From NCBI GenBank assembly GCA_017524615.1, contig JAFXVJ010000010.1, forward strand, positions 1 to 64,000: DNA of 64,000 nt, written 5' to 3'. The position numbers and the translations under genes were made by a program. The DNA comes from Clostridia bacterium (GTDB lineage: Bacteria > Bacillota > Clostridia > Christensenellales > Aristaeellaceae). Each line of letters begins with the position of its first letter. Position 1 is the first letter of the stretch. The notes under the pieces are model-generated. The model searched no databases and was not told the origin of the DNA. It saw nothing but the letters and a program-made list of their open reading frames with translations. This document shows, one piece after another, positions 1 through 64,000 of the stretch.

Positions 1-192
1 CAATACCACCTGGCCGCCCAGCACGGCGTCGGGATCAGAGAAGGAGGCGATGACGATGAAGTACAGGGGATACAGGATGATCAGCGCCAGCAGGCCCAGG
101 AACAGGGCGTTGATGACAAAGAATACTTTGTCGCCCTTGGTGTCCTTCAGCGCCATGCCTTTCATTTTCACAGCGGGAGTCTTTACGCTCAT
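1..192 (-). CDS. Carbohydrate ABC transporter permease, YtcP/LplC type (partial)
   Basis: Only the first 64 codons are in the window; the C-terminus lies beyond base 1. The peptide starts MSVKTPAVKMKG and has a first membrane segment at about residues 25-45 (FFVINALFLGLLALIILYPL) followed by ASFSDPDAV, the usual N-terminus of the second CUT1 permease of LplB/YtcP importers. It starts 14 bases after the stop of the upstream permease with a GGAGG ribosome site, so the two form one operon. Family assignment is good; the substrate cannot be told from this fragment. The matching binding protein must lie to the left of the window. Confidence 0.85.
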   Translation of the reverse strand, partial: MSVKTPAVKMKGMALKDTKGDKVFFVINALFLGLLALIILYPLYFIVIASFSDPDAVLGGQVVL

Positions 193-206
193 TTTTCAGT
201 CCTCCC

Positions 207-1178
207 TTACCACAGCGAATTCTCGGAGAACCGCTTGGACGTCGTGTTGGCAATGATCAGCAGCGCCACGTTGATCACGGAGTTGAACAGGCCGATGGCC
301 GTGGCATATGCCTGATCCGGCACGCCGGTCAAGCCGCGCTTGTACACATAGGTGGCGATCAGCTCGCTGACGGCCAGGTTGCCGTCCGTCTGCATCAGCA
401 GGGCTTTTTCATAACCAACACCCATCAGACCGCCGATGGACATGATGAGCATCACGCTGATCATGGGCATGATGGCCGGGATATCCACGTGGATCACCCG
501 CTGGAACCGGGTCGCGCCGTCGATCATGGCCGCTTCATGCTGAACCGGGTCCACGTTGGACAGGGCGGCAATGTAGATCACCGCGCTCCAGCCGAAATCC
601 TGCCAGTTGCTTGACAGGATATACATGGGCCGGAAAGCCGAGCTTTCCAGAAAATAGGAGAATCTTTCCCCGCCCAGGCTGGCCGCCAGGTTGTTCACCA
701 GGCCGTAGCGCCCGAAGAACAGCTGCAGCATGCCGACCAGCACCACCAGAGAAATGAAGTGCGGCGCGGTGTAAATGGTCTGGAAGATCTTGCCCGTCCG
801 CTTGTGCTTGAGCGCGTTGAGCGCCAGGGATACCAGGATGGGCAGCGGGAAGCCGATGATGAAGCCGATGATGCACAGCAGGAAGGTGTTTTTCATCAGG
901 GGCCAGAATTGCACGTCGTTGAAAAACCGGGTGAAGTTTTCGAAATTGACCCAGATGGTTTCACTGGAGAGGATCGGGTCGCCGGGCATGAAATCCTGGA
1001 ACGCGATCAGCACGCCATAAATGGGCAGGTAATTGAACAGGAAAACCACCAGAACTGCGGGGAAAACCATGACGAGATACGGAGAATTCTCTTTGAAATT
1101 CCGCAGCCGCTTTCCCCAATCCGGCTTTTCCTTCTTTTGCCGCAGCCCTGCGGCAGGAAGCTGTTTTGCACCTTGCAT
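207..1178 (-). CDS. Sugar ABC transporter permease, LplB type
   Basis: A 323-residue inner-membrane permease of the CUT1 family. It has about six membrane segments (first at residues 34-58) and the EAA loop that contacts the ATPase at about 215-222 (EAAMIDGA). LplB-type permeases pair with a YtcP-type permease and a large extracellular binding protein to import oligosaccharides. The partner permease follows directly; no ATPase gene is nearby, as usual for systems sharing an MsmX-like ATPase. A GGGAGG site precedes the ATG at 1178 and a good promoter lies at 1369-1397. The divergent LacI gene is the likely regulator. Substrate unknown. Confidence 0.9.
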   Translation of the reverse strand: MQGAKQLPAAGLRQKKEKPDWGKRLRNFKENSPYLVMVFPAVLVVFLFNYLPIYGVLIAFQDFMPGDPILSSETIWVNFENFTRFFNDVQFWPLMKNTFLLCIIGFIIGFPLPILVSLALNALKHKRTGKIFQTIYTAPHFISLVVLVGMLQLFFGRYGLVNNLAASLGGERFSYFLESSAFRPMYILSSNWQDFGWSAVIYIAALSNVDPVQHEAAMIDGATRFQRVIHVDIPAIMPMISVMLIMSIGGLMGVGYEKALLMQTDGNLAVSELIATYVYKRGLTGVPDQAYATAIGLFNSVINVALLIIANTTSKRFSENSLW

Positions 1179-1368
1179 TGTTTCCCTCCTTGATAAGATG
1201 CGTTTGTGGAGATGCTACCGGATAAGAACCCCGTTTGTATGCTTGTTCAAGAACAGCCTCCTTTCCACATACGTGCCGTTGGGTTTACAAGAGCCGTTTG
1301 CCATGGTTTACAGGGTTGAGTCAATGATGAAACGAAGGTTTTTTGCACAGAATCGAATTTGCATTTAG

Positions 1369-1397
1369 ATTTTACATTAAGATTTACAAATTGTCAA
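1369..1397 (-). promoter_or_regulatory. Sigma-A promoter for the LplB/YtcP permease operon
   Basis: On the minus strand TTGACA (1392-1397) and TAAAAT (1369-1374) are separated by exactly 17 bases. It points at the permease gene starting at 1178, leaving a leader of roughly 180 bases. The match is near consensus. Confidence 0.75.
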
Positions 1398-1486
1398 TGG
1401 CAAAATCAATATTTTTGTGCAAAATGTTTAGTTTGTCCATATAAAGTCCAAAATTTCTCGATAGCCAACAATCCGAGGGCATGAAA

Positions 1487-1503
1487 GTTTACATAATGTA
1501 AAC
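1487..1503. promoter_or_regulatory. Palindromic operator, probable LacI-family site
   Basis: A perfect 17-bp inverted repeat with 8-bp arms (GTTTACAT, one central base, ATGTAAAC). It abuts the -35 box of the LacI gene promoter (1504) and sits between the divergent promoters. The position suggests autoregulation of the LacI gene and possibly control of the permease operon. Binding by this regulator is inference. Confidence 0.65.
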
Positions 1504-1532
1504 TTGATTTGTTGTAAAACACATGCTATAAT
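1504..1532 (+). promoter_or_regulatory. Sigma-A promoter of the LacI-family gene
   Basis: TTGATT (1504-1509) and a perfect TATAAT (1527-1532) are separated by 17 bases, about 35 bases before the ATG at 1567. Confidence 0.75.
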
Positions 1533-1566
1533 GTGAAACAACAAGCTGTAAAGAGGGCGATTGCTG

Positions 1567-2595
1567 ATGCCGAACAAACGAGTTACCATGCAGGACATAG
1601 CCACCGCCTGCGGCCTTTCCAGAAACACGGTTTCCAAGGCTTTCAACGGACGCGGGTCGGTGCCGCAGGCCACAAAAGAAATGATTATAAAGAAGGCAGA
1701 GGAATTGGGCTACGGCTCCCCCGTTGAAAGCGGTGCCCCCAATTCAAAGCAAACGGGGGGAAGCATTGCGCTTCTGACCAGCAAGATGCCAAAAGACGCC
1801 CACTTCGGTATTACTTTCATCTCCACCTTTTCGGATCAGATCAGCCGCTCCGGCTATTCATTGAAGATTTATGAAATATCGCAGGAAGAATTGAAAGAAA
1901 AAAGGCTCCCGCCCCACTTCGATCAGGAGCGGATAGCAGGTATCGTGGGCGTTGAATTATTCAGTCAGGATTATCTTCATATGATCTGCGGCCTAGGCAT
2001 CCCAACCGTGATGACGGACAGCCCCATGGAAGCCATTTCTTCTTTGATGGAATGCGATTATGTCACAATGGAAAACGTCGCGGGGATCATGGTGCTGGTA
2101 CAGCGCCTTGCCTCGTCCGGCGCGAAGAAAATCGGCTTTGTGGGAGACAATTACCACTGCGGTTCCTTCGGAGAACGCTGGGTGGGCTTTACGCTGGGCC
2201 TTAAGACCTTCGGGCTCCAGCTGGACGAGGACCTTTGCATCTGCCAGCCGGACAATTCCCCTTATAACGATCCCGATTGGCTGATCTCAATCATCCAAAA
2301 GATGCCGACTCTGCCGGACGCCTTTGTTTGCGCCAACGATTACCTGGCCATTCACTTGATGAGCGCGCTGAAAAAAATGGGGCTCTCTATCCCAAAGGAC
2401 ATCATGATAACGGGCTTTGACGGCACCTCACAGTCGGCACTGGTGGAACCGCCTCTGACTACAGTGGCAATCCCCGGCGTTGAAATCGGACGCATCGCAG
2501 CCGGAATCCTTCTGAACCGTATCGTAAATCCTGACTTTCCGTTCACCTGGACAAGGGTCAAAACCATCCCTGTATGGCGGGGAAGCATACGATAA
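1567..2595 (+). CDS. LacI-family transcriptional regulator
   Basis: A 342-residue repressor. The N-terminal helix-turn-helix is at residues 8-27 (MQDIATACGLSRNTVSKAF), followed by a periplasmic-binding-protein-like effector domain to the end. The ATG at 1567 is chosen over the in-frame TTG at 1561 because AGAGGG at 1552-1557 then lies 9 bases upstream. It is divergent from the LplB/YtcP importer and has a perfect palindrome over its own promoter. A regulator sensing a sugar taken up by that importer is the natural inference. Length is normal for the family. Confidence 0.9.
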   Translation: MPNKRVTMQDIATACGLSRNTVSKAFNGRGSVPQATKEMIIKKAEELGYGSPVESGAPNSKQTGGSIALLTSKMPKDAHFGITFISTFSDQISRSGYSLKIYEISQEELKEKRLPPHFDQERIAGIVGVELFSQDYLHMICGLGIPTVMTDSPMEAISSLMECDYVTMENVAGIMVLVQRLASSGAKKIGFVGDNYHCGSFGERWVGFTLGLKTFGLQLDEDLCICQPDNSPYNDPDWLISIIQKMPTLPDAFVCANDYLAIHLMSALKKMGLSIPKDIMITGFDGTSQSALVEPPLTTVAIPGVEIGRIAAGILLNRIVNPDFPFTWTRVKTIPVWRGSIR

Positions 2596-2686
2596 AAAGA
2601 TGTAATTCTTTTAGAATACTTATTCACTCCAATAATTGATGATTCTTCTAATATATTGTACCTTATCCAGAATTTCTCTGTAACAT

Positions 2687-2715
2687 AAAAAACACAGCCT
2701 CGAAACGAGACTGTG
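2687..2715 (-). terminator. Rho-independent terminator on the minus strand
   Basis: A 10-bp stem (2693-2702 with 2706-2715, one G-U pair), an AAA/TTT loop and six T on the minus strand (2687-2692). It lies directly after the broken end of the recombinase remnant, so it is probably a leftover of the lost element. Confidence 0.75.
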
Positions 2716-2725
2716 CATGGAAACT

Positions 2726-3054
2726 AATACCAGTGTCAAAGAAGAGTGCAATCATCGTCTTGTTCCGAATGTCCAAGAATGTCTTACCATCAAAATAGTT
2801 CAACAGTTTCCGCACTTCTGAATTATTGAAAGTCAGAATTTTCACTTTCGGCTGCTTCATGTTCTTGATGTTTGCGGTTGGGCGTTCCTTGATGTGTCCT
2901 TCTTGATTTCTTCAATTTCTGTGATTTGGAATTCATCGTTCAGGTACTTCTGTATGTACCGAAGCTGCTTCAGGTAGTTCGCCACAGTCTTTTCAGACAG
3001 TTTTCTCACCTTGCAGTCGAATCCGAATTCCACAATTGCGTCAGACACCTTCAT
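2726..3054 (-). pseudogene. Tyrosine recombinase/integrase remnant
   Basis: Two minus-strand frames together resemble a phage-type integrase. The first, from the ATG at 3054 (MKVSDAIVEFG), carries the N-terminal SAM-like DNA-binding domain up to TEIEEIKKDT. A second frame then reads ERPTANIKNMKQPKVKILT and continues to MIALFFDTGI near 2726, where homology stops just before the first catalytic Arg would occur. So the middle of the N-terminal domain is deleted with a frameshift and the whole catalytic domain (R-H-R-Y) is missing. The DNA is visibly more AT-rich than its neighbours, consistent with a decayed mobile element. No function is expected. Confidence 0.75.
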
Positions 3055-3065
3055 GACAAATAAAA

Positions 3066-3103
3066 CCCCCTTTTCTTGACAGTTTCCAATCAAGAAAAGG
3101 GGG
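3066..3103 (-). other. Long perfect hairpin over the remnant's ribosome site
   Basis: Perfect 13-bp inverted arms (3066-3078 and 3091-3103) with a 12-base loop. Read on the minus strand the second arm ends in GGGGG followed by TTTTATTTG and the ATG at 3054. It could be a terminator ending transcription from gap, about 120 bases upstream, or a structure hiding the ribosome site of the old recombinase gene. Confidence 0.6.
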
Positions 3104-3223
3104 AAAATGCTTATCGTACCTAAATCCGAAACATCAGAACGGTTTACGGTACTACTTCAACATTTTACGTACCTGGCTTCGTTCATTTGGTCTTCCAAAA
3201 TCCCGCAAACCCTTACGCATCAA

Positions 3224-4291
3224 TTACTTCAGCTCCGCGAAGTACTTGATGGTGCGGACCATCTGGCTGGTGTAGCTGTTCTCGTTGTCGTACCAGGACA
3301 CGACCTGCACCTGGGCGGTGTCGTCGTCGATCTTGGTGACCATGGTCTGGTTGGCATCGAACAGGGAGCCGTAGGTCATGCCGATGATGTCGGAGGAAAC
3401 CAGCTTTTCGGTGGTGTAGCCGAAGGATTCGCTGCTCTGCGCCTTCATGGCGGCATTGATGGCTTCCTTGGTGATGTCCTTACCCTTGACAACAGCAACC
3501 AGGATGGTGGTGGAGCCAGTGGGCACGGGCACGCGCTGGGCGGAGCCGATCAGCTTGCCGTTCAGCTCGGGGATGACCAGGCCGATGGCCTTGGCGGCGC
3601 CGGTGGAGTTGGGCACGATGTTGGCGGCGCCGGCACGGGCACGCTGCAGGTCGCCCTTCCGATGGGGGCCGTCCAGGATCATCTGGTCGCCGGTGTAAGC
3701 ATGCACGGTGGTCATGATACCGCTGACGATGGGGAAGGCATCATTCAGGGCTTTGGTCATGGGGGCCAGGCAGTTGGTGGTGCAGCTGGCGGCGGAGATG
3801 ATGGTGTCATCCTTGGTCAGGATGTTGTGGTTCACGTTGTACACGATGGTGGGCAGGTCGTTGCCCGCGGGAGCGGAGATAACAACCTTCTTGGCGCCGG
3901 CGTCAATGTGAGCCTGGGCCTTGGCCTTGCTGGTGTAGAAGCCGGTGCACTCCAGCACCACGTCCACGTCCAGCTCTTTCCAGGGCAGGTTGGCAGCCTT
4001 GGGCTCGGCATAAATGGTGATCTCTTTGCCGTCCACCGTGATGGAACCGGGAACCTTCACGGTCTTGCCGTCTTCTTCAAACACGGGCTCCTTGGAAGCG
4101 ACGGTGTGCTTGTTTTCGCCGATCACGCCGCAGTAGCCCTTCTGAGCGGTGTCATACTTGAGCAGATGAGCCAGCATCGCGGGGCTGGTCAGGTCATTGA
4201 TGGCCACCACATCGTAGCCCTCAGCGCCGAACATCTGCCGGAAAGCCAGACGGCCAATACGACCGAAACCGTTAATCGCAACCTTCACCAT
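3224..4291 (-). CDS. gap: Glyceraldehyde-3-phosphate dehydrogenase
   Basis: A 355-residue glycolytic NAD-dependent enzyme converting glyceraldehyde 3-phosphate to 1,3-bisphosphoglycerate. The Rossmann motif is NGFGRIGR near residue 7, the catalytic Cys is in [12 protein letters not shown], and the C-terminus has the usual [14 protein letters not shown]. The protein is about 20 residues longer than typical GapA. The start at 4291 ([13 protein letters not shown]) has GGAGGAG upstream; longer in-frame extensions to 4459 lack homology. It is monocistronic, with a promoter at 4344-4372 and a palindrome in its leader that may bind a regulator. Confidence 0.97.
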
Positions 4292-4319
4292 GGGAAACTC
4301 CTCCTTTAAAATCAACTGT

Positions 4320-4337
4320 TGGTAAACTGTTTTACCA
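4320..4337. promoter_or_regulatory. Inverted repeat in the gap leader, possible operator
   Basis: TGGTAAA and TTTACCA arms of 7 bp flank CTGT. It lies just downstream of the gap -10 box and upstream of the ribosome site, where a bound repressor would block transcription. The regulator is not identified. Confidence 0.45.
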
Positions 4338-4343
4338 TTGCTT

Positions 4344-4372
4344 ATTATATCCAATTCCAAGCAGTTTGTCCA
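4344..4372 (-). promoter_or_regulatory. Promoter of gap
   Basis: On the minus strand TGGACA (4367-4372) and TATAAT (4344-4349) are 17 bases apart, about 50 bases before the gap start. Confidence 0.7.
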
Positions 4373-4663
4373 GCATTCTATTGGGACGAATTCTGCCCGC
4401 TGCCGCGCTCGCGGCCCGCGTGACCGCGACGGGGGAAAGGAAAGCATATTTCGCATCACGCTTCAAAAACGATAACGCTGTGCGGATCGGGAGGTTCCGC
4501 ACGCCGCACGCATGGACCGCGCTTCAAGAGGCAATGCAAGGGCCAGGGATTCCTGCGGGGGGAACAGAAAACACAGCGGGACGCTGCCCCGGGCGTTTCG
4601 CTATTGCATAACGCCAGCAGGGCATTTCTTTTTTCCTTTTCTTTTCCCGTCACCAGAAAAGGA
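4373..4663. other. Intergenic stretch without recognised gene
   Basis: About 290 bases between the gap and prfC promoters. It is GC-rich on the left and has a pyrimidine run near 4627-4650. Open frames here look like chance: no ribosome site and no family resemblance. No hairpin of note was seen. Confidence 0.5.
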
Positions 4664-4694
4664 TTGACAAGCCCCCGTCTGACAGGTGTATAAT
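4664..4694 (+). promoter_or_regulatory. Promoter of the prfC transcript
   Basis: TTGACA (4664-4669) and TATAAT (4689-4694) are 19 bases apart. An alternative -10, TGTATA (4687-4692), gives 17. It lies about 37 bases before the leader minigene. Confidence 0.6.
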
Positions 4695-4730
4695 AAACCG
4701 TTTATGATTTTTCTGCCAAGGAGGTATCCC

Positions 4731-4745
4731 ATGCTTCCGCGTTGA
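4731..4745 (+). CDS. Leader minigene MLPR-stop before prfC
   Basis: ATG CTT CCG CGT TGA, a four-codon reading frame. It has a perfect AAGGAGG (4718-4724) six bases before its ATG, as good as that of any long gene here, and lies between the prfC promoter and the prfC start. Such short frames can stall or release ribosomes and so sense translation termination or recycling, which fits a gene for a release factor. That it is translated, and any regulatory role, are inference. It may simply be chance. Confidence 0.4.
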   Translation: MLPR

Positions 4746-4793
4746 TACTGTCCGCCGGGCGTGATCATCAAGAAAATGAGGAGGAACAATCCC

Positions 4794-6392
4794 ATGTCTG
4801 ATTTAGCGAAAGAGGTGGCCTGCCGGCGAACCTTTGCCATTATCAGCCATCCCGATGCGGGCAAAACCACCCTGACGGAAAAGCTTTTGCTATACGGCGG
4901 CGCGATTCGGCAGGCGGGCAGCGTGAAGGCCCGCCGGGCGGAGCGCCATGCCACCAGCGACTGGATGGAGATCGAAAAGCAGCGCGGCATTTCCGTCACG
5001 TCCAGCGCCATGCAGTTTGATTTTGACGGCTATCACATGAACATTCTGGACACTCCCGGCCACCAGGATTTCTCTGAGGACACCTACCGCGTGCTGGTGG
5101 CGGCAGACAGCGCCGTGATGCTCATCGACGCGGCCAAAGGCGTGGAGGAGCAGACGGTGAAGCTGTTCAAGGTGTGCCGCATGCGGGGGATCCCTATTTT
5201 CACGTTCGTGAACAAAATGGACCGCGCCGCCAAGGATCCCTTCGCCCTGATGGAGGAAATCGAGCAGGTGCTGGGCGTCCGCGCCTGCCCCATCAATTGG
5301 CCTATTGGCGTGGATGGGGACTTCCAGGGCGTGTACCACCGGGACGAAAAAGCGGTGGAATTGTATTTCGGCGGCGACCACGGCAAGACGAAAGCGGGGA
5401 AAATGGTGATCTCCGTGGACGATCCCGCCTTTGAAACGGCCCTGGACAAGCATTACCGCGCCCGACTGGCGGATGAAATCGAACTGCTGGACGAGGCGGG
5501 AGACGCATTTGACCTGGATGCGGTGCGCAGGGGAGAGCTGACCCCCATGTTTTTTGGCAGCGCCATTACCAACTTCGGCGTGGAGCCCTTCCTGTACCGT
5601 TTCCTGCGGTACACGGAGCGTCCCCTGCCCCGGGAGAGCGACCAGGGGCTGATCGAGCCGGAGGATCCCGATTTCTCCGGGTTCATTTTCAAAATCCAGG
5701 CCAACATGAACCCCGCCCATCGGGACCGGCTGGCTTTCCTGCGGGTGGTCAGCGGCGTGTTCCACAAGGGCATGACGGTGTGGCATTCCGGCACGGGCAA
5801 GGAAATGCAGGTGAAGCAGCCCCAGCAATTCATGGCGGACGAGCGCGAGGGCGTGGAGGAAGCCTATCCGGGCGACATCATCGGCCTGTTTGACCCCGGC
5901 GTGTACCGCCTGGGGGACACCCTGTGCGTGGGGAGGAAAATCAAGTTTGAAAAGATCCCCGTGTTCGCGCCCGAGCGCTTCGCCCGGGTGCGGCCCCTGG
6001 ATTCCATGAAGCGCAAGCAGTTTGTCAAGGGTATCAACCAGCTCAGCGAGGAGGGCGCCATCCAAACCTTCCAGCGCAACGAAACCGGCCTGGAGGAATT
6101 CATCGTGGGCGTGGTGGGCGAATTGCAGTTCGATGTGCTCACCTACCGGCTGAAAAGCGAGTATGGCGTGGATCTGGTGATGGACCGGCTGGGCTATCGC
6201 TTTGTGCGCTGGGTCACGGCCTCTCCCGTGGCGGTGGATCAGCTGCAATTGACCTCTACCTCCGCGCGGGGCATGGACGTGAACAGCAACCCCGTTCTGT
6301 TCTTTGAAAACGACTGGAGCATCCGCCTGGCCTGCGAAAAGAACAAAGGGCTGGAGCTGATAGAAGTAGCTCCCCGGGAAGCGGAGAAGTGA
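4794..6392 (+). CDS. prfC: Peptide chain release factor 3
   Basis: A 532-residue translational GTPase that recycles RF1/RF2 from the ribosome after peptide release. It shows the P-loop HPDAGKTT at residues 19-26, the G3 motif DTPGH at 86-90, and NKMD at 140-143, followed by the beta-barrel and RF3-specific C-terminal domains. Full length for RF3. The start at 4794 (MSDLAKEV) has GAGGAGGAA just upstream; an in-frame ATG at 4776 overlaps that site and is less likely. It appears to be transcribed alone, from 4664-4694, through the leader minigene. Confidence 0.95.
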   Translation: MSDLAKEVACRRTFAIISHPDAGKTTLTEKLLLYGGAIRQAGSVKARRAERHATSDWMEIEKQRGISVTSSAMQFDFDGYHMNILDTPGHQDFSEDTYRVLVAADSAVMLIDAAKGVEEQTVKLFKVCRMRGIPIFTFVNKMDRAAKDPFALMEEIEQVLGVRACPINWPIGVDGDFQGVYHRDEKAVELYFGGDHGKTKAGKMVISVDDPAFETALDKHYRARLADEIELLDEAGDAFDLDAVRRGELTPMFFGSAITNFGVEPFLYRFLRYTERPLPRESDQGLIEPEDPDFSGFIFKIQANMNPAHRDRLAFLRVVSGVFHKGMTVWHSGTGKEMQVKQPQQFMADEREGVEEAYPGDIIGLFDPGVYRLGDTLCVGRKIKFEKIPVFAPERFARVRPLDSMKRKQFVKGINQLSEEGAIQTFQRNETGLEEFIVGVVGELQFDVLTYRLKSEYGVDLVMDRLGYRFVRWVTASPVAVDQLQLTSTSARGMDVNSNPVLFFENDWSIRLACEKNKGLELIEVAPREAEK

Positions 6393-6437
6393 TACGGACG
6401 GTGCGGCGGCCCGTCAGGGCCCTTCGCGCCTCATCAT

Positions 6438-6476
6438 AGGAATGGACACGGCGGCGCGCCCGCTGTGTCCATTCCT
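6438..6476 (+). terminator. Hairpin after prfC
   Basis: 12-bp perfect arms (6438-6449 and 6465-6476) with a GC-rich interior that can pair further, 45 bases after the prfC stop. It lacks a T run, so it may be a 3-prime mRNA-protecting hairpin rather than a strict intrinsic terminator. Confidence 0.55.
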
Positions 6477-6601
6477 GTCACTGTTCTAAATGCGCTCCGG
6501 CATGCCCGCGGAAACGCCCCGCGCCCGACGAAAACGCTTGCCAAAATCGCCTCATGCGGGGCGGAATGAACAAATTATGAAAAATCCCCTTGCGTAAGGT
6601 A

Positions 6602-6632
6602 TTGCTTGTTACGCGGCGTCATGTTGTAAAAT
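6602..6632 (+). promoter_or_regulatory. MerR-type promoter with 19-bp spacer
   Basis: TTGCTT (6602-6607) and TAAAAT (6627-6632) are 19 bases apart. A 19-bp spacer is the hallmark of promoters untwisted by MerR-family activators, and the gene directly downstream is a MerR regulator, suggesting autoregulation. Confidence 0.65.
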
Positions 6633-6656
6633 CCATGGCGCAAGGAGGTGAAAGCT

Positions 6657-7382
6657 ATGTCAAAATACACGACGGGAGAGATCGCAAAGCTCTGCGGCGT
6701 CACTGTCCGAACGGTTCAGTATTATGATACCCGCGGCATCCTGATTCCCAGTGAGCTTTCCGAAGGCGGAAGGCGGCTCTATTCGGAAGACGATGTGAAG
6801 CGCATGAAGGTCATCTGCTTCCTGCGGGAGATGGATCTGCCGATCGACGCGATTGCCCAGATCCTGAAGGAAGAGCATCCCGAGAAGGTGATTTCTCTGC
6901 TGATTGAACAGCAGGAGGCCGTCCTTTCAGAGGACATCTCAGAGAAGCAGGAAAAACTGACAAAGCTTCGGGAGCTGAAAAACGGATTGAAAAGCCAGGC
7001 GGTATTCTCTCTCGAATCCATCGGTGACATAGCCGTATTTATGGAAGGCAAGAAAAATCTCAAAAAAATGCGCTGGATGATGCTCCTGTCCGGAATCCCG
7101 GTTACGGCGCTGCAATGGCTTGCCATCGTTGTCTGGATTGACAGAGGCATCTGGTGGCCGTTCATCGTCTGGGTGCTGGTGGCTGCTGTCTGGGGCACAG
7201 TGGTCAGCCGATACTACTTTCATCATGTAAAATACATCTGCCCCGAATGCCATGAGGTGTTCAAACCCGCACTGAAGGAAGCCTTATGGGCAAATCATAC
7301 GCCAACCGCCCGCAAGCTGACCTGCCTCGCGTGCGGCCACAAAGGCTATTGTGTGGAGATTTGGGGAGGGGACGGGAAATGA
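6657..7382 (+). CDS. Membrane-anchored MerR-family regulator with C-terminal zinc ribbon
   Basis: A 241-residue protein. Residues 3-72 are a MerR winged helix (YTTGEIAKLCGVTVRTVQYY), 75-112 a likely dimerisation coiled coil, then two membrane segments (about 141-161 and 165-187) joined by a very short outer loop. The cytoplasmic tail has two CxxC pairs (C195/C198 and C223/C226), a zinc-ribbon pattern. The start at 6657 has AAGGAGG eight bases upstream. The stop overlaps the start of the YhfC-like protease gene (ATGA), so the two are translationally coupled. A DNA-binding domain tethered to the membrane next to an intramembrane protease suggests release by proteolysis; this is inference. The signal sensed is unknown. 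Confidence 0.85.
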   Translation: MSKYTTGEIAKLCGVTVRTVQYYDTRGILIPSELSEGGRRLYSEDDVKRMKVICFLREMDLPIDAIAQILKEEHPEKVISLLIEQQEAVLSEDISEKQEKLTKLRELKNGLKSQAVFSLESIGDIAVFMEGKKNLKKMRWMMLLSGIPVTALQWLAIVVWIDRGIWWPFIVWVLVAAVWGTVVSRYYFHHVKYICPECHEVFKPALKEALWANHTPTARKLTCLACGHKGYCVEIWGGDGK

Positions 7383-8212
7383 CGGAATTTGAGAACATCG
7401 TCATCAGCAAAAGCAGCATTCCGTCCCTGATCATCACAGCTGTTCTGATGATCGCAATTCCCGTTGTTTTCTTCATTTATTGGCGCAGAAAGCATAAGGA
7501 GCAGACCAAGATCAGCTGGCTGATAGCCGGCGCCGTCGGATTCATCGCTTCAGCCCGGCTGCTGGAGCTGGGCGTGCATTATTTCTGCATCCTTGCGGAT
7601 AATCCCGTTTCCCGGTTCATGAACGGAAGCACGGTTGCCTATGTGCTTTACGGAGTCGTGACAGCAGGCGTTTTCGAGGAGTGCGGAAGGCATATCATTC
7701 TGAAATACATCATGAAAAAGGACCGCACCCGTGAAAATGCGGTTCTCTACGGTATCGGCCACGGCGGGATAGAGATATTGGCCGTTATACTGCCTGCAAT
7801 CATGACCTATCTGGTCATTGCCATCACGTTCTCCAAAGGAACTGTGGAAGAAGCATTGACCGCGCTGAAGATCACGGAGGATACCGCCGCCGCCGCGCTT
7901 CCGTCCGTCCGGGCGGCTGCCGCGTTCGATTATGCCATGATGGCGATGAACGTCATTGAGCGCCTGCCGGCGATGCTCCTGCATATCGGATGTACGGTGA
8001 TCGTGTATTACGGGGTCGTAAACGCCCAGAAAGCCTGCCTGCCGATGGCGATTGCCCTGCATATGCTGGCAGATACATTCCCCGCGCTGTACCAGAGAGA
8101 GGTCGTTCCCCTGTGGGCGGTTGAGGTATGGTGTGCTGTATGGGCCATCGTCACCGCAGGCATTGCCGTGAGGCTTTACAGAAAAATGAAGGGAACGGCT
8201 GACTGCGTTTGA
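7379..8212 (+). CDS. YhfC-family putative intramembrane glutamic protease
   Basis: A 277-residue polytopic membrane protein with about seven hydrophobic segments. It has the paired glutamates EECGR at residues 100-104 and HGGIE at 128-132, the motifs of the YhfC family, which belongs to the CPBP/PrsW group of putative intramembrane proteases. A further conserved-looking His is in IALHMLADTF. It overlaps the MerR gene by four bases and is the last gene before a bidirectional terminator. PrsW relatives cleave membrane-bound anti-sigma factors, so the membrane-anchored MerR protein is an attractive substrate. Proteolytic activity of YhfC proteins is largely predicted. Confidence 0.82.
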   Translation: MTEFENIVISKSSIPSLIITAVLMIAIPVVFFIYWRRKHKEQTKISWLIAGAVGFIASARLLELGVHYFCILADNPVSRFMNGSTVAYVLYGVVTAGVFEECGRHIILKYIMKKDRTRENAVLYGIGHGGIEILAVILPAIMTYLVIAITFSKGTVEEALTALKITEDTAAAALPSVRAAAAFDYAMMAMNVIERLPAMLLHIGCTVIVYYGVVNAQKACLPMAIALHMLADTFPALYQREVVPLWAVEVWCAVWAIVTAGIAVRLYRKMKGTADCV

Positions 8213-8354
8213 TCCCGACGGGCGACGAGAACGAAGATGCCCGGAAAAAGGGGATCCGTGCAAAAGCTGATGGGGGAAAACAACCACGCGCCACAGGGTG
8301 TGCATGGGAAAATGGGTGCTTTACGGATGGTCCGGGGAACGAAAATCCCTCGGC

Positions 8355-8461
8355 GTCATCCCGAGGGAAGCCCAGCCGAGGGATCTGTGCGCGCACCGTT
8401 CAACCGGCAAACAGGTCTTTTTACGCCGTTCCGCTTTTCGCTCCACGCCGCTCGGGATGAC
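8355..8461 (+). repeat. Dispersed palindromic intergenic repeat, copy A
   Basis: A 107-bp element beginning GTCATCCCGAG and ending in its exact reverse complement CTCGGGATGAC. The interior (GGGATCTGTGCGCG, CGGCAAACAGGTC, CCGTTCCGCTTTTCGCTCC) matches the reverse complement of copy C and the right half of copy B. It is noncoding and sits between the YhfC-like gene and the bidirectional terminator. Confidence 0.8.
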
Positions 8462-8504
8462 AATCAAGGCTGTTTCTTTCCTCTTGGCTTTCCGTGAAGA
8501 ATCA

Positions 8505-8556
8505 AAAAATGGTGCGGATTTCAGGCCGATACCGGAAGAAATCCGCACCGTTTTTT
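8505..8556. terminator. Bidirectional rho-independent terminator
   Basis: A perfect 12-bp stem (8511-8522 with 8538-8549) has six T on the plus side (8551-8556) and an A run on the left (8504-8509) that gives a T run on the minus strand. It separates the convergent YhfC-like (+) and deacetylase (-) genes. Confidence 0.88.
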
Positions 8557-8584
8557 GCGTGTGCGGGAAAATGGCAGGCGGCGC

Positions 8585-9208
8585 CTATGGCCTGTCCGCG
8601 GTTTGATACACGTTGGAATACAGCCGTCCACGCACCGGGGTGACGCCTGCCTCCTGAAACAGCTGGCCGCAGGTGACGAACCGGAAGCCGCGTTCCTTGA
8701 GCGCGGGGATCACGGTACGGATCGCTTCCACGGTGTTCACGTTGCCCACCATGTCGTGCAGCAGGAGGATGTCGCCGTCTCGGACGCTGCTCAGGATGCG
8801 GTCGATGCGCTGCTGCGCGGTGACCTCCGGCACCCAATCCTCGCAGCCGACGCCGCAGATGAAGGTCAGGTCCACGGTGTCAAACAGGGTATCGCTGACG
8901 TCGATATACGGCGGGCGGAAGAACAGGGGCGCCTGGCCTGTGATCCGGATGATCTGTTCGGAGCACGTGTCGATTTCCCGCCGGATGTCCGCCGCGCTCA
9001 TTTGGCTCATGAAGCTGTGGGTGACGGAATGATTGTTGATTTCGCAGCCCATGTCAAATGCCCGCCGGGCCACCTGGGCGGACTGCTCATCGATCCTTTC
9101 ACCGATGAGGAAAAAGGAAGCGACGATTTGGTGCTCCGCCAGAATATCCAGCACCTGCGGGGTGATGACGGTGTTGGGGCCGTCGTCAAAGGTCAATGCG
9201 ACGCGCAT
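8585..9208 (-). CDS. Polysaccharide deacetylase (NodB/CE4 family)
   Basis: A 207-residue NodB-fold metal-dependent deacetylase. The motifs are in order: TFDDGP (residues 6-11), HSVTH (60-64, metal ligands), RPPY (98-101) and LLLHD near 150. It removes N- or O-acetyl groups from glycans; peptidoglycan, chitin-like and xylan substrates occur in the family. There is no signal peptide, so it is a minimal cytoplasmic or unconventionally placed form. It follows the SGNH esterase by 18 bases with an AAAGGAGG site, giving an esterase-deacetylase operon. Substrate unknown. Confidence 0.9.
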   Translation of the reverse strand: MRVALTFDDGPNTVITPQVLDILAEHQIVASFFLIGERIDEQSAQVARRAFDMGCEINNHSVTHSFMSQMSAADIRREIDTCSEQIIRITGQAPLFFRPPYIDVSDTLFDTVDLTFICGVGCEDWVPEVTAQQRIDRILSSVRDGDILLLHDMVGNVNTVEAIRTVIPALKERGFRFVTCGQLFQEAGVTPVRGRLYSNVYQTADRP

Positions 9209-9226
9209 GGATAAACCCTCCTTTGG

Positions 9227-10486
9227 TTACGGTGTATAGCCGATGCAGGTGACGGTGAAGCGCTTGTTCTCAGCGCCCTCCGCCATGCGGATTTCCACAG
9301 TATGCTCCAGGGATTCCCGGGCATTGAACGCCAGCACCACCTCGGACTGGCCCCACTTGTCCGGCGCGCCGGTCAGTGTGCACACGACCTGGCCGTCCAC
9401 CAGGATCACGGCGGGGCCATAGTTGCTTTCATTGACGCTGTTCCAGGCCCGCCAGGCAATCAGCAGATTGCGGAAGACGGCGGTAAACCGCAGGGGCTGA
9501 GCGGCGTCCGTTTCATAGTGGCAAAAGTTCGGGCCGCATACCCGGCCCACCGGGCGATTGGCGTAGGAGCGGAGATCGTCGTGGGCAAAGCCGCCGCGGT
9601 CCAGCTGGATGCCGCTATTGTCCCCGTCGGCGAAAATGGTCTTCAGCCCCGTGAAATCGGTGCCGTAGGCGGGGGAAACGGTCATGTCGATGTCCTGCGC
9701 GCAGGGTTCCATCCGGGCAGCGGACGCTACCGCGGCCAGCAGGCAATCGGCCATCACGCCGTGGCCCAGGGAGGTGGGGTGGTACTGATCGAAGAAAAAC
9801 TGCTCCTGGGTCCATTCCTGCCCCACATGGGGATAGGCGGCATCCTTGATGGACACCATCATCAGGTCGTACCTTTTGCCGACGATTTTCAGCTGATCCT
9901 GCAAATTGAAGCCGCCCTGGAACACGGAGAACAGCAGGATCACCGCCGGGTCATTGGGCTGGGACAGGATTTTTTTCACCAGCGATTCATAGCAGTGGTG
10001 CTGAGTAGGCTCGCCGTAATCATTGACGGCAAATTCCACCACCACCAAATCGGGCAGGCTGTCGGCATCCTGCACCCGGCGCACCACATCCCGTTCATAG
10101 CGCATCAGGCCGAAGGTGGAGGGCGTACCGCCCACGCCGGCGTTGATAAAGCGCACGTTGGCGCCGCCGTTGACACCGTAGCGCTGGGCAAAGCCCTGGG
10201 CAAAGCGATAGGCGTAGCATTCTTCATATTTGGCCGCGCCGGCCCCCTCGGTGATGGAGCCGCCGATCAGGGCGACGGTGATTTCCTCCCCTGCCTGCGC
10301 GCGCTCGATCACCCGCTTCAGGCGCAGGTTGTTCCCCAGGGACATTTGCCCCTGCGCCAGCATATCGGCATACCAGCTTTCCTCGGCGCTGCCGCTGTAA
10401 TAGGCTTGTTCGCTCATGGCTGTGCTCCCTCCCACGCAGATCAAAGCCAGCATTAGGCAAAGCGTCCGCTTGACCATGCCGCTCAT
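9227..10486 (-). CDS. Secreted SGNH/GDSL-type esterase
   Basis: A 419-residue protein with a signal peptide (residues 1-24, MVKRTLCLMLALICVGG core). The SGNH hydrolase domain shows GGSITEGAG (nucleophile Ser), the NAVND-like FAVNDYG block, and DQYHP near the end of the catalytic domain, which supplies the Asp-His pair. A C-terminal beta-rich domain of about 150 residues follows. Such enzymes remove acetyl or similar esters from polysaccharides. The start at 10486 has AAGGAGG seven bases upstream. It heads an operon with the deacetylase, so both may de-acylate one external glycan. A cre-like site lies upstream at 10654-10667. Confidence 0.85.
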   Translation of the reverse strand: MSGMVKRTLCLMLALICVGGSTAMSEQAYYSGSAEESWYADMLAQGQMSLGNNLRLKRVIERAQAGEEITVALIGGSITEGAGAAKYEECYAYRFAQGFAQRYGVNGGANVRFINAGVGGTPSTFGLMRYERDVVRRVQDADSLPDLVVVEFAVNDYGEPTQHHCYESLVKKILSQPNDPAVILLFSVFQGGFNLQDQLKIVGKRYDLMMVSIKDAAYPHVGQEWTQEQFFFDQYHPTSLGHGVMADCLLAAVASAARMEPCAQDIDMTVSPAYGTDFTGLKTIFADGDNSGIQLDRGGFAHDDLRSYANRPVGRVCGPNFCHYETDAAQPLRFTAVFRNLLIAWRAWNSVNESNYGPAVILVDGQVVCTLTGAPDKWGQSEVVLAFNARESLEHTVEIRMAEGAENKRFTVTCIGYTP

Positions 10487-10653
10487 CGGGATTCCTCCTT
10501 TGCATCCGTCCCCGGGTCGATCCGAAGGACATATTCATGGGGAAATAATTCTGCGCTTTTTTCTTCATCCCTTCCGGCGGAAGCATTTTTTACTCGCAAA
10601 ATACGGTTCAGGGGGAATGGATCAATCCTGTTTTCCCCACATGGAGCGAACGG

Positions 10654-10667
10654 ATAAAGCGCTTTCA
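10654..10667. promoter_or_regulatory. LacI/CcpA-type operator (cre-like)
   Basis: ATAAAGCGCTTTCA, with the perfect 10-bp core AAAGCGCTTT, differs from the cre consensus at about one position. It lies in the 340-base divergent region between the SGNH esterase and LarA-like genes, so it could mediate catabolite repression of either. No other clear element was seen in this region apart from the promoter at 10737-10764. Confidence 0.5.
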
Positions 10668-10736
10668 TGAGCGGTCCTTCCCGCAAACTTTTGCATGGAG
10701 CCCAAAAACTGCCGGGTCATTCTTGAATATTTTCAG

Positions 10737-10764
10737 TTGAAAAAACGCCGGGGCATAGTATAAT
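10737..10764 (+). promoter_or_regulatory. Promoter of the LarA-like operon
   Basis: TTGAAA (10737-10742) and TATAAT (10759-10764) are 16 bases apart, 62 bases before the ATG at 10827. Confidence 0.65.
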
Positions 10765-10826
10765 CATTTTGTAGGAATTTGGAAACGATCCATATACGAA
10801 CCATCACCTGACGGAGAGACGCGCAT

Positions 10827-12113
10827 ATGAAAGAAATCATCCTGCCTTACGGACGCGGCAGCCAGGCATTGCACGTGGCCGGGGCGCGGCTGCTGTCCGT
10901 GCTAACGCCCCAGGCATTGGATACGATGGGAAAAAGTCAGGAAGAAATCGTGGAGGAAGCCCTCCGGCAGCCTATCGGCTCAGAACCGCTTGGAGATATG
11001 TGCCGGGGGAAGAAAAGGATCCTGCTCATCACCAGCGATCACACCCGCCCCCTCCCCAGCGCCATCACCCTGCCCATCCTGCTCAGAGAAATCCGCCGGG
11101 GGAGCCCGGAGGCGGAAATCATCATTCTGGTGGCCACCGGCCTGCACCGCCCCACAACGGAACAGGAGCTGCGGCAAAAGTTCGGCGATCCGATCGTGGA
11201 CCGGGAACGGATCGTGATCCACAATGCCAGGGACGATGCGCAGCTGGCGGATTTTGGGCTGCTGCCCTCGGGCAACCGGCTGACGCTGAACCGCCTGGTC
11301 CGGCAGGCGGATTTGGTGGCGGCCGAAGGGTTTATTGAGCCGCACTTTTTCGCGGGCTTTTCCGGGGGACGAAAGAGCATCCTGCCCGGCGTGGCGGGGA
11401 AAGAAACGATCATGCTGAATCACAACGCCCACATGATCGCATCGCCCCGCGCCTGCCAGGGCAGCCTGGACGGCAACCCCATCCACGCGGATATGTGCTG
11501 CGCGGCGGAACGGGCGGGCCTGGCCTTTATCATGAACGTGATCCTGGATGACAGGCAGCGCATCGTGGCCGCCGTGGCGGGAAATCCGGAAACAGCCCAT
11601 GCGGCAGGGTGCGGGATCTGCCGCCGGATGGCCCAGGTGCGGGCGCGCAAGGCCGATATCGTGGTGACCACCAACGGCGGATATCCGCTGGATCAAAACG
11701 TGTATCAGAATGTGAAGTGCATGGCCACGGCGGAAATGTGTGTGCGCCGGGGCGGGGCGGTGATCGTTTGCGCCGGTCTGGAGGACGGGCACGGCGGAGA
11801 AGCGTTCTACCACTGGTTCGCCGATCAAAAGGACGCCGGAGCGGTGGCCCGGGCCATTGCGCGCACCGCGCCGGAGGATACCCTGCCGGACCAGTGGCAG
11901 GCCCAGATCCTGGCCCGGGTGATGGAAAAAGCGTCGGTGTGGATCGCTACGGGCCGGGAGCGCCGGGCGATTGTGGAGGGCATGCACCTGCATTGGGCGC
12001 CCGATGCCGACACCGCGCTGGCGCAGGCTACGGCGCTGCTGGGAGAAACGTCCACCGTCACGGTGATCCCCAACGGGGTTTCCGTGATCGCGGTGCCGGA
12101 GGACGGCGAATAG
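10827..12113 (+). CDS. LarA-like nickel-dependent 2-hydroxyacid racemase/epimerase
   Basis: A 428-residue protein of the LarA family, whose members racemise or epimerise 2-hydroxyacids using a nickel-pincer nucleotide bound to a Lys. Family signatures are present: SDHTRPLP, the catalytic-His segment ATGLHRPT, and EPHFFAGFSGGRKSILPG, containing the second catalytic His and the cofactor-attachment Lys. No larB, larC or larE cofactor genes are in the window. The neighbours (flavin reductases, SDR, GH28) suggest a sugar-acid or hydroxyacid substrate rather than lactate. First gene of the operon, with a promoter at 10737-10764. Confidence 0.85.
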   Translation: MKEIILPYGRGSQALHVAGARLLSVLTPQALDTMGKSQEEIVEEALRQPIGSEPLGDMCRGKKRILLITSDHTRPLPSAITLPILLREIRRGSPEAEIIILVATGLHRPTTEQELRQKFGDPIVDRERIVIHNARDDAQLADFGLLPSGNRLTLNRLVRQADLVAAEGFIEPHFFAGFSGGRKSILPGVAGKETIMLNHNAHMIASPRACQGSLDGNPIHADMCCAAERAGLAFIMNVILDDRQRIVAAVAGNPETAHAAGCGICRRMAQVRARKADIVVTTNGGYPLDQNVYQNVKCMATAEMCVRRGGAVIVCAGLEDGHGGEAFYHWFADQKDAGAVARAIARTAPEDTLPDQWQAQILARVMEKASVWIATGRERRAIVEGMHLHWAPDADTALAQATALLGETSTVTVIPNGVSVIAVPEDGE

Positions 12114-12144
12114 TTGGAGGCATACGCGAGGGAGGGAATACGCA

Positions 12145-13446
12145 ATGCCGCATGAAGTGTTTCATTACCGTACGCTGCAGGAGGTGCAAAACCGGGCGGA
12201 AGAATTATCGGCCTTTCTGCCCCTTTCGGAGGATACGGGCGCCCTCTTTTCCCCGCTGACAGCCGGGGCCTTCACGGCCGCCAACCGCATCGTCTTTCAG
12301 CCCATGGAGGGCAGCGACGGCACGGCGGACGGCGCGCCCGGGGAATATACCGTGAGGCGTTACCGCCGCTTTGCCCTGGCGGGGCCCGGCATCATCTGGT
12401 TTGAGGCGGTGGCCACCCTGCCCCGGGTGCGGGCCAGTGCCCATCAACTGTGGCTGCACGCGGACAATGTGGATCTGTTCCGCAGACTGACGGACGGGAT
12501 ACGGGAAATCAGCCTGCGGGAAAACGGCTATGCGCCGGTGATCATCATGCAGGCCACCAACAGCGGCCGGTATGCCAAGCCGCAAGGAACGCCGGCTCCC
12601 CTGATCGCCTACCGCTGCCCGCCGCTGGAGGATCAGCCCCTGCCTCAGGAGTGCGTGGTCAGCGACGATGATCTGCGCCGCTTTGAGGAGGCTTACGAAC
12701 AAACGGCCCGGCTGTGTCAGCAGGCGGGCTTTGACGGCATGGATGTGAAGTGCTGCCACCGGTACCTGGCCTGCGAACTGCTCAGCGCTTACACGCGCCC
12801 CGGCCCCTACGGCGGCAGCTTTGAAAACCGCACCCGGTTTTTGAAAAACTGTTATCGCGCCGCCCGGGCGGGCATCGGGAGCCAAACGCCCTTCTTCCTC
12901 ACCAGCCGCCTGAACGCTTACGACGGCTTCTCCTGGCCCTGGGGCTTTGGCGTCCGGGAGGAAACGGGACTGGCGCCGGACTGGACGGAAGCCATTCGGC
13001 TGATCCGGGAACTGCGGGCGGAATTCGATATCCCGCTCATCAATATCACCATGGGCAATCCGTACAGGAATCCTCACGTGAACCGCCCCTACGATCACGG
13101 AAACTATGTGCCCGACGAGCATCCCCTCACCGGGGTGGGCCGCATGATGGCGGGCATCAGCCAGATCCGGCAGGCAGTGGAGATCCCGGTGGTGGGCAGC
13201 GCGTTTTCCTACCTGCGTCAATTTTCCGCGAATCTTGCGTCCGGCATGGTGCGGGAAGGCCGCTGCGACGCGGCGGGCTTTGGCCGCATGGCGTTCGCGT
13301 ACCCCGATTTCATTCGGGATTTGCGGGAAAAGGGACAGATGGATCCCCGGAAGTGCTGCGTTACGTGCGGCGGGTGCGCGGCGCTGCTCCGGGCGGGACG
13401 GCCCGCCGGCTGCGCGGTGCGGGACAGGGAGGTGTATACGCTGTGA
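12145..13446 (+). CDS. NADH:flavin oxidoreductase, Old Yellow Enzyme family with Fe-S cluster motif
   Basis: A 433-residue FMN TIM-barrel reductase. It has the OYE-type core, including NRIVFQPMEG, SGRYAKPQ and the barrel-closing AAGFGRMAFAYPDF. A cysteine cluster near the end (CCVTCGGC then GC) matches the 4Fe-4S site of the 2,4-dienoyl-CoA reductase branch, but the NAD(P)-binding C-terminal domain of that branch is absent. It is therefore a single-domain form that needs another electron donor. The next gene starts within its stop codon (GTGA). It probably reduces an activated double bond in an intermediate of this operon. Confidence 0.87.
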   Translation: MPHEVFHYRTLQEVQNRAEELSAFLPLSEDTGALFSPLTAGAFTAANRIVFQPMEGSDGTADGAPGEYTVRRYRRFALAGPGIIWFEAVATLPRVRASAHQLWLHADNVDLFRRLTDGIREISLRENGYAPVIIMQATNSGRYAKPQGTPAPLIAYRCPPLEDQPLPQECVVSDDDLRRFEEAYEQTARLCQQAGFDGMDVKCCHRYLACELLSAYTRPGPYGGSFENRTRFLKNCYRAARAGIGSQTPFFLTSRLNAYDGFSWPWGFGVREETGLAPDWTEAIRLIRELRAEFDIPLINITMGNPYRNPHVNRPYDHGNYVPDEHPLTGVGRMMAGISQIRQAVEIPVVGSAFSYLRQFSANLASGMVREGRCDAAGFGRMAFAYPDFIRDLREKGQMDPRKCCVTCGGCAALLRAGRPAGCAVRDREVYTL

Positions 13447-14180
13447 AGGTGGCGTTCGTTACGGGCTCCAGCCGGGGAATCGGCCGGGCCGTGGCCGATC
13501 TGCTGACGGAAAATGGGTACGCCGTGGTATATTCCGGCACCCGGCCGGACAGGCCGTCGGATCTTGCGGCGGAGCGGGACTATATCGCCTGCGACGTGGC
13601 GGATCCGAAAGCGAGGGAAAAGGCGTTTGCGCACATCCTTCACACCTACCGCCGGCTGGATCTCTTTGTCAGCAATGCCGGCGTGGCGCCGCTTCAGCGC
13701 CGGGATATCCTGGAAACCGACGAGGAAAGCTTTGACCGGGTGATGAGCATCAATTTGAAGGGCGCGTTTTTTATGTGCCAGGCCGCGGCCCGGATGATGC
13801 TGGAAACAAGACAGGCCGGGGATACGCCCCGGATGGTGATCGTCAGCAGCATGAGCGCCTATACCTCCTCCACATCCCGGGGGGAATACTGCGTCAGCAA
13901 GGCGGGGCTCAGCATGACGGCCAAGCTGTTCGCCGACCGGCTGGCGGGAGAGGGGATCCCGGTATTTGAGGTGCGGCCTGGCATCATCGACACCGATATG
14001 ACCAGGGTGGTGCACGAAAAATACGACCGTCTTATCGCGGAGGGGCTGCTGCCCGTGCCCCGGTTCGGCACGCCCCGGGATGTGGCCAATGTGGTACTGG
14101 CCTGTGCTTCCGGCCTGCTGGATTATTCCGCGGGGCAGGTGCTGAACGCCGACGGCGGGTTTGATTTGCGGCGATTGTAA
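13443..14180 (+). CDS. Short-chain dehydrogenase/reductase
   Basis: A 245-residue NAD(P)-dependent classical SDR. It shows TGSSRGIG (cofactor site, residues 7-14), SNAGVAPL, and the catalytic Ser plus YCVSK. The start is a GTG at 13443 overlapping the OYE stop codon, with GGGAGG ten bases upstream; translation is coupled. It follows a LarA-like enzyme and an OYE and precedes a flavoprotein, so oxidation of a hydroxyl group in the same substrate is likely. Closest naming would be 3-ketoacyl-ACP-reductase-like, but context argues for a sugar-derived substrate. Confidence 0.9.
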   Translation: MKVAFVTGSSRGIGRAVADLLTENGYAVVYSGTRPDRPSDLAAERDYIACDVADPKAREKAFAHILHTYRRLDLFVSNAGVAPLQRRDILETDEESFDRVMSINLKGAFFMCQAAARMMLETRQAGDTPRMVIVSSMSAYTSSTSRGEYCVSKAGLSMTAKLFADRLAGEGIPVFEVRPGIIDTDMTRVVHEKYDRLIAEGLLPVPRFGTPRDVANVVLACASGLLDYSAGQVLNADGGFDLRRL

Positions 14181-14186
14181 CGCTTT

Positions 14187-14301
14187 TCTCAGGCTAAATC
14201 CCATATCATCTTTGGGCGTTTTTTCCGCCCTGGCGGGGCTTCATTCGGCTGAACCGGGACGATAAAATCTATCCCAAATCTGATCGTGATTCAGCCTGAG
14301 A
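14187..14301. repeat. Long imperfect inverted repeat between SDR and flavoprotein genes
   Basis: The arms 14187-14216 and 14273-14301 are about 30 bases each and nearly complementary, including a 14-base outer part with one mismatch (TCTCAGGCTAAATC with GATTCAGCCTGAGA). The roughly 56-base centre contains GGGCG, a T run and CGCCC, a small terminator-like hairpin. It could be a miniature mobile element or a structured mRNA element tuning expression of the downstream genes. Confidence 0.6.
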
Positions 14302-14338
14302 ACAGGGATAAGACAGATCGGCTGATCGGGGGAAAACC

Positions 14339-16063
14339 ATGAGGGAAATGGAATTCAGAACGGTGGTGGTGGGGTCCGGCTGTGCCGGATTCAACGCCGT
14401 GGACTGGCTGATGATGCTGGGAGAGGAAAGCTGCGCCCTGATCACGGAAGACGTGAACGCGGGCACCTCCCGCAACACCGGCAGCGATAAGCAGACGTAT
14501 TTTAAGCTGTCCCTGTCCGGGGACGAGGGTGACAGCGTGGGGGCGCTGGCCCGGACGCTGATGGGCGACGACGTGAACGGCGATACCGCCCTGTGCGAAG
14601 CGGCGTCCTCCGTCCCCTGCTTCCTGCGGCTGGCGGCGCTGGGCGTGCCCTTTCCCACCAACGCGTTCGGGGAATATGTGGGCTACCGCACCGATCACGA
14701 CAGCCGCCTGCGGGCTTCTTCCGCCGGGCCGCTCACCAGCCGGTTCATGACCGAAGCGCTGGAACAATCGGCCCGGAGGCATGGGGCCGGCATCCTGGAT
14801 CATTTGCTGGCTTGCCGGATCGCGGCGGATGAAGCCGGCGTGACCGGGGTGATGTGCCTGGACACGAAGCAAAATGAATGGGTGTTCATTCGCTGCGCCC
14901 ACATTGTGCTGTGCACCGGCGGCCCGGCCCACCTGTACGGGGACCGGGTCTATCCTGAAAGCCAGCACGGCATGACCGGCCTGGCCCTGGAGGCGGGCGC
15001 GGAGGGCGCCAACCTGCATTGCTGGCAATACGGCATGGCGTCGGTGGGCTTCCGATGGAATGTATCCGGCAGCTTCCAGCAGGCCATTCCCCGCTATGTG
15101 TCAGTGGACAGGGAGGGCAGGGAACGGGAATTTTTGCTGGACAGCCTGTCTGTCCGGGACGCCCTGAACCTGACCTTTCTCAAGGGCTATCAGTGGCCCT
15201 ACGACGAGAGAAAAAAGAACGCCTCCTCCCGGATGGACCTTTTGGTGAAGGCGGAATGCGACCGGGGGCGGCGGGTGTATCTGGATTACCGGCAAAACTC
15301 AGCCGGATGGGACGCGGATTTGCTGTCGCCTGAGGCGCGCCGGTACCTGGCGCAATGCGGGGCGGAGCAAGGCACGCCTATCCGGCGGCTGCGGGCCATC
15401 AACGCCCCGGCCATCGCCTTATACCGGGATCACGGCATTGATTTGGAGCGGGAGATGCTGGAGATCCGCGTGTGCGCCCAGCACCACAACGGCGGCCTGG
15501 CGGTGGACGCGGATTGGCAAACCGGCGTGCCCGGGATGTACGCCTGCGGCGAGGCGGCAGGCACCTTTGGCCGCTATCGCCCCGGCGGATCGGCGCTGAA
15601 CAGCACCCAGGTGGGCAGCATGCGGGCGGCTCAGCACATTGCACGGGTCAGCCGGCGGCAGCCGAAGGGGAGTGCGGCAGGGACGCTGCCCGCCGTGCCT
15701 GCGGGGGACGCCGCCGCCCTGACAGCGTTCTTTCAGGCGGCCATGAGCCGCTGCGCCGGGGTGGATCGGGACGCGGACGGCATGCGCCGCCTGTTGGATC
15801 AGGGGCGGAAGGCGCTGGAGAATACCTGCCCGGCAGATCTGGCTGATCCGGACCTGAAGGAACGGCTGCTGCTCAGGGATCTGCTCATCACCCAGCAAAG
15901 CGTGCTCAGCGCTATGCTGTATGATCTGGAGCAGCCCGGCCCCGGCGTGCTGATGACCCGGGGGCTGGCCAGCCGCCGTCAGAACGCCCGGCCCCTGCCG
16001 GAACGGGATCTGTGGTTTGAACGGGTATGGCGGGCATATCGGCAGACGAACGGACTGGAATGA
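14339..16063 (+). CDS. FAD-dependent oxidoreductase, fumarate reductase/succinate dehydrogenase flavoprotein family
   Basis: A 574-residue FAD-binding protein. The dinucleotide motif GSGCAGFNA is at residues 12-20, SGRNTGSDKQ-like TSRNTGSDKQ near 45, QHHNGGL (FAD-linked fold motif) near 382, and ACGEAAGTFGRYRPGGSALNS closes the FAD site. There is no signal peptide, heme or FMN domain, so it is soluble and cytoplasmic. Members reduce or oxidise carbon-carbon bonds in dicarboxylate or steroid-like substrates. The position between SDR and GH28 genes suggests a step in the same catabolic route. Start at 14339 with GGGGGA upstream. Confidence 0.82.
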   Translation: MREMEFRTVVVGSGCAGFNAVDWLMMLGEESCALITEDVNAGTSRNTGSDKQTYFKLSLSGDEGDSVGALARTLMGDDVNGDTALCEAASSVPCFLRLAALGVPFPTNAFGEYVGYRTDHDSRLRASSAGPLTSRFMTEALEQSARRHGAGILDHLLACRIAADEAGVTGVMCLDTKQNEWVFIRCAHIVLCTGGPAHLYGDRVYPESQHGMTGLALEAGAEGANLHCWQYGMASVGFRWNVSGSFQQAIPRYVSVDREGREREFLLDSLSVRDALNLTFLKGYQWPYDERKKNASSRMDLLVKAECDRGRRVYLDYRQNSAGWDADLLSPEARRYLAQCGAEQGTPIRRLRAINAPAIALYRDHGIDLEREMLEIRVCAQHHNGGLAVDADWQTGVPGMYACGEAAGTFGRYRPGGSALNSTQVGSMRAAQHIARVSRRQPKGSAAGTLPAVPAGDAAALTAFFQAAMSRCAGVDRDADGMRRLLDQGRKALENTCPADLADPDLKERLLLRDLLITQQSVLSAMLYDLEQPGPGVLMTRGLASRRQNARPLPERDLWFERVWRAYRQTNGLE

Positions 16064-16085
16064 AAAAACGACGGGAGGAATCAGC

Positions 16086-17345
16086 ATGGGTTTTTTTGTC
16101 CCCTTTGACATGCCCACCGGGGCATCCATTCCCGACCGACAGGTCAGCATTGCGGATTTTGGCGCGGTGCCGGGCGGCAAAGTAAAAAACACCCAGGCCA
16201 TTGCCGACGCCATCGATCATCTGGCAGGCCTGGGCGGCGGGCGGGTGGATTTTCCCGCCGGCCAATGGCTCACCGGGCCCATCCACCTGAAAAGCAACAT
16301 CGAACTGCACACCGAAAAGGATACGGAGGTGATTTTTTCCATCGACAAGGAGGATTACCTGCCGGCGGTATTCACGGTGTACGAAGGGGTGCGGTGCTAC
16401 ACGTATTCCGCTCAGATTTACGCGCGGGATTGCCATGATATCGCCGTCACCGGCGCGGGAACGTGGAACGGGCGGGGCTATGTGTGGTGGTACATGGGCG
16501 TGATCCGGCAGGGTGTGGAGGACATGTACCGGGCGGGCGAGGAACAGCGGCCGGTGGAGCAGCGGGTGTATGACACCGAGGAAATGGGCGTTCGGCCCGG
16601 GCTGCTGCACTTTGTGGACTGCGAAAACGTCACCATTGAGGGGAGCACCTTCATGTTCAGCCCCTTTTGGACGGTACACCCCACCTGGTGCCGGAACATC
16701 ATCGTGCGCAATATCTCCGTGCGCAATCCCTGGGATCACGCGCCCAACACCGACGGCTGCAACCTGGAGGGCTGCTGCCGGGGGCTGGTGGACGGGGTGG
16801 ACGCCGATACCGGGGATGACGCGGTGTGCCTGAAATCGGGCCGGGACCGGGACGGACGCACCGTGGGCCGGCCCTGCGAAAACATTGTGGTGCGGCATAT
16901 TACCGCTCACCGCAGCCATGGCGGCATCACCATCGGATCGGAAACCAGCGGCGGCATCCGCAATGTGCTGGTGGAGGATTGCCGTTTTATGGAGAACCTG
17001 ATCGGCATCTGGATCAAAACGTCCCATGAGCGGGGCAACGTGATCGAGAATATCGAATATCACCGCATCCAGGTGGATCATGTGCGGGATGAGGCGGTGT
17101 GCATCACCATGGGTTATTACGTGGATGGCAACAAGCAGGGGCCTCATCCCCATCTGCCCACCGTCCGCAACGTGCTGGTGGAGGATCTGACCTGCGATCA
17201 TGCGGGGATCGGTGTGAAAATCGATGGCGTGCCGGAAAAGCCCATCCAGAATGTGCGGCTGCGCAATGTGCGCCTCCACAGTGATCATCACTTGGCGGTT
17301 CGCTGCGTGGAGGGGCTGCATATGGAAAACGCGGTGTTCAAGTGA
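16086..17345 (+). CDS. Glycoside hydrolase family 28 (polygalacturonase-like)
   Basis: A 419-residue right-handed beta-helix enzyme without signal peptide. GH28 motifs appear in order: NTDG (first catalytic Asp region), GDDAVCLKSG (catalytic Asp pair), SHGGITIGSE (His region), and GIWIKTSHERGN. The last differs from the usual RIKT motif: Trp replaces the substrate-binding Arg, so the substrate may not be plain galacturonate. The ATG at 16086 has GGGAGGAA upstream. As an intracellular enzyme ending a LarA/OYE/SDR/flavoprotein operon, it probably trims imported pectin-type or related oligosaccharides. Confidence 0.88.
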   Translation: MGFFVPFDMPTGASIPDRQVSIADFGAVPGGKVKNTQAIADAIDHLAGLGGGRVDFPAGQWLTGPIHLKSNIELHTEKDTEVIFSIDKEDYLPAVFTVYEGVRCYTYSAQIYARDCHDIAVTGAGTWNGRGYVWWYMGVIRQGVEDMYRAGEEQRPVEQRVYDTEEMGVRPGLLHFVDCENVTIEGSTFMFSPFWTVHPTWCRNIIVRNISVRNPWDHAPNTDGCNLEGCCRGLVDGVDADTGDDAVCLKSGRDRDGRTVGRPCENIVVRHITAHRSHGGITIGSETSGGIRNVLVEDCRFMENLIGIWIKTSHERGNVIENIEYHRIQVDHVRDEAVCITMGYYVDGNKQGPHPHLPTVRNVLVEDLTCDHAGIGVKIDGVPEKPIQNVRLRNVRLHSDHHLAVRCVEGLHMENAVFK

Positions 17346-17465
17346 GGGCGGCGATGGCTTTCCCCCCAAACCGCGTCACTTATTGAACCCGAAGACAGAG
17401 GACAAAGGAAGCCCCTGATACTATTCTCAAATAAAATTGTCAAGGAAGATAGACGAAGTTACAAT

Positions 17466-17592
17466 GTCATCCCGACCGAAGCGAAGCGGAGTGGAGGGAT
17501 CTGGAAACTGGGCAATATGCTGCTGGAAGGAATCTGTTTCTCAAAGATCCCTCGACTTCGTTCCGCTCTCGCTCCACTCCGCTCGGGATGAC
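17466..17592 (+). repeat. Dispersed palindromic intergenic repeat, copy B
   Basis: A 127-bp element from GTCATCCCGAC to CTCGGGATGAC. The left side (GAAGCGAAGCGGAGTGGAGGGATCT) and right side (GATCCCTCGACTTCG and CGCTCCACTCCGCTCGGG) are complementary, so it folds into a long hairpin. It lies between the convergent ends of the GH28 (+) and Gfo/Idh (-) genes; nothing else is seen in this 270-base gap. Confidence 0.8.
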
Positions 17593-17616
17593 AGGAGCGT
17601 TTTACTCTTTTACTTG

Positions 17617-18771
17617 CTATTTTAATTTGAGTATAGTATGAGAATTTTCTTCAGTCAAAGATGATGCGCTCAGGTCCCAGTGAGGCAGCTCCTGCCGGTC
17701 ATAGCACCGGCGCAGGGCGTCGGCCAGACCGGGCACCCAATGGAGATTCTCCTCCCGCCGGATCCATACTTCCGGGAAGGGCGTGGATTCCGGCTGTATT
17801 TCGCGCATGCGTTCCACGGCCATGGTCTGCAGCAGGGCGGTTTCCCCGGTGCACAGGATGTCTGTTCCCTCCCGGATGGCGTCCACCATGTTCCACAGGT
17901 TTTCCATATACGGTTCGTCTACCGTGCCGTATGTTTTGACGCGGCCATCGGCAAAGGAGGCCGTGAGGGGCGCGTGGTCGTCCCCAAGCCGGGTCCAGCG
18001 GACGGTGGCGCGCTCATAGCGGTATTCCAGGATCGGCCCCGTTTTTTCCGGCAGCGCCAGGGCATGGGACACGGCGATGAAAATGTCCGCCCCGGCGGAG
18101 GTCCCCTTCATCACCGCGGTGTCATAGGTTTCCACCGGATTGGCCCGGAAGGTGGCGCACTGGATGTTTTCCGCCGGCGCGCCGGTCATGAACAGCATAT
18201 TCATCAGATAATGCGCGGTGGCGTTATTCAGTACGCTGTCGAAAACGGGCCGCCCCTGGGCGTCGAATTTCTTTCCGGCCCAGCCGCTGCCCCGCTGGAA
18301 GTATGTCCGTTCCCGGGGCCACAGAACCAATGCCCGCAGGGAAACCGGCGCGCCGAACAGGCCCGCGTCCGCATCCGCCTTCATGGCGCGAATGGCGGGA
18401 TCGTAGCACAGCTGATAATCCACGTTCAGCAGTTTTCCCGCTTGGTCCCGGGCCCGGAGCAGGGAACGGGCGCTTTCCACCGTGGCTGCGATGGGCTTTT
18501 CCAGCACCACGTGGCATCCATGGGCGAATGCCAGTTCCGCCTGTTCGGCGTGAAACTGGATGGGCGTGCCGATGACGGCGATGTGGGGCCGCGCTTCCCG
18601 GAACATGGTTTCCGCGTCCGCATAGAGGGGGCAGGCGGTGAAATCCCGGGCATAGGGATCCACCGCGCCGGCCAGGCGCACGCTGTCCCGCCTGGGCTTT
18701 TTCAGCGCTTCCAGATAATTGGCGGCATATCCGCCGGTGCCGAACAGCACCACCCGAATTTCTTCATCCAT
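17617..18771 (-). CDS. Gfo/Idh/MocA-family oxidoreductase
   Basis: A 384-residue NAD(P)-dependent sugar dehydrogenase-type enzyme. The Rossmann motif GTGGYAANY is at residues 10-18, followed by the family motif EKP (in CHVVLEKPIAAT) and a C-terminal alpha/beta substrate domain. The start at 18771 (MDEEIRVVLFG) is supported by homology; the ribosome site is weak (GGGATCA). It is the last gene of the minus-strand importer operon, after the NagB-like gene. An amino-sugar derivative is a plausible substrate, not shown. Confidence 0.87.
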   Translation of the reverse strand: MDEEIRVVLFGTGGYAANYLEALKKPRRDSVRLAGAVDPYARDFTACPLYADAETMFREARPHIAVIGTPIQFHAEQAELAFAHGCHVVLEKPIAATVESARSLLRARDQAGKLLNVDYQLCYDPAIRAMKADADAGLFGAPVSLRALVLWPRERTYFQRGSGWAGKKFDAQGRPVFDSVLNNATAHYLMNMLFMTGAPAENIQCATFRANPVETYDTAVMKGTSAGADIFIAVSHALALPEKTGPILEYRYERATVRWTRLGDDHAPLTASFADGRVKTYGTVDEPYMENLWNMVDAIREGTDILCTGETALLQTMAVERMREIQPESTPFPEVWIRREENLHWVPGLADALRRCYDRQELPHWDLSASSLTEENSHTILKLK

Positions 18772-18793
18772 TGATTTGATCCCACTTTCAAAC

Positions 18794-18840
18794 AGCGGTT
18801 CCGCACGGGACAGACATGCCCGCACGGAACCGCTTTTTTT
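18794..18840 (+). terminator. Hairpin with T run, plus-strand orientation
   Basis: The arms AGCGGTTCCG (18794-18803) and CGGAACCGCT (18825-18834), plus inner CGGG/CCCG, are followed by seven T (18834-18840) on the plus strand. Both flanking genes are on the minus strand, so it would stop antisense transcription, or act as an mRNA hairpin between nagB-like and the last gene. Confidence 0.55.
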
Positions 18841-18848
18841 GTCGGGGC

Positions 18849-19616
18849 TCAGGCCCGGAAATCCTCGATCTGTGTTTCGCCCTTCAGGGTGACCACCTTG
18901 TCCACGTCGGCGTAGGAGGCCGCGTCCACAAACAGCTGGAAGCGGTCGTGTGTTTTGAGCAGCGTGGCAGGCACCCGATTGGTCAGCTCATTGCCCAGGG
19001 TCTGGGCCACGGCCCAGGCCTTTTCTTCGTGGGGCACGGCGGAAATGATTTCTTTGCATTGCATGATCTGCCACGGGCTCATGCTGACGGCCTGGCGGGG
19101 CACATCATCCACCGTGGCGAACCAGCCCTCGGCCACCTGCTGGCCGCGGCACACCGGATCCAGATTCACGATCAGATAAGCCACGCGGGTGTCGAAATCC
19201 GCCGGGGGATCATTGAAGGCGATATGGCCGTTGCGGCCGATGCCGATGAGGCCCAGATCGATGGGGGCGCTGCGGATCTCTTTTGTCAGCGCCTCGATGC
19301 CCTCCGGGGTGCCGTCCACAAAGTGGAATCTGGTCACGCCCGTCTTGTCGATGAAACGCTCCTTCAGGTACTTGCGGAAGCTGGCGATGTGGGTGATGGG
19401 CAGATCCACATATTCGTCCAGGTGGAACATTTCCACCTTGGACCAATCCACGTCCTTTTCCACCAGGTATTTCAGCGTTTCAAACTGGGATTGACCGGTG
19501 GACAGCACGATGCGGGCGCAGCCATGATCGGCGATGGCTGCGTTGATGATGCGGGCGGATTCCTCCGCGGCCCGACGGCCCAGATCCTCCGCCGTCTGGG
19601 AAATGATGATTTTCAT
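18849..19616 (-). CDS. nagB: Glucosamine-6-phosphate deaminase-like protein
   Basis: A 255-residue NagB/RpiA-fold enzyme. It has LSTGQS (phosphate loop, residues 38-43), HLDEY (65-69, catalytic Asp) and GRNGHIAFNDPP (127-138, catalytic His). NagB converts glucosamine 6-phosphate to fructose 6-phosphate and ammonia. The segment has Asn where E. coli NagB has Asp (NDGH), as in some Gram-positive homologs. It lies between two Gfo/Idh genes in an ABC importer operon, and together with the NagA-like gene at 36800 points to amino-sugar catabolism. Exact substrate is uncertain because paralogs of NagB are common in such operons. Confidence 0.88.
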   Translation of the reverse strand: MKIIISQTAEDLGRRAAEESARIINAAIADHGCARIVLSTGQSQFETLKYLVEKDVDWSKVEMFHLDEYVDLPITHIASFRKYLKERFIDKTGVTRFHFVDGTPEGIEALTKEIRSAPIDLGLIGIGRNGHIAFNDPPADFDTRVAYLIVNLDPVCRGQQVAEGWFATVDDVPRQAVSMSPWQIMQCKEIISAVPHEEKAWAVAQTLGNELTNRVPATLLKTHDRFQLFVDAASYADVDKVVTLKGETQIEDFRA

Positions 19617-19638
19617 AGGGCTGTGTTCCTCCTGCTGA

Positions 19639-20883
19639 TTATTTGTGGTCCCGTTCCTTCATTTCGGGATAGAAGTCTCCCAGGAATTCGCTGAGATAAA
19701 CCGCCCGGTCCTCCTTCATGGATTTGTTGGCGGCGATGCCGATGCCGATGGACATGGCTCCGGCGCGGGTGTCTGCCATCTGGTGCAGCGGATCCTCCGT
19801 GTAGCCCCGGAACAGGCGATCGCGCAGGGCGGGGTCCGCTCCGCCGTGGCCGCCGGGCCGCTGGCGCACGTGGGAACGGTCGATGACAATGCACTGGCCG
19901 TCCCGGTCATAGAATTTGATGGTCTCCACCCCGAAAGCGTTATCGCATTCCAGGCGCCCCTTCACGCCGTTGAACACGATTTTCATGCATTCGTAGGGGG
20001 AGTGGGCGGTGAGGGAGTAGCTCATCACCGTGCCCTTGGCGTATTTTACGTTCAGGGACACGCTGTCCTCAATGTCGATCACGTCGGAGAACAGGCAGCG
20101 GTCCCGGATGTAGCCGTCCTCGTCCTCACAGTCCTTATAAAGCATTTTCAGGCGGCCGCTGTCCTCCGTGTCGATGTTGAAATAGAATTCACAGGTGTCT
20201 TTATAGGGGCAGGTGAGGCATCGTTCGCCCCGCTGCTCCCGGGTATGGCCGTAGAAGCGGCGGGTGCCGAAGGCGTTCACCTTCACCGGCTCGTCATCCA
20301 GGAACCAGTTGGCCAGGTCGAAATGATGGGTGGATTTGTGGATCAGCAGCGACCCGGAATTGGAGCGGATGGAATGCCACCGGCGGAAATAATCCGCGCC
20401 GTGGCTGGTATCCAGCAGCCACTGATAGTGCACGCTGAGCACGTCGCCCACCAGGCCGGAGGCCAGCATTTCCTTGATTTTCACATAGAAATCCATGAAG
20501 CGGCAGTTGAAGGTGACGGTCACCTTGCGGCCGGTGCGCCTTTCCGTTTCCAGGATGTGGGCGCACATGACATCGTCGGTGGTCAGGGGCTTTTCGCTGA
20601 TCACGTCGCAGCCCGCTTCCAGCGCTTTGCAGATGTAGCGCTCGTGGAAGCAATCCTTGGTGGTGACGATGACCACATCGGGGTGATGCTCCCGCAGCAT
20701 CAAATCAAAATCCGTATAAGCGGGAATCTCCTTTTTTAGGTATTCGCCCACCAGCCGGGCCCGCTTTCCGTTGATATCGCACACAGCCACCAGATGGGCC
20801 ACGTCGGCGTAATTCCGCACAAGGGGTTCGCAATAGGACCACAGGCCCCGGTAGCCCGTGCCAACCAGCGCATAGGTTTTCAT
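19639..20883 (-). CDS. Gfo/Idh/MocA-family oxidoreductase
   Basis: A 414-residue NAD(P)-dependent oxidoreductase. It shows GTGYRG near the N-terminus, SEKPLTT (the EKP family motif) and a substrate-domain segment HKSTHHFDLANWFL. A cysteine-containing insert (RCLTCPYKDTC) is unusual and might bind a metal or be structural. The start at 20883 (MKTYALVG) has GGAGG ten bases upstream; the longer frame overlaps the upstream region without homology. It sits between the serine hydrolase and the NagB-like gene. Confidence 0.87.
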   Translation of the reverse strand: MKTYALVGTGYRGLWSYCEPLVRNYADVAHLVAVCDINGKRARLVGEYLKKEIPAYTDFDLMLREHHPDVVIVTTKDCFHERYICKALEAGCDVISEKPLTTDDVMCAHILETERRTGRKVTVTFNCRFMDFYVKIKEMLASGLVGDVLSVHYQWLLDTSHGADYFRRWHSIRSNSGSLLIHKSTHHFDLANWFLDDEPVKVNAFGTRRFYGHTREQRGERCLTCPYKDTCEFYFNIDTEDSGRLKMLYKDCEDEDGYIRDRCLFSDVIDIEDSVSLNVKYAKGTVMSYSLTAHSPYECMKIVFNGVKGRLECDNAFGVETIKFYDRDGQCIVIDRSHVRQRPGGHGGADPALRDRLFRGYTEDPLHQMADTRAGAMSIGIGIAANKSMKEDRAVYLSEFLGDFYPEMKERDHK

Positions 20884-20908
20884 CTTGCGGCATCCTCCAC
20901 ACGATTGG

Positions 20909-22378
20909 TTATGCTTTGACGGCGGCGCCGCAGATGTAGCCGCGGTAGTCGCCGAAGAAGTTCTCAGCAAATTTGGTCCAGAAGATGGTCAGACCGTCGC
21001 CTGTGAAGGTCAATTGCATTTTGATGCAGCCCAGGTAGTTATCCACGGAAAACACCTTGCCCAGCAGTGTGTTGTCCCGGTCCCATACGGCGGCGGCCAC
21101 GCATTGATAACGGGTGTCCATCACGGCGATGTTTTTCCCGGCATAGGCGTCCGGAAACAGGATCTCCTTCCATTGGCCCAGGCCCAGGGAGAAGGAATGC
21201 ACCCCGCTGGGCTTTTCGTAGGTGAGGGTCACGTCATCGTCATGCACGTCCACCCGCATCCATCGGAAGCCGAACAGGTTTTCTTCAAACTGATAGGTGA
21301 CGCCGGATATTTTCGCGGCAAGGGGGCTGGATTTTTCGCCCCGGGGCAGGGGCAGCGTCATCTGGCCGGAGATATCACGCAATTCGGCCAGCGCGGCGGG
21401 GTTTTCGGGCAGCGGGCCGTCCGCCATGCTGTCCACCAGGTGATAGAACGCGTATTTGATGGCGTCCTCCGCGTTATTGATGCCCTGGGTGTCCGCCGTG
21501 ATGACCATGACGGTGTCCTGATGGGGCATCATGAAGGCAAATTGGCTGCCCATGCCGCAGCAGGCAAAGCCGTCGTCCTTCAGCATCCAGAACTGGTAGC
21601 CATAGCCGTTGCGGATATAATCCGTCTGGGCCACGGTGATGTCGATCTGGCGGGTGGTGGCCTCGATCATGTATTGCCTGTCCACCAGCTGCCGGCCTTG
21701 CCATTCGCCCCGATTCAGGCAGAACAGGCCGAACCGCAGCAGATCCCGGGAGGTGCACAGGATGCCGCTGCCCGTCCAGGAGCGGCCCTCCGGCGTTTGA
21801 ATGCACCAGATATCCCTGGAAACGCCCAGCGTGTCCAGCAGGGGCCGCATATAATCCAGGATCGGCATGCCGGTGATTTTTTCTACGATGGCGCACAGGG
21901 TGGTGGTGCCGGCGGTGTCGTAGTGGAACACGGTGCCGGGCTCATGCTTGGGCTTTTTATTGTCGAAGAAGGTTTTCACGAAATCAGGATCGTCCCAATC
22001 GTAGGAATTATCCTCGTTGGGGGTGGCCATGCGCAGCAGATCGCGGACGGTGGCCCGCAGGGTATAAGGCGAGGGATGCTCCGGCAGGTATTCGGGGAAG
22101 AAATCCGCCACCTTGTCATCCAGCGTCAGTCTGCCTTCCGTCACCAGCATGCCGATGGCCACAGAGGTGAAGCTTTTGCTGACGGAATACATGCGGTGCT
22201 TTTTCGTGGCGGAAAACGGGGGTGTATAGCCTTCCGCCGCGATGATCCCGTGGCGCATGACGATGTAGCTGTGAATGGGGAATTGATATTCCCGCATGGT
22301 GTTCAGAAAGGCGGTGATGGCTTCAGAGGGAATGCCCAGGGCTTCCGGCGTCGCGTATTCCAGTTGATTGTCACGCAT
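20909..22378 (-). CDS. Beta-lactamase-family serine hydrolase
   Basis: A 489-residue protein of the beta-lactamase/penicillin-binding-protein-like (class C, EstB-type) fold. The SxxK nucleophile motif is SVSK near residue 67, with YDTAG near 154 as the second motif. A C-terminal beta-rich domain follows. No signal peptide, so it acts in the cytoplasm, probably as an esterase or amidase on imported glycans rather than in antibiotic resistance. GGGAGG precedes the ATG. Fourth gene of the operon, after the binding protein. Confidence 0.85.
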   Translation of the reverse strand: MRDNQLEYATPEALGIPSEAITAFLNTMREYQFPIHSYIVMRHGIIAAEGYTPPFSATKKHRMYSVSKSFTSVAIGMLVTEGRLTLDDKVADFFPEYLPEHPSPYTLRATVRDLLRMATPNEDNSYDWDDPDFVKTFFDNKKPKHEPGTVFHYDTAGTTTLCAIVEKITGMPILDYMRPLLDTLGVSRDIWCIQTPEGRSWTGSGILCTSRDLLRFGLFCLNRGEWQGRQLVDRQYMIEATTRQIDITVAQTDYIRNGYGYQFWMLKDDGFACCGMGSQFAFMMPHQDTVMVITADTQGINNAEDAIKYAFYHLVDSMADGPLPENPAALAELRDISGQMTLPLPRGEKSSPLAAKISGVTYQFEENLFGFRWMRVDVHDDDVTLTYEKPSGVHSFSLGLGQWKEILFPDAYAGKNIAVMDTRYQCVAAAVWDRDNTLLGKVFSVDNYLGCIKMQLTFTGDGLTIFWTKFAENFFGDYRGYICGAAVKA

Positions 22379-22417
22379 GGGGGTTTTCCTCCCGACTGTA
22401 CGTTCTATACTTGTTTG

Positions 22418-22452
22418 GCTGTCCGGTCAACGACCGGACAGCTGCCTTTTTT
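22418..22452 (+). terminator. Perfect hairpin followed by T run, plus-strand orientation
   Basis: An 11-bp perfect stem (22418-22428 with 22432-22442) with a three-base loop, then six T (22447-22452) on the plus strand. The surrounding genes are on the minus strand, so it either blocks antisense RNA or serves as a second mRNA hairpin after the binding-protein gene. Confidence 0.5.
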
Positions 22453-22508
22453 CATGCTTGTCTGCAAGCTGTTTTTTGAATCCCCGGACGGTGCGTTCGG
22501 GCATGGAG

Positions 22509-22542
22509 AGGGGCAGCCCCTCTGTGGCGAGGGGCCGCCCCT
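22509..22542 (-). promoter_or_regulatory. Strong hairpin after the binding-protein gene
   Basis: 14-bp arms with one mismatch (22509-22522 with 22529-22542), 22 bases after the solute-binding-protein stop. No T run. It probably stabilises the upstream mRNA segment so that binding protein is made in excess over downstream enzymes. Confidence 0.6.
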
Positions 22543-22563
22543 TGATGGCACGCGGAAAGCGGA

Positions 22564-24096
22564 TTACTTGTTTTCGGCTCTCCAGGCGTCCAGCTGAGCC
22601 TGCGCTTCGGCCACGATCTTCTCGGCGCCGGAGGCGTTCAGCTTCTCAATGAATTCGTCGATCTTGGCGTCGATTTCATCGGCGGGGATCCAGCCCCACT
22701 TGAGCGGGGTTTCGAATTCGTCGATCACGGCGCTGCAGGCGGCGATTTCGTTGGTCACGTTGGTGGGATCGAAGATGAAGCCCAGGTTGGTGTCCGCGAT
22801 GGCGGATTCGTTCGCGGCCTTGATCAGGTCGGTGAAGTTGTTGGGATAGCCGGCGGGCACCTTCGAGTATACCAGGGAGCCGAACTGCGCGCCGTACCAG
22901 TAGTAGTGGCCGCGGTTGGAGGGATCGGCGTTCTTGGTGCCCTCGAAGGAGACCACGTTTTCTTCTTCGCTCTGGTTCCAGTGGATGCCTTCAACGCCAA
23001 AGCGCAGGGTGGTGGCGACATAGGGATCGGTGTTGATCAGCTCCAGCACCATCAGGGCGCGTTCGGGATTCTTGCTGGTCACGCTGATGCATTCCACGGC
23101 AGCCTGCAGGTAGTTGGTGGAGGCAATGTTATGGGCGAAGGGGATCATCTTGGTGACCCACTCCTGATAATACTGATGCTCGGAAGCGAACACATAGCCG
23201 GAGCCGACGTCGTGCACCAGGTAGGCGTAAGGATCAGAGCTGTAGATGCGGTCGGGATCCCAGTACCAGGGATTCTCATGCAGCACGCCTTCGGCGACCA
23301 GGTCAGCCACGGTCTTGCACACTTCGCGGTATTCCTTGGTGGCGTACTTGTTGAACACCTTTTCGCCGGCACCCATGCCTTCGAAGGCTTCCACACCGGG
23401 CACGTTCACAACGGCCAGGCCGCTGATGGTTTCAAAGGGAGCCCACACCCCCAGATCGGGGAAGAAGCGGGAAATCGGCACGGATTCGATGTCGCTCAGC
23501 ACATACTCGGGATGCAGCTCATTGCGCTTGGCAAAGGCTTCACGCAGGAGGGGAATCATATCCTTATAGCTGTTCACGGTCTCCGGCAGATCCAGGCCGA
23601 TGTCGTCAGCCATGGTCTTGTTGATCATCACGCTGTGCATTTCCACGGAATCCTTGTAGGAAGGAATGCCGTAGATATGGCCGTTGATCCGCATGGCGTC
23701 CCACAGATCCTCGGGGATCAGGGCGTAGGTGTTGGGGGCATATTCCTGCAGCATGTCTTCCAGGGGCAGGAAGGATTCCTTGTTCACGTAATCCACGTAG
23801 CCCACAGCGCCGTTGGCGTTGACGATGTCCACTTCCTGACCGCTCATCAGGATGGTGCCCACCTTATCGGCATATTCAGAGTAGGGGATGAAGTGGAAAT
23901 TGATGGTGGTGTTGATCTTTTCCTGGAAATACTGGTTCAGCGCCTCGAACACAACCGCGTTATCCGGCTGGGAGTCTTCGGCGACGTACCATTCCAGGGT
24001 GACGGGCTCCAGGCCCTCGGCCTGCGCGAAGCTCATGCAGCCCAGCAGCATGACGGCCGCGCACAGCAGGCTCAGCAAACGACTCAGTTTTTTCAT
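22564..24096 (-). CDS. Extracellular sugar-binding lipoprotein of an ABC importer (DUF3502 type)
   Basis: A 510-residue solute-binding protein. The signal peptide ends in a lipobox (MLLGC, Cys about residue 20), so it is likely a membrane-anchored lipoprotein; SFAQAEG just after could be an alternative cleavage site. The C-terminal part (NPERALMVLELINTD, then AAGAEKI-type coiled end QLDAWRAENK) is typical of the DUF3502-containing binding proteins paired with LplB/YtcP permeases. The start at 24096 has AAGGAGG upstream. Third gene of the operon starting at 26064. The ligand is probably an oligosaccharide, perhaps amino-sugar-containing given nagB downstream. Confidence 0.92.
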   Translation of the reverse strand: MKKLSRLLSLLCAAVMLLGCMSFAQAEGLEPVTLEWYVAEDSQPDNAVVFEALNQYFQEKINTTINFHFIPYSEYADKVGTILMSGQEVDIVNANGAVGYVDYVNKESFLPLEDMLQEYAPNTYALIPEDLWDAMRINGHIYGIPSYKDSVEMHSVMINKTMADDIGLDLPETVNSYKDMIPLLREAFAKRNELHPEYVLSDIESVPISRFFPDLGVWAPFETISGLAVVNVPGVEAFEGMGAGEKVFNKYATKEYREVCKTVADLVAEGVLHENPWYWDPDRIYSSDPYAYLVHDVGSGYVFASEHQYYQEWVTKMIPFAHNIASTNYLQAAVECISVTSKNPERALMVLELINTDPYVATTLRFGVEGIHWNQSEEENVVSFEGTKNADPSNRGHYYWYGAQFGSLVYSKVPAGYPNNFTDLIKAANESAIADTNLGFIFDPTNVTNEIAACSAVIDEFETPLKWGWIPADEIDAKIDEFIEKLNASGAEKIVAEAQAQLDAWRAENK

Positions 24097-24162
24097 GGGG
24101 ATTCCTCCTTTTTTATTTTTCAATGCCGGGTTCAGTCGCGTCCGGCAAAGAAGACGATGGGA

Positions 24163-25095
24163 TTATCCCTTCACGCTGCCGATGGTCATGCCCTGAATGA
24201 AGTAGCGCTGGAAGAAGGGATAAGCGAACAGGATGGGCACCGTGGTGATCACCAGGATGGCCATGCGTGTCTGCTCCGAAGGCATGTTTTTCAGCATGGC
24301 GATGCCATCCGGCGTGGAAGCGATGCTGGAGTTGTTTTTGATAAAGTCGATCTTCTGCTGAATGCGGGTCAGCATGGTCTGCAGCGGGATGAGCTTGGGA
24401 TTGTCGATGTAGAGCATGCCGGGGAACCATTCATTCCATTTGCCCACCAGCACGAACAGGGAGATGGTGGCTAATCCGGCCTTGGACAGCGGGAGCACAA
24501 TGTGCCAGAAGATGGTGAAATCGTTGGCGCCGTCGATCTGCGCCGCGTCGAACAGTTCTATGGGGATGGTGGTGGATATGAAGGTGCGCAGCACGATGAT
24601 GTTGAACGCGCTGACCATGCTGGTGAGCACCAGGATCCAGAAGGAATCATACAGGTTCAGCACGTTCACATTGATGATGTAGGAGGGCACCAGGCCGCCG
24701 GAGAAGAGCATGGTGAAGAAAATGACGAAGGTGTAGAATTTCCGGGCAGCGAAGCGCTGCTGCGCCAGCACGTAGGCATACATGGTCATGATCATCACGC
24801 TGACCGACGTGTGCACGGCGGTAATGGCGATGGTGATCAGATAGCTGTCCACCAGCTGGGAGCCGGATTTGAACAGGTTCTGGTAAGCTGTGAAGCTGGT
24901 GCTGAGCGGGAAGAAGGAAAAGCCGCGCAGGGTGAGGCTCTTGGAGGAGGTGATGGAAACGATGAATACCAGCACCACGGGAATCACCGTCGCCACGGCG
25001 ATCACGCTCATCACGGAGGAGAAAACGGCGTTGACCCAGGGCCGGATGCGATTGATCTTGGCAAAGGAGTTGTCCGATATCTGCTTTTGTTTCAC
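24163..25095 (-). CDS. Carbohydrate ABC transporter permease, YtcP/LplC type
   Basis: A 310-residue CUT1 permease with six membrane segments. The EAA-type loop is FDAAQIDGANDFTIF and the C-terminus ends GMTIGSVKG, as usual in this family. It starts 18 bases after the LplB-type permease stop. With the lipoprotein at 22564 it forms a complete importer lacking only the ATPase. Confidence 0.93.
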   Translation of the reverse strand: MKQKQISDNSFAKINRIRPWVNAVFSSVMSVIAVATVIPVVLVFIVSITSSKSLTLRGFSFFPLSTSFTAYQNLFKSGSQLVDSYLITIAITAVHTSVSVMIMTMYAYVLAQQRFAARKFYTFVIFFTMLFSGGLVPSYIINVNVLNLYDSFWILVLTSMVSAFNIIVLRTFISTTIPIELFDAAQIDGANDFTIFWHIVLPLSKAGLATISLFVLVGKWNEWFPGMLYIDNPKLIPLQTMLTRIQQKIDFIKNNSSIASTPDGIAMLKNMPSEQTRMAILVITTVPILFAYPFFQRYFIQGMTIGSVKG

Positions 25096-25113
25096 TTTCG
25101 ACCCCTCCCTTCC

Positions 25114-26064
25114 TCAGAACAGCGCGGATTCTTCATCCACGTGCTTCACGACCCTGTTGGAGATCAGGATGAGCACAAAGCCCACCAGGGACTGATACAG
25201 GCCCGCCGCGGTGGACATGCCGGTATTCCCCAGGGTTTTCAGCGCGCGGTACACATAGGTGTCGATCACGTCGGTCACCTCGTAGAGCGCGCCGCTGTTC
25301 TGCGTCACGTTGTAGGACAGGCCCATATCGCCCCGGAACATGCCGCCCATGCTCAGGATCAGCATGATGACGATGATGTGGCGCAGATGGGGCAGCGTCA
25401 CATACCGGGCCTGCTGCAGCTTGCTGGCGCCGTCCAGCACCGCCGCTTCATAGTATTCCTGAGAGATGCCGGAAATGGACGCCACATATACGATGGCGGT
25501 ATACCCCACGCCCTTCCAGGCGTTGACGAACACCAGCAGAAAGGGCCACAGGGGTTTATAGGTATACCAGTTGGTCATGGCGCGCTGGCCGGATGCCTTG
25601 ATGAGGGAATTGACCACGCCGGTGGGGCCGATGAAGGCGTACACAATGATGGCCACCACGGACATGGACAGGAAATAGGGCATGATCAGCAGCGTTTGGA
25701 TGGATTTGGACAGCCTGCGCAGATACATTTCATTCAGGACCAGCGCCAGCAGCACCGACAGCGTCGTATTGAGCAGGATGAACGCAATGTTGTAGAGTAC
25801 GGTGTTCCGGGTGATGCGCCAGGCGTCGGTGGTGGCGAAAAGGAATTCAAAATTTCTCAGGCCCACCCATTCGCTGCCGAAAAAGCCGCGGGTGACGGTA
25901 TATTTTTCAAAGGCGAGCACCACGCCGAACATGGGCGCGTAGCTGAACAGCAGCATGTAAATCAGCACCGGCAAAGCCAGTATGTGCAGCCGCCAGTGCT
26001 TCTGGAAGCCGGCGACCAGCCTGAGCCCCCGGGGCGCGGTTTTTTTATTTGCCGCTTCCGCCAT
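25114..26064 (-). CDS. Sugar ABC transporter permease, LplB type
   Basis: A 316-residue CUT1 permease, first gene of the minus-strand operon running to 17617. It has the EAA loop EAAVLDGASKLQQ and the C-terminal KHVDEESALF typical of the partner of YtcP. The start at 26064 (MAEAANKK) has AGGAGG nine bases upstream; the longer frame to 26124 would cover the promoter region. The promoter is at 26149-26177. Confidence 0.92.
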   Translation of the reverse strand: MAEAANKKTAPRGLRLVAGFQKHWRLHILALPVLIYMLLFSYAPMFGVVLAFEKYTVTRGFFGSEWVGLRNFEFLFATTDAWRITRNTVLYNIAFILLNTTLSVLLALVLNEMYLRRLSKSIQTLLIMPYFLSMSVVAIIVYAFIGPTGVVNSLIKASGQRAMTNWYTYKPLWPFLLVFVNAWKGVGYTAIVYVASISGISQEYYEAAVLDGASKLQQARYVTLPHLRHIIVIMLILSMGGMFRGDMGLSYNVTQNSGALYEVTDVIDTYVYRALKTLGNTGMSTAAGLYQSLVGFVLILISNRVVKHVDEESALF

Positions 26065-26148
26065 TCCGCTTCGCCTCCTGTTCTTTCCAATGGCAGGCGC
26101 AGGCTTTTCCCATACGCCCGACATTGTATATATGCTCTGAATGTATTT

Positions 26149-26177
26149 ATTGTACGCTTTTTGACCGTTTTTCGCAA
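26149..26177 (-). promoter_or_regulatory. Promoter of the importer/NagB operon
   Basis: On the minus strand TTGCGA (26172-26177) and TACAAT (26149-26154) are 17 bases apart, 85 bases before the LplB start. No clear operator was seen. Confidence 0.65.
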
Positions 26178-26206
26178 CCGTAAATTGTTAGGAAACCCGC
26201 ACAATT

Positions 26207-27304
26207 TTATGATTCGCTTTTTATAATTCTGTCCAAATGTACGGCCTGATCCGACGCCCGGATGCCCAGCTCGGCCGCCTTGAAGCAGTGGGCCTGGGTC
26301 ATGGCGTTTTCCGTGCGGTTCAGGCAATCCAGGATCAATTCGCCAAAGAAGGGATAGCCCACCTTACCCTCGGTCAGGAACCTTTTTTCCTCCCGGCCGT
26401 TTACCAGGATCACGATATCCCGGGTTTTTTCGGGCACGGCCGGATCGATGGTTTTGCGAAGCTCCAGGGTGCCCTCCGTGCCCACCACAAAGGTGCGGCT
26501 GTCGCCCCATTCCCGCAGGCCGTCGGGGGTGAACCAATCCACCCGGAAGTGGAACGCCGTGCCGTTTTTGCCCACCAGGGCGCATTCGCCGAAATCCTCC
26601 AGCCCGGGATACTGGGGATGGGCGTAGTTGGCCACCCGGCTGAACTGCACCTGCGCGTCTTCTTCGCCGGAGAACTGCAAAAACTGTTCGATCTGATGGC
26701 TGCCGATGTCGCACAGGATGCCGCCGTATTTTTTCCGTTCAAAGAACCAGGGCGGACGGATGGCGGGATTCAGCCGGTGGGGGCCGAAGCCATTCATGAA
26801 CAGCACCTTGCCAATGGCCCCCCGCCGAATCAGGCGCTCGGCGAAAATGCCGCTGTGGGTGTGCAGGCGTTCGGCATAATAGCACAGGTATTTCCGTCCG
26901 GTCTGGCGGACGCAGTCCTTCACGGCCGCCAGCTGCCGGAGGGCGGTCATGGGCGCCTTGTCGGTGAAGTAATCCTTGCCCGCGCGCATCACCCGGATGC
27001 CCAGATCGGCCCGTTCACAGGTGACGGCGGCGGCGGCCACCAGCCTGACCTCCGGATCGTTCAGAATGTCCGCTTCCCCGGCGACCGGCCGGGCCTCCGG
27101 GAAAGCGCGGCAGAATTCCGCCACCTTGACGGGATCGGGATCGTATACGCTTTTCAGGGTGGCCCCCGCGTCCCGCAGGGCGCCGGTCATGCCGATGATG
27201 TGGGCATGATCCAGATGCATGGCGGAAAAGATGAACTCGCCGGGCTTCACCACCGGCCGGGGCAGGGGCACGTCAAAATAATCGGGAGAAGGAACGGTGG
27301 ACAT
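26207..27304 (-). CDS. Gfo/Idh/MocA-family oxidoreductase
   Basis: A 365-residue oxidoreductase of the Gfo/Idh/MocA fold. The canonical EKP is replaced by DKAP (FTDKAPMTAL), seen in a subgroup of the family. The N-terminal segment SAMHLDHAHIIGM is also non-canonical, lacking an obvious glycine-rich GxGxxG, so cofactor binding may differ. The ribosome site AAAGGAG precedes the ATG at 27304. Last gene of the long minus-strand series; no terminator was seen after it, so transcripts may run into the importer operon. Confidence 0.8.
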   Translation of the reverse strand: MSTVPSPDYFDVPLPRPVVKPGEFIFSAMHLDHAHIIGMTGALRDAGATLKSVYDPDPVKVAEFCRAFPEARPVAGEADILNDPEVRLVAAAAVTCERADLGIRVMRAGKDYFTDKAPMTALRQLAAVKDCVRQTGRKYLCYYAERLHTHSGIFAERLIRRGAIGKVLFMNGFGPHRLNPAIRPPWFFERKKYGGILCDIGSHQIEQFLQFSGEEDAQVQFSRVANYAHPQYPGLEDFGECALVGKNGTAFHFRVDWFTPDGLREWGDSRTFVVGTEGTLELRKTIDPAVPEKTRDIVILVNGREEKRFLTEGKVGYPFFGELILDCLNRTENAMTQAHCFKAAELGIRASDQAVHLDRIIKSES

Positions 27305-27414
27305 AGCAAATTCTCCTTTGCTGTTTTTCGGTGATTGGTGCGCACGTCAAGCGTGTGAGATCCTGCGGGGAGGGACGGAAGAAGGAGGCCGCCGCATGAA
27401 TTGCGGAAGGCATG

Positions 27415-28761
27415 CTATCCCCGGAAGGAGCGCAGCAGCGCCAGGCATTGATCGGTGATCTTTTCCGCCACCCCGGCCTGGAACAGGCAGCTGCGGGCCT
27501 CGTAGCCGCCTTCCCGGAAATCCTCCAGGAGGGGGAAGTAATTCTCATAACCGTTGGTGCAGCACAGGGGCAGCACCAGATCCCAGCCTTCGGCCCGCTG
27601 GATGGCCCGGCCCGTATCGGCGAAGGGTTCCCCGGGAATGCCCGCCAGGGCCAGAGGCCCGATGGAAGCGGCGCTGATGCGCAGCGGGAAGGCTTCCGGG
27701 CCATGCTCCAGTTGCAGCATCCGGTCGGCCTCCGCCACCACGGTGGTCAATTGCATGCCCTGGTAGGGGATCTCGCTGTCCCGGCCCGCCCGGTGGAGGG
27801 CGTCGATCTGTCGGGCCAGGGGCAATTCCTCCGGCCGCGGGCGGTTGGAGGGGCAGGAAATCACCTGCTGCGCGCCATGGACGGCCGTATCGTCTGTCCA
27901 TTGCACCTTGTCTATCACCTGCAGCACCGCCCCGGCTACGGCGCGGCCCATATGGCGGGTATGGTCATAGCCCCGCATCACGTCGTCAAAGTCCATGGTC
28001 AGGCCGTTCAGGTCGCCGGGTCCGGGCTGGGTGTTCACGTGGTTCACATCCCCTTGGGCGCCGTTCAGGAAGATGCACCGGGTGTTATCCAGCGCTTTTT
28101 CCAGCGTACGGCGCACAAAGCCCGGCCAGTCTGCGGAAATGACGCAGCCGCCGATGGTGTCCGGATGGCAGCCGAAATGCGCCAGCACCACGCTGCCGCC
28201 GTCTTCCCGGTCGAAGCGCGCCACGCTCACCTGGTCGTTGGGGACGCCCACCGGCGCCACGGTGTCGGGATTCCGGATGCCCGGATTGGTGTGGATGGTG
28301 CCGTCCTTCATGCGGTAGCGCCGGATGAAGGCGATACCCGGGGCATGGCTGACGGCCCAGCCCATGCGGGCGGGCGTCATGTCCCGCAGGGCGAAGCGGC
28401 ACACGTCGGTCAGCCGGGAGGAGAGAAAACGGAAATACGCCGCCCGCAATTCCGGCTCCTCCTCGCCGTCCAGCTTGGGGCCGGTGTGGGTGTGGGTGCA
28501 GCACAGCAGGATATGGTCGTCCGGCACCCCCGTTTCCCGGGCGATCCTTTCCCGGATGGGGTCGCTGTAGGGGGCGGGCATTTCGATGATATCCACGCTC
28601 ACCAGCAGCAGCGTTTCTTTGCCGTCCGTCACGGCCAGCGCGGTGGCCTCCAATTCATCCAATACCTTTTCGGCCAGCCGTACCTTGTAATATCCCGCGA
28701 TGGGAATGCCCATGGGCGGGGTGATATTGACCCGGGCAAAGCCCGCCTGGATTGTGTTCAT
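27415..28761 (-). CDS. Neutral/alkaline ceramidase-like zinc amidase
   Basis: A 448-residue protein resembling the N-terminal catalytic domain of neutral ceramidases. It shows CTHTHTGP (zinc ligands, near residue 90), HFGCHPDTIG and GAQGDVNHVN (region of the catalytic Ser in true ceramidases, here Asn). It lacks a signal peptide and the C-terminal domain of secreted ceramidases, so the substrate is probably a small intracellular amide or ester, not ceramide. The ATG at 28761 has GGAGG eight bases upstream and is preferred over the GTG at 28770. Confidence 0.78.
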   Translation of the reverse strand: MNTIQAGFARVNITPPMGIPIAGYYKVRLAEKVLDELEATALAVTDGKETLLLVSVDIIEMPAPYSDPIRERIARETGVPDDHILLCCTHTHTGPKLDGEEEPELRAAYFRFLSSRLTDVCRFALRDMTPARMGWAVSHAPGIAFIRRYRMKDGTIHTNPGIRNPDTVAPVGVPNDQVSVARFDREDGGSVVLAHFGCHPDTIGGCVISADWPGFVRRTLEKALDNTRCIFLNGAQGDVNHVNTQPGPGDLNGLTMDFDDVMRGYDHTRHMGRAVAGAVLQVIDKVQWTDDTAVHGAQQVISCPSNRPRPEELPLARQIDALHRAGRDSEIPYQGMQLTTVVAEADRMLQLEHGPEAFPLRISAASIGPLALAGIPGEPFADTGRAIQRAEGWDLVLPLCCTNGYENYFPLLEDFREGGYEARSCLFQAGVAEKITDQCLALLRSFRG

Positions 28762-28778
28762 CCTATGCACCTCCGAAG

Positions 28779-28808
28779 AAAAAAGAAGCGCGGTTGTTAC
28801 GCTTCTTT
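28779..28808 (-). terminator. Rho-independent terminator after the GH4 gene
   Basis: A 9-bp perfect stem (28782-28790 with 28800-28808) with a T run on the minus strand (28779-28784). It ends ten bases after the GH4 stop and lies just before the ceramidase-like gene's ribosome site, so downstream genes would be expressed by read-through. Confidence 0.78.
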
Positions 28809-28817
28809 CCCGTTATA

Positions 28818-30149
28818 TTACGCGCGGCCCACGAACTGCGCGTTATAGGCCAGAATGTCCCGGGCCACATCCCGAACCCGGTGGAAATCCTGCACCAGGG
28901 GATCCTGGCACAGCGCGGCGGCCAGCTTGTGCTCGTCCCATTCCACGGCGGCTTCCATGAACATTTCTTCCCGCACGGCCGTGGCCTGCACCACCAGCTG
29001 GGCGGCCTTGGGCAGGGGATTGGCGATAGCGGGATGCACGCCGGTCGCGTCGAAGGTGACGAAGGTTTCCACCACGGTGTCCAGGGGCAATTCCCTGGTC
29101 TGCCCATAATTGCGGTAATTCATCACGTCGTAGAACTGCCGTCCGCCCTCCAGGGCCTCCACCACCCGATCGGGCTGTTCCTCGCTGACCCGGAAGGGGG
29201 GCATGACGCCGGATTCCAGGGGCTTGACGATCTGATCCCGCAGCCGATCCACCGTCAGCTGCCGGTCCTGGATCCGGTCGTAATGCATGCCGTAGAAATC
29301 CCGGTTTTCCCGAGTGCCGGTGGTCTGGTAATAGAATTCGGCGCAGTGCTCGTCGCTCAGCCCCGGCATGCAGCCCAGCATGTCCCACAGGATGAAGCGG
29401 ATGCGCTCGTTCTCCCGCCCGGCGAAGGGATCGTCGAAGGTGATGTTGCTTTTGCCCGCCCAGGCGGCCTCGATCATCCGCTTGCTGCGCATGATCTCCA
29501 GGGCGTCATCCCCGTGGAATTTGATGTCGGTGAGGAAGGAGCAGTGATCCACGCCGGAAACGGAGAAGCTGACCCCGTCAAAGCTGTCCGCTCCGAAATA
29601 GGGCAAAAGGATCTCCAGGTGGTTGCGGATGCCGTGGCAGAAGCCCACGGCGTGGATGTTTTCGTATTTCTGCACGCAGCGGGTAAGGGCGGTGAGGGGG
29701 TTGGTGACGTTCAGCATCACGGCGCCGGGGCACAGGCGGTTCATTTCATGGGCGATGCGGATGAATTCCGGCACGTGGCGCACCGTGCGGCTGGCCCCGG
29801 CGATGCCCGATTCGCTGCCCTTCACATTGTAAAAGCCGTGACGGCGGGCAATATAATGATCCTCCAGCTCCGCGGCCAGGCCGCCGTGGGAAATGGCGAT
29901 CACTACGTAATCGGCGCCGGACAGCGCCTCTTCCTCCCGCAGGGTTTTTGTGAGGGTGATGGCCTTGTCGGGGAACATTTTGTTGTAGTAATCGCAGAAG
30001 GCGTAGGTGTCGTTCACCGCCTTTTCGTTGATGTCATAGAGGCACAGCTCCGTTTCCCGGTCATAGAAGGGATTGTCCAGAAAGGTGCTGAACAGGCCGT
30101 AGGTCCAGGAATAGGAGCCGCCGCCGATCATGGCGATTTTCAGTTTCAT
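28818..30149 (-). CDS. Glycoside hydrolase family 4
   Basis: A 443-residue GH4 enzyme. These use NAD and a divalent metal to oxidise C3 of the sugar and cleave the glycosidic bond by elimination, acting inside the cell on alpha- or beta-glycosides or 6-phosphoglycosides. Visible are GGGSYSW (NAD-binding N-terminus, residues 9-15), NVTNPL, GFCHG (metal-binding Cys) and SGVDHCSF (metal-binding His). The start at 30149 (MKLKIAMIGGG) has AAGGAGG upstream. The lack of a PTS in the window argues for an unphosphorylated substrate, such as an alpha-glucuronide or galactoside; not resolvable here. Confidence 0.92.
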   Translation of the reverse strand: MKLKIAMIGGGSYSWTYGLFSTFLDNPFYDRETELCLYDINEKAVNDTYAFCDYYNKMFPDKAITLTKTLREEEALSGADYVVIAISHGGLAAELEDHYIARRHGFYNVKGSESGIAGASRTVRHVPEFIRIAHEMNRLCPGAVMLNVTNPLTALTRCVQKYENIHAVGFCHGIRNHLEILLPYFGADSFDGVSFSVSGVDHCSFLTDIKFHGDDALEIMRSKRMIEAAWAGKSNITFDDPFAGRENERIRFILWDMLGCMPGLSDEHCAEFYYQTTGTRENRDFYGMHYDRIQDRQLTVDRLRDQIVKPLESGVMPPFRVSEEQPDRVVEALEGGRQFYDVMNYRNYGQTRELPLDTVVETFVTFDATGVHPAIANPLPKAAQLVVQATAVREEMFMEAAVEWDEHKLAAALCQDPLVQDFHRVRDVARDILAYNAQFVGRA

Positions 30150-30163
30150 GGTGGATGCCTCCT

Positions 30164-32203
30164 TCAGTGAATGGTTTGCGAATGGAAAACGCCGGATGGC
30201 GCGGCGTCCTGCGCCGGATCGGGGGCGGACAGCCCCCGGGCAGCCAGGTCGCCAAGCAGCGTTTGGGTATCGGTGCAGGAAAGAATGCCCGGCAGCAGCC
30301 AGGCCCAGGTGTGGGTTTGATCGTGATAGGGATCCTGAACGATGGCTTCCCACGGCTGGCAAAGACCGTCGGCATAGACCGGCACGCCGCTGAGCAGGGA
30401 AGATATGCGGGCATAGCGGCTGTGATCCCCCTGGGCATACAGCCGCAGGCGATCGGGATCCGCTTCCGGCCAGGCGCGCAGCATTTCAATGGCGGCCAGC
30501 ACATCCCGGGTGCGCAGGGCGCACAGGGAATCGCCCAGCTGCATCAGGTAAGCGTTGAGCTTATACAGGGTGCCCCAGCCGATGTACATCCCGGAGGTGC
30601 CCAGTTCCCGGGGCAGCAGCGCCCCTTCCGCGGCGGTATCCATCACCAGCACCTGCCAGCCTTGGGCGGTGGCCCGGTGGATCCAGGGGGAATGATCGGC
30701 CAGGCGGCTCAGCCCGCCCGGCCAGAGGGCCAGCACCGTGGGCAGGGGCCCGTCTCCCCGGCGCATATCCCTCAGGAAGACGCCGCTGCTCCAGCGGGTC
30801 GGCTCGGGCCGCCATACCACCGTCCGCCACATGTAATGGCCGCAGATGCCTTCCCCATGCACCCGGGGCTCCCCGGCGCGGACCTGATCAGCGCGAACCA
30901 AACGGCGCAGGGCCGTCTGCCGCTCTGCCGGATCAGGGTCCAGGGCGCGGGAAGACAGCAGGGCGGACAATTCCGCCTGCAGGGTGCGCAGATCAGGCCG
31001 GGCGTCCAGCAGCATACGCCCGGGGAAAACGGACAGGGCGCCGTCCGGCAGGGGCGCAAAGGAAAAGCCCGAAAGATCCGCCTCCCGGCCCTGCAGATGG
31101 CGGCAGAAAAACCGCGCCGCCGCCTGGGCCAGGGCGGGAGAATAGGCGTGCTCCGTAGAGGCGGTGACCAGATCCGGCAGCGTTCCGGCGCCCGCTGCCT
31201 GCCAGATTTCCCGGGCCGATTGCAGGGCGCGCAGCGCCCCCTCCCGGGGGAAGAAATCCTGCCGGGGGGACAAGATGAGCAGCGGCCGGGGCGCCATGCC
31301 TGCCAAAAAGTCGATGTAATCCAGCCCCGCCAAGAGGCTGCCCGGCCACACCATTTCGTTGTCCGGATCCACGCCGTTTTCCAGCATGGCCCGCGTGTCC
31401 GTTACATAGGCGCAGGGCGCGGCGCAGGCAAAGCGTTCCCCGGCGGTCAGCATGAGCATGCACGCCTGGGTGCCGCCCCCGGAATGGCCCGTCAGGGCGA
31501 TGCGGGCGTGATCGACCTCCGGCCGGGAGCACAGGTAATCCAGCCCGGCGAGACCGTCCCGGATGAAATACCGGGCCAGGCTGAGGCCCAGCAGCTTGCA
31601 TTTGGCGTCCATCAGGTCGTGCTCGCCGGAGCAGCCCTGAATGGGCTGCAGGGATAGATCCGCTTCGTAATGCTCGAATCGCTCGCCTTCCCCAAAGGGG
31701 TCCAGCGCCAGCACCGCGAATCCGGCGTACGCCAGCAGCTGCGCCAGATACTGGTATTCCCGGTCGGCCTTGCCCTGATCCGTGTGGCCGATCAGCAGCA
31801 GCACCGCCGGGTGGGGCTCCCGGCCTTGCCGCGGCAGATAAAGCGCCGCCGTCAGCAATGCTCCTTCACCCGGGGAAAGCAGCACCGTTTCCAGGGTGAA
31901 GCGATCGTAAACGGTGCGGGCGGTGATTTGGGCAGGCACGGGATCCGTCCGGGGCGGCAACCCGCCGATGCAATCCAGAAAAATCTGCCGGGTCTGCCGC
32001 TGACAGGCGGCCAGGGACGCGGCGTCCAGCACCCGGGATCGTCTGTCCCGGCCCCGGCGCAGGCCGGCTTCCGCCCGGGCACAGATTTCCGTATACAGAT
32101 TGGTGGCCGTTTCCACCGGCACATGCAGCGCTTTTTCCTGGATTTCCCATAGCGTGCGGGCGTTGGGACGCAGGGACGCTTGCTCATGAAGCATGGATCG
32201 CAT
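30164..32203 (-). CDS. Two-domain alpha/beta hydrolase (acetyl xylan esterase-like)
   Basis: A 679-residue protein. The first half is an alpha/beta hydrolase with GHSGGG (nucleophile Ser, about residue 245) and a C-terminal STEHAYS His. The second half resembles another hydrolase-like domain (ALWPGGLSRLADHS, then QGDHSRYARIS) that seems to lack a classical nucleophile elbow and may be non-catalytic. No signal peptide. GGGAGG lies eight bases before the ATG at 32203. Likely an intracellular carbohydrate esterase; a promoter at 32233-32261 starts a sub-operon with GH4. Confidence 0.8.
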   Translation of the reverse strand: MRSMLHEQASLRPNARTLWEIQEKALHVPVETATNLYTEICARAEAGLRRGRDRRSRVLDAASLAACQRQTRQIFLDCIGGLPPRTDPVPAQITARTVYDRFTLETVLLSPGEGALLTAALYLPRQGREPHPAVLLLIGHTDQGKADREYQYLAQLLAYAGFAVLALDPFGEGERFEHYEADLSLQPIQGCSGEHDLMDAKCKLLGLSLARYFIRDGLAGLDYLCSRPEVDHARIALTGHSGGGTQACMLMLTAGERFACAAPCAYVTDTRAMLENGVDPDNEMVWPGSLLAGLDYIDFLAGMAPRPLLILSPRQDFFPREGALRALQSAREIWQAAGAGTLPDLVTASTEHAYSPALAQAAARFFCRHLQGREADLSGFSFAPLPDGALSVFPGRMLLDARPDLRTLQAELSALLSSRALDPDPAERQTALRRLVRADQVRAGEPRVHGEGICGHYMWRTVVWRPEPTRWSSGVFLRDMRRGDGPLPTVLALWPGGLSRLADHSPWIHRATAQGWQVLVMDTAAEGALLPRELGTSGMYIGWGTLYKLNAYLMQLGDSLCALRTRDVLAAIEMLRAWPEADPDRLRLYAQGDHSRYARISSLLSGVPVYADGLCQPWEAIVQDPYHDQTHTWAWLLPGILSCTDTQTLLGDLAARGLSAPDPAQDAAPSGVFHSQTIH

Positions 32204-32232
32204 ATCCGGTTCCTCCCAAGGATTCTGACATC

Positions 32233-32261
32233 ATGATAAACGGACCGGGGAAAAAAGTCCA
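32233..32261 (-). promoter_or_regulatory. Internal promoter before the hydrolase/GH4 genes
   Basis: On the minus strand TGGACT (32256-32261) and TATCAT (32233-32238) are 17 bases apart, 30 bases before the ATG at 32203. Confidence 0.5.
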
Positions 32262-32275
32262 CCGAAAAAAATCAT

Positions 32276-32300
32276 GAAAACGCCCATAAAAATCATGGGC
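32276..32300 (-). terminator. Weak terminator overlapping the kinase stop codon
   Basis: A 6-bp stem (32282-32287 with 32295-32300) followed on the minus strand by GTTTTC and a later T7 run. Short, so it may only attenuate. Confidence 0.4.
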
Positions 32301-34098
32301 CGGGCGGAGCGGGCTCCCGGGGCGCCTCCTCCTCAGCAAATTCCAGAGGGATCAGGATCACCGCGTCCAGACCGCCGCCCGGCATATTCTGATAATACAG
32401 GTTGCCCCGTCCGCCGGACTGGAGCGTCACCCGGCGGTAGACGTTGCGGATGCCGATGCCGTGGCCGTCCGCTGGGTCGGCGCTGCGGAGGATGCTGTTG
32501 ATGCGGCTTGCGTCTGCCCTGGAGCCATTGTCGGTCACATGGATCAGCAGCAGGCCGGCTTCCTCCTCGCAGTACAGCCGGATGCGCAGCTTATCCCCGC
32601 CGTTTTCGGCGTGAAACAGGGCGTTTTCCACCAGGGGCTGGAGGGTGATGGGGGATACGGCCACCGACATGTATTCCTCCGGAATATCGCACACGAATTC
32701 GAACCCGTCGGAATAGCGGATCTGCTGGATGCGGATATAATCCTGCAGATAATTGATTTCCTCCCGCAGGGGCACGGTGGCCCGGGAAAAATTGATGCTG
32801 TATTTGAGAATGCTGATCAGGGAGGCCACCATGGTGACGATGTCGTCGTTGCCCTCCATCAGGGCGCTGCAGCTGATGGAATCCAGGGTGTTGTAGATAA
32901 AATGGGGGTTGATCTGAGCCTGCATCATTTTCAGCTCGGACGCGATCACCTTTTTCTGCTCCTCCTGGGCTTCCCGGGAAAGGGCCTGGATGCGCCCGCG
33001 CATGGCGTTGTAGCTTTGATACAGCACGGCGATTTCATCCTGATTTTCGGGCTCCGCGGCCTGGGGCATGTGTTCGGCGTCCCGGGCCTGCTCCATCACG
33101 CCGGACAGCCGGGTGATGGGCCGGATCACCTGCCGGGACAGGAGGAAGGAAATGATCAGCATCACCGCAATCAGCATCAGCAGCATCAGGGCCAGCATAT
33201 AAACAGGGGTTTCCTGGGCGACGATGCTGCGCTCCGGCGCCAGCAGCACGCATTGCCAATCCCCCTGGAATTTCACCCGGCTGGCGGTGAACAGGCCTTT
33301 GTGCCATTGGTAGGGAACGATGCTGCCCTGCTGCATCACGGCGGGCAGCGCAAGATCGGCAGGCTGCCCGATGGGGAACAGGGCGGGATCCGTGCTGGCC
33401 ATCACCGTATCGCCGTACAGAAGCAGGGCGCAGGTCCCCTCGCTCAGCCGGGCGGCGGTCAGGAGGGCGTTCATCCGCAGGGTTGGCATGGCATAGAGCA
33501 CGACGCCGATGTTTTCGTTATAGCGGGGATCAGCGATGCGGGTGCTGCGCAGCAGGTGAGAGAAAAACACGTAATCCGGGCAGCGCTCATCATAGAAGGC
33601 ATAGGTCTGCCCGCGCAGGGCCAGGGTTTGGCGATACCAGGGCTCGTCAGAGAGGCCCTGCGAGGAATAAATATGCTGATGGGTCAGGTTCCGGCCCAGC
33701 ACGAAGGGCTTGGCGGCATCCGCCACCGGAAACTGGCCGTCCAGCAGCAGCATGGGATAGGCGCTTTGCATGAGGGGCGCAGTGGGCGTGCCGGTATTGA
33801 GGGAAAACACGGCGCGAAGCAATTCCATCTGCCGCACGGGCAGATTCTCCTGCACATTGACCAGCACCGCGGCCAGGTCTTCGTTGCAGCACAAATAATA
33901 GGCGTTTTGGCGAATGTTCATCATCAGCACGCCCGCGTTTTCCGCCGCGCTGGCCGTGCAGCTCCATTGATCCTGGGCCATGCGCTCCTTGTATATGCGG
34001 TTGAAATAGGAAAAAAAGATCACGGTAAAGGCCAGGATCAGCACCAGCATGCCCATCAGCCAGAACAGGGACATGCGCTTCCGGATGCTTATGTTCAT
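32293..34098 (-). CDS. Sensor histidine kinase, YesM/LytS-type
   Basis: A 601-residue membrane kinase. It has an N-terminal membrane segment (residues 9-31), an extracellular sensor domain of about 260 residues, a second segment (about 300-322), a HAMP linker, the phosphoacceptor motif QINPHFIYNTLDS, and an ATPase domain with PLVENALFHAENGG and GHGIGIRNVYRR. It follows its response regulator by 34 bases. YesM-type kinases sense extracellular sugars or binding-protein complexes and activate CUT1 importer operons, which fits this locus. The ligand is unknown. Confidence 0.93.
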   Translation of the reverse strand: MNISIRKRMSLFWLMGMLVLILAFTVIFFSYFNRIYKERMAQDQWSCTASAAENAGVLMMNIRQNAYYLCCNEDLAAVLVNVQENLPVRQMELLRAVFSLNTGTPTAPLMQSAYPMLLLDGQFPVADAAKPFVLGRNLTHQHIYSSQGLSDEPWYRQTLALRGQTYAFYDERCPDYVFFSHLLRSTRIADPRYNENIGVVLYAMPTLRMNALLTAARLSEGTCALLLYGDTVMASTDPALFPIGQPADLALPAVMQQGSIVPYQWHKGLFTASRVKFQGDWQCVLLAPERSIVAQETPVYMLALMLLMLIAVMLIISFLLSRQVIRPITRLSGVMEQARDAEHMPQAAEPENQDEIAVLYQSYNAMRGRIQALSREAQEEQKKVIASELKMMQAQINPHFIYNTLDSISCSALMEGNDDIVTMVASLISILKYSINFSRATVPLREEINYLQDYIRIQQIRYSDGFEFVCDIPEEYMSVAVSPITLQPLVENALFHAENGGDKLRIRLYCEEEAGLLLIHVTDNGSRADASRINSILRSADPADGHGIGIRNVYRRVTLQSGGRGNLYYQNMPGGGLDAVILIPLEFAEEEAPREPAPPGP

Positions 34099-34132
34099 TC
34101 CGCTTTCCTCCCTTGCCGGGCCCGGAGAAGGC

Positions 34133-35200
34133 CTATGGCTCCTCCGGCTTTTCCATGCGCAGCATGGCGGCCCGGTACTGGGACGGGGACACGCCGTAAT
34201 ACGCGCTGAACAAGCGGGAAAAATAATCCGGCGTCACATAGCCCACCCGCTGGCTGATGGTGCGCACGTTTTCATTCACATCCAGCAGCAGCTCCTTGGC
34301 GTGCTGCAGGCGCACCTCATTGATCCGGTTGATGATGCTGGTGCCCTTCTGCTGCTTGTACAGCGTGCCTGTGTACACCGCGGACAAATGCAGCCAATCC
34401 GACACGGCGGATACGGACAGATCGGGATCGGCGTAGTGATCCTCAATATAATCATCGATCATTTGCACATAGCCGGTGGCCCGCATGGATTGCTTGAAGC
34501 AGATCTGGGCGCATTCCTCACACTGCTTTTTCACAAAGCTGATCACGTCGGATACGTTTTTCAGCTCCGCGTAAACCGCCATGGCCGCCTGGCTCTGGGC
34601 GTCCAACTCCTGCTTTTTGTAAGTCACGGCATAGGTCTGGGCGAAAAGCTCCCTGAGAAAAGAGGCGCAGAACTGCTTCAGGTCCTCCGGGTGGATCCGG
34701 TGCAGGGCCAGATCCTCAAAGGAATCGGTGCAGGCGCGCAGGTCGCCGCTCATGAGCAGATCGTGCACCAGCTTGCGAATGCCGTCCGATCCGTCCCGCA
34801 GGGAGGCGTAGTTTTTTTTCATCTCCAGCCGGGCCTTCATTTCACGGATCTTATCGGTGATTTCAGAAAGCCTTTCCTTGGTGATGGGCTTGAGCAGATA
34901 ATCCTGCACGTCAATTTTCAGGGCCCGCTGCACGAATTCAAAATCGCTGTATTCGCTGAGGATGATGATATACACATCCACCATGGAGGCGCGCAGCTCC
35001 TCCGCCAGCTTCAGCCCGCTCACACCGGGCATTTTCACATCGGAAATGATCAGGTCCGGCGCGTTTTCCAGCGCCGATTTGAGGGCGGAGGTGCCGTCCT
35101 TGGCTTCCAATACCTGGGTGAAGCCCAATTCCTGCCAGGGCAGCATTTTCAGCAAACATTTCCGGACGAACACATCGTCGTCCGCAATCAGCGCTTTCAT
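34133..35200 (-). CDS. Response regulator, YesN type (REC plus AraC)
   Basis: A 355-residue DNA-binding response regulator. The receiver domain has DDD at residues 7-9, phosphoacceptor Asp in IISDVKMPG and KPI near 104. A poorly conserved linker follows, then an AraC-type double helix-turn-helix at about 250-350 (VSAVSDWLHLSAVYTGTLYK and ISQRVGYVTPDYFSRLF). It precedes the YesM-type kinase gene. It probably activates this operon and the neighbouring importer. GAAGGTGA serves as the ribosome site. Confidence 0.93.
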   Translation of the reverse strand: MKALIADDDVFVRKCLLKMLPWQELGFTQVLEAKDGTSALKSALENAPDLIISDVKMPGVSGLKLAEELRASMVDVYIIILSEYSDFEFVQRALKIDVQDYLLKPITKERLSEITDKIREMKARLEMKKNYASLRDGSDGIRKLVHDLLMSGDLRACTDSFEDLALHRIHPEDLKQFCASFLRELFAQTYAVTYKKQELDAQSQAAMAVYAELKNVSDVISFVKKQCEECAQICFKQSMRATGYVQMIDDYIEDHYADPDLSVSAVSDWLHLSAVYTGTLYKQQKGTSIINRINEVRLQHAKELLLDVNENVRTISQRVGYVTPDYFSRLFSAYYGVSPSQYRAAMLRMEKPEEP

Positions 35201-35228
35201 GGTTCACCTTCTTTGTTGCGCCCGTATA

Positions 35229-36803
35229 TCAATCAAACAGGGAAGCCCCCTGTGCGCCGTGGGAGAACGATCCGGTTGTTTCATCCGGATCAATTATAAT
35301 ACACTCCGGCGCTTTTTGCAACCGATCGGGGCCGGGCAGCGCGAACACGGCAAATCCGCGGCGGCCGGACAGATACAGCGTGCCGTTTTCGCAGGTCCAC
35401 TCCACGTCGCCGTCCCGGTCGCACAGCACGGGCGCGCAGCCCGCGGGACAGGGATACTCCCGGCGCGATACCGGCCCGCCCATGAAATCCACATACAGGT
35501 ACCGGCCGCCATCCTCCCCGGGGACGGTGTAGAGCGAAACGGCGGGGTCGGCGGGGTAATAGACCCGGTACACAGCGCCCTGACGGCCGGAGAACGCGGG
35601 ACCGCCGCCCGCTGCCGCCGGCTGGCCCGTACCGCAGAAGGTGAGGTAAGATTTCCGGGAGGACACCAGGGTCAGCGCTTCCTTCAAATCCTGCCGGCGG
35701 ATGTCGGGCCGGCCGTCCGCCAGGGGCAGGATACCCGCCGCAAAAGCAACGCACTGTCCCCGCCGGTCCCGGATCTGCTCGATCTGCCGGTCGGGGGGCA
35801 GATCGGGACGGGTCCAATGGGTCCGGATGACGGGAAGGGCTTCGGGGAAGGGACGGGCCACATCCACCGGGCGGGAAAAATCCCACCGGCGATTCCCCTG
35901 GCGCAGGGGACGGACGCCGGGAATGTATCGGCGCACGCTGCCGCCCGGCGGGCAGCATTTTTCCTGATACATCAGGGCCAGAAACCCCTCCCAGCGCACC
36001 GGCTGCAGAGCTTCGTGATGGAAAGAAATCACCACGGCGCCGTCGGGGTGGAGGGTAAAGACGTGGCAAACCCGCAGCATGGGCGCGCCACAGGCGGCCA
36101 GGTCGGGATTGCCCGCAAAGCCGCCGGCCGGCCGGGCCCGGCGCAATCCCGGCGCCACGGTGGCGGGGTTGATGATATCATAGCATTCCTCGATCCGCGC
36201 CATGTCGCAATGGTCCACATCCCCGGTGACGGGCAGCCACGCGCCGCCGGCCCGCGCCAGGATGCGGCGGGAAACGGAGCGGATGGACGGGGCCATGGGC
36301 AAACGTCCGCGCTGCCCCTTTGGCACTGTCCGGCGGCCGTCTGCCCGCGTCAGGGCGCCGGTGATGGCAGGCAAAAATGCGTAATCCGTTTCGGACGGGC
36401 CGACATTGCCGGACACGAACAGCGCCCGTGCGCCGCCGTCCAGCACCCGCAGGCAGGTCCAGACCGCGTCTGCGCCGTCCCGCCAGTCGGTGCCGATATC
36501 GGCATAGCGCCAATCGCCCGGGGCGCCTTCTGCCATCACGGCGCACTCCCAGGCGTGATGGCCCCCGATGTCCGCGCCGTTCACCAGCATGGGCGGGGCC
36601 TCGTCCGTGGACAGGGCCAGCACCTGATCGGCGTGCCAGATATCCCGGCAGGAGCGGCGAACCAGGCCGGCCCAGGCAAAATCCACCGGATTCTGATCCC
36701 CGACGCCGATATCCCCCAGACCGGAAAAAGCCTGGGTCAGATCGTGGGTGGGAGAAAAGGGGGTGCGGAACACGGCCATGGATTTGTTCAGTGAGATCTT
36801 CAT
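35229..36803 (-). CDS. Uncharacterised protein in the amino-sugar operon
   Basis: A 524-residue protein not recognised as any family. It has no signal peptide, no membrane segment and no obvious cofactor motif. It is rich in Gly, Arg, Asp and Trp, with aromatic/acidic segments such as ADIGTDWRDGADAVW and DVDHCDMARIEECYD, and the C-terminal third looks beta-rich. Its ATG overlaps the NagA-like stop (ATGA), so it is translated with NagA, and it is followed by the YesN/YesM pair. A carbohydrate-active or carbohydrate-binding role is guessed from context only. Coding is supported by the conserved overlap and long open frame. Confidence 0.75.
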   Translation of the reverse strand: MKISLNKSMAVFRTPFSPTHDLTQAFSGLGDIGVGDQNPVDFAWAGLVRRSCRDIWHADQVLALSTDEAPPMLVNGADIGGHHAWECAVMAEGAPGDWRYADIGTDWRDGADAVWTCLRVLDGGARALFVSGNVGPSETDYAFLPAITGALTRADGRRTVPKGQRGRLPMAPSIRSVSRRILARAGGAWLPVTGDVDHCDMARIEECYDIINPATVAPGLRRARPAGGFAGNPDLAACGAPMLRVCHVFTLHPDGAVVISFHHEALQPVRWEGFLALMYQEKCCPPGGSVRRYIPGVRPLRQGNRRWDFSRPVDVARPFPEALPVIRTHWTRPDLPPDRQIEQIRDRRGQCVAFAAGILPLADGRPDIRRQDLKEALTLVSSRKSYLTFCGTGQPAAAGGGPAFSGRQGAVYRVYYPADPAVSLYTVPGEDGGRYLYVDFMGGPVSRREYPCPAGCAPVLCDRDGDVEWTCENGTLYLSGRRGFAVFALPGPDRLQKAPECIIIDPDETTGSFSHGAQGASLFD

Positions 36804-38002
36804 TGCGGGTCTGTCCTTTGCTTGCCGGGATCGCGGGCATCCCGGATGGCCCGCCCCATGGCGAAAACCATGCGGATGTTCAGGCCCTCATCCATCAGCA
36901 CAAGATCGGCGTCCATGCCGGGAGCAATGCGGCCTTTTCGCGCCGCGCCCACCCGACGGGCGGGGTTTTCGCTGGCCATGCGCACGGCCTGGACGAGGGG
37001 AATACCGGCGGAAACCATGGTGCGCAGGCACCGGTGCATGGTGGCCACGCTGCCGGCGAAGGATTCCCGGCTGAGCAGCTTCATCACCCCGTCCTCATAC
37101 ACCGTTTCCATGCCGTTGAGCTGACGGTACACGGTGCCCTCCTTCAGTTCGCCCGCGGCGAATTCCAGCCCGTCGGTGATCAATTCGATTTTGTCCGCGC
37201 CCTTGCAGCGGTAGATCAGCTGCAGCAGGGAAAGGGGCAGATGCTTGCCGTCGGCAATGACCTGAACCGTCAATTCGTCCAGGTTCAGCCCCGCCTCAAT
37301 CACCCCGGGGACCCGGTAGCTGTGTATCCTAATCAGGCCGGAGCAGCTGGAGTAGAGGTGCGTCACATCGCTGTAGCCGTGGGGAAGCGCGGCCAGCACC
37401 TGATCGTAGGTGGCGTTGGAATGGGCGATGCTGGCCACGATGCCCCGGCGGGTGAGCTGATCGCCCAATTCCAGGGCGCCCGGCAGTTCCGGCGCCACGC
37501 CCATCATGCGGATGCCCCGGGGCCAGGCGTCCAGCAAAGGAGATAAATCCGTTTCCGCGGGGATTATCAGATCGTCGGGGGATTGGGCACCGCTTTGGGC
37601 GGGGCTCAGGCAAGGCCCTTCCAGGTGAGCGCCCAGGATGGTGGCGTCGCAGGGCATGCGCGCCGCCCGGCGGATCCCCTCCACGGCCCGGAGCAGGGTG
37701 GGGATGGGGGCGGCCAGGGTGGTGGGCAGGATGGAGGTGGTGCCGTGCTGAGCGTGGGCGTTGGCCAGAATGACCGTATCCTCCGCTTTTCCCGACATGG
37801 CGGAACGGCCGCCGCCGCCGTGCACGTGAATATCCACAAAGCCGGGGGACAGATACAGCCCGTCGGCGTCGATCACCCGGTCTCCCTCGGCGGGATCGGC
37901 GTGGTCGGTCACATCCAGGATGCGCTGATCCGCTATGATCACCTGGGTCTGGCGGATGCCTTCGGGCAGGATTGCCCGGGCGCCCCGCAGGATGGTTTTC
38001 AT
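36800..38002 (-). CDS. nagA: N-acetylglucosamine-6-phosphate deacetylase-like amidohydrolase
   Basis: A 400-residue TIM-barrel amidohydrolase. It shows HVH (59-61), HLEGP (126-130, metal-binding Glu128), AHSNAT (His194), THLYSS (His215) and the catalytic Asp277 in LITDGLE. Two departures from classical NagA stand out: the GAH substrate-binding His is Gln (SGAQ, 137-140) and HLFNAM is HLYSSC. It may therefore act on a related N-acetyl amino sugar, possibly unphosphorylated. It overlaps both neighbours by four bases (ATGA), so it is tightly coupled to the M20 and unknown genes. Ribosome site GGAGG before 38002. Confidence 0.85.
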   Translation of the reverse strand: MKTILRGARAILPEGIRQTQVIIADQRILDVTDHADPAEGDRVIDADGLYLSPGFVDIHVHGGGGRSAMSGKAEDTVILANAHAQHGTTSILPTTLAAPIPTLLRAVEGIRRAARMPCDATILGAHLEGPCLSPAQSGAQSPDDLIIPAETDLSPLLDAWPRGIRMMGVAPELPGALELGDQLTRRGIVASIAHSNATYDQVLAALPHGYSDVTHLYSSCSGLIRIHSYRVPGVIEAGLNLDELTVQVIADGKHLPLSLLQLIYRCKGADKIELITDGLEFAAGELKEGTVYRQLNGMETVYEDGVMKLLSRESFAGSVATMHRCLRTMVSAGIPLVQAVRMASENPARRVGAARKGRIAPGMDADLVLMDEGLNIRMVFAMGRAIRDARDPGKQRTDPQ

Positions 38003-39201
38003 GGCGCTGCCTCCTTTTTCCCTTCGGATCGCCATTCGGCGCCCGCCCGGAAGGCGAAGGACGCCATCCAGGCCGCGCTTACGGGCAGCACTTTTTCGTC
38101 CACCCGGAATTTTCCGCTGTGGTGGGGATAGTGGGTGCCTTTGCTTTCGTCGGCAATGCCCACCTGGGCGTAGCAGGTGGGGGCGATGCGGCCGTAATTG
38201 GCAAAATCGTCACCAATCATCATGGCCCGCTGGGGTTGCACCAGGGTTTCGTCGGTCAGCTCCAGGGCGCACTGGCGGGCCAGGGCGGCGGCGCGGGCGT
38301 CATTGCGCACCACATCGCTGACCCGGCGGTTTTGGATTTCCGCCCGGCAGCGGTAGGCGGCGGCAACGCTGTGCGTGATGGCTTCCATCTCTTGCTCGAT
38401 CAGACTGCGGGTTTCCTCGTCCAGCGCCCGCAGGGTGCCCCGAAGCACCGCCTGATCGGCGATGATGTTGCCCACGGTGCCGGCGTGGAAACTGCCCACC
38501 GTCAAAACGGCGGGTGCAAGAGGCGACACCCGCCGAGCCACCACCGTTTGCAGGGACTGAACGAGCGCCGCCCCGGCGGGAATCACGTCGGCGCATTTTT
38601 CCGGGGTGGCTCCGTGGCCGCCAGCGCCCTTCAGCGTTATGGTGAACATATCCACCGCGGCGCTGACCGTCACCGGGCCGATGTGCAGGGTGCCGCTGGC
38701 ATAGGGGCTCCACAGGTGGATGGCGAAAAACACGTCCACGTCGTCCGCAAGGCCCGTTTCGATCACGTCGTCGGCCCCGGCCTCGCCCTCCTCGGCGGGC
38801 TGAAAAATCACCTTGACAGTGCCGTGAAGATCGGGCAGCCGATCCCGGAGCATCCGGGCGGCGGTGAGGCCGATGGCCATGTGGGCATCATGGCCGCAGG
38901 CGTGCATCCTGCCGGGATGCAGGGAGGAAAAGGGCAGGCCAGTTTCCTCCTGGACGGGCAGGGCGTCGGTGTCGCAGCGCAGGCCCACCACAGCCCCGGG
39001 CCTGGCGCCGCGCAAAATGGCGACGGTGACATTGTCCCGGGGCGCTTCATAGGGGATGCCGTACTCCGTCAGGGTGGACCTGAGGAAGCGATGGGTGCCC
39101 TGCTCCTCATGGGCCACCTCCGGATACCGATGCAAATGCCGGTACAGGCGCAGCGTTTCGTTTTCCAGGGATCTGGCGGTGGCGAGCCATTGATTCTCCA
39201 T
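37999..39201 (-). CDS. M20-family amidohydrolase (IAA-amino acid hydrolase/hippuricase type)
   Basis: A 400-residue zinc-dependent amidohydrolase of the M20D group. It shows HACGHDAHMA (metal-binding Cys and His, near residue 101), QPAEEGEAGA (catalytic Glu) and the lid-domain GGHGATPE. These enzymes remove acyl groups from N-acyl amino acids or related amides. The ATG at 39201 has AAGGAAGGA upstream and is preferred over the GTG at 39222. In this operon an N-acyl amino sugar is a possible substrate. The stop overlaps the NagA-like start. Confidence 0.9.
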   Translation of the reverse strand: MENQWLATARSLENETLRLYRHLHRYPEVAHEEQGTHRFLRSTLTEYGIPYEAPRDNVTVAILRGARPGAVVGLRCDTDALPVQEETGLPFSSLHPGRMHACGHDAHMAIGLTAARMLRDRLPDLHGTVKVIFQPAEEGEAGADDVIETGLADDVDVFFAIHLWSPYASGTLHIGPVTVSAAVDMFTITLKGAGGHGATPEKCADVIPAGAALVQSLQTVVARRVSPLAPAVLTVGSFHAGTVGNIIADQAVLRGTLRALDEETRSLIEQEMEAITHSVAAAYRCRAEIQNRRVSDVVRNDARAAALARQCALELTDETLVQPQRAMMIGDDFANYGRIAPTCYAQVGIADESKGTHYPHHSGKFRVDEKVLPVSAAWMASFAFRAGAEWRSEGKKEAAP

Positions 39202-39218
39202 GCTGATCCTTCCTTCAT

Positions 39219-40265
39219 TCACGGATTCCGCCGCAAGAAGCCGGCCACAAAATCATCGTCGTTCAAATCGGGATACAGGGCGTACACCCGGTCGATCTCC
39301 TCCTTCTGGCCGGGGGACAGCCCTTCCTTTTCGTCCAGGCACCACACGCCTTTCATCAGCCCCTGCCGGCGCAGCACCTCATGCATGCCGGCGATGCAGC
39401 CGCGGAAACTGTTCCGGGCGTCAAAGAACGCGCCGTTGGCGTCCGTCACCCGGGCGGCCAGGGACAGCCATTCGGGGCTGAGGGGGGCGTCCGGCGGCAG
39501 GGCCTTGAGCTGACGGAACAATTCCACCGCCCGATGGGTCCAGGCGGCCCAATGGCCCAGCAGCCCGCCCACGGTGGGCACGGACACATCCTTCCCCTCC
39601 GCCCGGAAGCGGTAGGTGGTCATGAGATCGAAGAAAATGTTGTCGTCATTGCCGGTGTACAGGGCGATATCCCGGCCGGAAAAGGCGATGGCCCGGGCCA
39701 CATCCACCGTGCAGTAGCGGTTAAAAGCGGCGCACTTGACGGCCTCCACCCCGTCGACAGCGCACACCTGACGCCAGTAATCATAGGTGAAGATCCGTCC
39801 GCCCACGGCGGGCTGCAGATAGAATCCGATCACGCCGCACACCTTCGCCACCTGGCGGTGACGCTCGATCAGGTACGCTTCGTCCCGGTCTCCCAGTCCG
39901 CCGGGGCTGAGCAGCGCGGCATCGTAGCCCCAGGCCACGGCCTGCTCCGCCTCCCGCACGGCTTGGCCGATCTCTCCGCAGGCGCCGGCAATGGCCAGCA
40001 CCTCCCGGCCCGTGCGGGCGCGGTACGCGGCGATTTCCTCCTGCGCGGCGCGCAGCACCGGCTCAAACAGCCCGATTTTGGGATCCCGAATGGCGAACTG
40101 GGTGCTGTGCACCCCCGCGGCGATGCCGTCCACGCCGCTTTCCAGATAATAACGCACCAGCCTGCGCTGGCCTTTTTCGTCAAATTGCCGGTTTTCATCC
40201 AGCACCAAGGGCATGGCGGGGATGAACGCCCCCCGGTGAAGCAGATTCCGCGCCGATTCCCGCAT
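39219..40265 (-). CDS. Dihydrodipicolinate synthase-family lyase/aldolase
   Basis: A 348-residue DapA/NanA-type TIM barrel. The Schiff-base Lys is in EAVKCAAFNR (about residue 178) and the catalytic Tyr in IGFYLQPA (about 150). It is longer than DapA (about 290), mainly by a C-terminal extension. The family includes sialic-acid lyase and 2-keto-3-deoxy sugar-acid aldolases, so cleavage of a keto-deoxy sugar acid is likely here; lysine biosynthesis is not supported by context. The start overlaps the epimerase stop by one base (TGATG). Confidence 0.87.
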   Translation of the reverse strand: MRESARNLLHRGAFIPAMPLVLDENRQFDEKGQRRLVRYYLESGVDGIAAGVHSTQFAIRDPKIGLFEPVLRAAQEEIAAYRARTGREVLAIAGACGEIGQAVREAEQAVAWGYDAALLSPGGLGDRDEAYLIERHRQVAKVCGVIGFYLQPAVGGRIFTYDYWRQVCAVDGVEAVKCAAFNRYCTVDVARAIAFSGRDIALYTGNDDNIFFDLMTTYRFRAEGKDVSVPTVGGLLGHWAAWTHRAVELFRQLKALPPDAPLSPEWLSLAARVTDANGAFFDARNSFRGCIAGMHEVLRRQGLMKGVWCLDEKEGLSPGQKEEIDRVYALYPDLNDDDFVAGFLRRNP

Positions 40266-41284
40266 CAGAATTTTCCCTCCGTTTCCTCAAAATGGGTGGG
40301 CTTGCCCAGCAGCCGGCCGCCGGACAGGAGCCAGTCCGCCTGCATCCGGATCATGTCGTCCAGGGATTTGTCCGGCGGGCCGAACCATGCCATGCACTTG
40401 CCTGGGTTCATCAGCATGGCCAGGCTGCCCTCTTCCCCGGCGAAGGAAACGCTTTTGCCCAGCGCGGCGGCCAGCTTTTCCGCCACCTGCCGGGTGTGGC
40501 CCACCTCCGGGCCTGTCACGTTCAGCCGTTCCACCCGCGGGCTTGTGCGCAGCAGGCTGCGGAGAGCGGCCTCATTGGCGTACCGCTGCCACACGCAGTT
40601 GAACTGAGGCACATCCAGGCGGATGGGCGTGCCCGCCAGAATCTGCTGGGCCAGGTCCAGCAGCACGCCGTAGCGCAGATCGATGGCGTAGTTGAGCCGG
40701 AACAAAAGCACGCTGGCCCCATCATGGGCGGCGGCGTATTCAAACACCCGCTCCCGCCCCCAGGTGCTCATGGCATATTCGCCCACGGGGTTGGGGCTGT
40801 CTTTCTCGGTGCAGCCGCCCAGGGCGGGATCCGTGAAGGGGTACACGTTGCCGGTGGAAAAGACCACATAGCGCCTTTCGCCCAGGATCCGGGTGATCAG
40901 GCCGGGCAGCACCACGTTGGTATGCCAGGTTTCCCCGGCATTGCCGCTGGTGCCGAATTTTTTGCCCAGCATGTATACGATGTTGGGGGCGTCCGGCAGG
41001 GCGGCCACCTGCTTTTCGTCGTTGAGATCGGCGGAAATCATGTCCACCTGCTCTTTTTGCAGGAAGGCCGCCGCGTGGGGGTCGGAAAAGCGGGACACGG
41101 CATATACCCGGCGCTTTTTTCCCGCCAGGGCGCTGGCCTTGCTGGCCATGGCCGACAGCGTGGGGCCCATTTTGCCTCCGGCGCCCAGGATCAGAATATC
41201 GCCGTCCAGCCGGGCCATATCGGCGATGAGCGCTTCCGACGGCGCGGCGTGCAGGGCGTTGAGAGCATCTTCGTTCCAGACCAT
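40265..41284 (-). CDS. NAD-dependent epimerase/dehydratase family protein
   Basis: A 339-residue extended-SDR protein. It has ILGAGGKMG (NAD site, about residue 32), an N-terminal helix preceding the Rossmann core, and a segment STWGRERVFEYAA where YxxxK is not preserved (YAMSTWGRER). Loss of the catalytic Lys position suggests a changed activity or a binding role. The start at 41284 is chosen because AAGGGGG then lies nine bases upstream; the ATG at 41293 abuts that site. Confidence 0.8.
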   Translation of the reverse strand: MVWNEDALNALHAAPSEALIADMARLDGDILILGAGGKMGPTLSAMASKASALAGKKRRVYAVSRFSDPHAAAFLQKEQVDMISADLNDEKQVAALPDAPNIVYMLGKKFGTSGNAGETWHTNVVLPGLITRILGERRYVVFSTGNVYPFTDPALGGCTEKDSPNPVGEYAMSTWGRERVFEYAAAHDGASVLLFRLNYAIDLRYGVLLDLAQQILAGTPIRLDVPQFNCVWQRYANEAALRSLLRTSPRVERLNVTGPEVGHTRQVAEKLAAALGKSVSFAGEEGSLAMLMNPGKCMAWFGPPDKSLDDMIRMQADWLLSGGRLLGKPTHFEETEGKF

Positions 41285-41308
41285 GGCATGCATCCCCCTT
41301 TGATCAGA

Positions 41309-42553
41309 TTATTGGGTCAGGCGATAAGGCCCCACCGCCTGGGGCCGGCCCGTGAGCCATTTTCCCTCGGTGAAATCGGGAATGGCCACCGGCAGGCTGC
41401 CGCAGGCGATGGATTGCTCGCTCAGCGGCGTGATGGCCATGAGCGCGGCGGTGTAATACACGTCGATGGGCATGGGCGTGCCCTGCTGGATGGCTTCGAT
41501 GAAGCCCCGCAGCACCAGGTAATCCATGCCGCCGTGACCGCCCCGCAGCCCGAATTCCCGGTACTGCTTCCACAGGCCGCTTTCATAGCGATCCATATAC
41601 GGGGCGTCACTTTCCCAGCTGTGGCTGAAGTCTTGCGCTTGGTGGGCGGTCACCCCGTCCACATAGATGGAACGGTTGTCCTCCATCCAGATGGCCTTGG
41701 TGCCCTGGATCCGTCCGCCCCGGGAATAGGGCCGGGGCAGCGTGCAGTCGTGAGTGAGCAGAATGGTTTCTCCCCGGGCGCAGCGGATCATGGTGGTCAC
41801 CACGTCGCCCTCGGTGAAGCGGTGGGCCTGCAGGTCAGGGCGATCCCCCCGGTGTTCCTTCAGCCATTGGGAAAGCCCGACGGCCTTGGACGCCATGGAC
41901 ACCAGCGACAGCATGCGGTTTTTCCCGTTCAGATCCAGATACAGGCCGATGGGGCCCAATTCGTGGGTGGGGTACAGCTCCCCGTTCCGGGCGGCGAAAT
42001 GGTGCTGGCGGTAATGGCGGTTTTTGTCGCCGAAGCCGATTTCATCCCGCAGGTCGTGCTCATAGCCGCCCTGGCAATGGACGATTTCGCCGAACAGACC
42101 GTCCCGTACCATATTGAGCAGCGCCATTTCTTCCCGGTTGTAGCAGCAGTTTTCCAGCAGCATGCAGCCCATGCCTGTGCGCTGGGCGGTGCGCACCAGA
42201 TCCCAGCATTCCTGCACGGAGCAGGCGCCGCCGACCTCCAGCCCCGCGTGCTTGCCCATTTCCATGGCCCGGATGGCCAGGCGGATATGGGATTCCCAAT
42301 CGGTCATGATCACCACCGCGTCGATATCCTCCCGGGAAAGCAATTCGTCCTCGCCGCCCGCCGGCGCGGTGGGATATGACACGCGGTCCGAAAGCGCGCG
42401 GACCATTCGCTCCACCCGGTCGGGGCAGGGATCATATACCGCCTGGATGCGCACATCCGGCATGGAAGAAAGCAGCTTCGTCTGCTCAAATCCCCGGTTG
42501 CCCAGGCCCAGGATGCCCAAACGAACGGTTTTTCCCGCATCCCCCATTTTCAT
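41309..42553 (-). CDS. GH109-like NAD-dependent glycosidase (Gfo/Idh fold)
   Basis: A 414-residue Gfo/Idh-fold protein. GLGNRG is the NAD motif near residue 15. The segments YEHDLRDE, HYRQHHF and NGELYPTHELGPIGLYLDL closely resemble the active-site region of GH109 alpha-N-acetylgalactosaminidases (NGNLYPTHGLGP type). GH109 enzymes use tightly bound NAD to oxidise C3 and cleave by elimination. No signal peptide, so it acts on imported substrate. The start at 42553 (MKMGDAG) has GGAAGGA upstream. It heads a series with NagA-like and M20 genes, consistent with N-acetyl hexosamine release. Confidence 0.83.
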   Translation of the reverse strand: MKMGDAGKTVRLGILGLGNRGFEQTKLLSSMPDVRIQAVYDPCPDRVERMVRALSDRVSYPTAPAGGEDELLSREDIDAVVIMTDWESHIRLAIRAMEMGKHAGLEVGGACSVQECWDLVRTAQRTGMGCMLLENCCYNREEMALLNMVRDGLFGEIVHCQGGYEHDLRDEIGFGDKNRHYRQHHFAARNGELYPTHELGPIGLYLDLNGKNRMLSLVSMASKAVGLSQWLKEHRGDRPDLQAHRFTEGDVVTTMIRCARGETILLTHDCTLPRPYSRGGRIQGTKAIWMEDNRSIYVDGVTAHQAQDFSHSWESDAPYMDRYESGLWKQYREFGLRGGHGGMDYLVLRGFIEAIQQGTPMPIDVYYTAALMAITPLSEQSIACGSLPVAIPDFTEGKWLTGRPQAVGPYRLTQ

Positions 42554-42677
42554 TGGCTGTATCCATCCTTCCCTCGTGCGCTTCCGCGTGATACGGACGG
42601 GGAGCGACGACGCGTGATATTGTCCTGAAATCAAATGTCCTGTGCGATGGACGGCGTCTCTTTTTCGATCGATTCGA

Positions 42678-42707
42678 TATAAACTATGATAACGCATTTT
42701 TTTTCAA
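42678..42707 (-). promoter_or_regulatory. Possible promoter of the GH109-like operon
   Basis: On the minus strand TTGAAA (42702-42707) and TTTATA (42678-42683) are 18 bases apart, within an AT-rich divergent region. The 329-base gap (42554-42882) holds only this and the GH3 promoter. Confidence 0.4.
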
Positions 42708-42776
42708 TAGAAAATAGGAATACATCCGAACTTTTTTAGGAATCCACACATTTTTTCAGGATTTTTCAATTCCTGC

Positions 42777-42806
42777 TTTACTTTCCCCGTCGGGAATGTG
42801 TATGAT
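42777..42806 (+). promoter_or_regulatory. Promoter of the GH3 gene
   Basis: TTTACT (42777-42782) and TATGAT (42801-42806) are 18 bases apart, about 75 bases before the start at 42883. Confidence 0.5.
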
Positions 42807-42882
42807 ACAATCAATGAAGCAAATAAAACCGCACAGCAGCATCCGTTTTGATGAAATCATGACTGCAGAAAGGACGATGCAT

Positions 42883-44889
42883 ATGACCATACCCGAATTG
42901 CTGCGTGAAATGACGCTGGATGAAAAGGCCGCCCTGCTGACCGGCTCCGAAAGCCTGCGCACCGCCGGCTGTGCCCGGCTGAACGTTCCCGCCAAGCGGG
43001 TGGCGGACGGGCCCAACGGCTTGCGCAATTATACGCCGGGCACCAACTGCACCACCATGCCCTCCATGTGCGCCCTGGGCGCAACCTGGAACCGGGAAGC
43101 CGCCCGAAAAATGGGGGAAACCATCGCCCGGGACTGCATCCATCACGGGGTGCAGATGATTCTGGGCCCGGGGCTGAACATCAAGCGCAACGCCCTGAAC
43201 GGCCGGAACTTTGAATATGCGTCCGAAGACCCGGTGCTGACGGGGGAAATTGCCGGGGCTTATGTGCAGGGCTGTGAGGGGCTGGGCATCGGCACATCCA
43301 TGAAGCACTTCGCCGCCAACAGCCAGGAAACCAACCGCACCGAAAACAGCGCCGAAATTGACGAGCGCACCCTGCGGGAAATCTACCTGCGGGGCTTTGA
43401 AATCGCCCAGCGCATCGGCCGCCCCACCAGCATCATGTGCGCCTATAACAAGATCAATTCCCTGTGGTGCTCCGAAAACAAGGGGCTGATCACGGATATC
43501 CTGCGGGGAGACTGGGGCTACAAGGGCATCATGATTTCCGACTGGGGCGCGGTGCACGATGAGGCCAGGGCCGTGGCGGCCGGCATGGATCTGCGCATGC
43601 CGGACAATCAGGATATGGCCCGGCTGATCCGCCAGGGCATCGCCGACGGCGTGTGCACCGAGGCGGACGTGGACCGGAGCGCCGCGCGCGTGCTGGAATT
43701 CCTGCTCAGGCCCATTCCCATCGAAGAAAGCTACGATCGGGCGGCCCAGCACCGGGCGGCCCAGGAGGTGGCCCGGGAGGCCATCACGCTGCTGCGCAAC
43801 CGGAACCAGCTGCTGCCCCTGACCGAAAAGAAATACAAGAAAATCTGCGTCACCGGCGAATACGCCGTGAAGCCCTACATCAACGGCCAGGGCAGCGCCG
43901 AGGTGTTCACCGAGCCGGAATACATTGATTCTCCGCTGGAATGCCTGCGCAGGAACTTGCCGGGGGTGCAGGTGGATTACTGCGACTATCTGACGGCCAA
44001 GGAACCGGACAACATGCTGTGGAACACCTTCCGCAAGCAGATGCCGAACATTGAGGATTACGATGCCGTGCTGGTGTTCACCGGCGTGCAACCCTCCCAG
44101 GATTCCGAAAACCTGGACCGGCACGACAATCACCTGATGGGGTACATCGAAAACGTGCTGCATAACGTGGTGTTCCATAACCCCAAAGCTGTGCTGATCC
44201 TCATGAGCGGCAGCAGCACCTTCCGCAGCGTTGAATCGGATAAATTCCCCGCCATCGTGCAGGCCTGGCCCGCCGGCGAGGGCGCCGGGCAGGCCATCGC
44301 CGATGTGCTCACCGGCCGGGTGAACCCTTCCGGCAAGCTCAGCGAAACTTTCCCTGTGGACATGCGCCGGGACATCGACCTGAACGGCGACGGCCTGACC
44401 CAGGATTACAGCGAACGCTGGCGGGTGGGCTATCGGTATTACGACCTGCATCCGGAGGAAATCTGGTTCCCCTTCGGCCACGGCCTGTCCTACACCACGT
44501 TCGGCTACGAGAACGCCCGGGCGGAAAAAACGGAAAAGGGCTTCCGGCTGTCGTTTGATTTGACGAATACCGGGGATATGGACGGGGCAGAGGTGGCGCA
44601 GCTGTATATCGCCGATCCCGTATCCACCGCATCCAAACCGGTGAAGGAGCTGAAAAAGTTCGACAAGATTTTCCTGAAGGCAGGGGAGACCAGGCGCGTC
44701 GTGTTCGATCTGACGGAGGAGGATTTCGCCTACTACAATGTGATGCTGCATCAGTGGATTGTGGAAAGCGGCCGGTACGACCTGATGGTGTGCGCCTCCA
44801 GCCGGGATGTCCGTCTCACCGTGCCCGTTTTCTACGACAATCCCCGGTGCTATTCCATCCGGAAAATGCAGGAGGACCAAATCGGATAA
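42883..44889 (+). CDS. Glycoside hydrolase family 3 (beta-glucosidase-like)
   Basis: A 668-residue GH3 enzyme. The N-terminal TIM barrel has KHFAANSQETNR (141-152) and the catalytic nucleophile Asp220 in MISDWGAVHD. The C-terminal sandwich domain and a fibronectin-III-like end (LTNTGDMDGAEVAQLYI) follow. No signal peptide, so it is intracellular and cleaves imported beta-linked oligosaccharides such as beta-glucosides or beta-xylosides. The ATG at 42883 has AAAGGA eight bases upstream; the earlier ATG at 42877 is too close to it. Monocistronic by its flanking promoters. Confidence 0.92.
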   Translation: MTIPELLREMTLDEKAALLTGSESLRTAGCARLNVPAKRVADGPNGLRNYTPGTNCTTMPSMCALGATWNREAARKMGETIARDCIHHGVQMILGPGLNIKRNALNGRNFEYASEDPVLTGEIAGAYVQGCEGLGIGTSMKHFAANSQETNRTENSAEIDERTLREIYLRGFEIAQRIGRPTSIMCAYNKINSLWCSENKGLITDILRGDWGYKGIMISDWGAVHDEARAVAAGMDLRMPDNQDMARLIRQGIADGVCTEADVDRSAARVLEFLLRPIPIEESYDRAAQHRAAQEVAREAITLLRNRNQLLPLTEKKYKKICVTGEYAVKPYINGQGSAEVFTEPEYIDSPLECLRRNLPGVQVDYCDYLTAKEPDNMLWNTFRKQMPNIEDYDAVLVFTGVQPSQDSENLDRHDNHLMGYIENVLHNVVFHNPKAVLILMSGSSTFRSVESDKFPAIVQAWPAGEGAGQAIADVLTGRVNPSGKLSETFPVDMRRDIDLNGDGLTQDYSERWRVGYRYYDLHPEEIWFPFGHGLSYTTFGYENARAEKTEKGFRLSFDLTNTGDMDGAEVAQLYIADPVSTASKPVKELKKFDKIFLKAGETRRVVFDLTEEDFAYYNVMLHQWIVESGRYDLMVCASSRDVRLTVPVFYDNPRCYSIRKMQEDQIG

Positions 44890-44899
44890 AAACTGGCCA

Positions 44900-44932
44900 T
44901 TTTTGCCGGAGAGGTCAAAACAACGGCAAAAA
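44900..44932. terminator. Inverted repeat after GH3
   Basis: 9-bp arms TTTTTGCCG (44900-44908) and CGGCAAAAA (44924-44932), ten bases after the GH3 stop. No following T run, so a weak or processed 3-prime end. Confidence 0.4.
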
Positions 44933-44957
44933 ACAGGCGATCTTCACAAAGAAACTC

Positions 44958-44986
44958 TTTACGAATTGGCGCAAACATGTTATAAT
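44958..44986 (+). promoter_or_regulatory. Promoter of the FbpABC-like operon
   Basis: TTTACG (44958-44963) and TATAAT (44981-44986) are 17 bases apart, 45 bases before the ATG at 45032. Confidence 0.65.
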
Positions 44987-45031
44987 ACAATCCGTCCAGA
45001 AAATCCATATTCTTGAAGGAGGCTTTTCAGC

Positions 45032-46237
45032 ATGAAGAAGTTTGTTTCCCTTGTGATCGCGCTGGTCATGGCGCTGTCCCTGTGCGCGGTCGCCGCGTCC
45101 GCGGAGGACTATTCCGGCTACACCATCCGCATCTACTCCAACTCCAACTCCACCGAACGCACCACTTGGCTGATCGAAGCCGCCAAGGAAGCGGGCTTCA
45201 CCATCAGGATCGACGACAACAGCGTCATCTCCGGCGACGCTCAGGCTGTGCAGGCCGCCAACGAAAACAAAGACGCCGATATCATCTTCGGCCTGAACGA
45301 AGTGCGCTGGGGCCAGCTGCTGAACGGCGTGTATGAAAACCTGACCGTGATGGATTGGACCCCCTCCTGGGCCGACAAAGTGGGCGATTACAAATATGAC
45401 GGCAAGGCCTACGGCCTGGTGATCCAGAACATCCTGATGCTCTACCGCAACGACGAACTGGGCACCAACGGCGAAAGCCTGCATTTCGCCCATTGGGCCG
45501 ACCTGGTGAACAGCGGCTACAAGTGGTATCGTCAGGGCAAGGTGACCGGCACCACCAACATGAACATCAACAACGCCATGCTGTATGCCTTCACCGATCC
45601 CGCTTCTCCCGCCGGCGGCATTTCCGTGGACGGCTGGAAGACCCTGTGGGCTTACTGCGCCAACGGCGACTACACCGGCGATAAGTACGGCCTGGATCCC
45701 CTGATCCGCGGCGACGTGCAGGTGTCCACCTATTATTCCTCCTCCCTGTATGGCAACATCGAAATGGCCGCCGCTTCCGGCAGCTTCGACAATCCGCTGC
45801 GCGGCACCCTGACCCCCCAGAACTGGAACCTGGTGGAGATCGACGACGGCACCTACTATATCGCTGAATACATCGGCGTGATGGAGCGTGAAGGCCGCAC
45901 CGAGCAGGAAACCGAGGCCGTGAAGGCGTTTGCCGACTGGTTCGGCTCTGCGGACACCCAGATCGCCTGGAGCGAAATGTTTGACAGCTATCCCTGCAAC
46001 GTGGATGCCGTGGCTGAGCTTTATGACGAAGCCCCTGCCATCTACACCATCAAGAACTGCTCCCTGACCACCGTGGAAGGCACCGACATGACGTATGCCG
46101 AGTATGTGGGCGCTCATTCCGCTGAATGGACCAACATCCTCACCAACCTGGGCTTCTATTGGCCCGACAATTCCGCCGCTCCCGCGGAGCCGGATTGGGA
46201 CAACCTGGATTGGGCGACCCTGACCCAGGCGAAATAA
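45032..46237 (+). CDS. Extracellular solute-binding protein, FbpA/AfuA-like
   Basis: A 401-residue binding protein with a signal peptide (residues 1-24, cleavage after ASA) and no lipobox Cys. The fold family (IRIYSNSN, then DIIFGLNEVRWGQL and a C-terminal AWSEMFDSYPCN) is that of the ferric-iron/phosphonate/hexose-phosphate group of ABC importers. The downstream ATPase and fused permease match that group. A strong GAAGGAGG site precedes the ATG. The ligand cannot be told; ferric ion, thiamine, 2-aminoethylphosphonate and sugar phosphates are all known for relatives. Confidence 0.87.
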   Translation: MKKFVSLVIALVMALSLCAVAASAEDYSGYTIRIYSNSNSTERTTWLIEAAKEAGFTIRIDDNSVISGDAQAVQAANENKDADIIFGLNEVRWGQLLNGVYENLTVMDWTPSWADKVGDYKYDGKAYGLVIQNILMLYRNDELGTNGESLHFAHWADLVNSGYKWYRQGKVTGTTNMNINNAMLYAFTDPASPAGGISVDGWKTLWAYCANGDYTGDKYGLDPLIRGDVQVSTYYSSSLYGNIEMAAASGSFDNPLRGTLTPQNWNLVEIDDGTYYIAEYIGVMEREGRTEQETEAVKAFADWFGSADTQIAWSEMFDSYPCNVDAVAELYDEAPAIYTIKNCSLTTVEGTDMTYAEYVGAHSAEWTNILTNLGFYWPDNSAAPAEPDWDNLDWATLTQAK

Positions 46238-46262
46238 CATAGAAAACCGGCGCGTGTCCGGT

Positions 46263-46295
46263 GGGCGGGCCCATCTCCTGGGCTCGCCCGTTTTT
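46263..46295 (+). terminator. Terminator/attenuator between binding protein and ATPase genes
   Basis: The stem GGGCG-GCCCA / TGGGC-CGCCC (46263-46289) is followed by five T (46291-46295). It lies inside the transporter operon, so partial read-through would give more binding protein than membrane components. Confidence 0.75.
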
Positions 46296-46354
46296 ATCGG
46301 GGCCCTGTCCGCAGGAGGGCGCGGCCCTGCCTTTACCCCAGAAAAAAGGAGCGG

Positions 46355-47368
<1,014 letters not shown>

Positions 47369-47378
47369 GGTGACCGAG

Positions 47379-49307
47379 ATGGAAAATCGCGCTTCGCTGG
47401 GGCCCAAAAAGATCGGCGGGGTCAGTGTGTCCCTGCTGTATAAAATCTTTGGCGGCGTGCTGTTCGCTTATCTGTTTTTGGGGTTCATGGTGGTTCCCTG
47501 CCTGAACACGCTTTTGTCCGTGTTCCGGGAAAAGAATCCGGAGACAGGCGCGGTGGAACCTCTGCGGGTGATCAATTACTTTTTCTCCGGCACCATGCCG
47601 TCCTTTGTGTTCAATTCGCTGAAGCTGGCTGTGGTGCTGGTGATCACGGTCAATGTGGTGGGCATCAGCATCGTGCTGCTGACGGAGTATTTTGACATCA
47701 AGGGCGCCAAGATCCTGCGCCTGGGTTACATGACGACCCTGATCTATTCCGGCATGGCGCTGGTGACGGGCTATCAGTTCCTGTACGGCCGCGACGGCAT
47801 GATGACCCAATGGCTGTATAATATGTTCCCGCAGATCAATAAGCAGTGGTTCGGCGGGTTTTACGCGGTGCTGTTCACCATGACCTTTGCCTGCACCTCC
47901 AACCATGCGCTGTTCCTGCGCAACGCCATCCGCGGCATCGACTACAATACAGTGGAGGCGGCCCGGAACATGGGCGCAAAGCCCTTCAAGGTGCTGTTCA
48001 AGGTGGTTATGCCCACGCTGCTGCCCACCCTGTTTTCCCTGACGGTCATGACCTTCATTACCGGCCTGTGCGCCATGAGCGCGCCCAAGCTGTTGGGATA
48101 CAATTCCATCAACCCCCAGATTGTGGAACTGGCCGGGAAAACCAAGGGCGATATTGCCTTCCCCCAGGCTCAGGCTGCCCTGATGAGCATCATCCTGGCG
48201 CTGTTTACCATCATTTTGCTCACCACCCTGAACCATTACGAGCGGAAGGGGCATTACCTGTCCGTCAGCAAAACCAAGGCCAAGCTGGTCAAGCAGAAGA
48301 TCCAGAACCCCGTCAGCAATGTGCTGGCCCATATTTACGCTTACGTGCTGTTCATCATCTACATGCTGCCGGTGGTCATGATCATTTTGTTCTCCTTCCA
48401 GAGCTTCGGCGCGGTCAACGCCAAAAAGCCCTCCGTGGATTCCATCACCACGGTCAACTATTACGGCTCGGAGGATATTGAGATCCCCCGGGAAGGCAGA
48501 AAGCCCCGCGTGGTCACCAACGCGGTGACCGGCGTGTTCTCCAACCCGAAAACCGTAAACGGCATCCGGCTCAGCTTCGTGCTGGCCGCCGCCGCCGCTG
48601 CGCTGGCGTGCGTGATCGTGGTGGTCGCGGTCAACTATATCTTTAAGCACAAAAATAGAAAACGGGCAGCGCTGATCGAGGGGTGCCTGCTGTTCCCATG
48701 GCTGCTGCCCACGATCCTGATCTGTTACAGCTACCGAATATTCTTTAATGAAAAGATATGGTATGTATTCAATCAGAACCTGTGCATGGGCGATAATGTG
48801 CGCTTGCTGCTGATCATCGCGTACACCGTGGTGAAGCTGCCCTTCGCCCTGCGCATGATCAAGGCGGCGTTTTACGCCATTGACGAGGAATTGGAGGAAG
48901 CGGCGCGGAACCTGGGGGCTTCCGGCCTGGTCACCTTCCTGAGGGTCAAGCTGCCCATCATCCTGCCAAGCGTCCTGGCCGTGTTCGCGCTGAACTTCAA
49001 CGCCCTGTTCACGGAATACGATATGAGCGCCACCTTCTTTAATCCCAGCGCCGTCACGTATGCCCGCGTGATCGAGAGCATGTCCAGCCCTGAGATCCAG
49101 AACGATTACAACGCCGCCGGACGCCAGTGCGCCTCCACCGTGTTTATCATGATCGTCAGCGGCCTGGTCCTGTATCTGGTGTATGGCATCGGCGCCCGCG
49201 ACCTGGGCGAGCGGCTGGAGCGCCGGGACAAGCGGAAGAAACGAATACAGAAAATGAAAGCGGCGCTGCACTTGCCCGCAAAGGCGGAAGCGAAGGCGGT
49301 GGAGTGA
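47379..49307 (+). CDS. Fused double ABC permease, FbpB-like
   Basis: A 642-residue protein with about twelve membrane segments: two permease domains in one chain. Each half carries an EAA-type loop (VEAARNMGAKPFKVLF and EEAARNLGASGLVTFL). Such fusions are typical of ferric-iron and related importers. The ATG at 47379 is six bases after GAGGTG; a GTG at 47370 is the alternative. It follows the ATPase gene by ten bases. No terminator was found directly after. Confidence 0.92.
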   Translation: MENRASLGPKKIGGVSVSLLYKIFGGVLFAYLFLGFMVVPCLNTLLSVFREKNPETGAVEPLRVINYFFSGTMPSFVFNSLKLAVVLVITVNVVGISIVLLTEYFDIKGAKILRLGYMTTLIYSGMALVTGYQFLYGRDGMMTQWLYNMFPQINKQWFGGFYAVLFTMTFACTSNHALFLRNAIRGIDYNTVEAARNMGAKPFKVLFKVVMPTLLPTLFSLTVMTFITGLCAMSAPKLLGYNSINPQIVELAGKTKGDIAFPQAQAALMSIILALFTIILLTTLNHYERKGHYLSVSKTKAKLVKQKIQNPVSNVLAHIYAYVLFIIYMLPVVMIILFSFQSFGAVNAKKPSVDSITTVNYYGSEDIEIPREGRKPRVVTNAVTGVFSNPKTVNGIRLSFVLAAAAAALACVIVVVAVNYIFKHKNRKRAALIEGCLLFPWLLPTILICYSYRIFFNEKIWYVFNQNLCMGDNVRLLLIIAYTVVKLPFALRMIKAAFYAIDEELEEAARNLGASGLVTFLRVKLPIILPSVLAVFALNFNALFTEYDMSATFFNPSAVTYARVIESMSSPEIQNDYNAAGRQCASTVFIMIVSGLVLYLVYGIGARDLGERLERRDKRKKRIQKMKAALHLPAKAEAKAVE

Positions 49308-49518
49308 GGCCGGCCGGGGGATAGAATATCCGCCCGCGCATATCTCGCGTATCTGCTATTCATTAACCACGCTATCGGAGAGACCAGCTTCCTGCTTCGT
49401 CCCCTCTCGGTTCATCGAAGGTTTAGGGCTGAAGCCCCGCGATGGTTCCCCAGGCCCAGCGATACGTACACAAAAACGTTTCTTCCCGGAAAGTCAGGGG
49501 AAAAGAAAAACCATTCCT
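49308..49518. other. Intergenic stretch without recognised gene
   Basis: About 210 bases between the permease stop and repeat copy C. A few short GC-rich palindromic bits occur, but no promoter, RNA gene or coding frame could be supported. Confidence 0.4.
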
Positions 49519-49643
49519 GTCATCTTGAGCGGAGTGGAGCGAAAAACGGAACGGAGTCGAAAGATCTGTTTGCCGGCTCAACGATTCACGCACAGATCCC
49601 TCGATTGCGCTTCGCCTCCCGGCTTCGCTTCACTCGGGATGAC
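49519..49643 (-). repeat. Dispersed palindromic intergenic repeat, copy C
   Basis: A 125-bp element from GTCATCTTGAG to CTCGGGATGAC. Its reverse complement aligns with copy A along most of the length (GAGGGATCTGTGCG, CCGGCAAACAG, CCGTTCCG and CGCTCCACTCCGCTC). It is inserted between the FbpB-like gene and the tandem array. Confidence 0.8.
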
Positions 49644-49673
49644 ACCGAAGGGTTTTCATTTCCCTGACAATCC

Positions 49674-49853
49674 GTGAAGAGCTACAAAACCGTGGAGAAC
49701 CAAAAAACCGCGGAGAACCACAGAACCGTGAAGAATCACAAAACCGTGAAGAATCACAAAACCGTGAAGAATCACAAAACTGTGGTAAACCACAGAACCG
49801 TGAAGAGCCACAGAACTGTGGAGAACCACAGAGCCGTGAAGAACTACAAAACG
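49674..49853 (+). repeat. 18-bp tandem repeat, ten units
   Basis: Ten head-to-tail units of consensus GTGAAGAAYCACAAAACC, the three central ones nearly identical (49728-49781), the outer ones diverged. The unit is a multiple of three and gives open frames on both strands (a six-residue VKNHKT-like repeat on plus), but there is no ribosome site, so it is more likely noncoding. Neighbouring units can form small hairpins such as CCACAG/CTGTGG. It directly precedes the nifJ terminator. Confidence 0.9.
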
Positions 49854-49878
49854 GGCTGTCCGCCTGCGCGGACAGCCC
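49853..49878 (-). terminator. Terminator of nifJ
   Basis: A perfect 11-bp GC-rich stem (49853-49863 with 49868-49878), then GTTTTG on the minus strand, 25 bases after the nifJ stop. Confidence 0.78.
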
Positions 49879-49903
49879 GAACTGTTTTTGGTTTTGCGGA
49901 TGA

Positions 49904-53428
<3,525 letters not shown>

Positions 53429-53479
53429 CTATTAAGAGCGGAAAAATCTATCGCATTTCCGCCTCTTCTCCAACTCAGT

Positions 53480-53508
53480 ATTATACGGCTATTCACGCGG
53501 CTCGTCAA
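53480..53508 (-). promoter_or_regulatory. Strong promoter of nifJ
   Basis: On the minus strand TTGACG (53503-53508) and a perfect TATAAT (53480-53485) are 17 bases apart, 70 bases before the nifJ start. Confidence 0.8.
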
Positions 53509-53648
53509 GCAAGCGACAGGGAAAAACATACACAAAAAAAGCGAAATAAAAACAAAATACACGAAGCGGCCCCCGATTTGCGCAGATTCGGGGGAATCCC
53601 CCCCTTTCGCGGCTTTCGCGGCGCAGGGGCGGAAGGAAAAAATCCGGA

Positions 53649-53677
53649 TTGTGTTTTGCGGCGGCGTTTGTTATAAT
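53649..53677 (+). promoter_or_regulatory. Promoter of the LacI-family gene
   Basis: TTGTGT (53649-53654) and TATAAT (53672-53677) are 17 bases apart, 40 bases before the ATG at 53718. A small GC hairpin (53570-53594) is the only other element in the divergent region with nifJ. Confidence 0.65.
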
Positions 53678-53717
53678 GAAAAAAGGAAAAACACACACGG
53701 CGGGGCTGAGAAAGACG

Positions 53718-54767
53718 ATGCTGAAGAAAAACGTGACCATTTACGATATTGCCCGGGAGGCAGGCGTATCGCCCGCCACGGTTTCCCGCATCCTGACGGG
53801 CGCTACGGCGGTGCGCACGGAAAAGCGGGACCGGGTGATGGCATTGATTGAAAAATACAATTATCATCCCAATGCCCTGGCCCGGGCGCTGACGGAGACC
53901 CAAAGCCATTTGATCGGCCTGCTGGTGGCGGATTCGGACAATCCTTATTATACCAGCGTGTTTGCCGCCTGTGAAAACGAGGCGTTCCGCAGGGGATACG
54001 CCATTCTGATGATGAACAGCCATTCCCGGCCGGGCTTTGAAACGGCCATGCTGACCAAACTGCGGGAACTGCGGCCCGACGCGATGATTATCTGCGGCGG
54101 GCGGGTGGACCTGGAGCAGCCGGACGAAGAATTCAATCAGCTGCTGTCCTCCGCAAGGGAAACCACCCGGGTGGTGGTGGGGTCGCAAAGCCCCATGCCG
54201 GGCATTCCGGGGGTGGCGGTGGACCATCAATCCTCCGTGGATCTGGCGGTGCGGTATCTGGCGGGCCTGGGCCACCGCGACATCGGCTTTGTTTACACCG
54301 GCACGCCCTATTACGGCACGCAGCTGCGGCTGAAGCGGTTTCGGGAGGCGCTGTCCCAATTGGGCTTGCCCTTCCGGGAAGAATGGCTGATCCATGTGCC
54401 GGATTACGGCATATCTTCCGGCCTGGTGGGTGTGGAGCGGCTGATGCAGCTGCCGCAAAGGCCCACAGCGCTGCTGGGCATGAACGACATGGTGTCCGCC
54501 GGCATCCTGCAGGGGCTGCTGGGCCAGGGCCTGCGCGTGCCCTGGGATATTTCCCTGCTGGGCTTTGACGACACCTTTGTCACCGGCATCACCACCCCGC
54601 AGTTGACCTCTGTCAGCTACGATTATCAGCTGTTCGCTTCCATGCTGCTGGACGCGGCCCTGCGGCCGGACGCTTTGGAGGCGCTGCCGCAAAACCAGCT
54701 GGTGCCGGTGTTCATGACGGAACGCGCTTCCTGCGCGCCGCCGGCCCCATCGCCGGGGCGGCCCTGA
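53718..54767 (+). CDS. LacI-family transcriptional regulator
   Basis: A 349-residue repressor. The helix-turn-helix is at residues 7-27 (TIYDIAREAGVSPATVSRIL), followed by the hinge and a sugar-binding domain. The start at 53718 is supported by the family N-terminus; the ribosome site (GAGAAAG) is weak, which suits low expression. It is followed on the same strand by an importer/GH2 operon whose leader carries a classic LacI-type palindrome at 54985-54998. Control of that operon is the clear inference. Confidence 0.92.
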   Translation: MLKKNVTIYDIAREAGVSPATVSRILTGATAVRTEKRDRVMALIEKYNYHPNALARALTETQSHLIGLLVADSDNPYYTSVFAACENEAFRRGYAILMMNSHSRPGFETAMLTKLRELRPDAMIICGGRVDLEQPDEEFNQLLSSARETTRVVVGSQSPMPGIPGVAVDHQSSVDLAVRYLAGLGHRDIGFVYTGTPYYGTQLRLKRFREALSQLGLPFREEWLIHVPDYGISSGLVGVERLMQLPQRPTALLGMNDMVSAGILQGLLGQGLRVPWDISLLGFDDTFVTGITTPQLTSVSYDYQLFASMLLDAALRPDALEALPQNQLVPVFMTERASCAPPAPSPGRP

Positions 54768-54883
54768 GCCCCGGATCCGCCCCGGCGGTACACGGGGCGG
54801 GGACCTGCGCGCTCTTTTCCACCCAGGGCCAAAGCGACATTATTATATTGGCATATTTCTGGCCGGATCCTTCATTTTCCCGC

Positions 54884-54912
54884 TTGACAGTGCTGTGCGC
54901 ATGTGCTATATT
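54884..54912 (+). promoter_or_regulatory. Promoter of the importer/GH2 operon
   Basis: A perfect TTGACA (54884-54889) and TATATT (54907-54912) are 17 bases apart. The leader to the first gene is about 120 bases and contains the operator palindrome. Confidence 0.75.
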
Positions 54913-54984
54913 GAGTATAGCAAATGGTTTTCGTGGATGGGAAATGAAATGCAGCAAAAAGAAAGTTTTTTGCAACTGCAAAAA

Positions 54985-54998
54985 TGAAACCGGTTTCA
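54985..54998. promoter_or_regulatory. LacI-family operator palindrome
   Basis: A perfect 14-bp palindrome, TGAAACCGGTTTCA, with the central CG step typical of LacI/GalR operators. It lies about 65 bases downstream of the expected transcription start and 40 bases before the permease gene, so a bound repressor would act as a roadblock. The regulator at 53718 is the obvious candidate. Confidence 0.75.
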
Positions 54999-55038
54999 AA
55001 ATTCAATTTCCGCCAATGGACATCAAAAAAGGGGAGTG

Positions 55039-55998
55039 ATGGACTTGGACAGAACCGCTGCAAAGAGAATTCGCGCGCCGCGTCAGCCATCGCTGGGGCG
55101 TACGGTGCTCCAGCACCGCACGCTGCTGCTGATGTGCACGCCGGCCATCCTGTTCTTCTTCATTTTCGCGTACATGCCCATGCCGGGGGCCTATATTGCC
55201 TTCACCAATTTCCAGTACAACATGGGCATTTACCGCAGCCCGTGGGTGGGCATCAAAAACTTCCAGTTCCTGTTTACATCCGGTCAGTTAGGGCTGCTGC
55301 TGAAAAACACGGTGCTCTATAACCTGGCCTTCATCGTCCTGGGCAACGTGGTGCAGCTCACCTTTGCCATCCTGCTCAATGAGGTGCGGAACAAAGGCTA
55401 CAAGAAAACAGCCCAGTCCATCATGTTTCTGCCGTACTTCATTTCAGACGTGCTGGTGTCCCTGCTGGTATACAACCTGCTGAATTTCGATTACGGCTTC
55501 ATTTCCCATCTGGTGCGTTCCACCGGCGGAGAAATGGCCAAGGTGTATCAGAATGCCGGCGCCTGGCCCTTCATCATCGTGCTGGTGAATCTGTGGAAGT
55601 CCACCGGATATGGCACGGTGGTGTATTTTGCCGCCATCACGGGCATGGATTCTTCCATGATGGAGGCGGCGCAGATCGACGGCGCCAACGCCTGGCAACG
55701 CATCCGATATATCACCCTCCCCACCCTGAAGCCCACGGTGATCATCCTGTTCCTGTTCGCCATCGGCGGCATCCTGAAGGGCAATTTCGGCCTGTTCTAT
55801 AACTTGGTGGGCAACAATTCCATGCTCTTTAAAACCACGGACATCATTGAAACCTATGTGTACCGCTCCATGATGAACAGCTTCAATTTCTCCCAATCCA
55901 GCGCCGTGGGCCTGTTCCAGAGCGTGGTGGGCTTCTTCATCGTGCTGGGGGCCAATGCCTTTGTAAAGCACCTGGATCCCGACTACGCGCTGTTCTGA
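55039..55998 (+). CDS. Sugar ABC transporter permease, LplB type
   Basis: A 319-residue CUT1 permease with six membrane segments (first at about 30-50). The EAA loop is EAAQIDGANAWQRI and the C-terminus KHLDPDYALF. The start is uncertain: ATG 55039 is only two bases after GGGGAG, whereas a TTG at 55045 would be eight bases away. First gene of the LacI-controlled importer operon. Confidence 0.92.
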   Translation: MDLDRTAAKRIRAPRQPSLGRTVLQHRTLLLMCTPAILFFFIFAYMPMPGAYIAFTNFQYNMGIYRSPWVGIKNFQFLFTSGQLGLLLKNTVLYNLAFIVLGNVVQLTFAILLNEVRNKGYKKTAQSIMFLPYFISDVLVSLLVYNLLNFDYGFISHLVRSTGGEMAKVYQNAGAWPFIIVLVNLWKSTGYGTVVYFAAITGMDSSMMEAAQIDGANAWQRIRYITLPTLKPTVIILFLFAIGGILKGNFGLFYNLVGNNSMLFKTTDIIETYVYRSMMNSFNFSQSSAVGLFQSVVGFFIVLGANAFVKHLDPDYALF

Positions 55999-56026
55999 TA
56001 CAGGCTGGAGAAAGGAAGTGTGATTC

Positions 56027-56959
56027 GTGAGCAGCCATGTGAATATCGGCAAAATGCATGCGACGCATATCAAAAAAGACAGAACGCAGATTGCCATCAC
56101 GGTCATCACCTATCTGCTGGTGACGGTGTTCTGCCTGATGTGCATCCTGCCCTTCTGGATGATCATCGCCTCCTCCTTCTCCACGGAGGACGCCATCCGC
56201 CGGTCGGGCTTCACCCTGTGGCCCGGGGCCGAAAACTTCACCACCTATTCCTATGAACTGCTGTTCCGCTCGCCGGACCAGATGATCGGCGCCTACGTGG
56301 TTACCATCTGCCTGGCGGCGGCAGGCACGCTGACCGGCCTGTTCCTGGTGGCCATGACGGGCTATGCCCTGCAGCGCAGGGATTTTCCCTTCCGGAACGG
56401 CATCATGTTCTACATTTATTTCACCTCTCTGTTCTCTGCCGGCCTGGTGCCCTTCTATCTGCTCATGGTGCAGACGCTGAATCTGCGCGACAGCTATTTT
56501 GCTATTCTGTTCCCGCTGCTGATGAGCCCGTGGCTGATCGTGCTGATGAAAAACTTCATCAAGGCCATTCCCCACGAGATCACCGAATCGGGGAAGATCG
56601 ACGGCGCCGGGGATTTCCGCATCTTCTATCAGCTGATCCTGCCCAACCTGAAGCCCGCCCTGGCCACCATCGGCTTGTTCCTGGCGCTGAGCTACTGGAA
56701 TGAATGGTACTATTCCTCGCTGTTCCTGACTTCCAAGGTGGAATACCGTCCCCTGCAGTATCACCTGTATAACGTGATCAACAAGGTGGCCAGCCTGAAG
56801 AATTCCGTGGCGGGCTCCAACGTGGTCATCACCGATCTGCCGGGCGAAACGCTGAAAATGGCCACTGCCGTGGTGGCCACGGGCCCGATCATCCTGCTCT
56901 ATCCCTTCGTGCAGAAATACTTCGTGGCCGGCCTGACGGTGGGCTCGGTGAAGGGCTGA
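56027..56959 (+). CDS. Carbohydrate ABC transporter permease, YtcP/LplC type
   Basis: A 310-residue CUT1 permease. The EAA-type loop is TESGKIDGAGDFRIF and the end GLTVGSVKG. The start is a GTG at 56027, ten bases after AAAGGA; no better ATG fits the N-terminal homology. Second gene of the operon, 28 bases after the first. Confidence 0.92.
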   Translation: MSSHVNIGKMHATHIKKDRTQIAITVITYLLVTVFCLMCILPFWMIIASSFSTEDAIRRSGFTLWPGAENFTTYSYELLFRSPDQMIGAYVVTICLAAAGTLTGLFLVAMTGYALQRRDFPFRNGIMFYIYFTSLFSAGLVPFYLLMVQTLNLRDSYFAILFPLLMSPWLIVLMKNFIKAIPHEITESGKIDGAGDFRIFYQLILPNLKPALATIGLFLALSYWNEWYYSSLFLTSKVEYRPLQYHLYNVINKVASLKNSVAGSNVVITDLPGETLKMATAVVATGPIILLYPFVQKYFVAGLTVGSVKG

Positions 56960-57026
56960 CGGGCGCACTGACTGTGATTCTTTGCGGCTCCGTGCCGCAC
57001 AGAAATAAAAAAAGGAGGAACCCTCT

Positions 57027-58547
57027 ATGAAGAAACTGTTTGCCGTTCTGCTGGCAATGGTCATGCTGCTGGGCATCGTGCCTGCGCTGGCCGAAATCGA
57101 CACATCCGAACACGTGAAGATCGTTTATCTGGTGACGGGCGATAAGCCCACCAACCGCACCGATGAAGTGCTGGCCAAGATCAACGAACTGCTGACCGAA
57201 AAGATCAATGCCGAACTGGAATTCCGTTGGATCGAGTGGACCGACTGGCAGACCCAGTATAATCTGGCGCTGGCCACCCAGAACGGCGATATCGACCTGA
57301 TCGGCACCGCCACCGACTGGCTGGATGCGTGGCCCAACAGCCAGAAGGGCGCTTTCCTGCCCCTGACGGAGGAAATGCTGCAGACCTACGCGCCCAAGAC
57401 CTGGGAGAGTGTGTCTGAAGCTCACTGGAACCTGTGCAGGATGAACGGTCAGATCTATCTGATGCCGGAAGACAACTATGCGCAGTGGACCAACCACGGC
57501 TTCATGTACCGCGGCGACTGGGCCCGCGAAGCCGGCCTGGAGAACGGCGTGCATTCCTGGGCGGACCTGGCCGTGTACTTCCAGTACATCAAGGACAACA
57601 AGCCGGACGTGATTCCGTGGGACGCCAATGGCAACGGCTCTTCCTACAGCCCCCAGATGGCCGGCGGCTGGCAGACCTCCCACACCGGCAACATCGCCAT
57701 TGAAGGCTTCCCGGTCGCGATCTTCTACGGCGAAAGCAAGGACAATCCCTACACCCTGAGCCGCTACTATCTGGAAGGCGACGAACTGGTGAACTTTGCC
57801 AAGGAAATGAAGAAATGGGCCGACGCCGGCTACTGGCGCGCGGACGTGCTGAACTACACCGGCGATGTGGCCGCTGAAATGGAAGAGGGCAAGACCGGCG
57901 CCCATCAGCATCACACCCAGACCTGGACCGGCGAGCGCACCACCATGGAGCGCAAGCAGCCCGGCAGCGACCTTGGCTTCTTCTACTTCGGCGAAGAGCA
58001 GGCCAACCTGATTTCCCTGAACATCACCCACGGCGCCATGGCCGTGGCCGCCCAGAGCCGTCATCCCGAACGCGCCCTGATGGTGTATGACCTGATGCGC
58101 AACGATCCCGAGATCTATCACCTGATGCAGTATGGCTTCGAAGGCGAAATGTACACCGTGGATGAGAACGGCCGCTTCTCCCGTCCCGATGGCTTCGAGG
58201 ATTCCGTGGACGGCGTCAGCTTCAACTTCTGGTGGGGCCGCAACGACAACCTGGAATACAAGAACGCGCAGCTGGATTGGGATGCCATCGACGCGATGTA
58301 TGCCCGGTATGACGAAGTGAAGATCGACTATCCCTATGGCCAGTACATCTATGACAACAGCAACGTAGGCGTGTACATGGACAACCTGTCCAACGTGTAC
58401 AACACCTATATGCCCCGCATCGTATTCGGCATGAGCGACGATCCCGAAGCGCTGGTGGCTGAGTTCCGCCAGGCCCTGCAGGATGCCGGTATCGAAACGG
58501 TGATGTCTGAGGTGCAGAGCCAGCTGGACGCTGTGTACGCGCAGTAA
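57027..58547 (+). CDS. Extracellular sugar-binding protein of an ABC importer (DUF3502 type)
   Basis: A 506-residue binding protein. The signal peptide is residues 1-22 with cleavage after ALA; unlike the 22564 protein it has no lipobox Cys, so anchoring is unclear. The C-terminal segment ALVAEFRQALQDAGIETV and QLDAVYAQ matches the DUF3502 end. AAAGGAGG precedes the ATG. The GH2 gene downstream suggests a beta-galactoside or beta-glucuronide-type oligosaccharide ligand. A strong hairpin follows. Confidence 0.92.
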   Translation: MKKLFAVLLAMVMLLGIVPALAEIDTSEHVKIVYLVTGDKPTNRTDEVLAKINELLTEKINAELEFRWIEWTDWQTQYNLALATQNGDIDLIGTATDWLDAWPNSQKGAFLPLTEEMLQTYAPKTWESVSEAHWNLCRMNGQIYLMPEDNYAQWTNHGFMYRGDWAREAGLENGVHSWADLAVYFQYIKDNKPDVIPWDANGNGSSYSPQMAGGWQTSHTGNIAIEGFPVAIFYGESKDNPYTLSRYYLEGDELVNFAKEMKKWADAGYWRADVLNYTGDVAAEMEEGKTGAHQHHTQTWTGERTTMERKQPGSDLGFFYFGEEQANLISLNITHGAMAVAAQSRHPERALMVYDLMRNDPEIYHLMQYGFEGEMYTVDENGRFSRPDGFEDSVDGVSFNFWWGRNDNLEYKNAQLDWDAIDAMYARYDEVKIDYPYGQYIYDNSNVGVYMDNLSNVYNTYMPRIVFGMSDDPEALVAEFRQALQDAGIETVMSEVQSQLDAVYAQ

Positions 58548-58562
58548 TCTCAGCGGCTTTTT

Positions 58563-58609
58563 GAGGGGGATGCCCAATGGCGCGCATGCGCCGGGAGGGC
58601 ATCCCCCTC
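58563..58609 (+). terminator. Strong hairpin between binding-protein and GH2 genes
   Basis: 13-bp perfect arms (58563-58575 with 58597-58609) around an inner GGCGC/GCGCC hairpin. The tail TCTTGTT is T-poor, so it is probably a partial terminator or mRNA stabiliser favouring the importer over GH2. Confidence 0.65.
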
Positions 58610-58671
58610 TCTTGTTGACGGCCCATCCCTGCGCACGGGCGAGGCCCTGTTTTTTTCTGCCGGAGGAGCAT

Positions 58672-61044
58672 ATGAGCGAGAAAAACGAGATAAACGAGAA
58701 AAACGAGAAAAACGGAAAAAACGAGAAAAACGTAAAAAATGTGAAAAAAAGGATCGATTCGGATTGGCGGTTTCACTGGGGCGATGTGCGGGACGCCGGC
58801 TTCATGGGCTTTGACGACAGCGGCTGGCGCCGGGTGACCCTGCCCCACGATTGGGCGGTGGAGTATCCTTTTGACAAATGCCATGCCAGCGGCACCGGGT
58901 ATCTTCCCGGGGGCACGGCCTGGTACCGGAAGCATGTGGAATTGAATGACGGCGTGCAGGGCAAACGCGTGCGCCTGACCTTCCAGGGCGTGTACAAGCA
59001 TGCCCAGGTGTGGGTGAACAGCAATTATCTGGGCCGCCACGCCTACGGCTACACTTCCTTTGCCTATGATATCAGCGAATTTGTGCGCCCCGGCGATAAC
59101 GTGATCGCCGTGCGGGTGGAGCATGAGGATGTGGCCGATTCCCGGTGGTACACCGGCAGCGGCATTGACCGGCACGTGGAAATGGAAATCAGCGACCCGG
59201 TGTGCTTTGCTCAGGACGGCGTGTTCGTCAGCACCGTTTCTGCTGATCAGGGCACGGCCAGACTGCGCATCCGGTACGAAACCCTGGGGGCGGAAGGAGC
59301 CTGCTTTCACCTGTATGACAACGAAGGGAAATGCCATGGGGACGCGGCTTTTCAGGGCGAACGGGGAGAGGGGGAGATGCTGGTCCCCCGGCCCGCGCTG
59401 TGGAGCCCGGATGATCCCTTCCTGTATTCCCTGACGTGCGAAACGCTCCTCGGCGGGAAAATCACGGATCGGATGACGCTGCCCGTGGGGATCCGCACGA
59501 TCCGCTTTGATGCCGACCGCGGCTTTTTCCTGAACGGGGAAAGCATGAAAATCAAAGGCGTGTGCGTGCATCACGACGCGGGCTGCCTGGGCGCGGCGGT
59601 GCCCAAAGCGGTGTGGGCGCGCCGCATTCAAAAGTTCAAGGCGGCGGGGTGCAACGCCCTGCGCACCGCCCATAATCCGCCGGACCCCGATCTGCTGGAT
59701 CTTTGCGATGAAATGGGCCTGCTGGTGATGGATGAAGCGTTCGACGAATGGGAGGGCGTGAAAAACAAATGGTGGCAGGGCCACAATGTGTATCCGCCCA
59801 AGCATTTCGGATATGGGGAGGATTTCCCGGAGTGGCATGAAAAGGACCTGGCGGGCATGATCAGGCGGGACCGGAACCACCCCTGCGTCATGATGTGGTC
59901 CATCGGCAATGAAATCGACTATCCCAACGATCCTTACGTGACGCCCCTGTTTAAGGAAGTGCTGGGCAACAATGACGCCAACAAGCCCCTGGCCGAACGG
60001 CTCTACGACGCGCGCAAGCCGGACGCGGGACGGCTGGCCCGGGTAGCCCGGGAACTGACCGCTATCGTGCACGGACTGGATGACACCCGGCCCGTCACCA
60101 GCGCCCTTTCCTTCCCCGAACTGAGCAACCGAACCGGCTATGCCGATGCCCTGGACGTGGTGGGGTACAACTACCGGGAAAAGTTTTATGAGGACGACCA
60201 TGCGCTGTATCCCGGCCGGGTGATCCTGGGCAGCGAAAACAGCCATGACCCCCGGGCCTGGCGCGCGGTGCGGGATCACGATTACATTTCGGCGCAGTTT
60301 TTGTGGACGGGTGTGGATTTTCTGGGCGAGTGCGCAGGCTGGCCCATACGCATCAGCCAGGCGGGCATGCTGACGCTGGCGGGGTATGAAAAGCCCCTGT
60401 ACTATCAGCGGAAAGCCCTGTGGACGGAAGAACCGTTTGTCCGCATTGCGGTGAGCGGCGGGAAGGAGGAGCCTCATGGCGCCTGGGCCGATTCCTTCCG
60501 CTGGCAGGGCGCGCCCGGAGAGCCCAGGACGGTGTCCTGCTATACCAATGCCCGCCGGGCAGAACTGTTCCTGAATGGAAGGTCGCTGGGAGAAAAACGG
60601 GTGGAGGATCAGGACGGAGGCCGGGTCAGCTGGACCGTGGCTTATGAGGAAGGCACGCTGCGGGCCGTGGCCGACGGGGCGGAGGACACGCTGTCAACTG
60701 CCCGGAAGGCGTCGGCGCTGACGCTCAGGCCGGACCGGAAAACGCTGCGGACCGACAGGCAGGATGTATGCCAGGTGGAAATCACGCTGGTGGATGAGGA
60801 GGGAAAGCCCGCGCTGGATGAAATCGTGCATTGCCAGCCGGTGGGCGATCTGGACTTGCTGGGCATCGAGAACGGCAAGCCGGATGACCTGACGCCCTAC
60901 AGCGAGCCATACCGACAGACCTTGGACGGGCGGCTGATCGTATACCTGCGGGCGGGCCGCACGCCCGGCCCGGCCAGCCTGCACGTGTGGACCCGTTCCG
61001 GCCTGACGGCAGATTGCGCGGTGGACTGTTCAGCCATCGATTGA
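58672..61044 (+). CDS. Glycoside hydrolase family 2 (beta-galactosidase-like)
   Basis: A 790-residue GH2 enzyme without signal peptide. It has a jelly-roll domain (about 28-175), an Ig-like domain, a TIM barrel with acid/base Glu414 (WSIGNEIDYP) and nucleophile Glu522 (ILGSENSHD), and C-terminal beta-sandwich domains with a DUF4982-like region. Residues 2-26 are an odd Lys/Asn/Glu repeat before the usual start of the family. The ATG at 58672 has CGGAGGAG upstream. Last gene of the LacI-controlled operon. Galactosidase versus glucuronidase specificity cannot be settled by eye. Confidence 0.9.
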   Translation: MSEKNEINEKNEKNGKNEKNVKNVKKRIDSDWRFHWGDVRDAGFMGFDDSGWRRVTLPHDWAVEYPFDKCHASGTGYLPGGTAWYRKHVELNDGVQGKRVRLTFQGVYKHAQVWVNSNYLGRHAYGYTSFAYDISEFVRPGDNVIAVRVEHEDVADSRWYTGSGIDRHVEMEISDPVCFAQDGVFVSTVSADQGTARLRIRYETLGAEGACFHLYDNEGKCHGDAAFQGERGEGEMLVPRPALWSPDDPFLYSLTCETLLGGKITDRMTLPVGIRTIRFDADRGFFLNGESMKIKGVCVHHDAGCLGAAVPKAVWARRIQKFKAAGCNALRTAHNPPDPDLLDLCDEMGLLVMDEAFDEWEGVKNKWWQGHNVYPPKHFGYGEDFPEWHEKDLAGMIRRDRNHPCVMMWSIGNEIDYPNDPYVTPLFKEVLGNNDANKPLAERLYDARKPDAGRLARVARELTAIVHGLDDTRPVTSALSFPELSNRTGYADALDVVGYNYREKFYEDDHALYPGRVILGSENSHDPRAWRAVRDHDYISAQFLWTGVDFLGECAGWPIRISQAGMLTLAGYEKPLYYQRKALWTEEPFVRIAVSGGKEEPHGAWADSFRWQGAPGEPRTVSCYTNARRAELFLNGRSLGEKRVEDQDGGRVSWTVAYEEGTLRAVADGAEDTLSTARKASALTLRPDRKTLRTDRQDVCQVEITLVDEEGKPALDEIVHCQPVGDLDLLGIENGKPDDLTPYSEPYRQTLDGRLIVYLRAGRTPGPASLHVWTRSGLTADCAVDCSAID

Positions 61045-61129
61045 ACAGACGCCTTTTTCCGGGCTTTTGTCCGCGCTGCGCCATCCAATCAACAGGCCTT
61101 ATGATTGCAGCGGCCACGCGATGAGAATC

Positions 61130-61164
61130 AAAAAAAGCGCCGGCAAAAGCCGACGCTTTCTTTT
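61130..61164. terminator. Bidirectional terminator between GH2 and rpsR
   Basis: The stem AAAGCG/CGCTTT with inner CGGC/GCCG (61134-61159), seven T on the minus strand (61130-61136) and CTTTTC on the plus strand. It serves the convergent GH2 (+) and ribosomal (-) operons. Confidence 0.8.
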
Positions 61165-61172
61165 CTGCTGGA

Positions 61173-61427
61173 TCAATCCACCGTGTAGGGCAGCAGCGCG
61201 ATGGCACGGGCGCGCTTGATGGCCTCGCTCAGCTGACGCTGATGCTTGGCGCAGTTGCCGGTCATGCGGCGGGGCAGGATCTTGCCGCGCTCATTGATGG
61301 AGCGGGACAGACGCTTATAATCCTTATAATCGATATATTCGATCTTGTTCACGCAGAAATCGCACACCTTCCGACGAGGGCGTTTTCCCCGCGGACGAGG
61401 GCGCTTTTCGCCACGATCCTCAGACAT
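61173..61427 (-). CDS. rpsR: 30S ribosomal protein S18
   Basis: An 84-residue small-subunit protein. The conserved core is [18 protein letters not shown] and [15 protein letters not shown], with the usual [10 protein letters not shown]. It is a cysteine-containing form (C22, C25 and a later Cys), suggesting zinc binding. An Arg/Lys-rich N-terminal tail precedes the core. Last gene of rpsF-ssb-rpsR; GGAGG before the ATG. Confidence 0.98.
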
Positions 61428-61457
61428 CGTTCATTTCCTCCTTCATTCGATTTCCGA

Positions 61458-61904
61458 TCAGAAAGGCAACTCTTCTTCATCCACCTGTACATAGCCGCCG
61501 CCCTGAGGCGCGCTGCCCATGGCAGGATTAGCCCGGGGTGCGCTGGGCACCGCGTTATAGGCAGGCGCTTCGCCCGCCTCGCCGCGGGGCGTAAGGAATT
61601 CCACGTCGTCCGCGGTCACTTCCAGGCTGGCGCGGGCCTGTCCGTCATTGCCCACATAGGCAGAGGCCGACACAGTGCCCACCACGGACACCTTCCGGCC
61701 CTTGGCCAGGTATTTGGAGCAGATTTCGCCCAGCTGCCGCCATGCGCTGACGCGGAAGAAATCCGCCTCGGGCTGGCCGGCCTCGGCATTGCTGCTCCGC
61801 CGACGGTTGACCGCGATGGTGAACTGGCACACCGTGTAGCCGTTGGGCGTGGTGCGCAATTCGGGATCACGGGTCAGGTTGCCAATCAGAAAGACCTTGT
61901 TCAT
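61458..61904 (-). CDS. ssb: Single-stranded DNA-binding protein
   Basis: A 148-residue SSB. The OB fold starts MNKVFLIGNLTRDPELR, a Gly/Ala/Pro-rich linker follows from about 110, and the acidic tip is DEEELPF, which binds partner proteins. It lies between rpsF and rpsR as in most Firmicutes. Ribosome site GGGAGG. Confidence 0.97.
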   Translation of the reverse strand: MNKVFLIGNLTRDPELRTTPNGYTVCQFTIAVNRRRSSNAEAGQPEADFFRVSAWRQLGEICSKYLAKGRKVSVVGTVSASAYVGNDGQARASLEVTADDVEFLTPRGEAGEAPAYNAVPSAPRANPAMGSAPQGGGYVQVDEEELPF

Positions 61905-61919
61905 GCTCGCTCCTCCCGT

Positions 61920-62333
61920 TTATTCAGCGGCAGGGGTTTCCACAGGCGCTTCGGCGGGAGCCTCAGCGGCCGGCTCGGCCACGGGCGCTTCCACAGCGGG
62001 GGCCACGGGCGCGGGACGCACGGCGCGGGGCTTGATGCCCACTTTCCGTTCGATCTGCCGGATCACCTGATAGCGAATGACGCTGTCGGAAATCTGAAGG
62101 TTGCGCTCCAGTTCCCTGGGCAGTTCAGCCTCGGCCTGGAAGTTCACCAGCACATAGTAGCCTTCGGTTTTGTAATCGATGGCATATGCCAGGCGGCGCT
62201 TGCCCCACTCTTCCACCTTATCCACGCTGCCGCCGTTGCCGGTGATCAGTTCGTTGAATTTGGCGATCAGCGCTTTGCGGGCCTCTTCCTCCACAGCAGG
62301 GTCGATGATGTACACCACTTCATACTTGTTCAT
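61920..62333 (-). CDS. rpsF: 30S ribosomal protein S6
   Basis: A 137-residue S6. The core (MNKYEVVYIIDPAVEEE to VIRYQVIRQIERK) is about 95 residues. It is extended by an Ala/Pro/Glu-rich acidic tail of about 40 residues, as seen in several Clostridia. First gene of the operon, with a GGAGG site and a strong promoter at 62405-62433. The leader hairpin may bind S6:S18 for feedback. Confidence 0.97.
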   Translation of the reverse strand: MNKYEVVYIIDPAVEEEARKALIAKFNELITGNGGSVDKVEEWGKRRLAYAIDYKTEGYYVLVNFQAEAELPRELERNLQISDSVIRYQVIRQIERKVGIKPRAVRPAPVAPAVEAPVAEPAAEAPAEAPVETPAAE

Positions 62334-62361
62334 TTTCCATTCACCTCCTCATGGACATATG

Positions 62362-62392
62362 GCGTCTCATCCTTTTGTGAGACGCAAGGATG
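62362..62392 (-). promoter_or_regulatory. Structured leader of the rpsF operon, possible pseudoknot
   Basis: An 8-bp perfect stem (62362-62369 with 62378-62385). On the minus strand the loop AAGGATG portion can pair with CATCCTT just upstream (62386-62392), forming an H-type pseudoknot. Position and size fit an autoregulatory leader; the conserved S6:S18 site was not positively identified. Confidence 0.45.
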
Positions 62393-62404
62393 TGCCAATT
62401 AAGG

Positions 62405-62433
62405 ATTATAATACATTTCAGCGAATGACGCAA
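62405..62433 (-). promoter_or_regulatory. Promoter of rpsF-ssb-rpsR
   Basis: On the minus strand TTGCGT (62428-62433) and TATAAT (62405-62410) are 17 bases apart. Confidence 0.75.
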
Positions 62434-62576
62434 GGGGTTTTATCAAATTTATTTCAGTTTTCAGCGTACGAAGATGAAAAAAGACGGTAAAAGACGGAAC
62501 GGCCCGGGAATATTACGATTTTCCTGTTGTTATTGAATTATTTCATCGAAAATGTGTAGAAAATGTTTCGAAAAGC

Positions 62577-62606
62577 TTGATTTTTGGTGCCCTTTGCGTG
62601 TAAAAT
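62577..62606 (+). promoter_or_regulatory. Promoter of the OmpR-type two-component operon
   Basis: TTGATT (62577-62582) and TAAAAT (62601-62606) are 18 bases apart, 60 bases before the GTG at 62669. A small leader hairpin (GCAGGC/GCCTGC) follows. Confidence 0.6.
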
Positions 62607-62668
62607 AGGAGAAGGCAGGCGATGCACGGCTTTTTTGCCTGCGCGTACATGAGGAAGGATGAAACAAA

Positions 62669-63361
62669 GTGGCCAAGCGCATACTGCTGGTGGATGACGA
62701 GCCTTTGATTCTCAAAGGTCTGCGTTTTACCCTGGAACAGGAAGGATACGAAATTCTCACCGCGGCGGATGGGGAAGAAGCGCTGCAGGTGTTCTTTGAC
62801 GAGCCGGTGGATCTGGTGCTGCTGGATGTGATGCTGCCCAAGCTGGACGGCATCCAGGTGTGCCAGCGTATCCGGGAGAGCAGCAACGTGCCCATTTTGA
62901 TGCTCACCGCCAAAGGCGAGGATATGGATAAGATCCTGGGGCTGGAATACGGCGCTGACGATTACATGACCAAGCCCTTCAATATCCTGGAGGTGAAGGC
63001 CAGGATCAAGACGGTGCTGCGCCGTGCGGCCCAGCCCGCGGCCAATGAGGAAAAAAAGATCATCCGGGTGCACGATATGGAAGTGAATATCGTGAACCGT
63101 TCCGTCACCCTGGGGGGCAAGGAGGTCCGCCTGACGGCCAAGGAATTCGATCTGCTGCAGCTGTTCATCACCAACCGGGGCAAGGTGTTCAGCAGGGAAA
63201 CCATGCTGGAAACGGTGTGGAAGTACGATTATATGGGCGACGCGCGGACAGTGGACGTGCATATCCGCCGCCTGCGGGAAAAGATCGAGCGGAATCCCGC
63301 CCAGCCGGAGTTCATCTTCACCAAGTGGGGAGTGGGCTACTATTTCACGGACAAGGATTAA
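62669..63361 (+). CDS. OmpR-family response regulator
   Basis: A 230-residue regulator. The receiver domain has DDE at residues 8-10, phosphoacceptor Asp53 in LVLLDVMLPK, Thr in MLTAK and KPF near 104. A winged-helix DNA-binding domain ends RTVDVHIRRLREKIE and FTKWGVGYYF. The start is a GTG with GAGGAAGGA upstream. The stop overlaps the beginning of the downstream kinase frame. It resembles the WalR/PhoP branch, but assigning it as the essential cell-wall regulator is not justified from this alone. Confidence 0.95.
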   Translation: MAKRILLVDDEPLILKGLRFTLEQEGYEILTAADGEEALQVFFDEPVDLVLLDVMLPKLDGIQVCQRIRESSNVPILMLTAKGEDMDKILGLEYGADDYMTKPFNILEVKARIKTVLRRAAQPAANEEKKIIRVHDMEVNIVNRSVTLGGKEVRLTAKEFDLLQLFITNRGKVFSRETMLETVWKYDYMGDARTVDVHIRRLREKIERNPAQPEFIFTKWGVGYYFTDKD

Positions 63362-64000
63362 AAACCCCTTCGCCAGCATCCGCTGGCAAATTTTGCTCGC
63401 CTTTCTGCTGATCGTCGGGCTGTCTTTCTATGTGATGGCCAGTTCGATCAGCGGCATGGTGGGCGATTCTTTATTTGAGCAGCGGATCCGCACGGACAGG
63501 TCCAGCCTGGAAAGCCTGGCCACCCGCGCATCGCCGCTGCTGGCTCAAAGCGACGTGCAGGCGCTCCGCAGCCAATTGCTCACCGCCGGTGGGGAATTGG
63601 GGGGGCGCATTTTGCTGTTGGATCAGAACGGCAAAGTGCAGCTGGATTCCTACGGCGAAATGCAGGGGATGCGGCTGCAGTACCCGGAAATCGCCAATAT
63701 CCTGGTGCGGGGCCAGAGCGTGGATTACGGCGTGCACGAATTGGATTCGGGCACGAAGCTGGATACCTCCCACCTGCTCTTCACCCGGCGCACCAGCGCT
63801 TCCTGGGTGGGTTACTGCACGGCGGGGGTGGTATACGCCTCCGATATCATCGGGGTGCTGCTTCTGGTGTCCCCGGTACAGGAGATCATGCAGAACCTGT
63901 ATCAATTGCAGGATCAGCTGATCCTGATTTTCGTGGTGGTTGCCGGAGCGGCGCTGCTGGCCGCCTGGGTGTTTTCCAGCATCATCACCCGGCCCATCGC
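63357..64000 (+). CDS. Sensor histidine kinase (partial), partner of the OmpR regulator
   Basis: An open frame of at least 214 codons running off the window. It begins with a membrane segment (IRWQILLAFLLIVGLSFYVM), then an extracellular sensor domain of about 160 residues and a second membrane segment (LILIFVVVAGAALLAAWVF) leading to the HAMP start ITRPI. Kinase domains are beyond the edge. No ATG, GTG or TTG precedes the first membrane segment: the family-like N-terminus KNPFASIRWQ would start at an ATT (63357) overlapping the regulator stop. The start is therefore uncertain; a TTG at 63393 is the alternative. Confidence 0.85.
   Translation, partial: MKNPFASIRWQILLAFLLIVGLSFYVMASSISGMVGDSLFEQRIRTDRSSLESLATRASPLLAQSDVQALRSQLLTAGGELGGRILLLDQNGKVQLDSYGEMQGMRLQYPEIANILVRGQSVDYGVHELDSGTKLDTSHLLFTRRTSASWVGYCTAGVVYASDIIGVLLLVSPVQEIMQNLYQLQDQLILIFVVVAGAALLAAWVFSSIITRPI

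Follow-up and report, generated by a model that had tools for sequence, protein, structure and literature searches.

In the window, that is, the whole stretch of 64,000 nucleotides of Clostridia contig JAFXVJ010000010.1 that was analysed, a membrane-type MerR regulator and a YhfC-family protease are predicted to make up a single operon, translated together and with an autoregulatory layout shared by many genomes. At the level of sequence, the architecture of the regulator, its conservation, its operator, the autoregulatory layout and the exchange of partner genes behind it are all established. We lean towards the reading that this is a self-contained membrane-sensing operon, in which MerR would be the autoregulated membrane sensor and YhfC the regulated output.

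Domain organization of the regulator and the protease

The earlier note on this DNA had described a MerR protein with a DNA-binding domain, two membrane segments joined by a tiny outer loop and a cytoplasmic zinc ribbon, and this layout was borne out by Pfam, hydropathy, charge and the ribbon residues. MerR_1 matched residues 4–72 (E=1.3e-20, 73.7 bits against a cut-off of 21.6). Hydropathy placed TM1 at ~aa 141–161, a loop of ~5 residues at ~162–166 and TM2 at ~aa 167–187, and two hydrophobic 17-mers were present in 101 of 106 family rows (own hydropathy script, not TMHMM). An AlphaFold model of modest confidence (mean pLDDT 69.5, HTH partly <50) contained helices at 119–163 and 167–190 followed by a beta ribbon at 191–236. 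Mean net charge over the 106 members was +4.3 before TM1, +0.9 in the loop and +2.0 after TM2, a pattern that places both the N- and C-terminal ends most likely in the cytoplasm; the protein itself is predicted to reside at the membrane. Since the 106 rows had been picked by a motif in which the ribbon residues are required, their invariance there is no proof, and ribbon conservation was therefore counted on 112 loci collected by tblastn with no motif selection. Cys195, Cys198, Cys223, Cys226 and His214 were kept in all of them (112/112), a motif that suggests metal binding. Within TM1, 104 of the 112 loci had G146 and 97 had P148, a helix breaker.

Table 1. Features of the merR-yhfC locus, with positions in the window.
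Feature	Position	Strand	Details
MerR-type promoter	6602..6632	+	-35 TTGCTT 6602-6607, 19-bp spacer, -10 TAAAAT 6627-6632; from sequence
Operator dyad TTACGC-G-GCGTCA in spacer, presumed MerR binding site	6609..6621		Conserved upstream of merR
Ribosome-binding site AAGGAGG of merR	6642..6648	+	From sequence
merR-2TM-ZnR ORF	6657..7382	+	241 aa; HTH aa 4-72, helical linker, TM hairpin, C-terminal zinc ribbon
TM hairpin coding part	7077..7217	+	Hydropathy and charge, 106 rows; AlphaFold helices
Zinc ribbon coding part (aa 191-235; CPEC...CLAC)	7227..7361	+	Conserved Cys/His
yhfC ORF, YhfC-family (glutamic-type) intramembrane protease	7379..8212	+	277 aa; PF10086
Motif 1 EECGR (aa 100-104), putative catalytic	7676..7690	+	E100, E101, R104 invariant
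Motif 2 HGGIE (aa 128-132), putative catalytic	7760..7774	+	H128, G130, E132 invariant
Motif 3 HMLAD (aa 228-232), putative catalytic	8060..8074	+	H228, D232 invariant

The EE and HGGIE motifs that had been noticed in the overlapping YhfC gene also held up. The protein matched PF10086 over residues 24–249 (E=2.8e-45, 155 bits against a curated cut-off of 24.2), and E100, E101, R104, H128, E132, H228 and D232 were invariant in 58/58 aligned rows (the window protein and 57 of 66 relatives). The three motifs (EExxR, HGGxE and HxxxD) are presumably catalytic, and as all of them are invariant, catalysis by YhfC is probably under selection. The AF2 model of YhfC had a mean pLDDT of 93.9, and its top fold matches were chains of APH-1, giving it an APH-1-like fold. 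APH-1 is a subunit of gamma-secretase, and its chains are non-catalytic scaffolds.

A promoter and operator conserved upstream of merR

The 19-bp MerR spacer of the earlier note proved to be a feature of the family: the spacer was exactly 19 bp in 97 of 105 family upstream regions, regardless of the next gene, and among the remaining loci there were none of 15–18, 20 or 22 bp and one of 21 bp. Such a 19-bp promoter arose in 0.2% of shuffled 80-mers used as a chance control. A generic sigma-70 scan gave no promoter at 6602 because it permits spacers of 16–18 bp only. An AAGGAGG-type motif was seen again in the listed upstream regions of family loci. A strict operator expression matched 62/65 loci with YhfC, 9/10 and 2/2 with the two kinds of Rce1-like gene, 7/9 with ABC genes, 3/3 with a hydrolase and 10/16 with other partners, and the twelve loci that it missed were near-variants by eye.

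In the window's own genome (81.6% complete), the pattern at 6602–6623 occurred at a single site within 3 mismatches; a wider MerR regulon was considered there and set aside, no second operator being found at ≤3 mismatches. Sixty related genomes held 17 operator sites, each immediately preceding a merR gene (fifteen assigned by coordinates and two by DNA reading), while the reversed-pattern control returned 0 sites in the same genomes. Sixteen of these merR genes belonged to the MerR-ZnR family and one was a soluble MerR paralogue. Two sites had seemed to lack a MerR-ZnR gene: at one a family MerR was cut by the contig end, and the other was that of the soluble paralogue. MerR would be expected to bind the dyad.

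Pairing of merR with yhfC and exchange of partner genes

The two genes of the window overlap by ATGA at 7379–7382. Of the 80 nearest loci, 67 had yhfC directly behind merR, and 74 had a partner of the glutamate-protease clan there (67 YhfC, 7 Rce1-like); the partner's start codon stood at the 4-nt overlap in 68/70 YhfC loci and in 9/10 loci of the shorter Rce1-like kind. The pair was present in 7 of the 29 genomes of the genus. It aligned in 1891/1891 locus pairs, and its flanks were common to only 7/1540 upstream and 6/1431 downstream pairs (0/21 and 0/15 among the seven congeners). These few common flanks were first taken as mobility, that is, as the mark of a wandering cassette. However, the control gene prfC (≥88% identity in 28/29 genomes of the genus, the 29th having a distant paralogue only) lies in scrambled surroundings too, with flanks common to 23/190 upstream pairs (20 genomes) and 2/210 downstream pairs (21 genomes), so the gene order of the genus is scrambled and the mobility reading was dropped. 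No empty site was readable, since close relatives of the downstream neighbour, a polysaccharide deacetylase, occur in only six other congeners and on other contigs than prfC. The adjacency of merR and yhfC survives the scrambled gene order of the genus and, with YhfC next in so many of the nearest loci despite it, chance pairing is excluded. The earlier note had proposed a survey of genomes for this pairing and counted a lack of conserved neighbourhood against its own reading; the neighbourhood was found to be conserved.

Relatives of MerR keep operator, hairpin and ribbon with Rce1-like proteases, ABC exporters and other genes behind them (partner classes were assigned by Pfam scan for representatives and by sequence resemblance for the remainder). 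The commonest replacement of YhfC in the 80 nearest loci was an Rce1-like gene (two kinds, each confirmed as PF02517 in a single representative), which encodes another glutamate-type intramembrane protease. Exporters among the alternatives include ABC genes behind PLDc_N, and MFS genes; some next genes may lie outside the operon, such as the MFS gene of locus L060, 229 nt away. A MerR tree gave 18 partner changes over six classes, as read from a quick tree with many weak forks. YhfC was not a constant companion of the regulator: 12/13 genomes with MerR and a non-YhfC partner had no YhfC over the cut-off (11/13 if one sub-cut-off match is counted as present), though these are soft absences from possibly incomplete assemblies and 7/13 carry an Rce1-like partner.

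YhfC genes in turn mostly occur away from the regulator. YhfC was widespread in the phylum, exceeding the cut-off in 46/398 sampled genomes; the full MerR-ZnR regulator occurred in only 3/398 genomes of the phylum sample, and in a sample of the order MerR-ZnR adjoined YhfC in 5/22 YhfC-positive genomes. Elsewhere YhfC adjoins GntR, YbjQ or DUF1648 genes (one or two representatives of each Pfam-scanned, the others assigned by resemblance). Ruminococcus albus 7 has it in a single gene run together with SdpR and a protein that carries an SdpI domain. The GntR and SdpR regulators near YhfC are soluble and have no membrane segment to cut. Pfam gave no match to SdpI or DUF1648 at E≤1 in the MerR and YhfC of the window. 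Anti-phage defence was also considered and rejected, the sole PADLOC match being to the short MerR-HTH part of mad1. The host of the window is a gut-type bacterium.

One alternative is that MerR-ZnR senses metals or thiols, like regulators of the ZntR/CadR kind, and controls a metal-stress operon, with the TM hairpin as a mere anchor. It would account for the invariant Cys4 ribbon, for ZntR and CadR being the closest NCBIfam models of the HTH, and for the YbjQ gene (in Pfam, putative heavy-metal-binding) that adjoins one family member, L141, and by resemblance other YhfC genes. Ribbon cysteines like these are usually structural, however, the metal-sensor equivalogs (ZntR, CadR, CueR, MerR and SoxR) among the models listed scored far under their cut-offs (best, ZntR, 57.4 against 167.95 bits), and most classified partners are exporters or proteases outside the known metal families, so that we regard this reading as very unlikely.

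The earlier note had interpreted the protease as releasing or inactivating the MerR factor. Of this interpretation, the conserved, co-translated and autoregulatory MerR-YhfC operon stood; the release or inactivation was not supported, given that the same MerR and operator occur with non-protease partners and in genomes without above-cut-off YhfC, and that in other settings YhfC can accompany the soluble regulators GntR or SdpR. Proteolysis is possible, in that YhfC may cut MerR at or near the hairpin and either free the DNA-binding half (activation) or destroy it (a feedback off-switch), but we think this rather unlikely. The co-translation and joint conservation of the two genes speak for it, as do the invariant catalytic motifs and the replacement of YhfC by a second intramembrane protease family, and the share of glutamate-protease-clan partners in the nearest loci would equally fit a specific regulator-protease interplay. 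Across 66 pairs, MerR distances also rise with YhfC distances (Spearman 0.57, where permutations reached at most 0.28), for which shared ancestry alone suffices. P148 of TM1 was present in 74/77 protease-paired rows against 17/28 other rows, a comparison confounded by ancestry; it was also kept in 7/9 ABC-paired rows and in each of the six close relatives that lack a protease partner, and was replaced in two YhfC-paired loci (L146 and L148). We therefore rejected P148 as a partner-specific mark of cleavage, and residue G146 did not differ clearly between partner classes.

A broader form of this idea, which we hold to be just as doubtful, is a modular switch of MerR head, hairpin, ribbon, one invariant self-operator and exchangeable outputs, in which YhfC- or Rce1-type proteases would act back on the hairpin and set the switch. 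Such a class was found described nowhere in the literature that we searched. If proteases did act on the hairpin, YhfC would gain a defined substrate, and this would be the first intramembrane proteolysis of MerR proteins.

A proposed membrane-sensing circuit and related systems

The occurrence of MerR with non-protease partners and of YhfC with soluble regulators favours YhfC as an output. With MerR as sensor and YhfC as output, MerR would be a one-component regulator held at the membrane by its helical hairpin, with the DNA-binding head and the zinc ribbon in the cytoplasm, and would occupy the dyad between the -35 and -10 boxes of its own promoter. On receiving a signal, at either the membrane or the ribbon, MerR would re-shape the promoter and turn the operon on, thus activating rather than plainly repressing it. 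Candidate signals are membrane-active antimicrobials, envelope damage and metal or thiol state; we infer these, as we do whatever YhfC cuts. The co-translated YhfC would most likely protect or remodel the envelope, in the manner of CAAX-type and SdpI-type immunity proteins, and in relatives of MerR the place of YhfC as output would be taken by exporters or other membrane proteins. Judged by its neighbours, YhfC probably serves in envelope defence. In B. subtilis, yhfC is a member of the FapR lipid regulon according to the available portions of PMC3536700 and PMC4525379, which indicates lipid homeostasis rather than immunity; beyond FapR-controlled expression, the literature searched, available in part, yielded no YhfC substrate or pathway.

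In B. subtilis, SdpR and SdpI form an immunity circuit, and SdpI holds SdpR at the membrane (PMC1626106, available in part). By this precedent YhfC could act as a co-sensor, binding MerR to control it without cutting it, a proposal that gains from the co-translation of the two proteins, from the YhfC-SdpR-SdpI gene run of R. albus and from a fold closest to non-catalytic APH-1 chains. Invariant catalytic residues would be unexpected in a pure binding partner, however, and MerR is found without YhfC, and we consider it quite unlikely. The Sdp system resembles the window in its small size and autoregulation, and in pairing a regulator with a membrane protein in one operon. Unlike it, the window combines regulator and membrane anchor in one protein, and its two proteins carry no SdpI domain.

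YhfC and PrsW-type proteases belong to the same broad superfamily, and PrsW/RsiW and other systems of regulated intramembrane proteolysis share with the window a membrane-tethered regulator. Here, by contrast, one operon encodes both proteins, the regulator is retained in loci with other partners, and cleavage of MerR is hypothetical. Within PF10086, the window protein has the profile match and catalytic motifs of the family, whereas most sampled YhfC genes have no adjoining MerR-ZnR. Since the window's YhfC is encoded beside a regulator of its own and behind a conserved promoter, an ordinary reporter could reveal its inducer and role.

Autoregulated MerR operons (metal- or drug-responsive, or of the TipA type) likewise have a palindrome within a spacer of 19 or 20 bp and a regulator that adjoins its target gene, as the accessible part of PMC1526738 describes them. 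In place of their soluble pocket, the window has a membrane hairpin and ribbon as effector module, and its next gene encodes an intramembrane protease. The MerR-ZnR family illustrates how a MerR protein may become linked to the membrane and serve a variety of outputs. Transmembrane regulators of the ToxR, CadC and TcpP type (TTRs) are also one-component proteins with a DNA-binding domain and a membrane segment, some having co-encoded associated proteins (PMC10269533, available in part, in whose main text the term MerR occurs as an author name only). MerR-ZnR combines a DNA-binding domain with a predicted transmembrane region (two hydrophobic segments in 101/106 rows), and differs from TTRs in its MerR head, its two-helix hairpin, which leaves hardly any outer domain, and its C-terminal cytoplasmic zinc ribbon.

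The merR-yhfC operon and its conservation

The earlier note had read this locus as a membrane-tethered MerR regulator whose gene overlaps a YhfC-type intramembrane protease gene, and its description of the pair was right on every point, including protease residues E100/E101 and H128. The genes share an ATGA overlap, and AAGGAGG stands ahead of the MerR start codon. In Pfam scans, MerR_1 matched MerR residues 4–72 (E 1.3e-20), with no model above cut-off beyond residue 72, and the second protein matched PF10086 YhfC (E 2.8e-45). Metal-sensor MerR models scored far under their cut-offs. Directly past prfC, at 6438–6476, 17-nt arms (94% complementary, 5 nt between) form a strong hairpin that may be the terminator of prfC. 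On the other side, intergenic and 3' of yhfC (8355–8385), lies GTCATCCCGAGGGAAGCCCAGCCGAGGGATC, single-copy within the window and resembling a widespread type of intergenic repeat.

Features of the operon and of related loci
Feature	Position	Strand or placement	Basis or remark
merR gene	window 6657-7382	+	ORF; MerR_1 profile match
yhfC gene	window 7379-8212	+	ORF; PF10086 profile match
Promoter TTGCTT-19 bp-TAAAAT	window 6602-6632	+	sequence
Dyad TTACGC-G-GCGTCA	window 6609-6621	within promoter spacer	sequence
XRE-type fusion with hairpin-ribbon module	L032:2925-3632; L033:3040-3651		
Two-helix ribbonless MerR, then YbjQ, then YhfC	L161:2187-3150		YbjQ-YhfC overlap 4 nt
YhfC-SdpR-SdpI run	L271:2983-4790		NC_014825.1, plasmid pRUMAL02

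Scanning a collection of 84,980 species genomes yielded 480 confirmed relatives of the MerR part comprising hairpin and ribbon. The 80 best were retained, many with titles that name ruminant gut samples or uncultured Clostridia. YhfC directly followed merR in 67 of the best 80 loci (66 of 79 parsed by script, plus L088). The script-called gap was -4 in 60/66 pairs; four others had -22, one -34 and one -14. With four more loci from the order added, 68 of 70 YhfC loci had a start codon at the 4-nt overlap. An Rce1-like protein followed merR in seven of the 80 (L070, L073, L077, L090, L097, L103, L122; PF02517 match for L073, the other six assigned by resemblance). The remaining six of the 80 had an MFS gene 229 nt past merR (L060), an AraC/GyrI-like protein (L091 and L107, the latter by Pfam scan), a PBP-like membrane protein (L116), an unassigned short frame (L117) or no codirectional gene after merR (L095). 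Among 60 related genomes, YhfC exceeded the cut-off in 12, with the ribbon of this merR ~70 bp ahead of the match in eight of these.

Within the window's genus, 7/29 genomes (G000–G028) held the pair. As a synteny control we compared prfC flanks in the same genus, and genome pairs shared the downstream flank in 2/210 cases and the upstream flank in 23/190, indicating that gene order is scrambled and that the conserved adjacency is therefore meaningful. The proposed co-occurrence survey found the neighbourhood conserved despite this scrambling. Varied flanks of merR-yhfC were ruled out as a sign of mobility, since the prfC flanks vary too. Two assemblies labelled Spirochaetes (L086, L104) also hold the pair, about as similar to the window's as many Clostridia pairs are, pointing to horizontal transfer or mis-binned contigs.

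Promoter and operator

The 19-bp MerR spacer noted earlier is present in the window and recurs across the family; MerR operons with 19-bp spacers are already known (PMC1526738). Among 105 loci with 80 nt of upstream sequence (102 distinct), TTG[CT][AT][TC]-19-TANNNT occurred in 97, spacers of 15–18, 20 and 22 bp never and 21 bp once; 0.2% of mononucleotide shuffles matched. A strict expression for the operator, the dyad inside the spacer, was found at 62/65 YhfC loci, 9/10 and 2/2 Rce1-like, 7/9 ABC, 3/3 secreted hydrolase and 10/16 other loci (0.13% of shuffles). By eye, the twelve loci missing it carry variants, for example GCGTTA instead of GCGTCA.

In the window's own genome (81.6% complete), the operator was unique at ≤3 mismatches. 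A two-mismatch search of 60 relatives returned 17 sites across 16 genomes, while a reversed control pattern returned none. By coordinates, 15 of the 17 lay directly ahead of genes for MerR with the zinc ribbon (MerR-ZnR). One more lay ahead of a MerR of this family broken off at a contig end. The remaining site preceded a soluble MerR paralogue (L283:1687-2545), indicating that the operator follows the DNA-binding head and not the membrane module. The same search found no sites in the XRE-type genomes G033 and G057. The confinement of the sites to merR upstream regions suggests that MerR-ZnR acts on its own operon and on hardly any other target.

The hairpin-ribbon module of MerR

We counted ribbon residues by tblastn with the window's MerR, without motif selection, at 112 family loci (80 best of the collection scan, 29 of a survey of the order and three relatives); Cys195, 198, 223 and 226 and His214 were present in all 112. 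Two hydrophobic segments occurred in 101/106 aligned full-length rows, and hydropathy placed ~five residues between them. Net charge over the 106 rows was +4.3 ahead of TM1, +2.0 past TM2 and +0.9 in the loop, a pattern by which both ends of MerR most likely face the cytoplasm. An AlphaFold model (mean pLDDT 69.5, HTH poor) placed helices at 119–163 and 167–190, then a beta ribbon at 191–236. At L032 and L033, the two-helix and zinc-ribbon module is joined to an XRE-type HTH_3 DNA-binding domain, so the module is not bound to MerR; many weaker matches of the order survey may be of this kind. A full-length membrane MerR relative (31% identity) lies in an unverified 'Staphylococcus phage' record (L272:2992-3765, OR844999.1) among apparently bacterial metabolic genes, and this sequence is probably host DNA.

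YhfC proteases are already known as a family, and transmembrane transcription regulators are an established kind (passages of PMC10269533). Among the papers listed by word searches of open-licence literature, none was seen to connect YhfC with MerR, the two that contain both terms being E. coli expression studies by title, and none was seen to describe a membrane-anchored MerR alongside an intramembrane protease.

Exchange of partners and the probable role of YhfC

The order survey gave a match in 106/396 genomes, and its best 30 loci comprised the window's and 29 others. The gene next downstream of merR in these 29 encoded YhfC (4), an Rce1-like protein (4), a secreted alpha/beta hydrolase (2), an ABC system (8, mostly after a small PLDc_N-type protein) or something else or nothing clear (11), with representatives Pfam-scanned and the rest assigned by resemblance. 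A quick tree built from 106 MerR rows, many of whose forks are weak, requires 18 changes among the six partner classes; strongly supported branches by themselves force at least four for YhfC. We also searched thirteen whole genomes whose close MerR has a non-YhfC partner. YhfC occurred elsewhere above cut-off in one (that of L095) and below it in another, with no match in the other 11; the partner was Rce1-like in seven of the thirteen, leaving six without a neighbouring protease.

Chiefly because YhfC is swapped for exporters and other proteins while regulator and operator stay unchanged, we infer that it is most likely the output of the MerR switch. MerR would perceive a stimulus at the membrane or at its own ribbon and act on the dyad to switch its own promoter, giving more MerR and YhfC, and YhfC would be the effector, an intramembrane protease protecting or remodelling the envelope. 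Less probably, YhfC may instead cleave MerR, as the earlier note proposed: its catalytic residues are conserved, and its commonest substitute is also a glutamate-type intramembrane protease. P148 in TM1 occurs in 74/77 protease-paired MerR rows versus 17/28 others. Over 66 pairs, distances between MerR proteins correlate with those between their YhfC partners (Spearman 0.57, against at most 0.28 in permutations). However, shared descent could account for both the P148 bias and the correlation, and the six close relatives that lack a protease partner all retain P148.

YhfC also occurs away from MerR-ZnR. In the order it exceeded the cut-off in 22/396 genomes, with MerR-ZnR adjoining in 5; in a phylum sample it did so in 46/398, where the full regulator was found in 3/398, own genome counted. 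B. subtilis yhfC belongs to the FapR lipid regulon (passages of PMC3536700 and PMC4525379). In Ruminococcus albus 7, YhfC, the autorepressor SdpR and a DUF1648/SdpI protein form a single overlapping run, tying YhfC to SdpI-type immunity circuits; B. subtilis SdpI is described as both immunity protein and receptor, keeping SdpR at the membrane (passages of PMC1626106). Bacteriocin immunity has been reported for CAAX-type proteases, but the protease examined in PMC9298176 conferred none and seems active in signal-peptide processing.

A YtrA-like GntR gene adjoined YhfC at seven loci and at L170, and YbjQ or DUF1648 protein genes stood beside some YhfC genes (neighbours Pfam-scanned for L170, L141 and L240); many other YhfC genes had no close codirectional neighbour. 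YbjQ overlapped YhfC in three genomes (L158, L161, L163). The membrane MerR of L161 is of a second kind, with two helices, no ribbon and the C-terminus RIKEIKGGEEDEAAQY; at L141, MerR-ZnR is followed by a free-standing two-TM protein with a similar C-terminal motif, and then by YbjQ.
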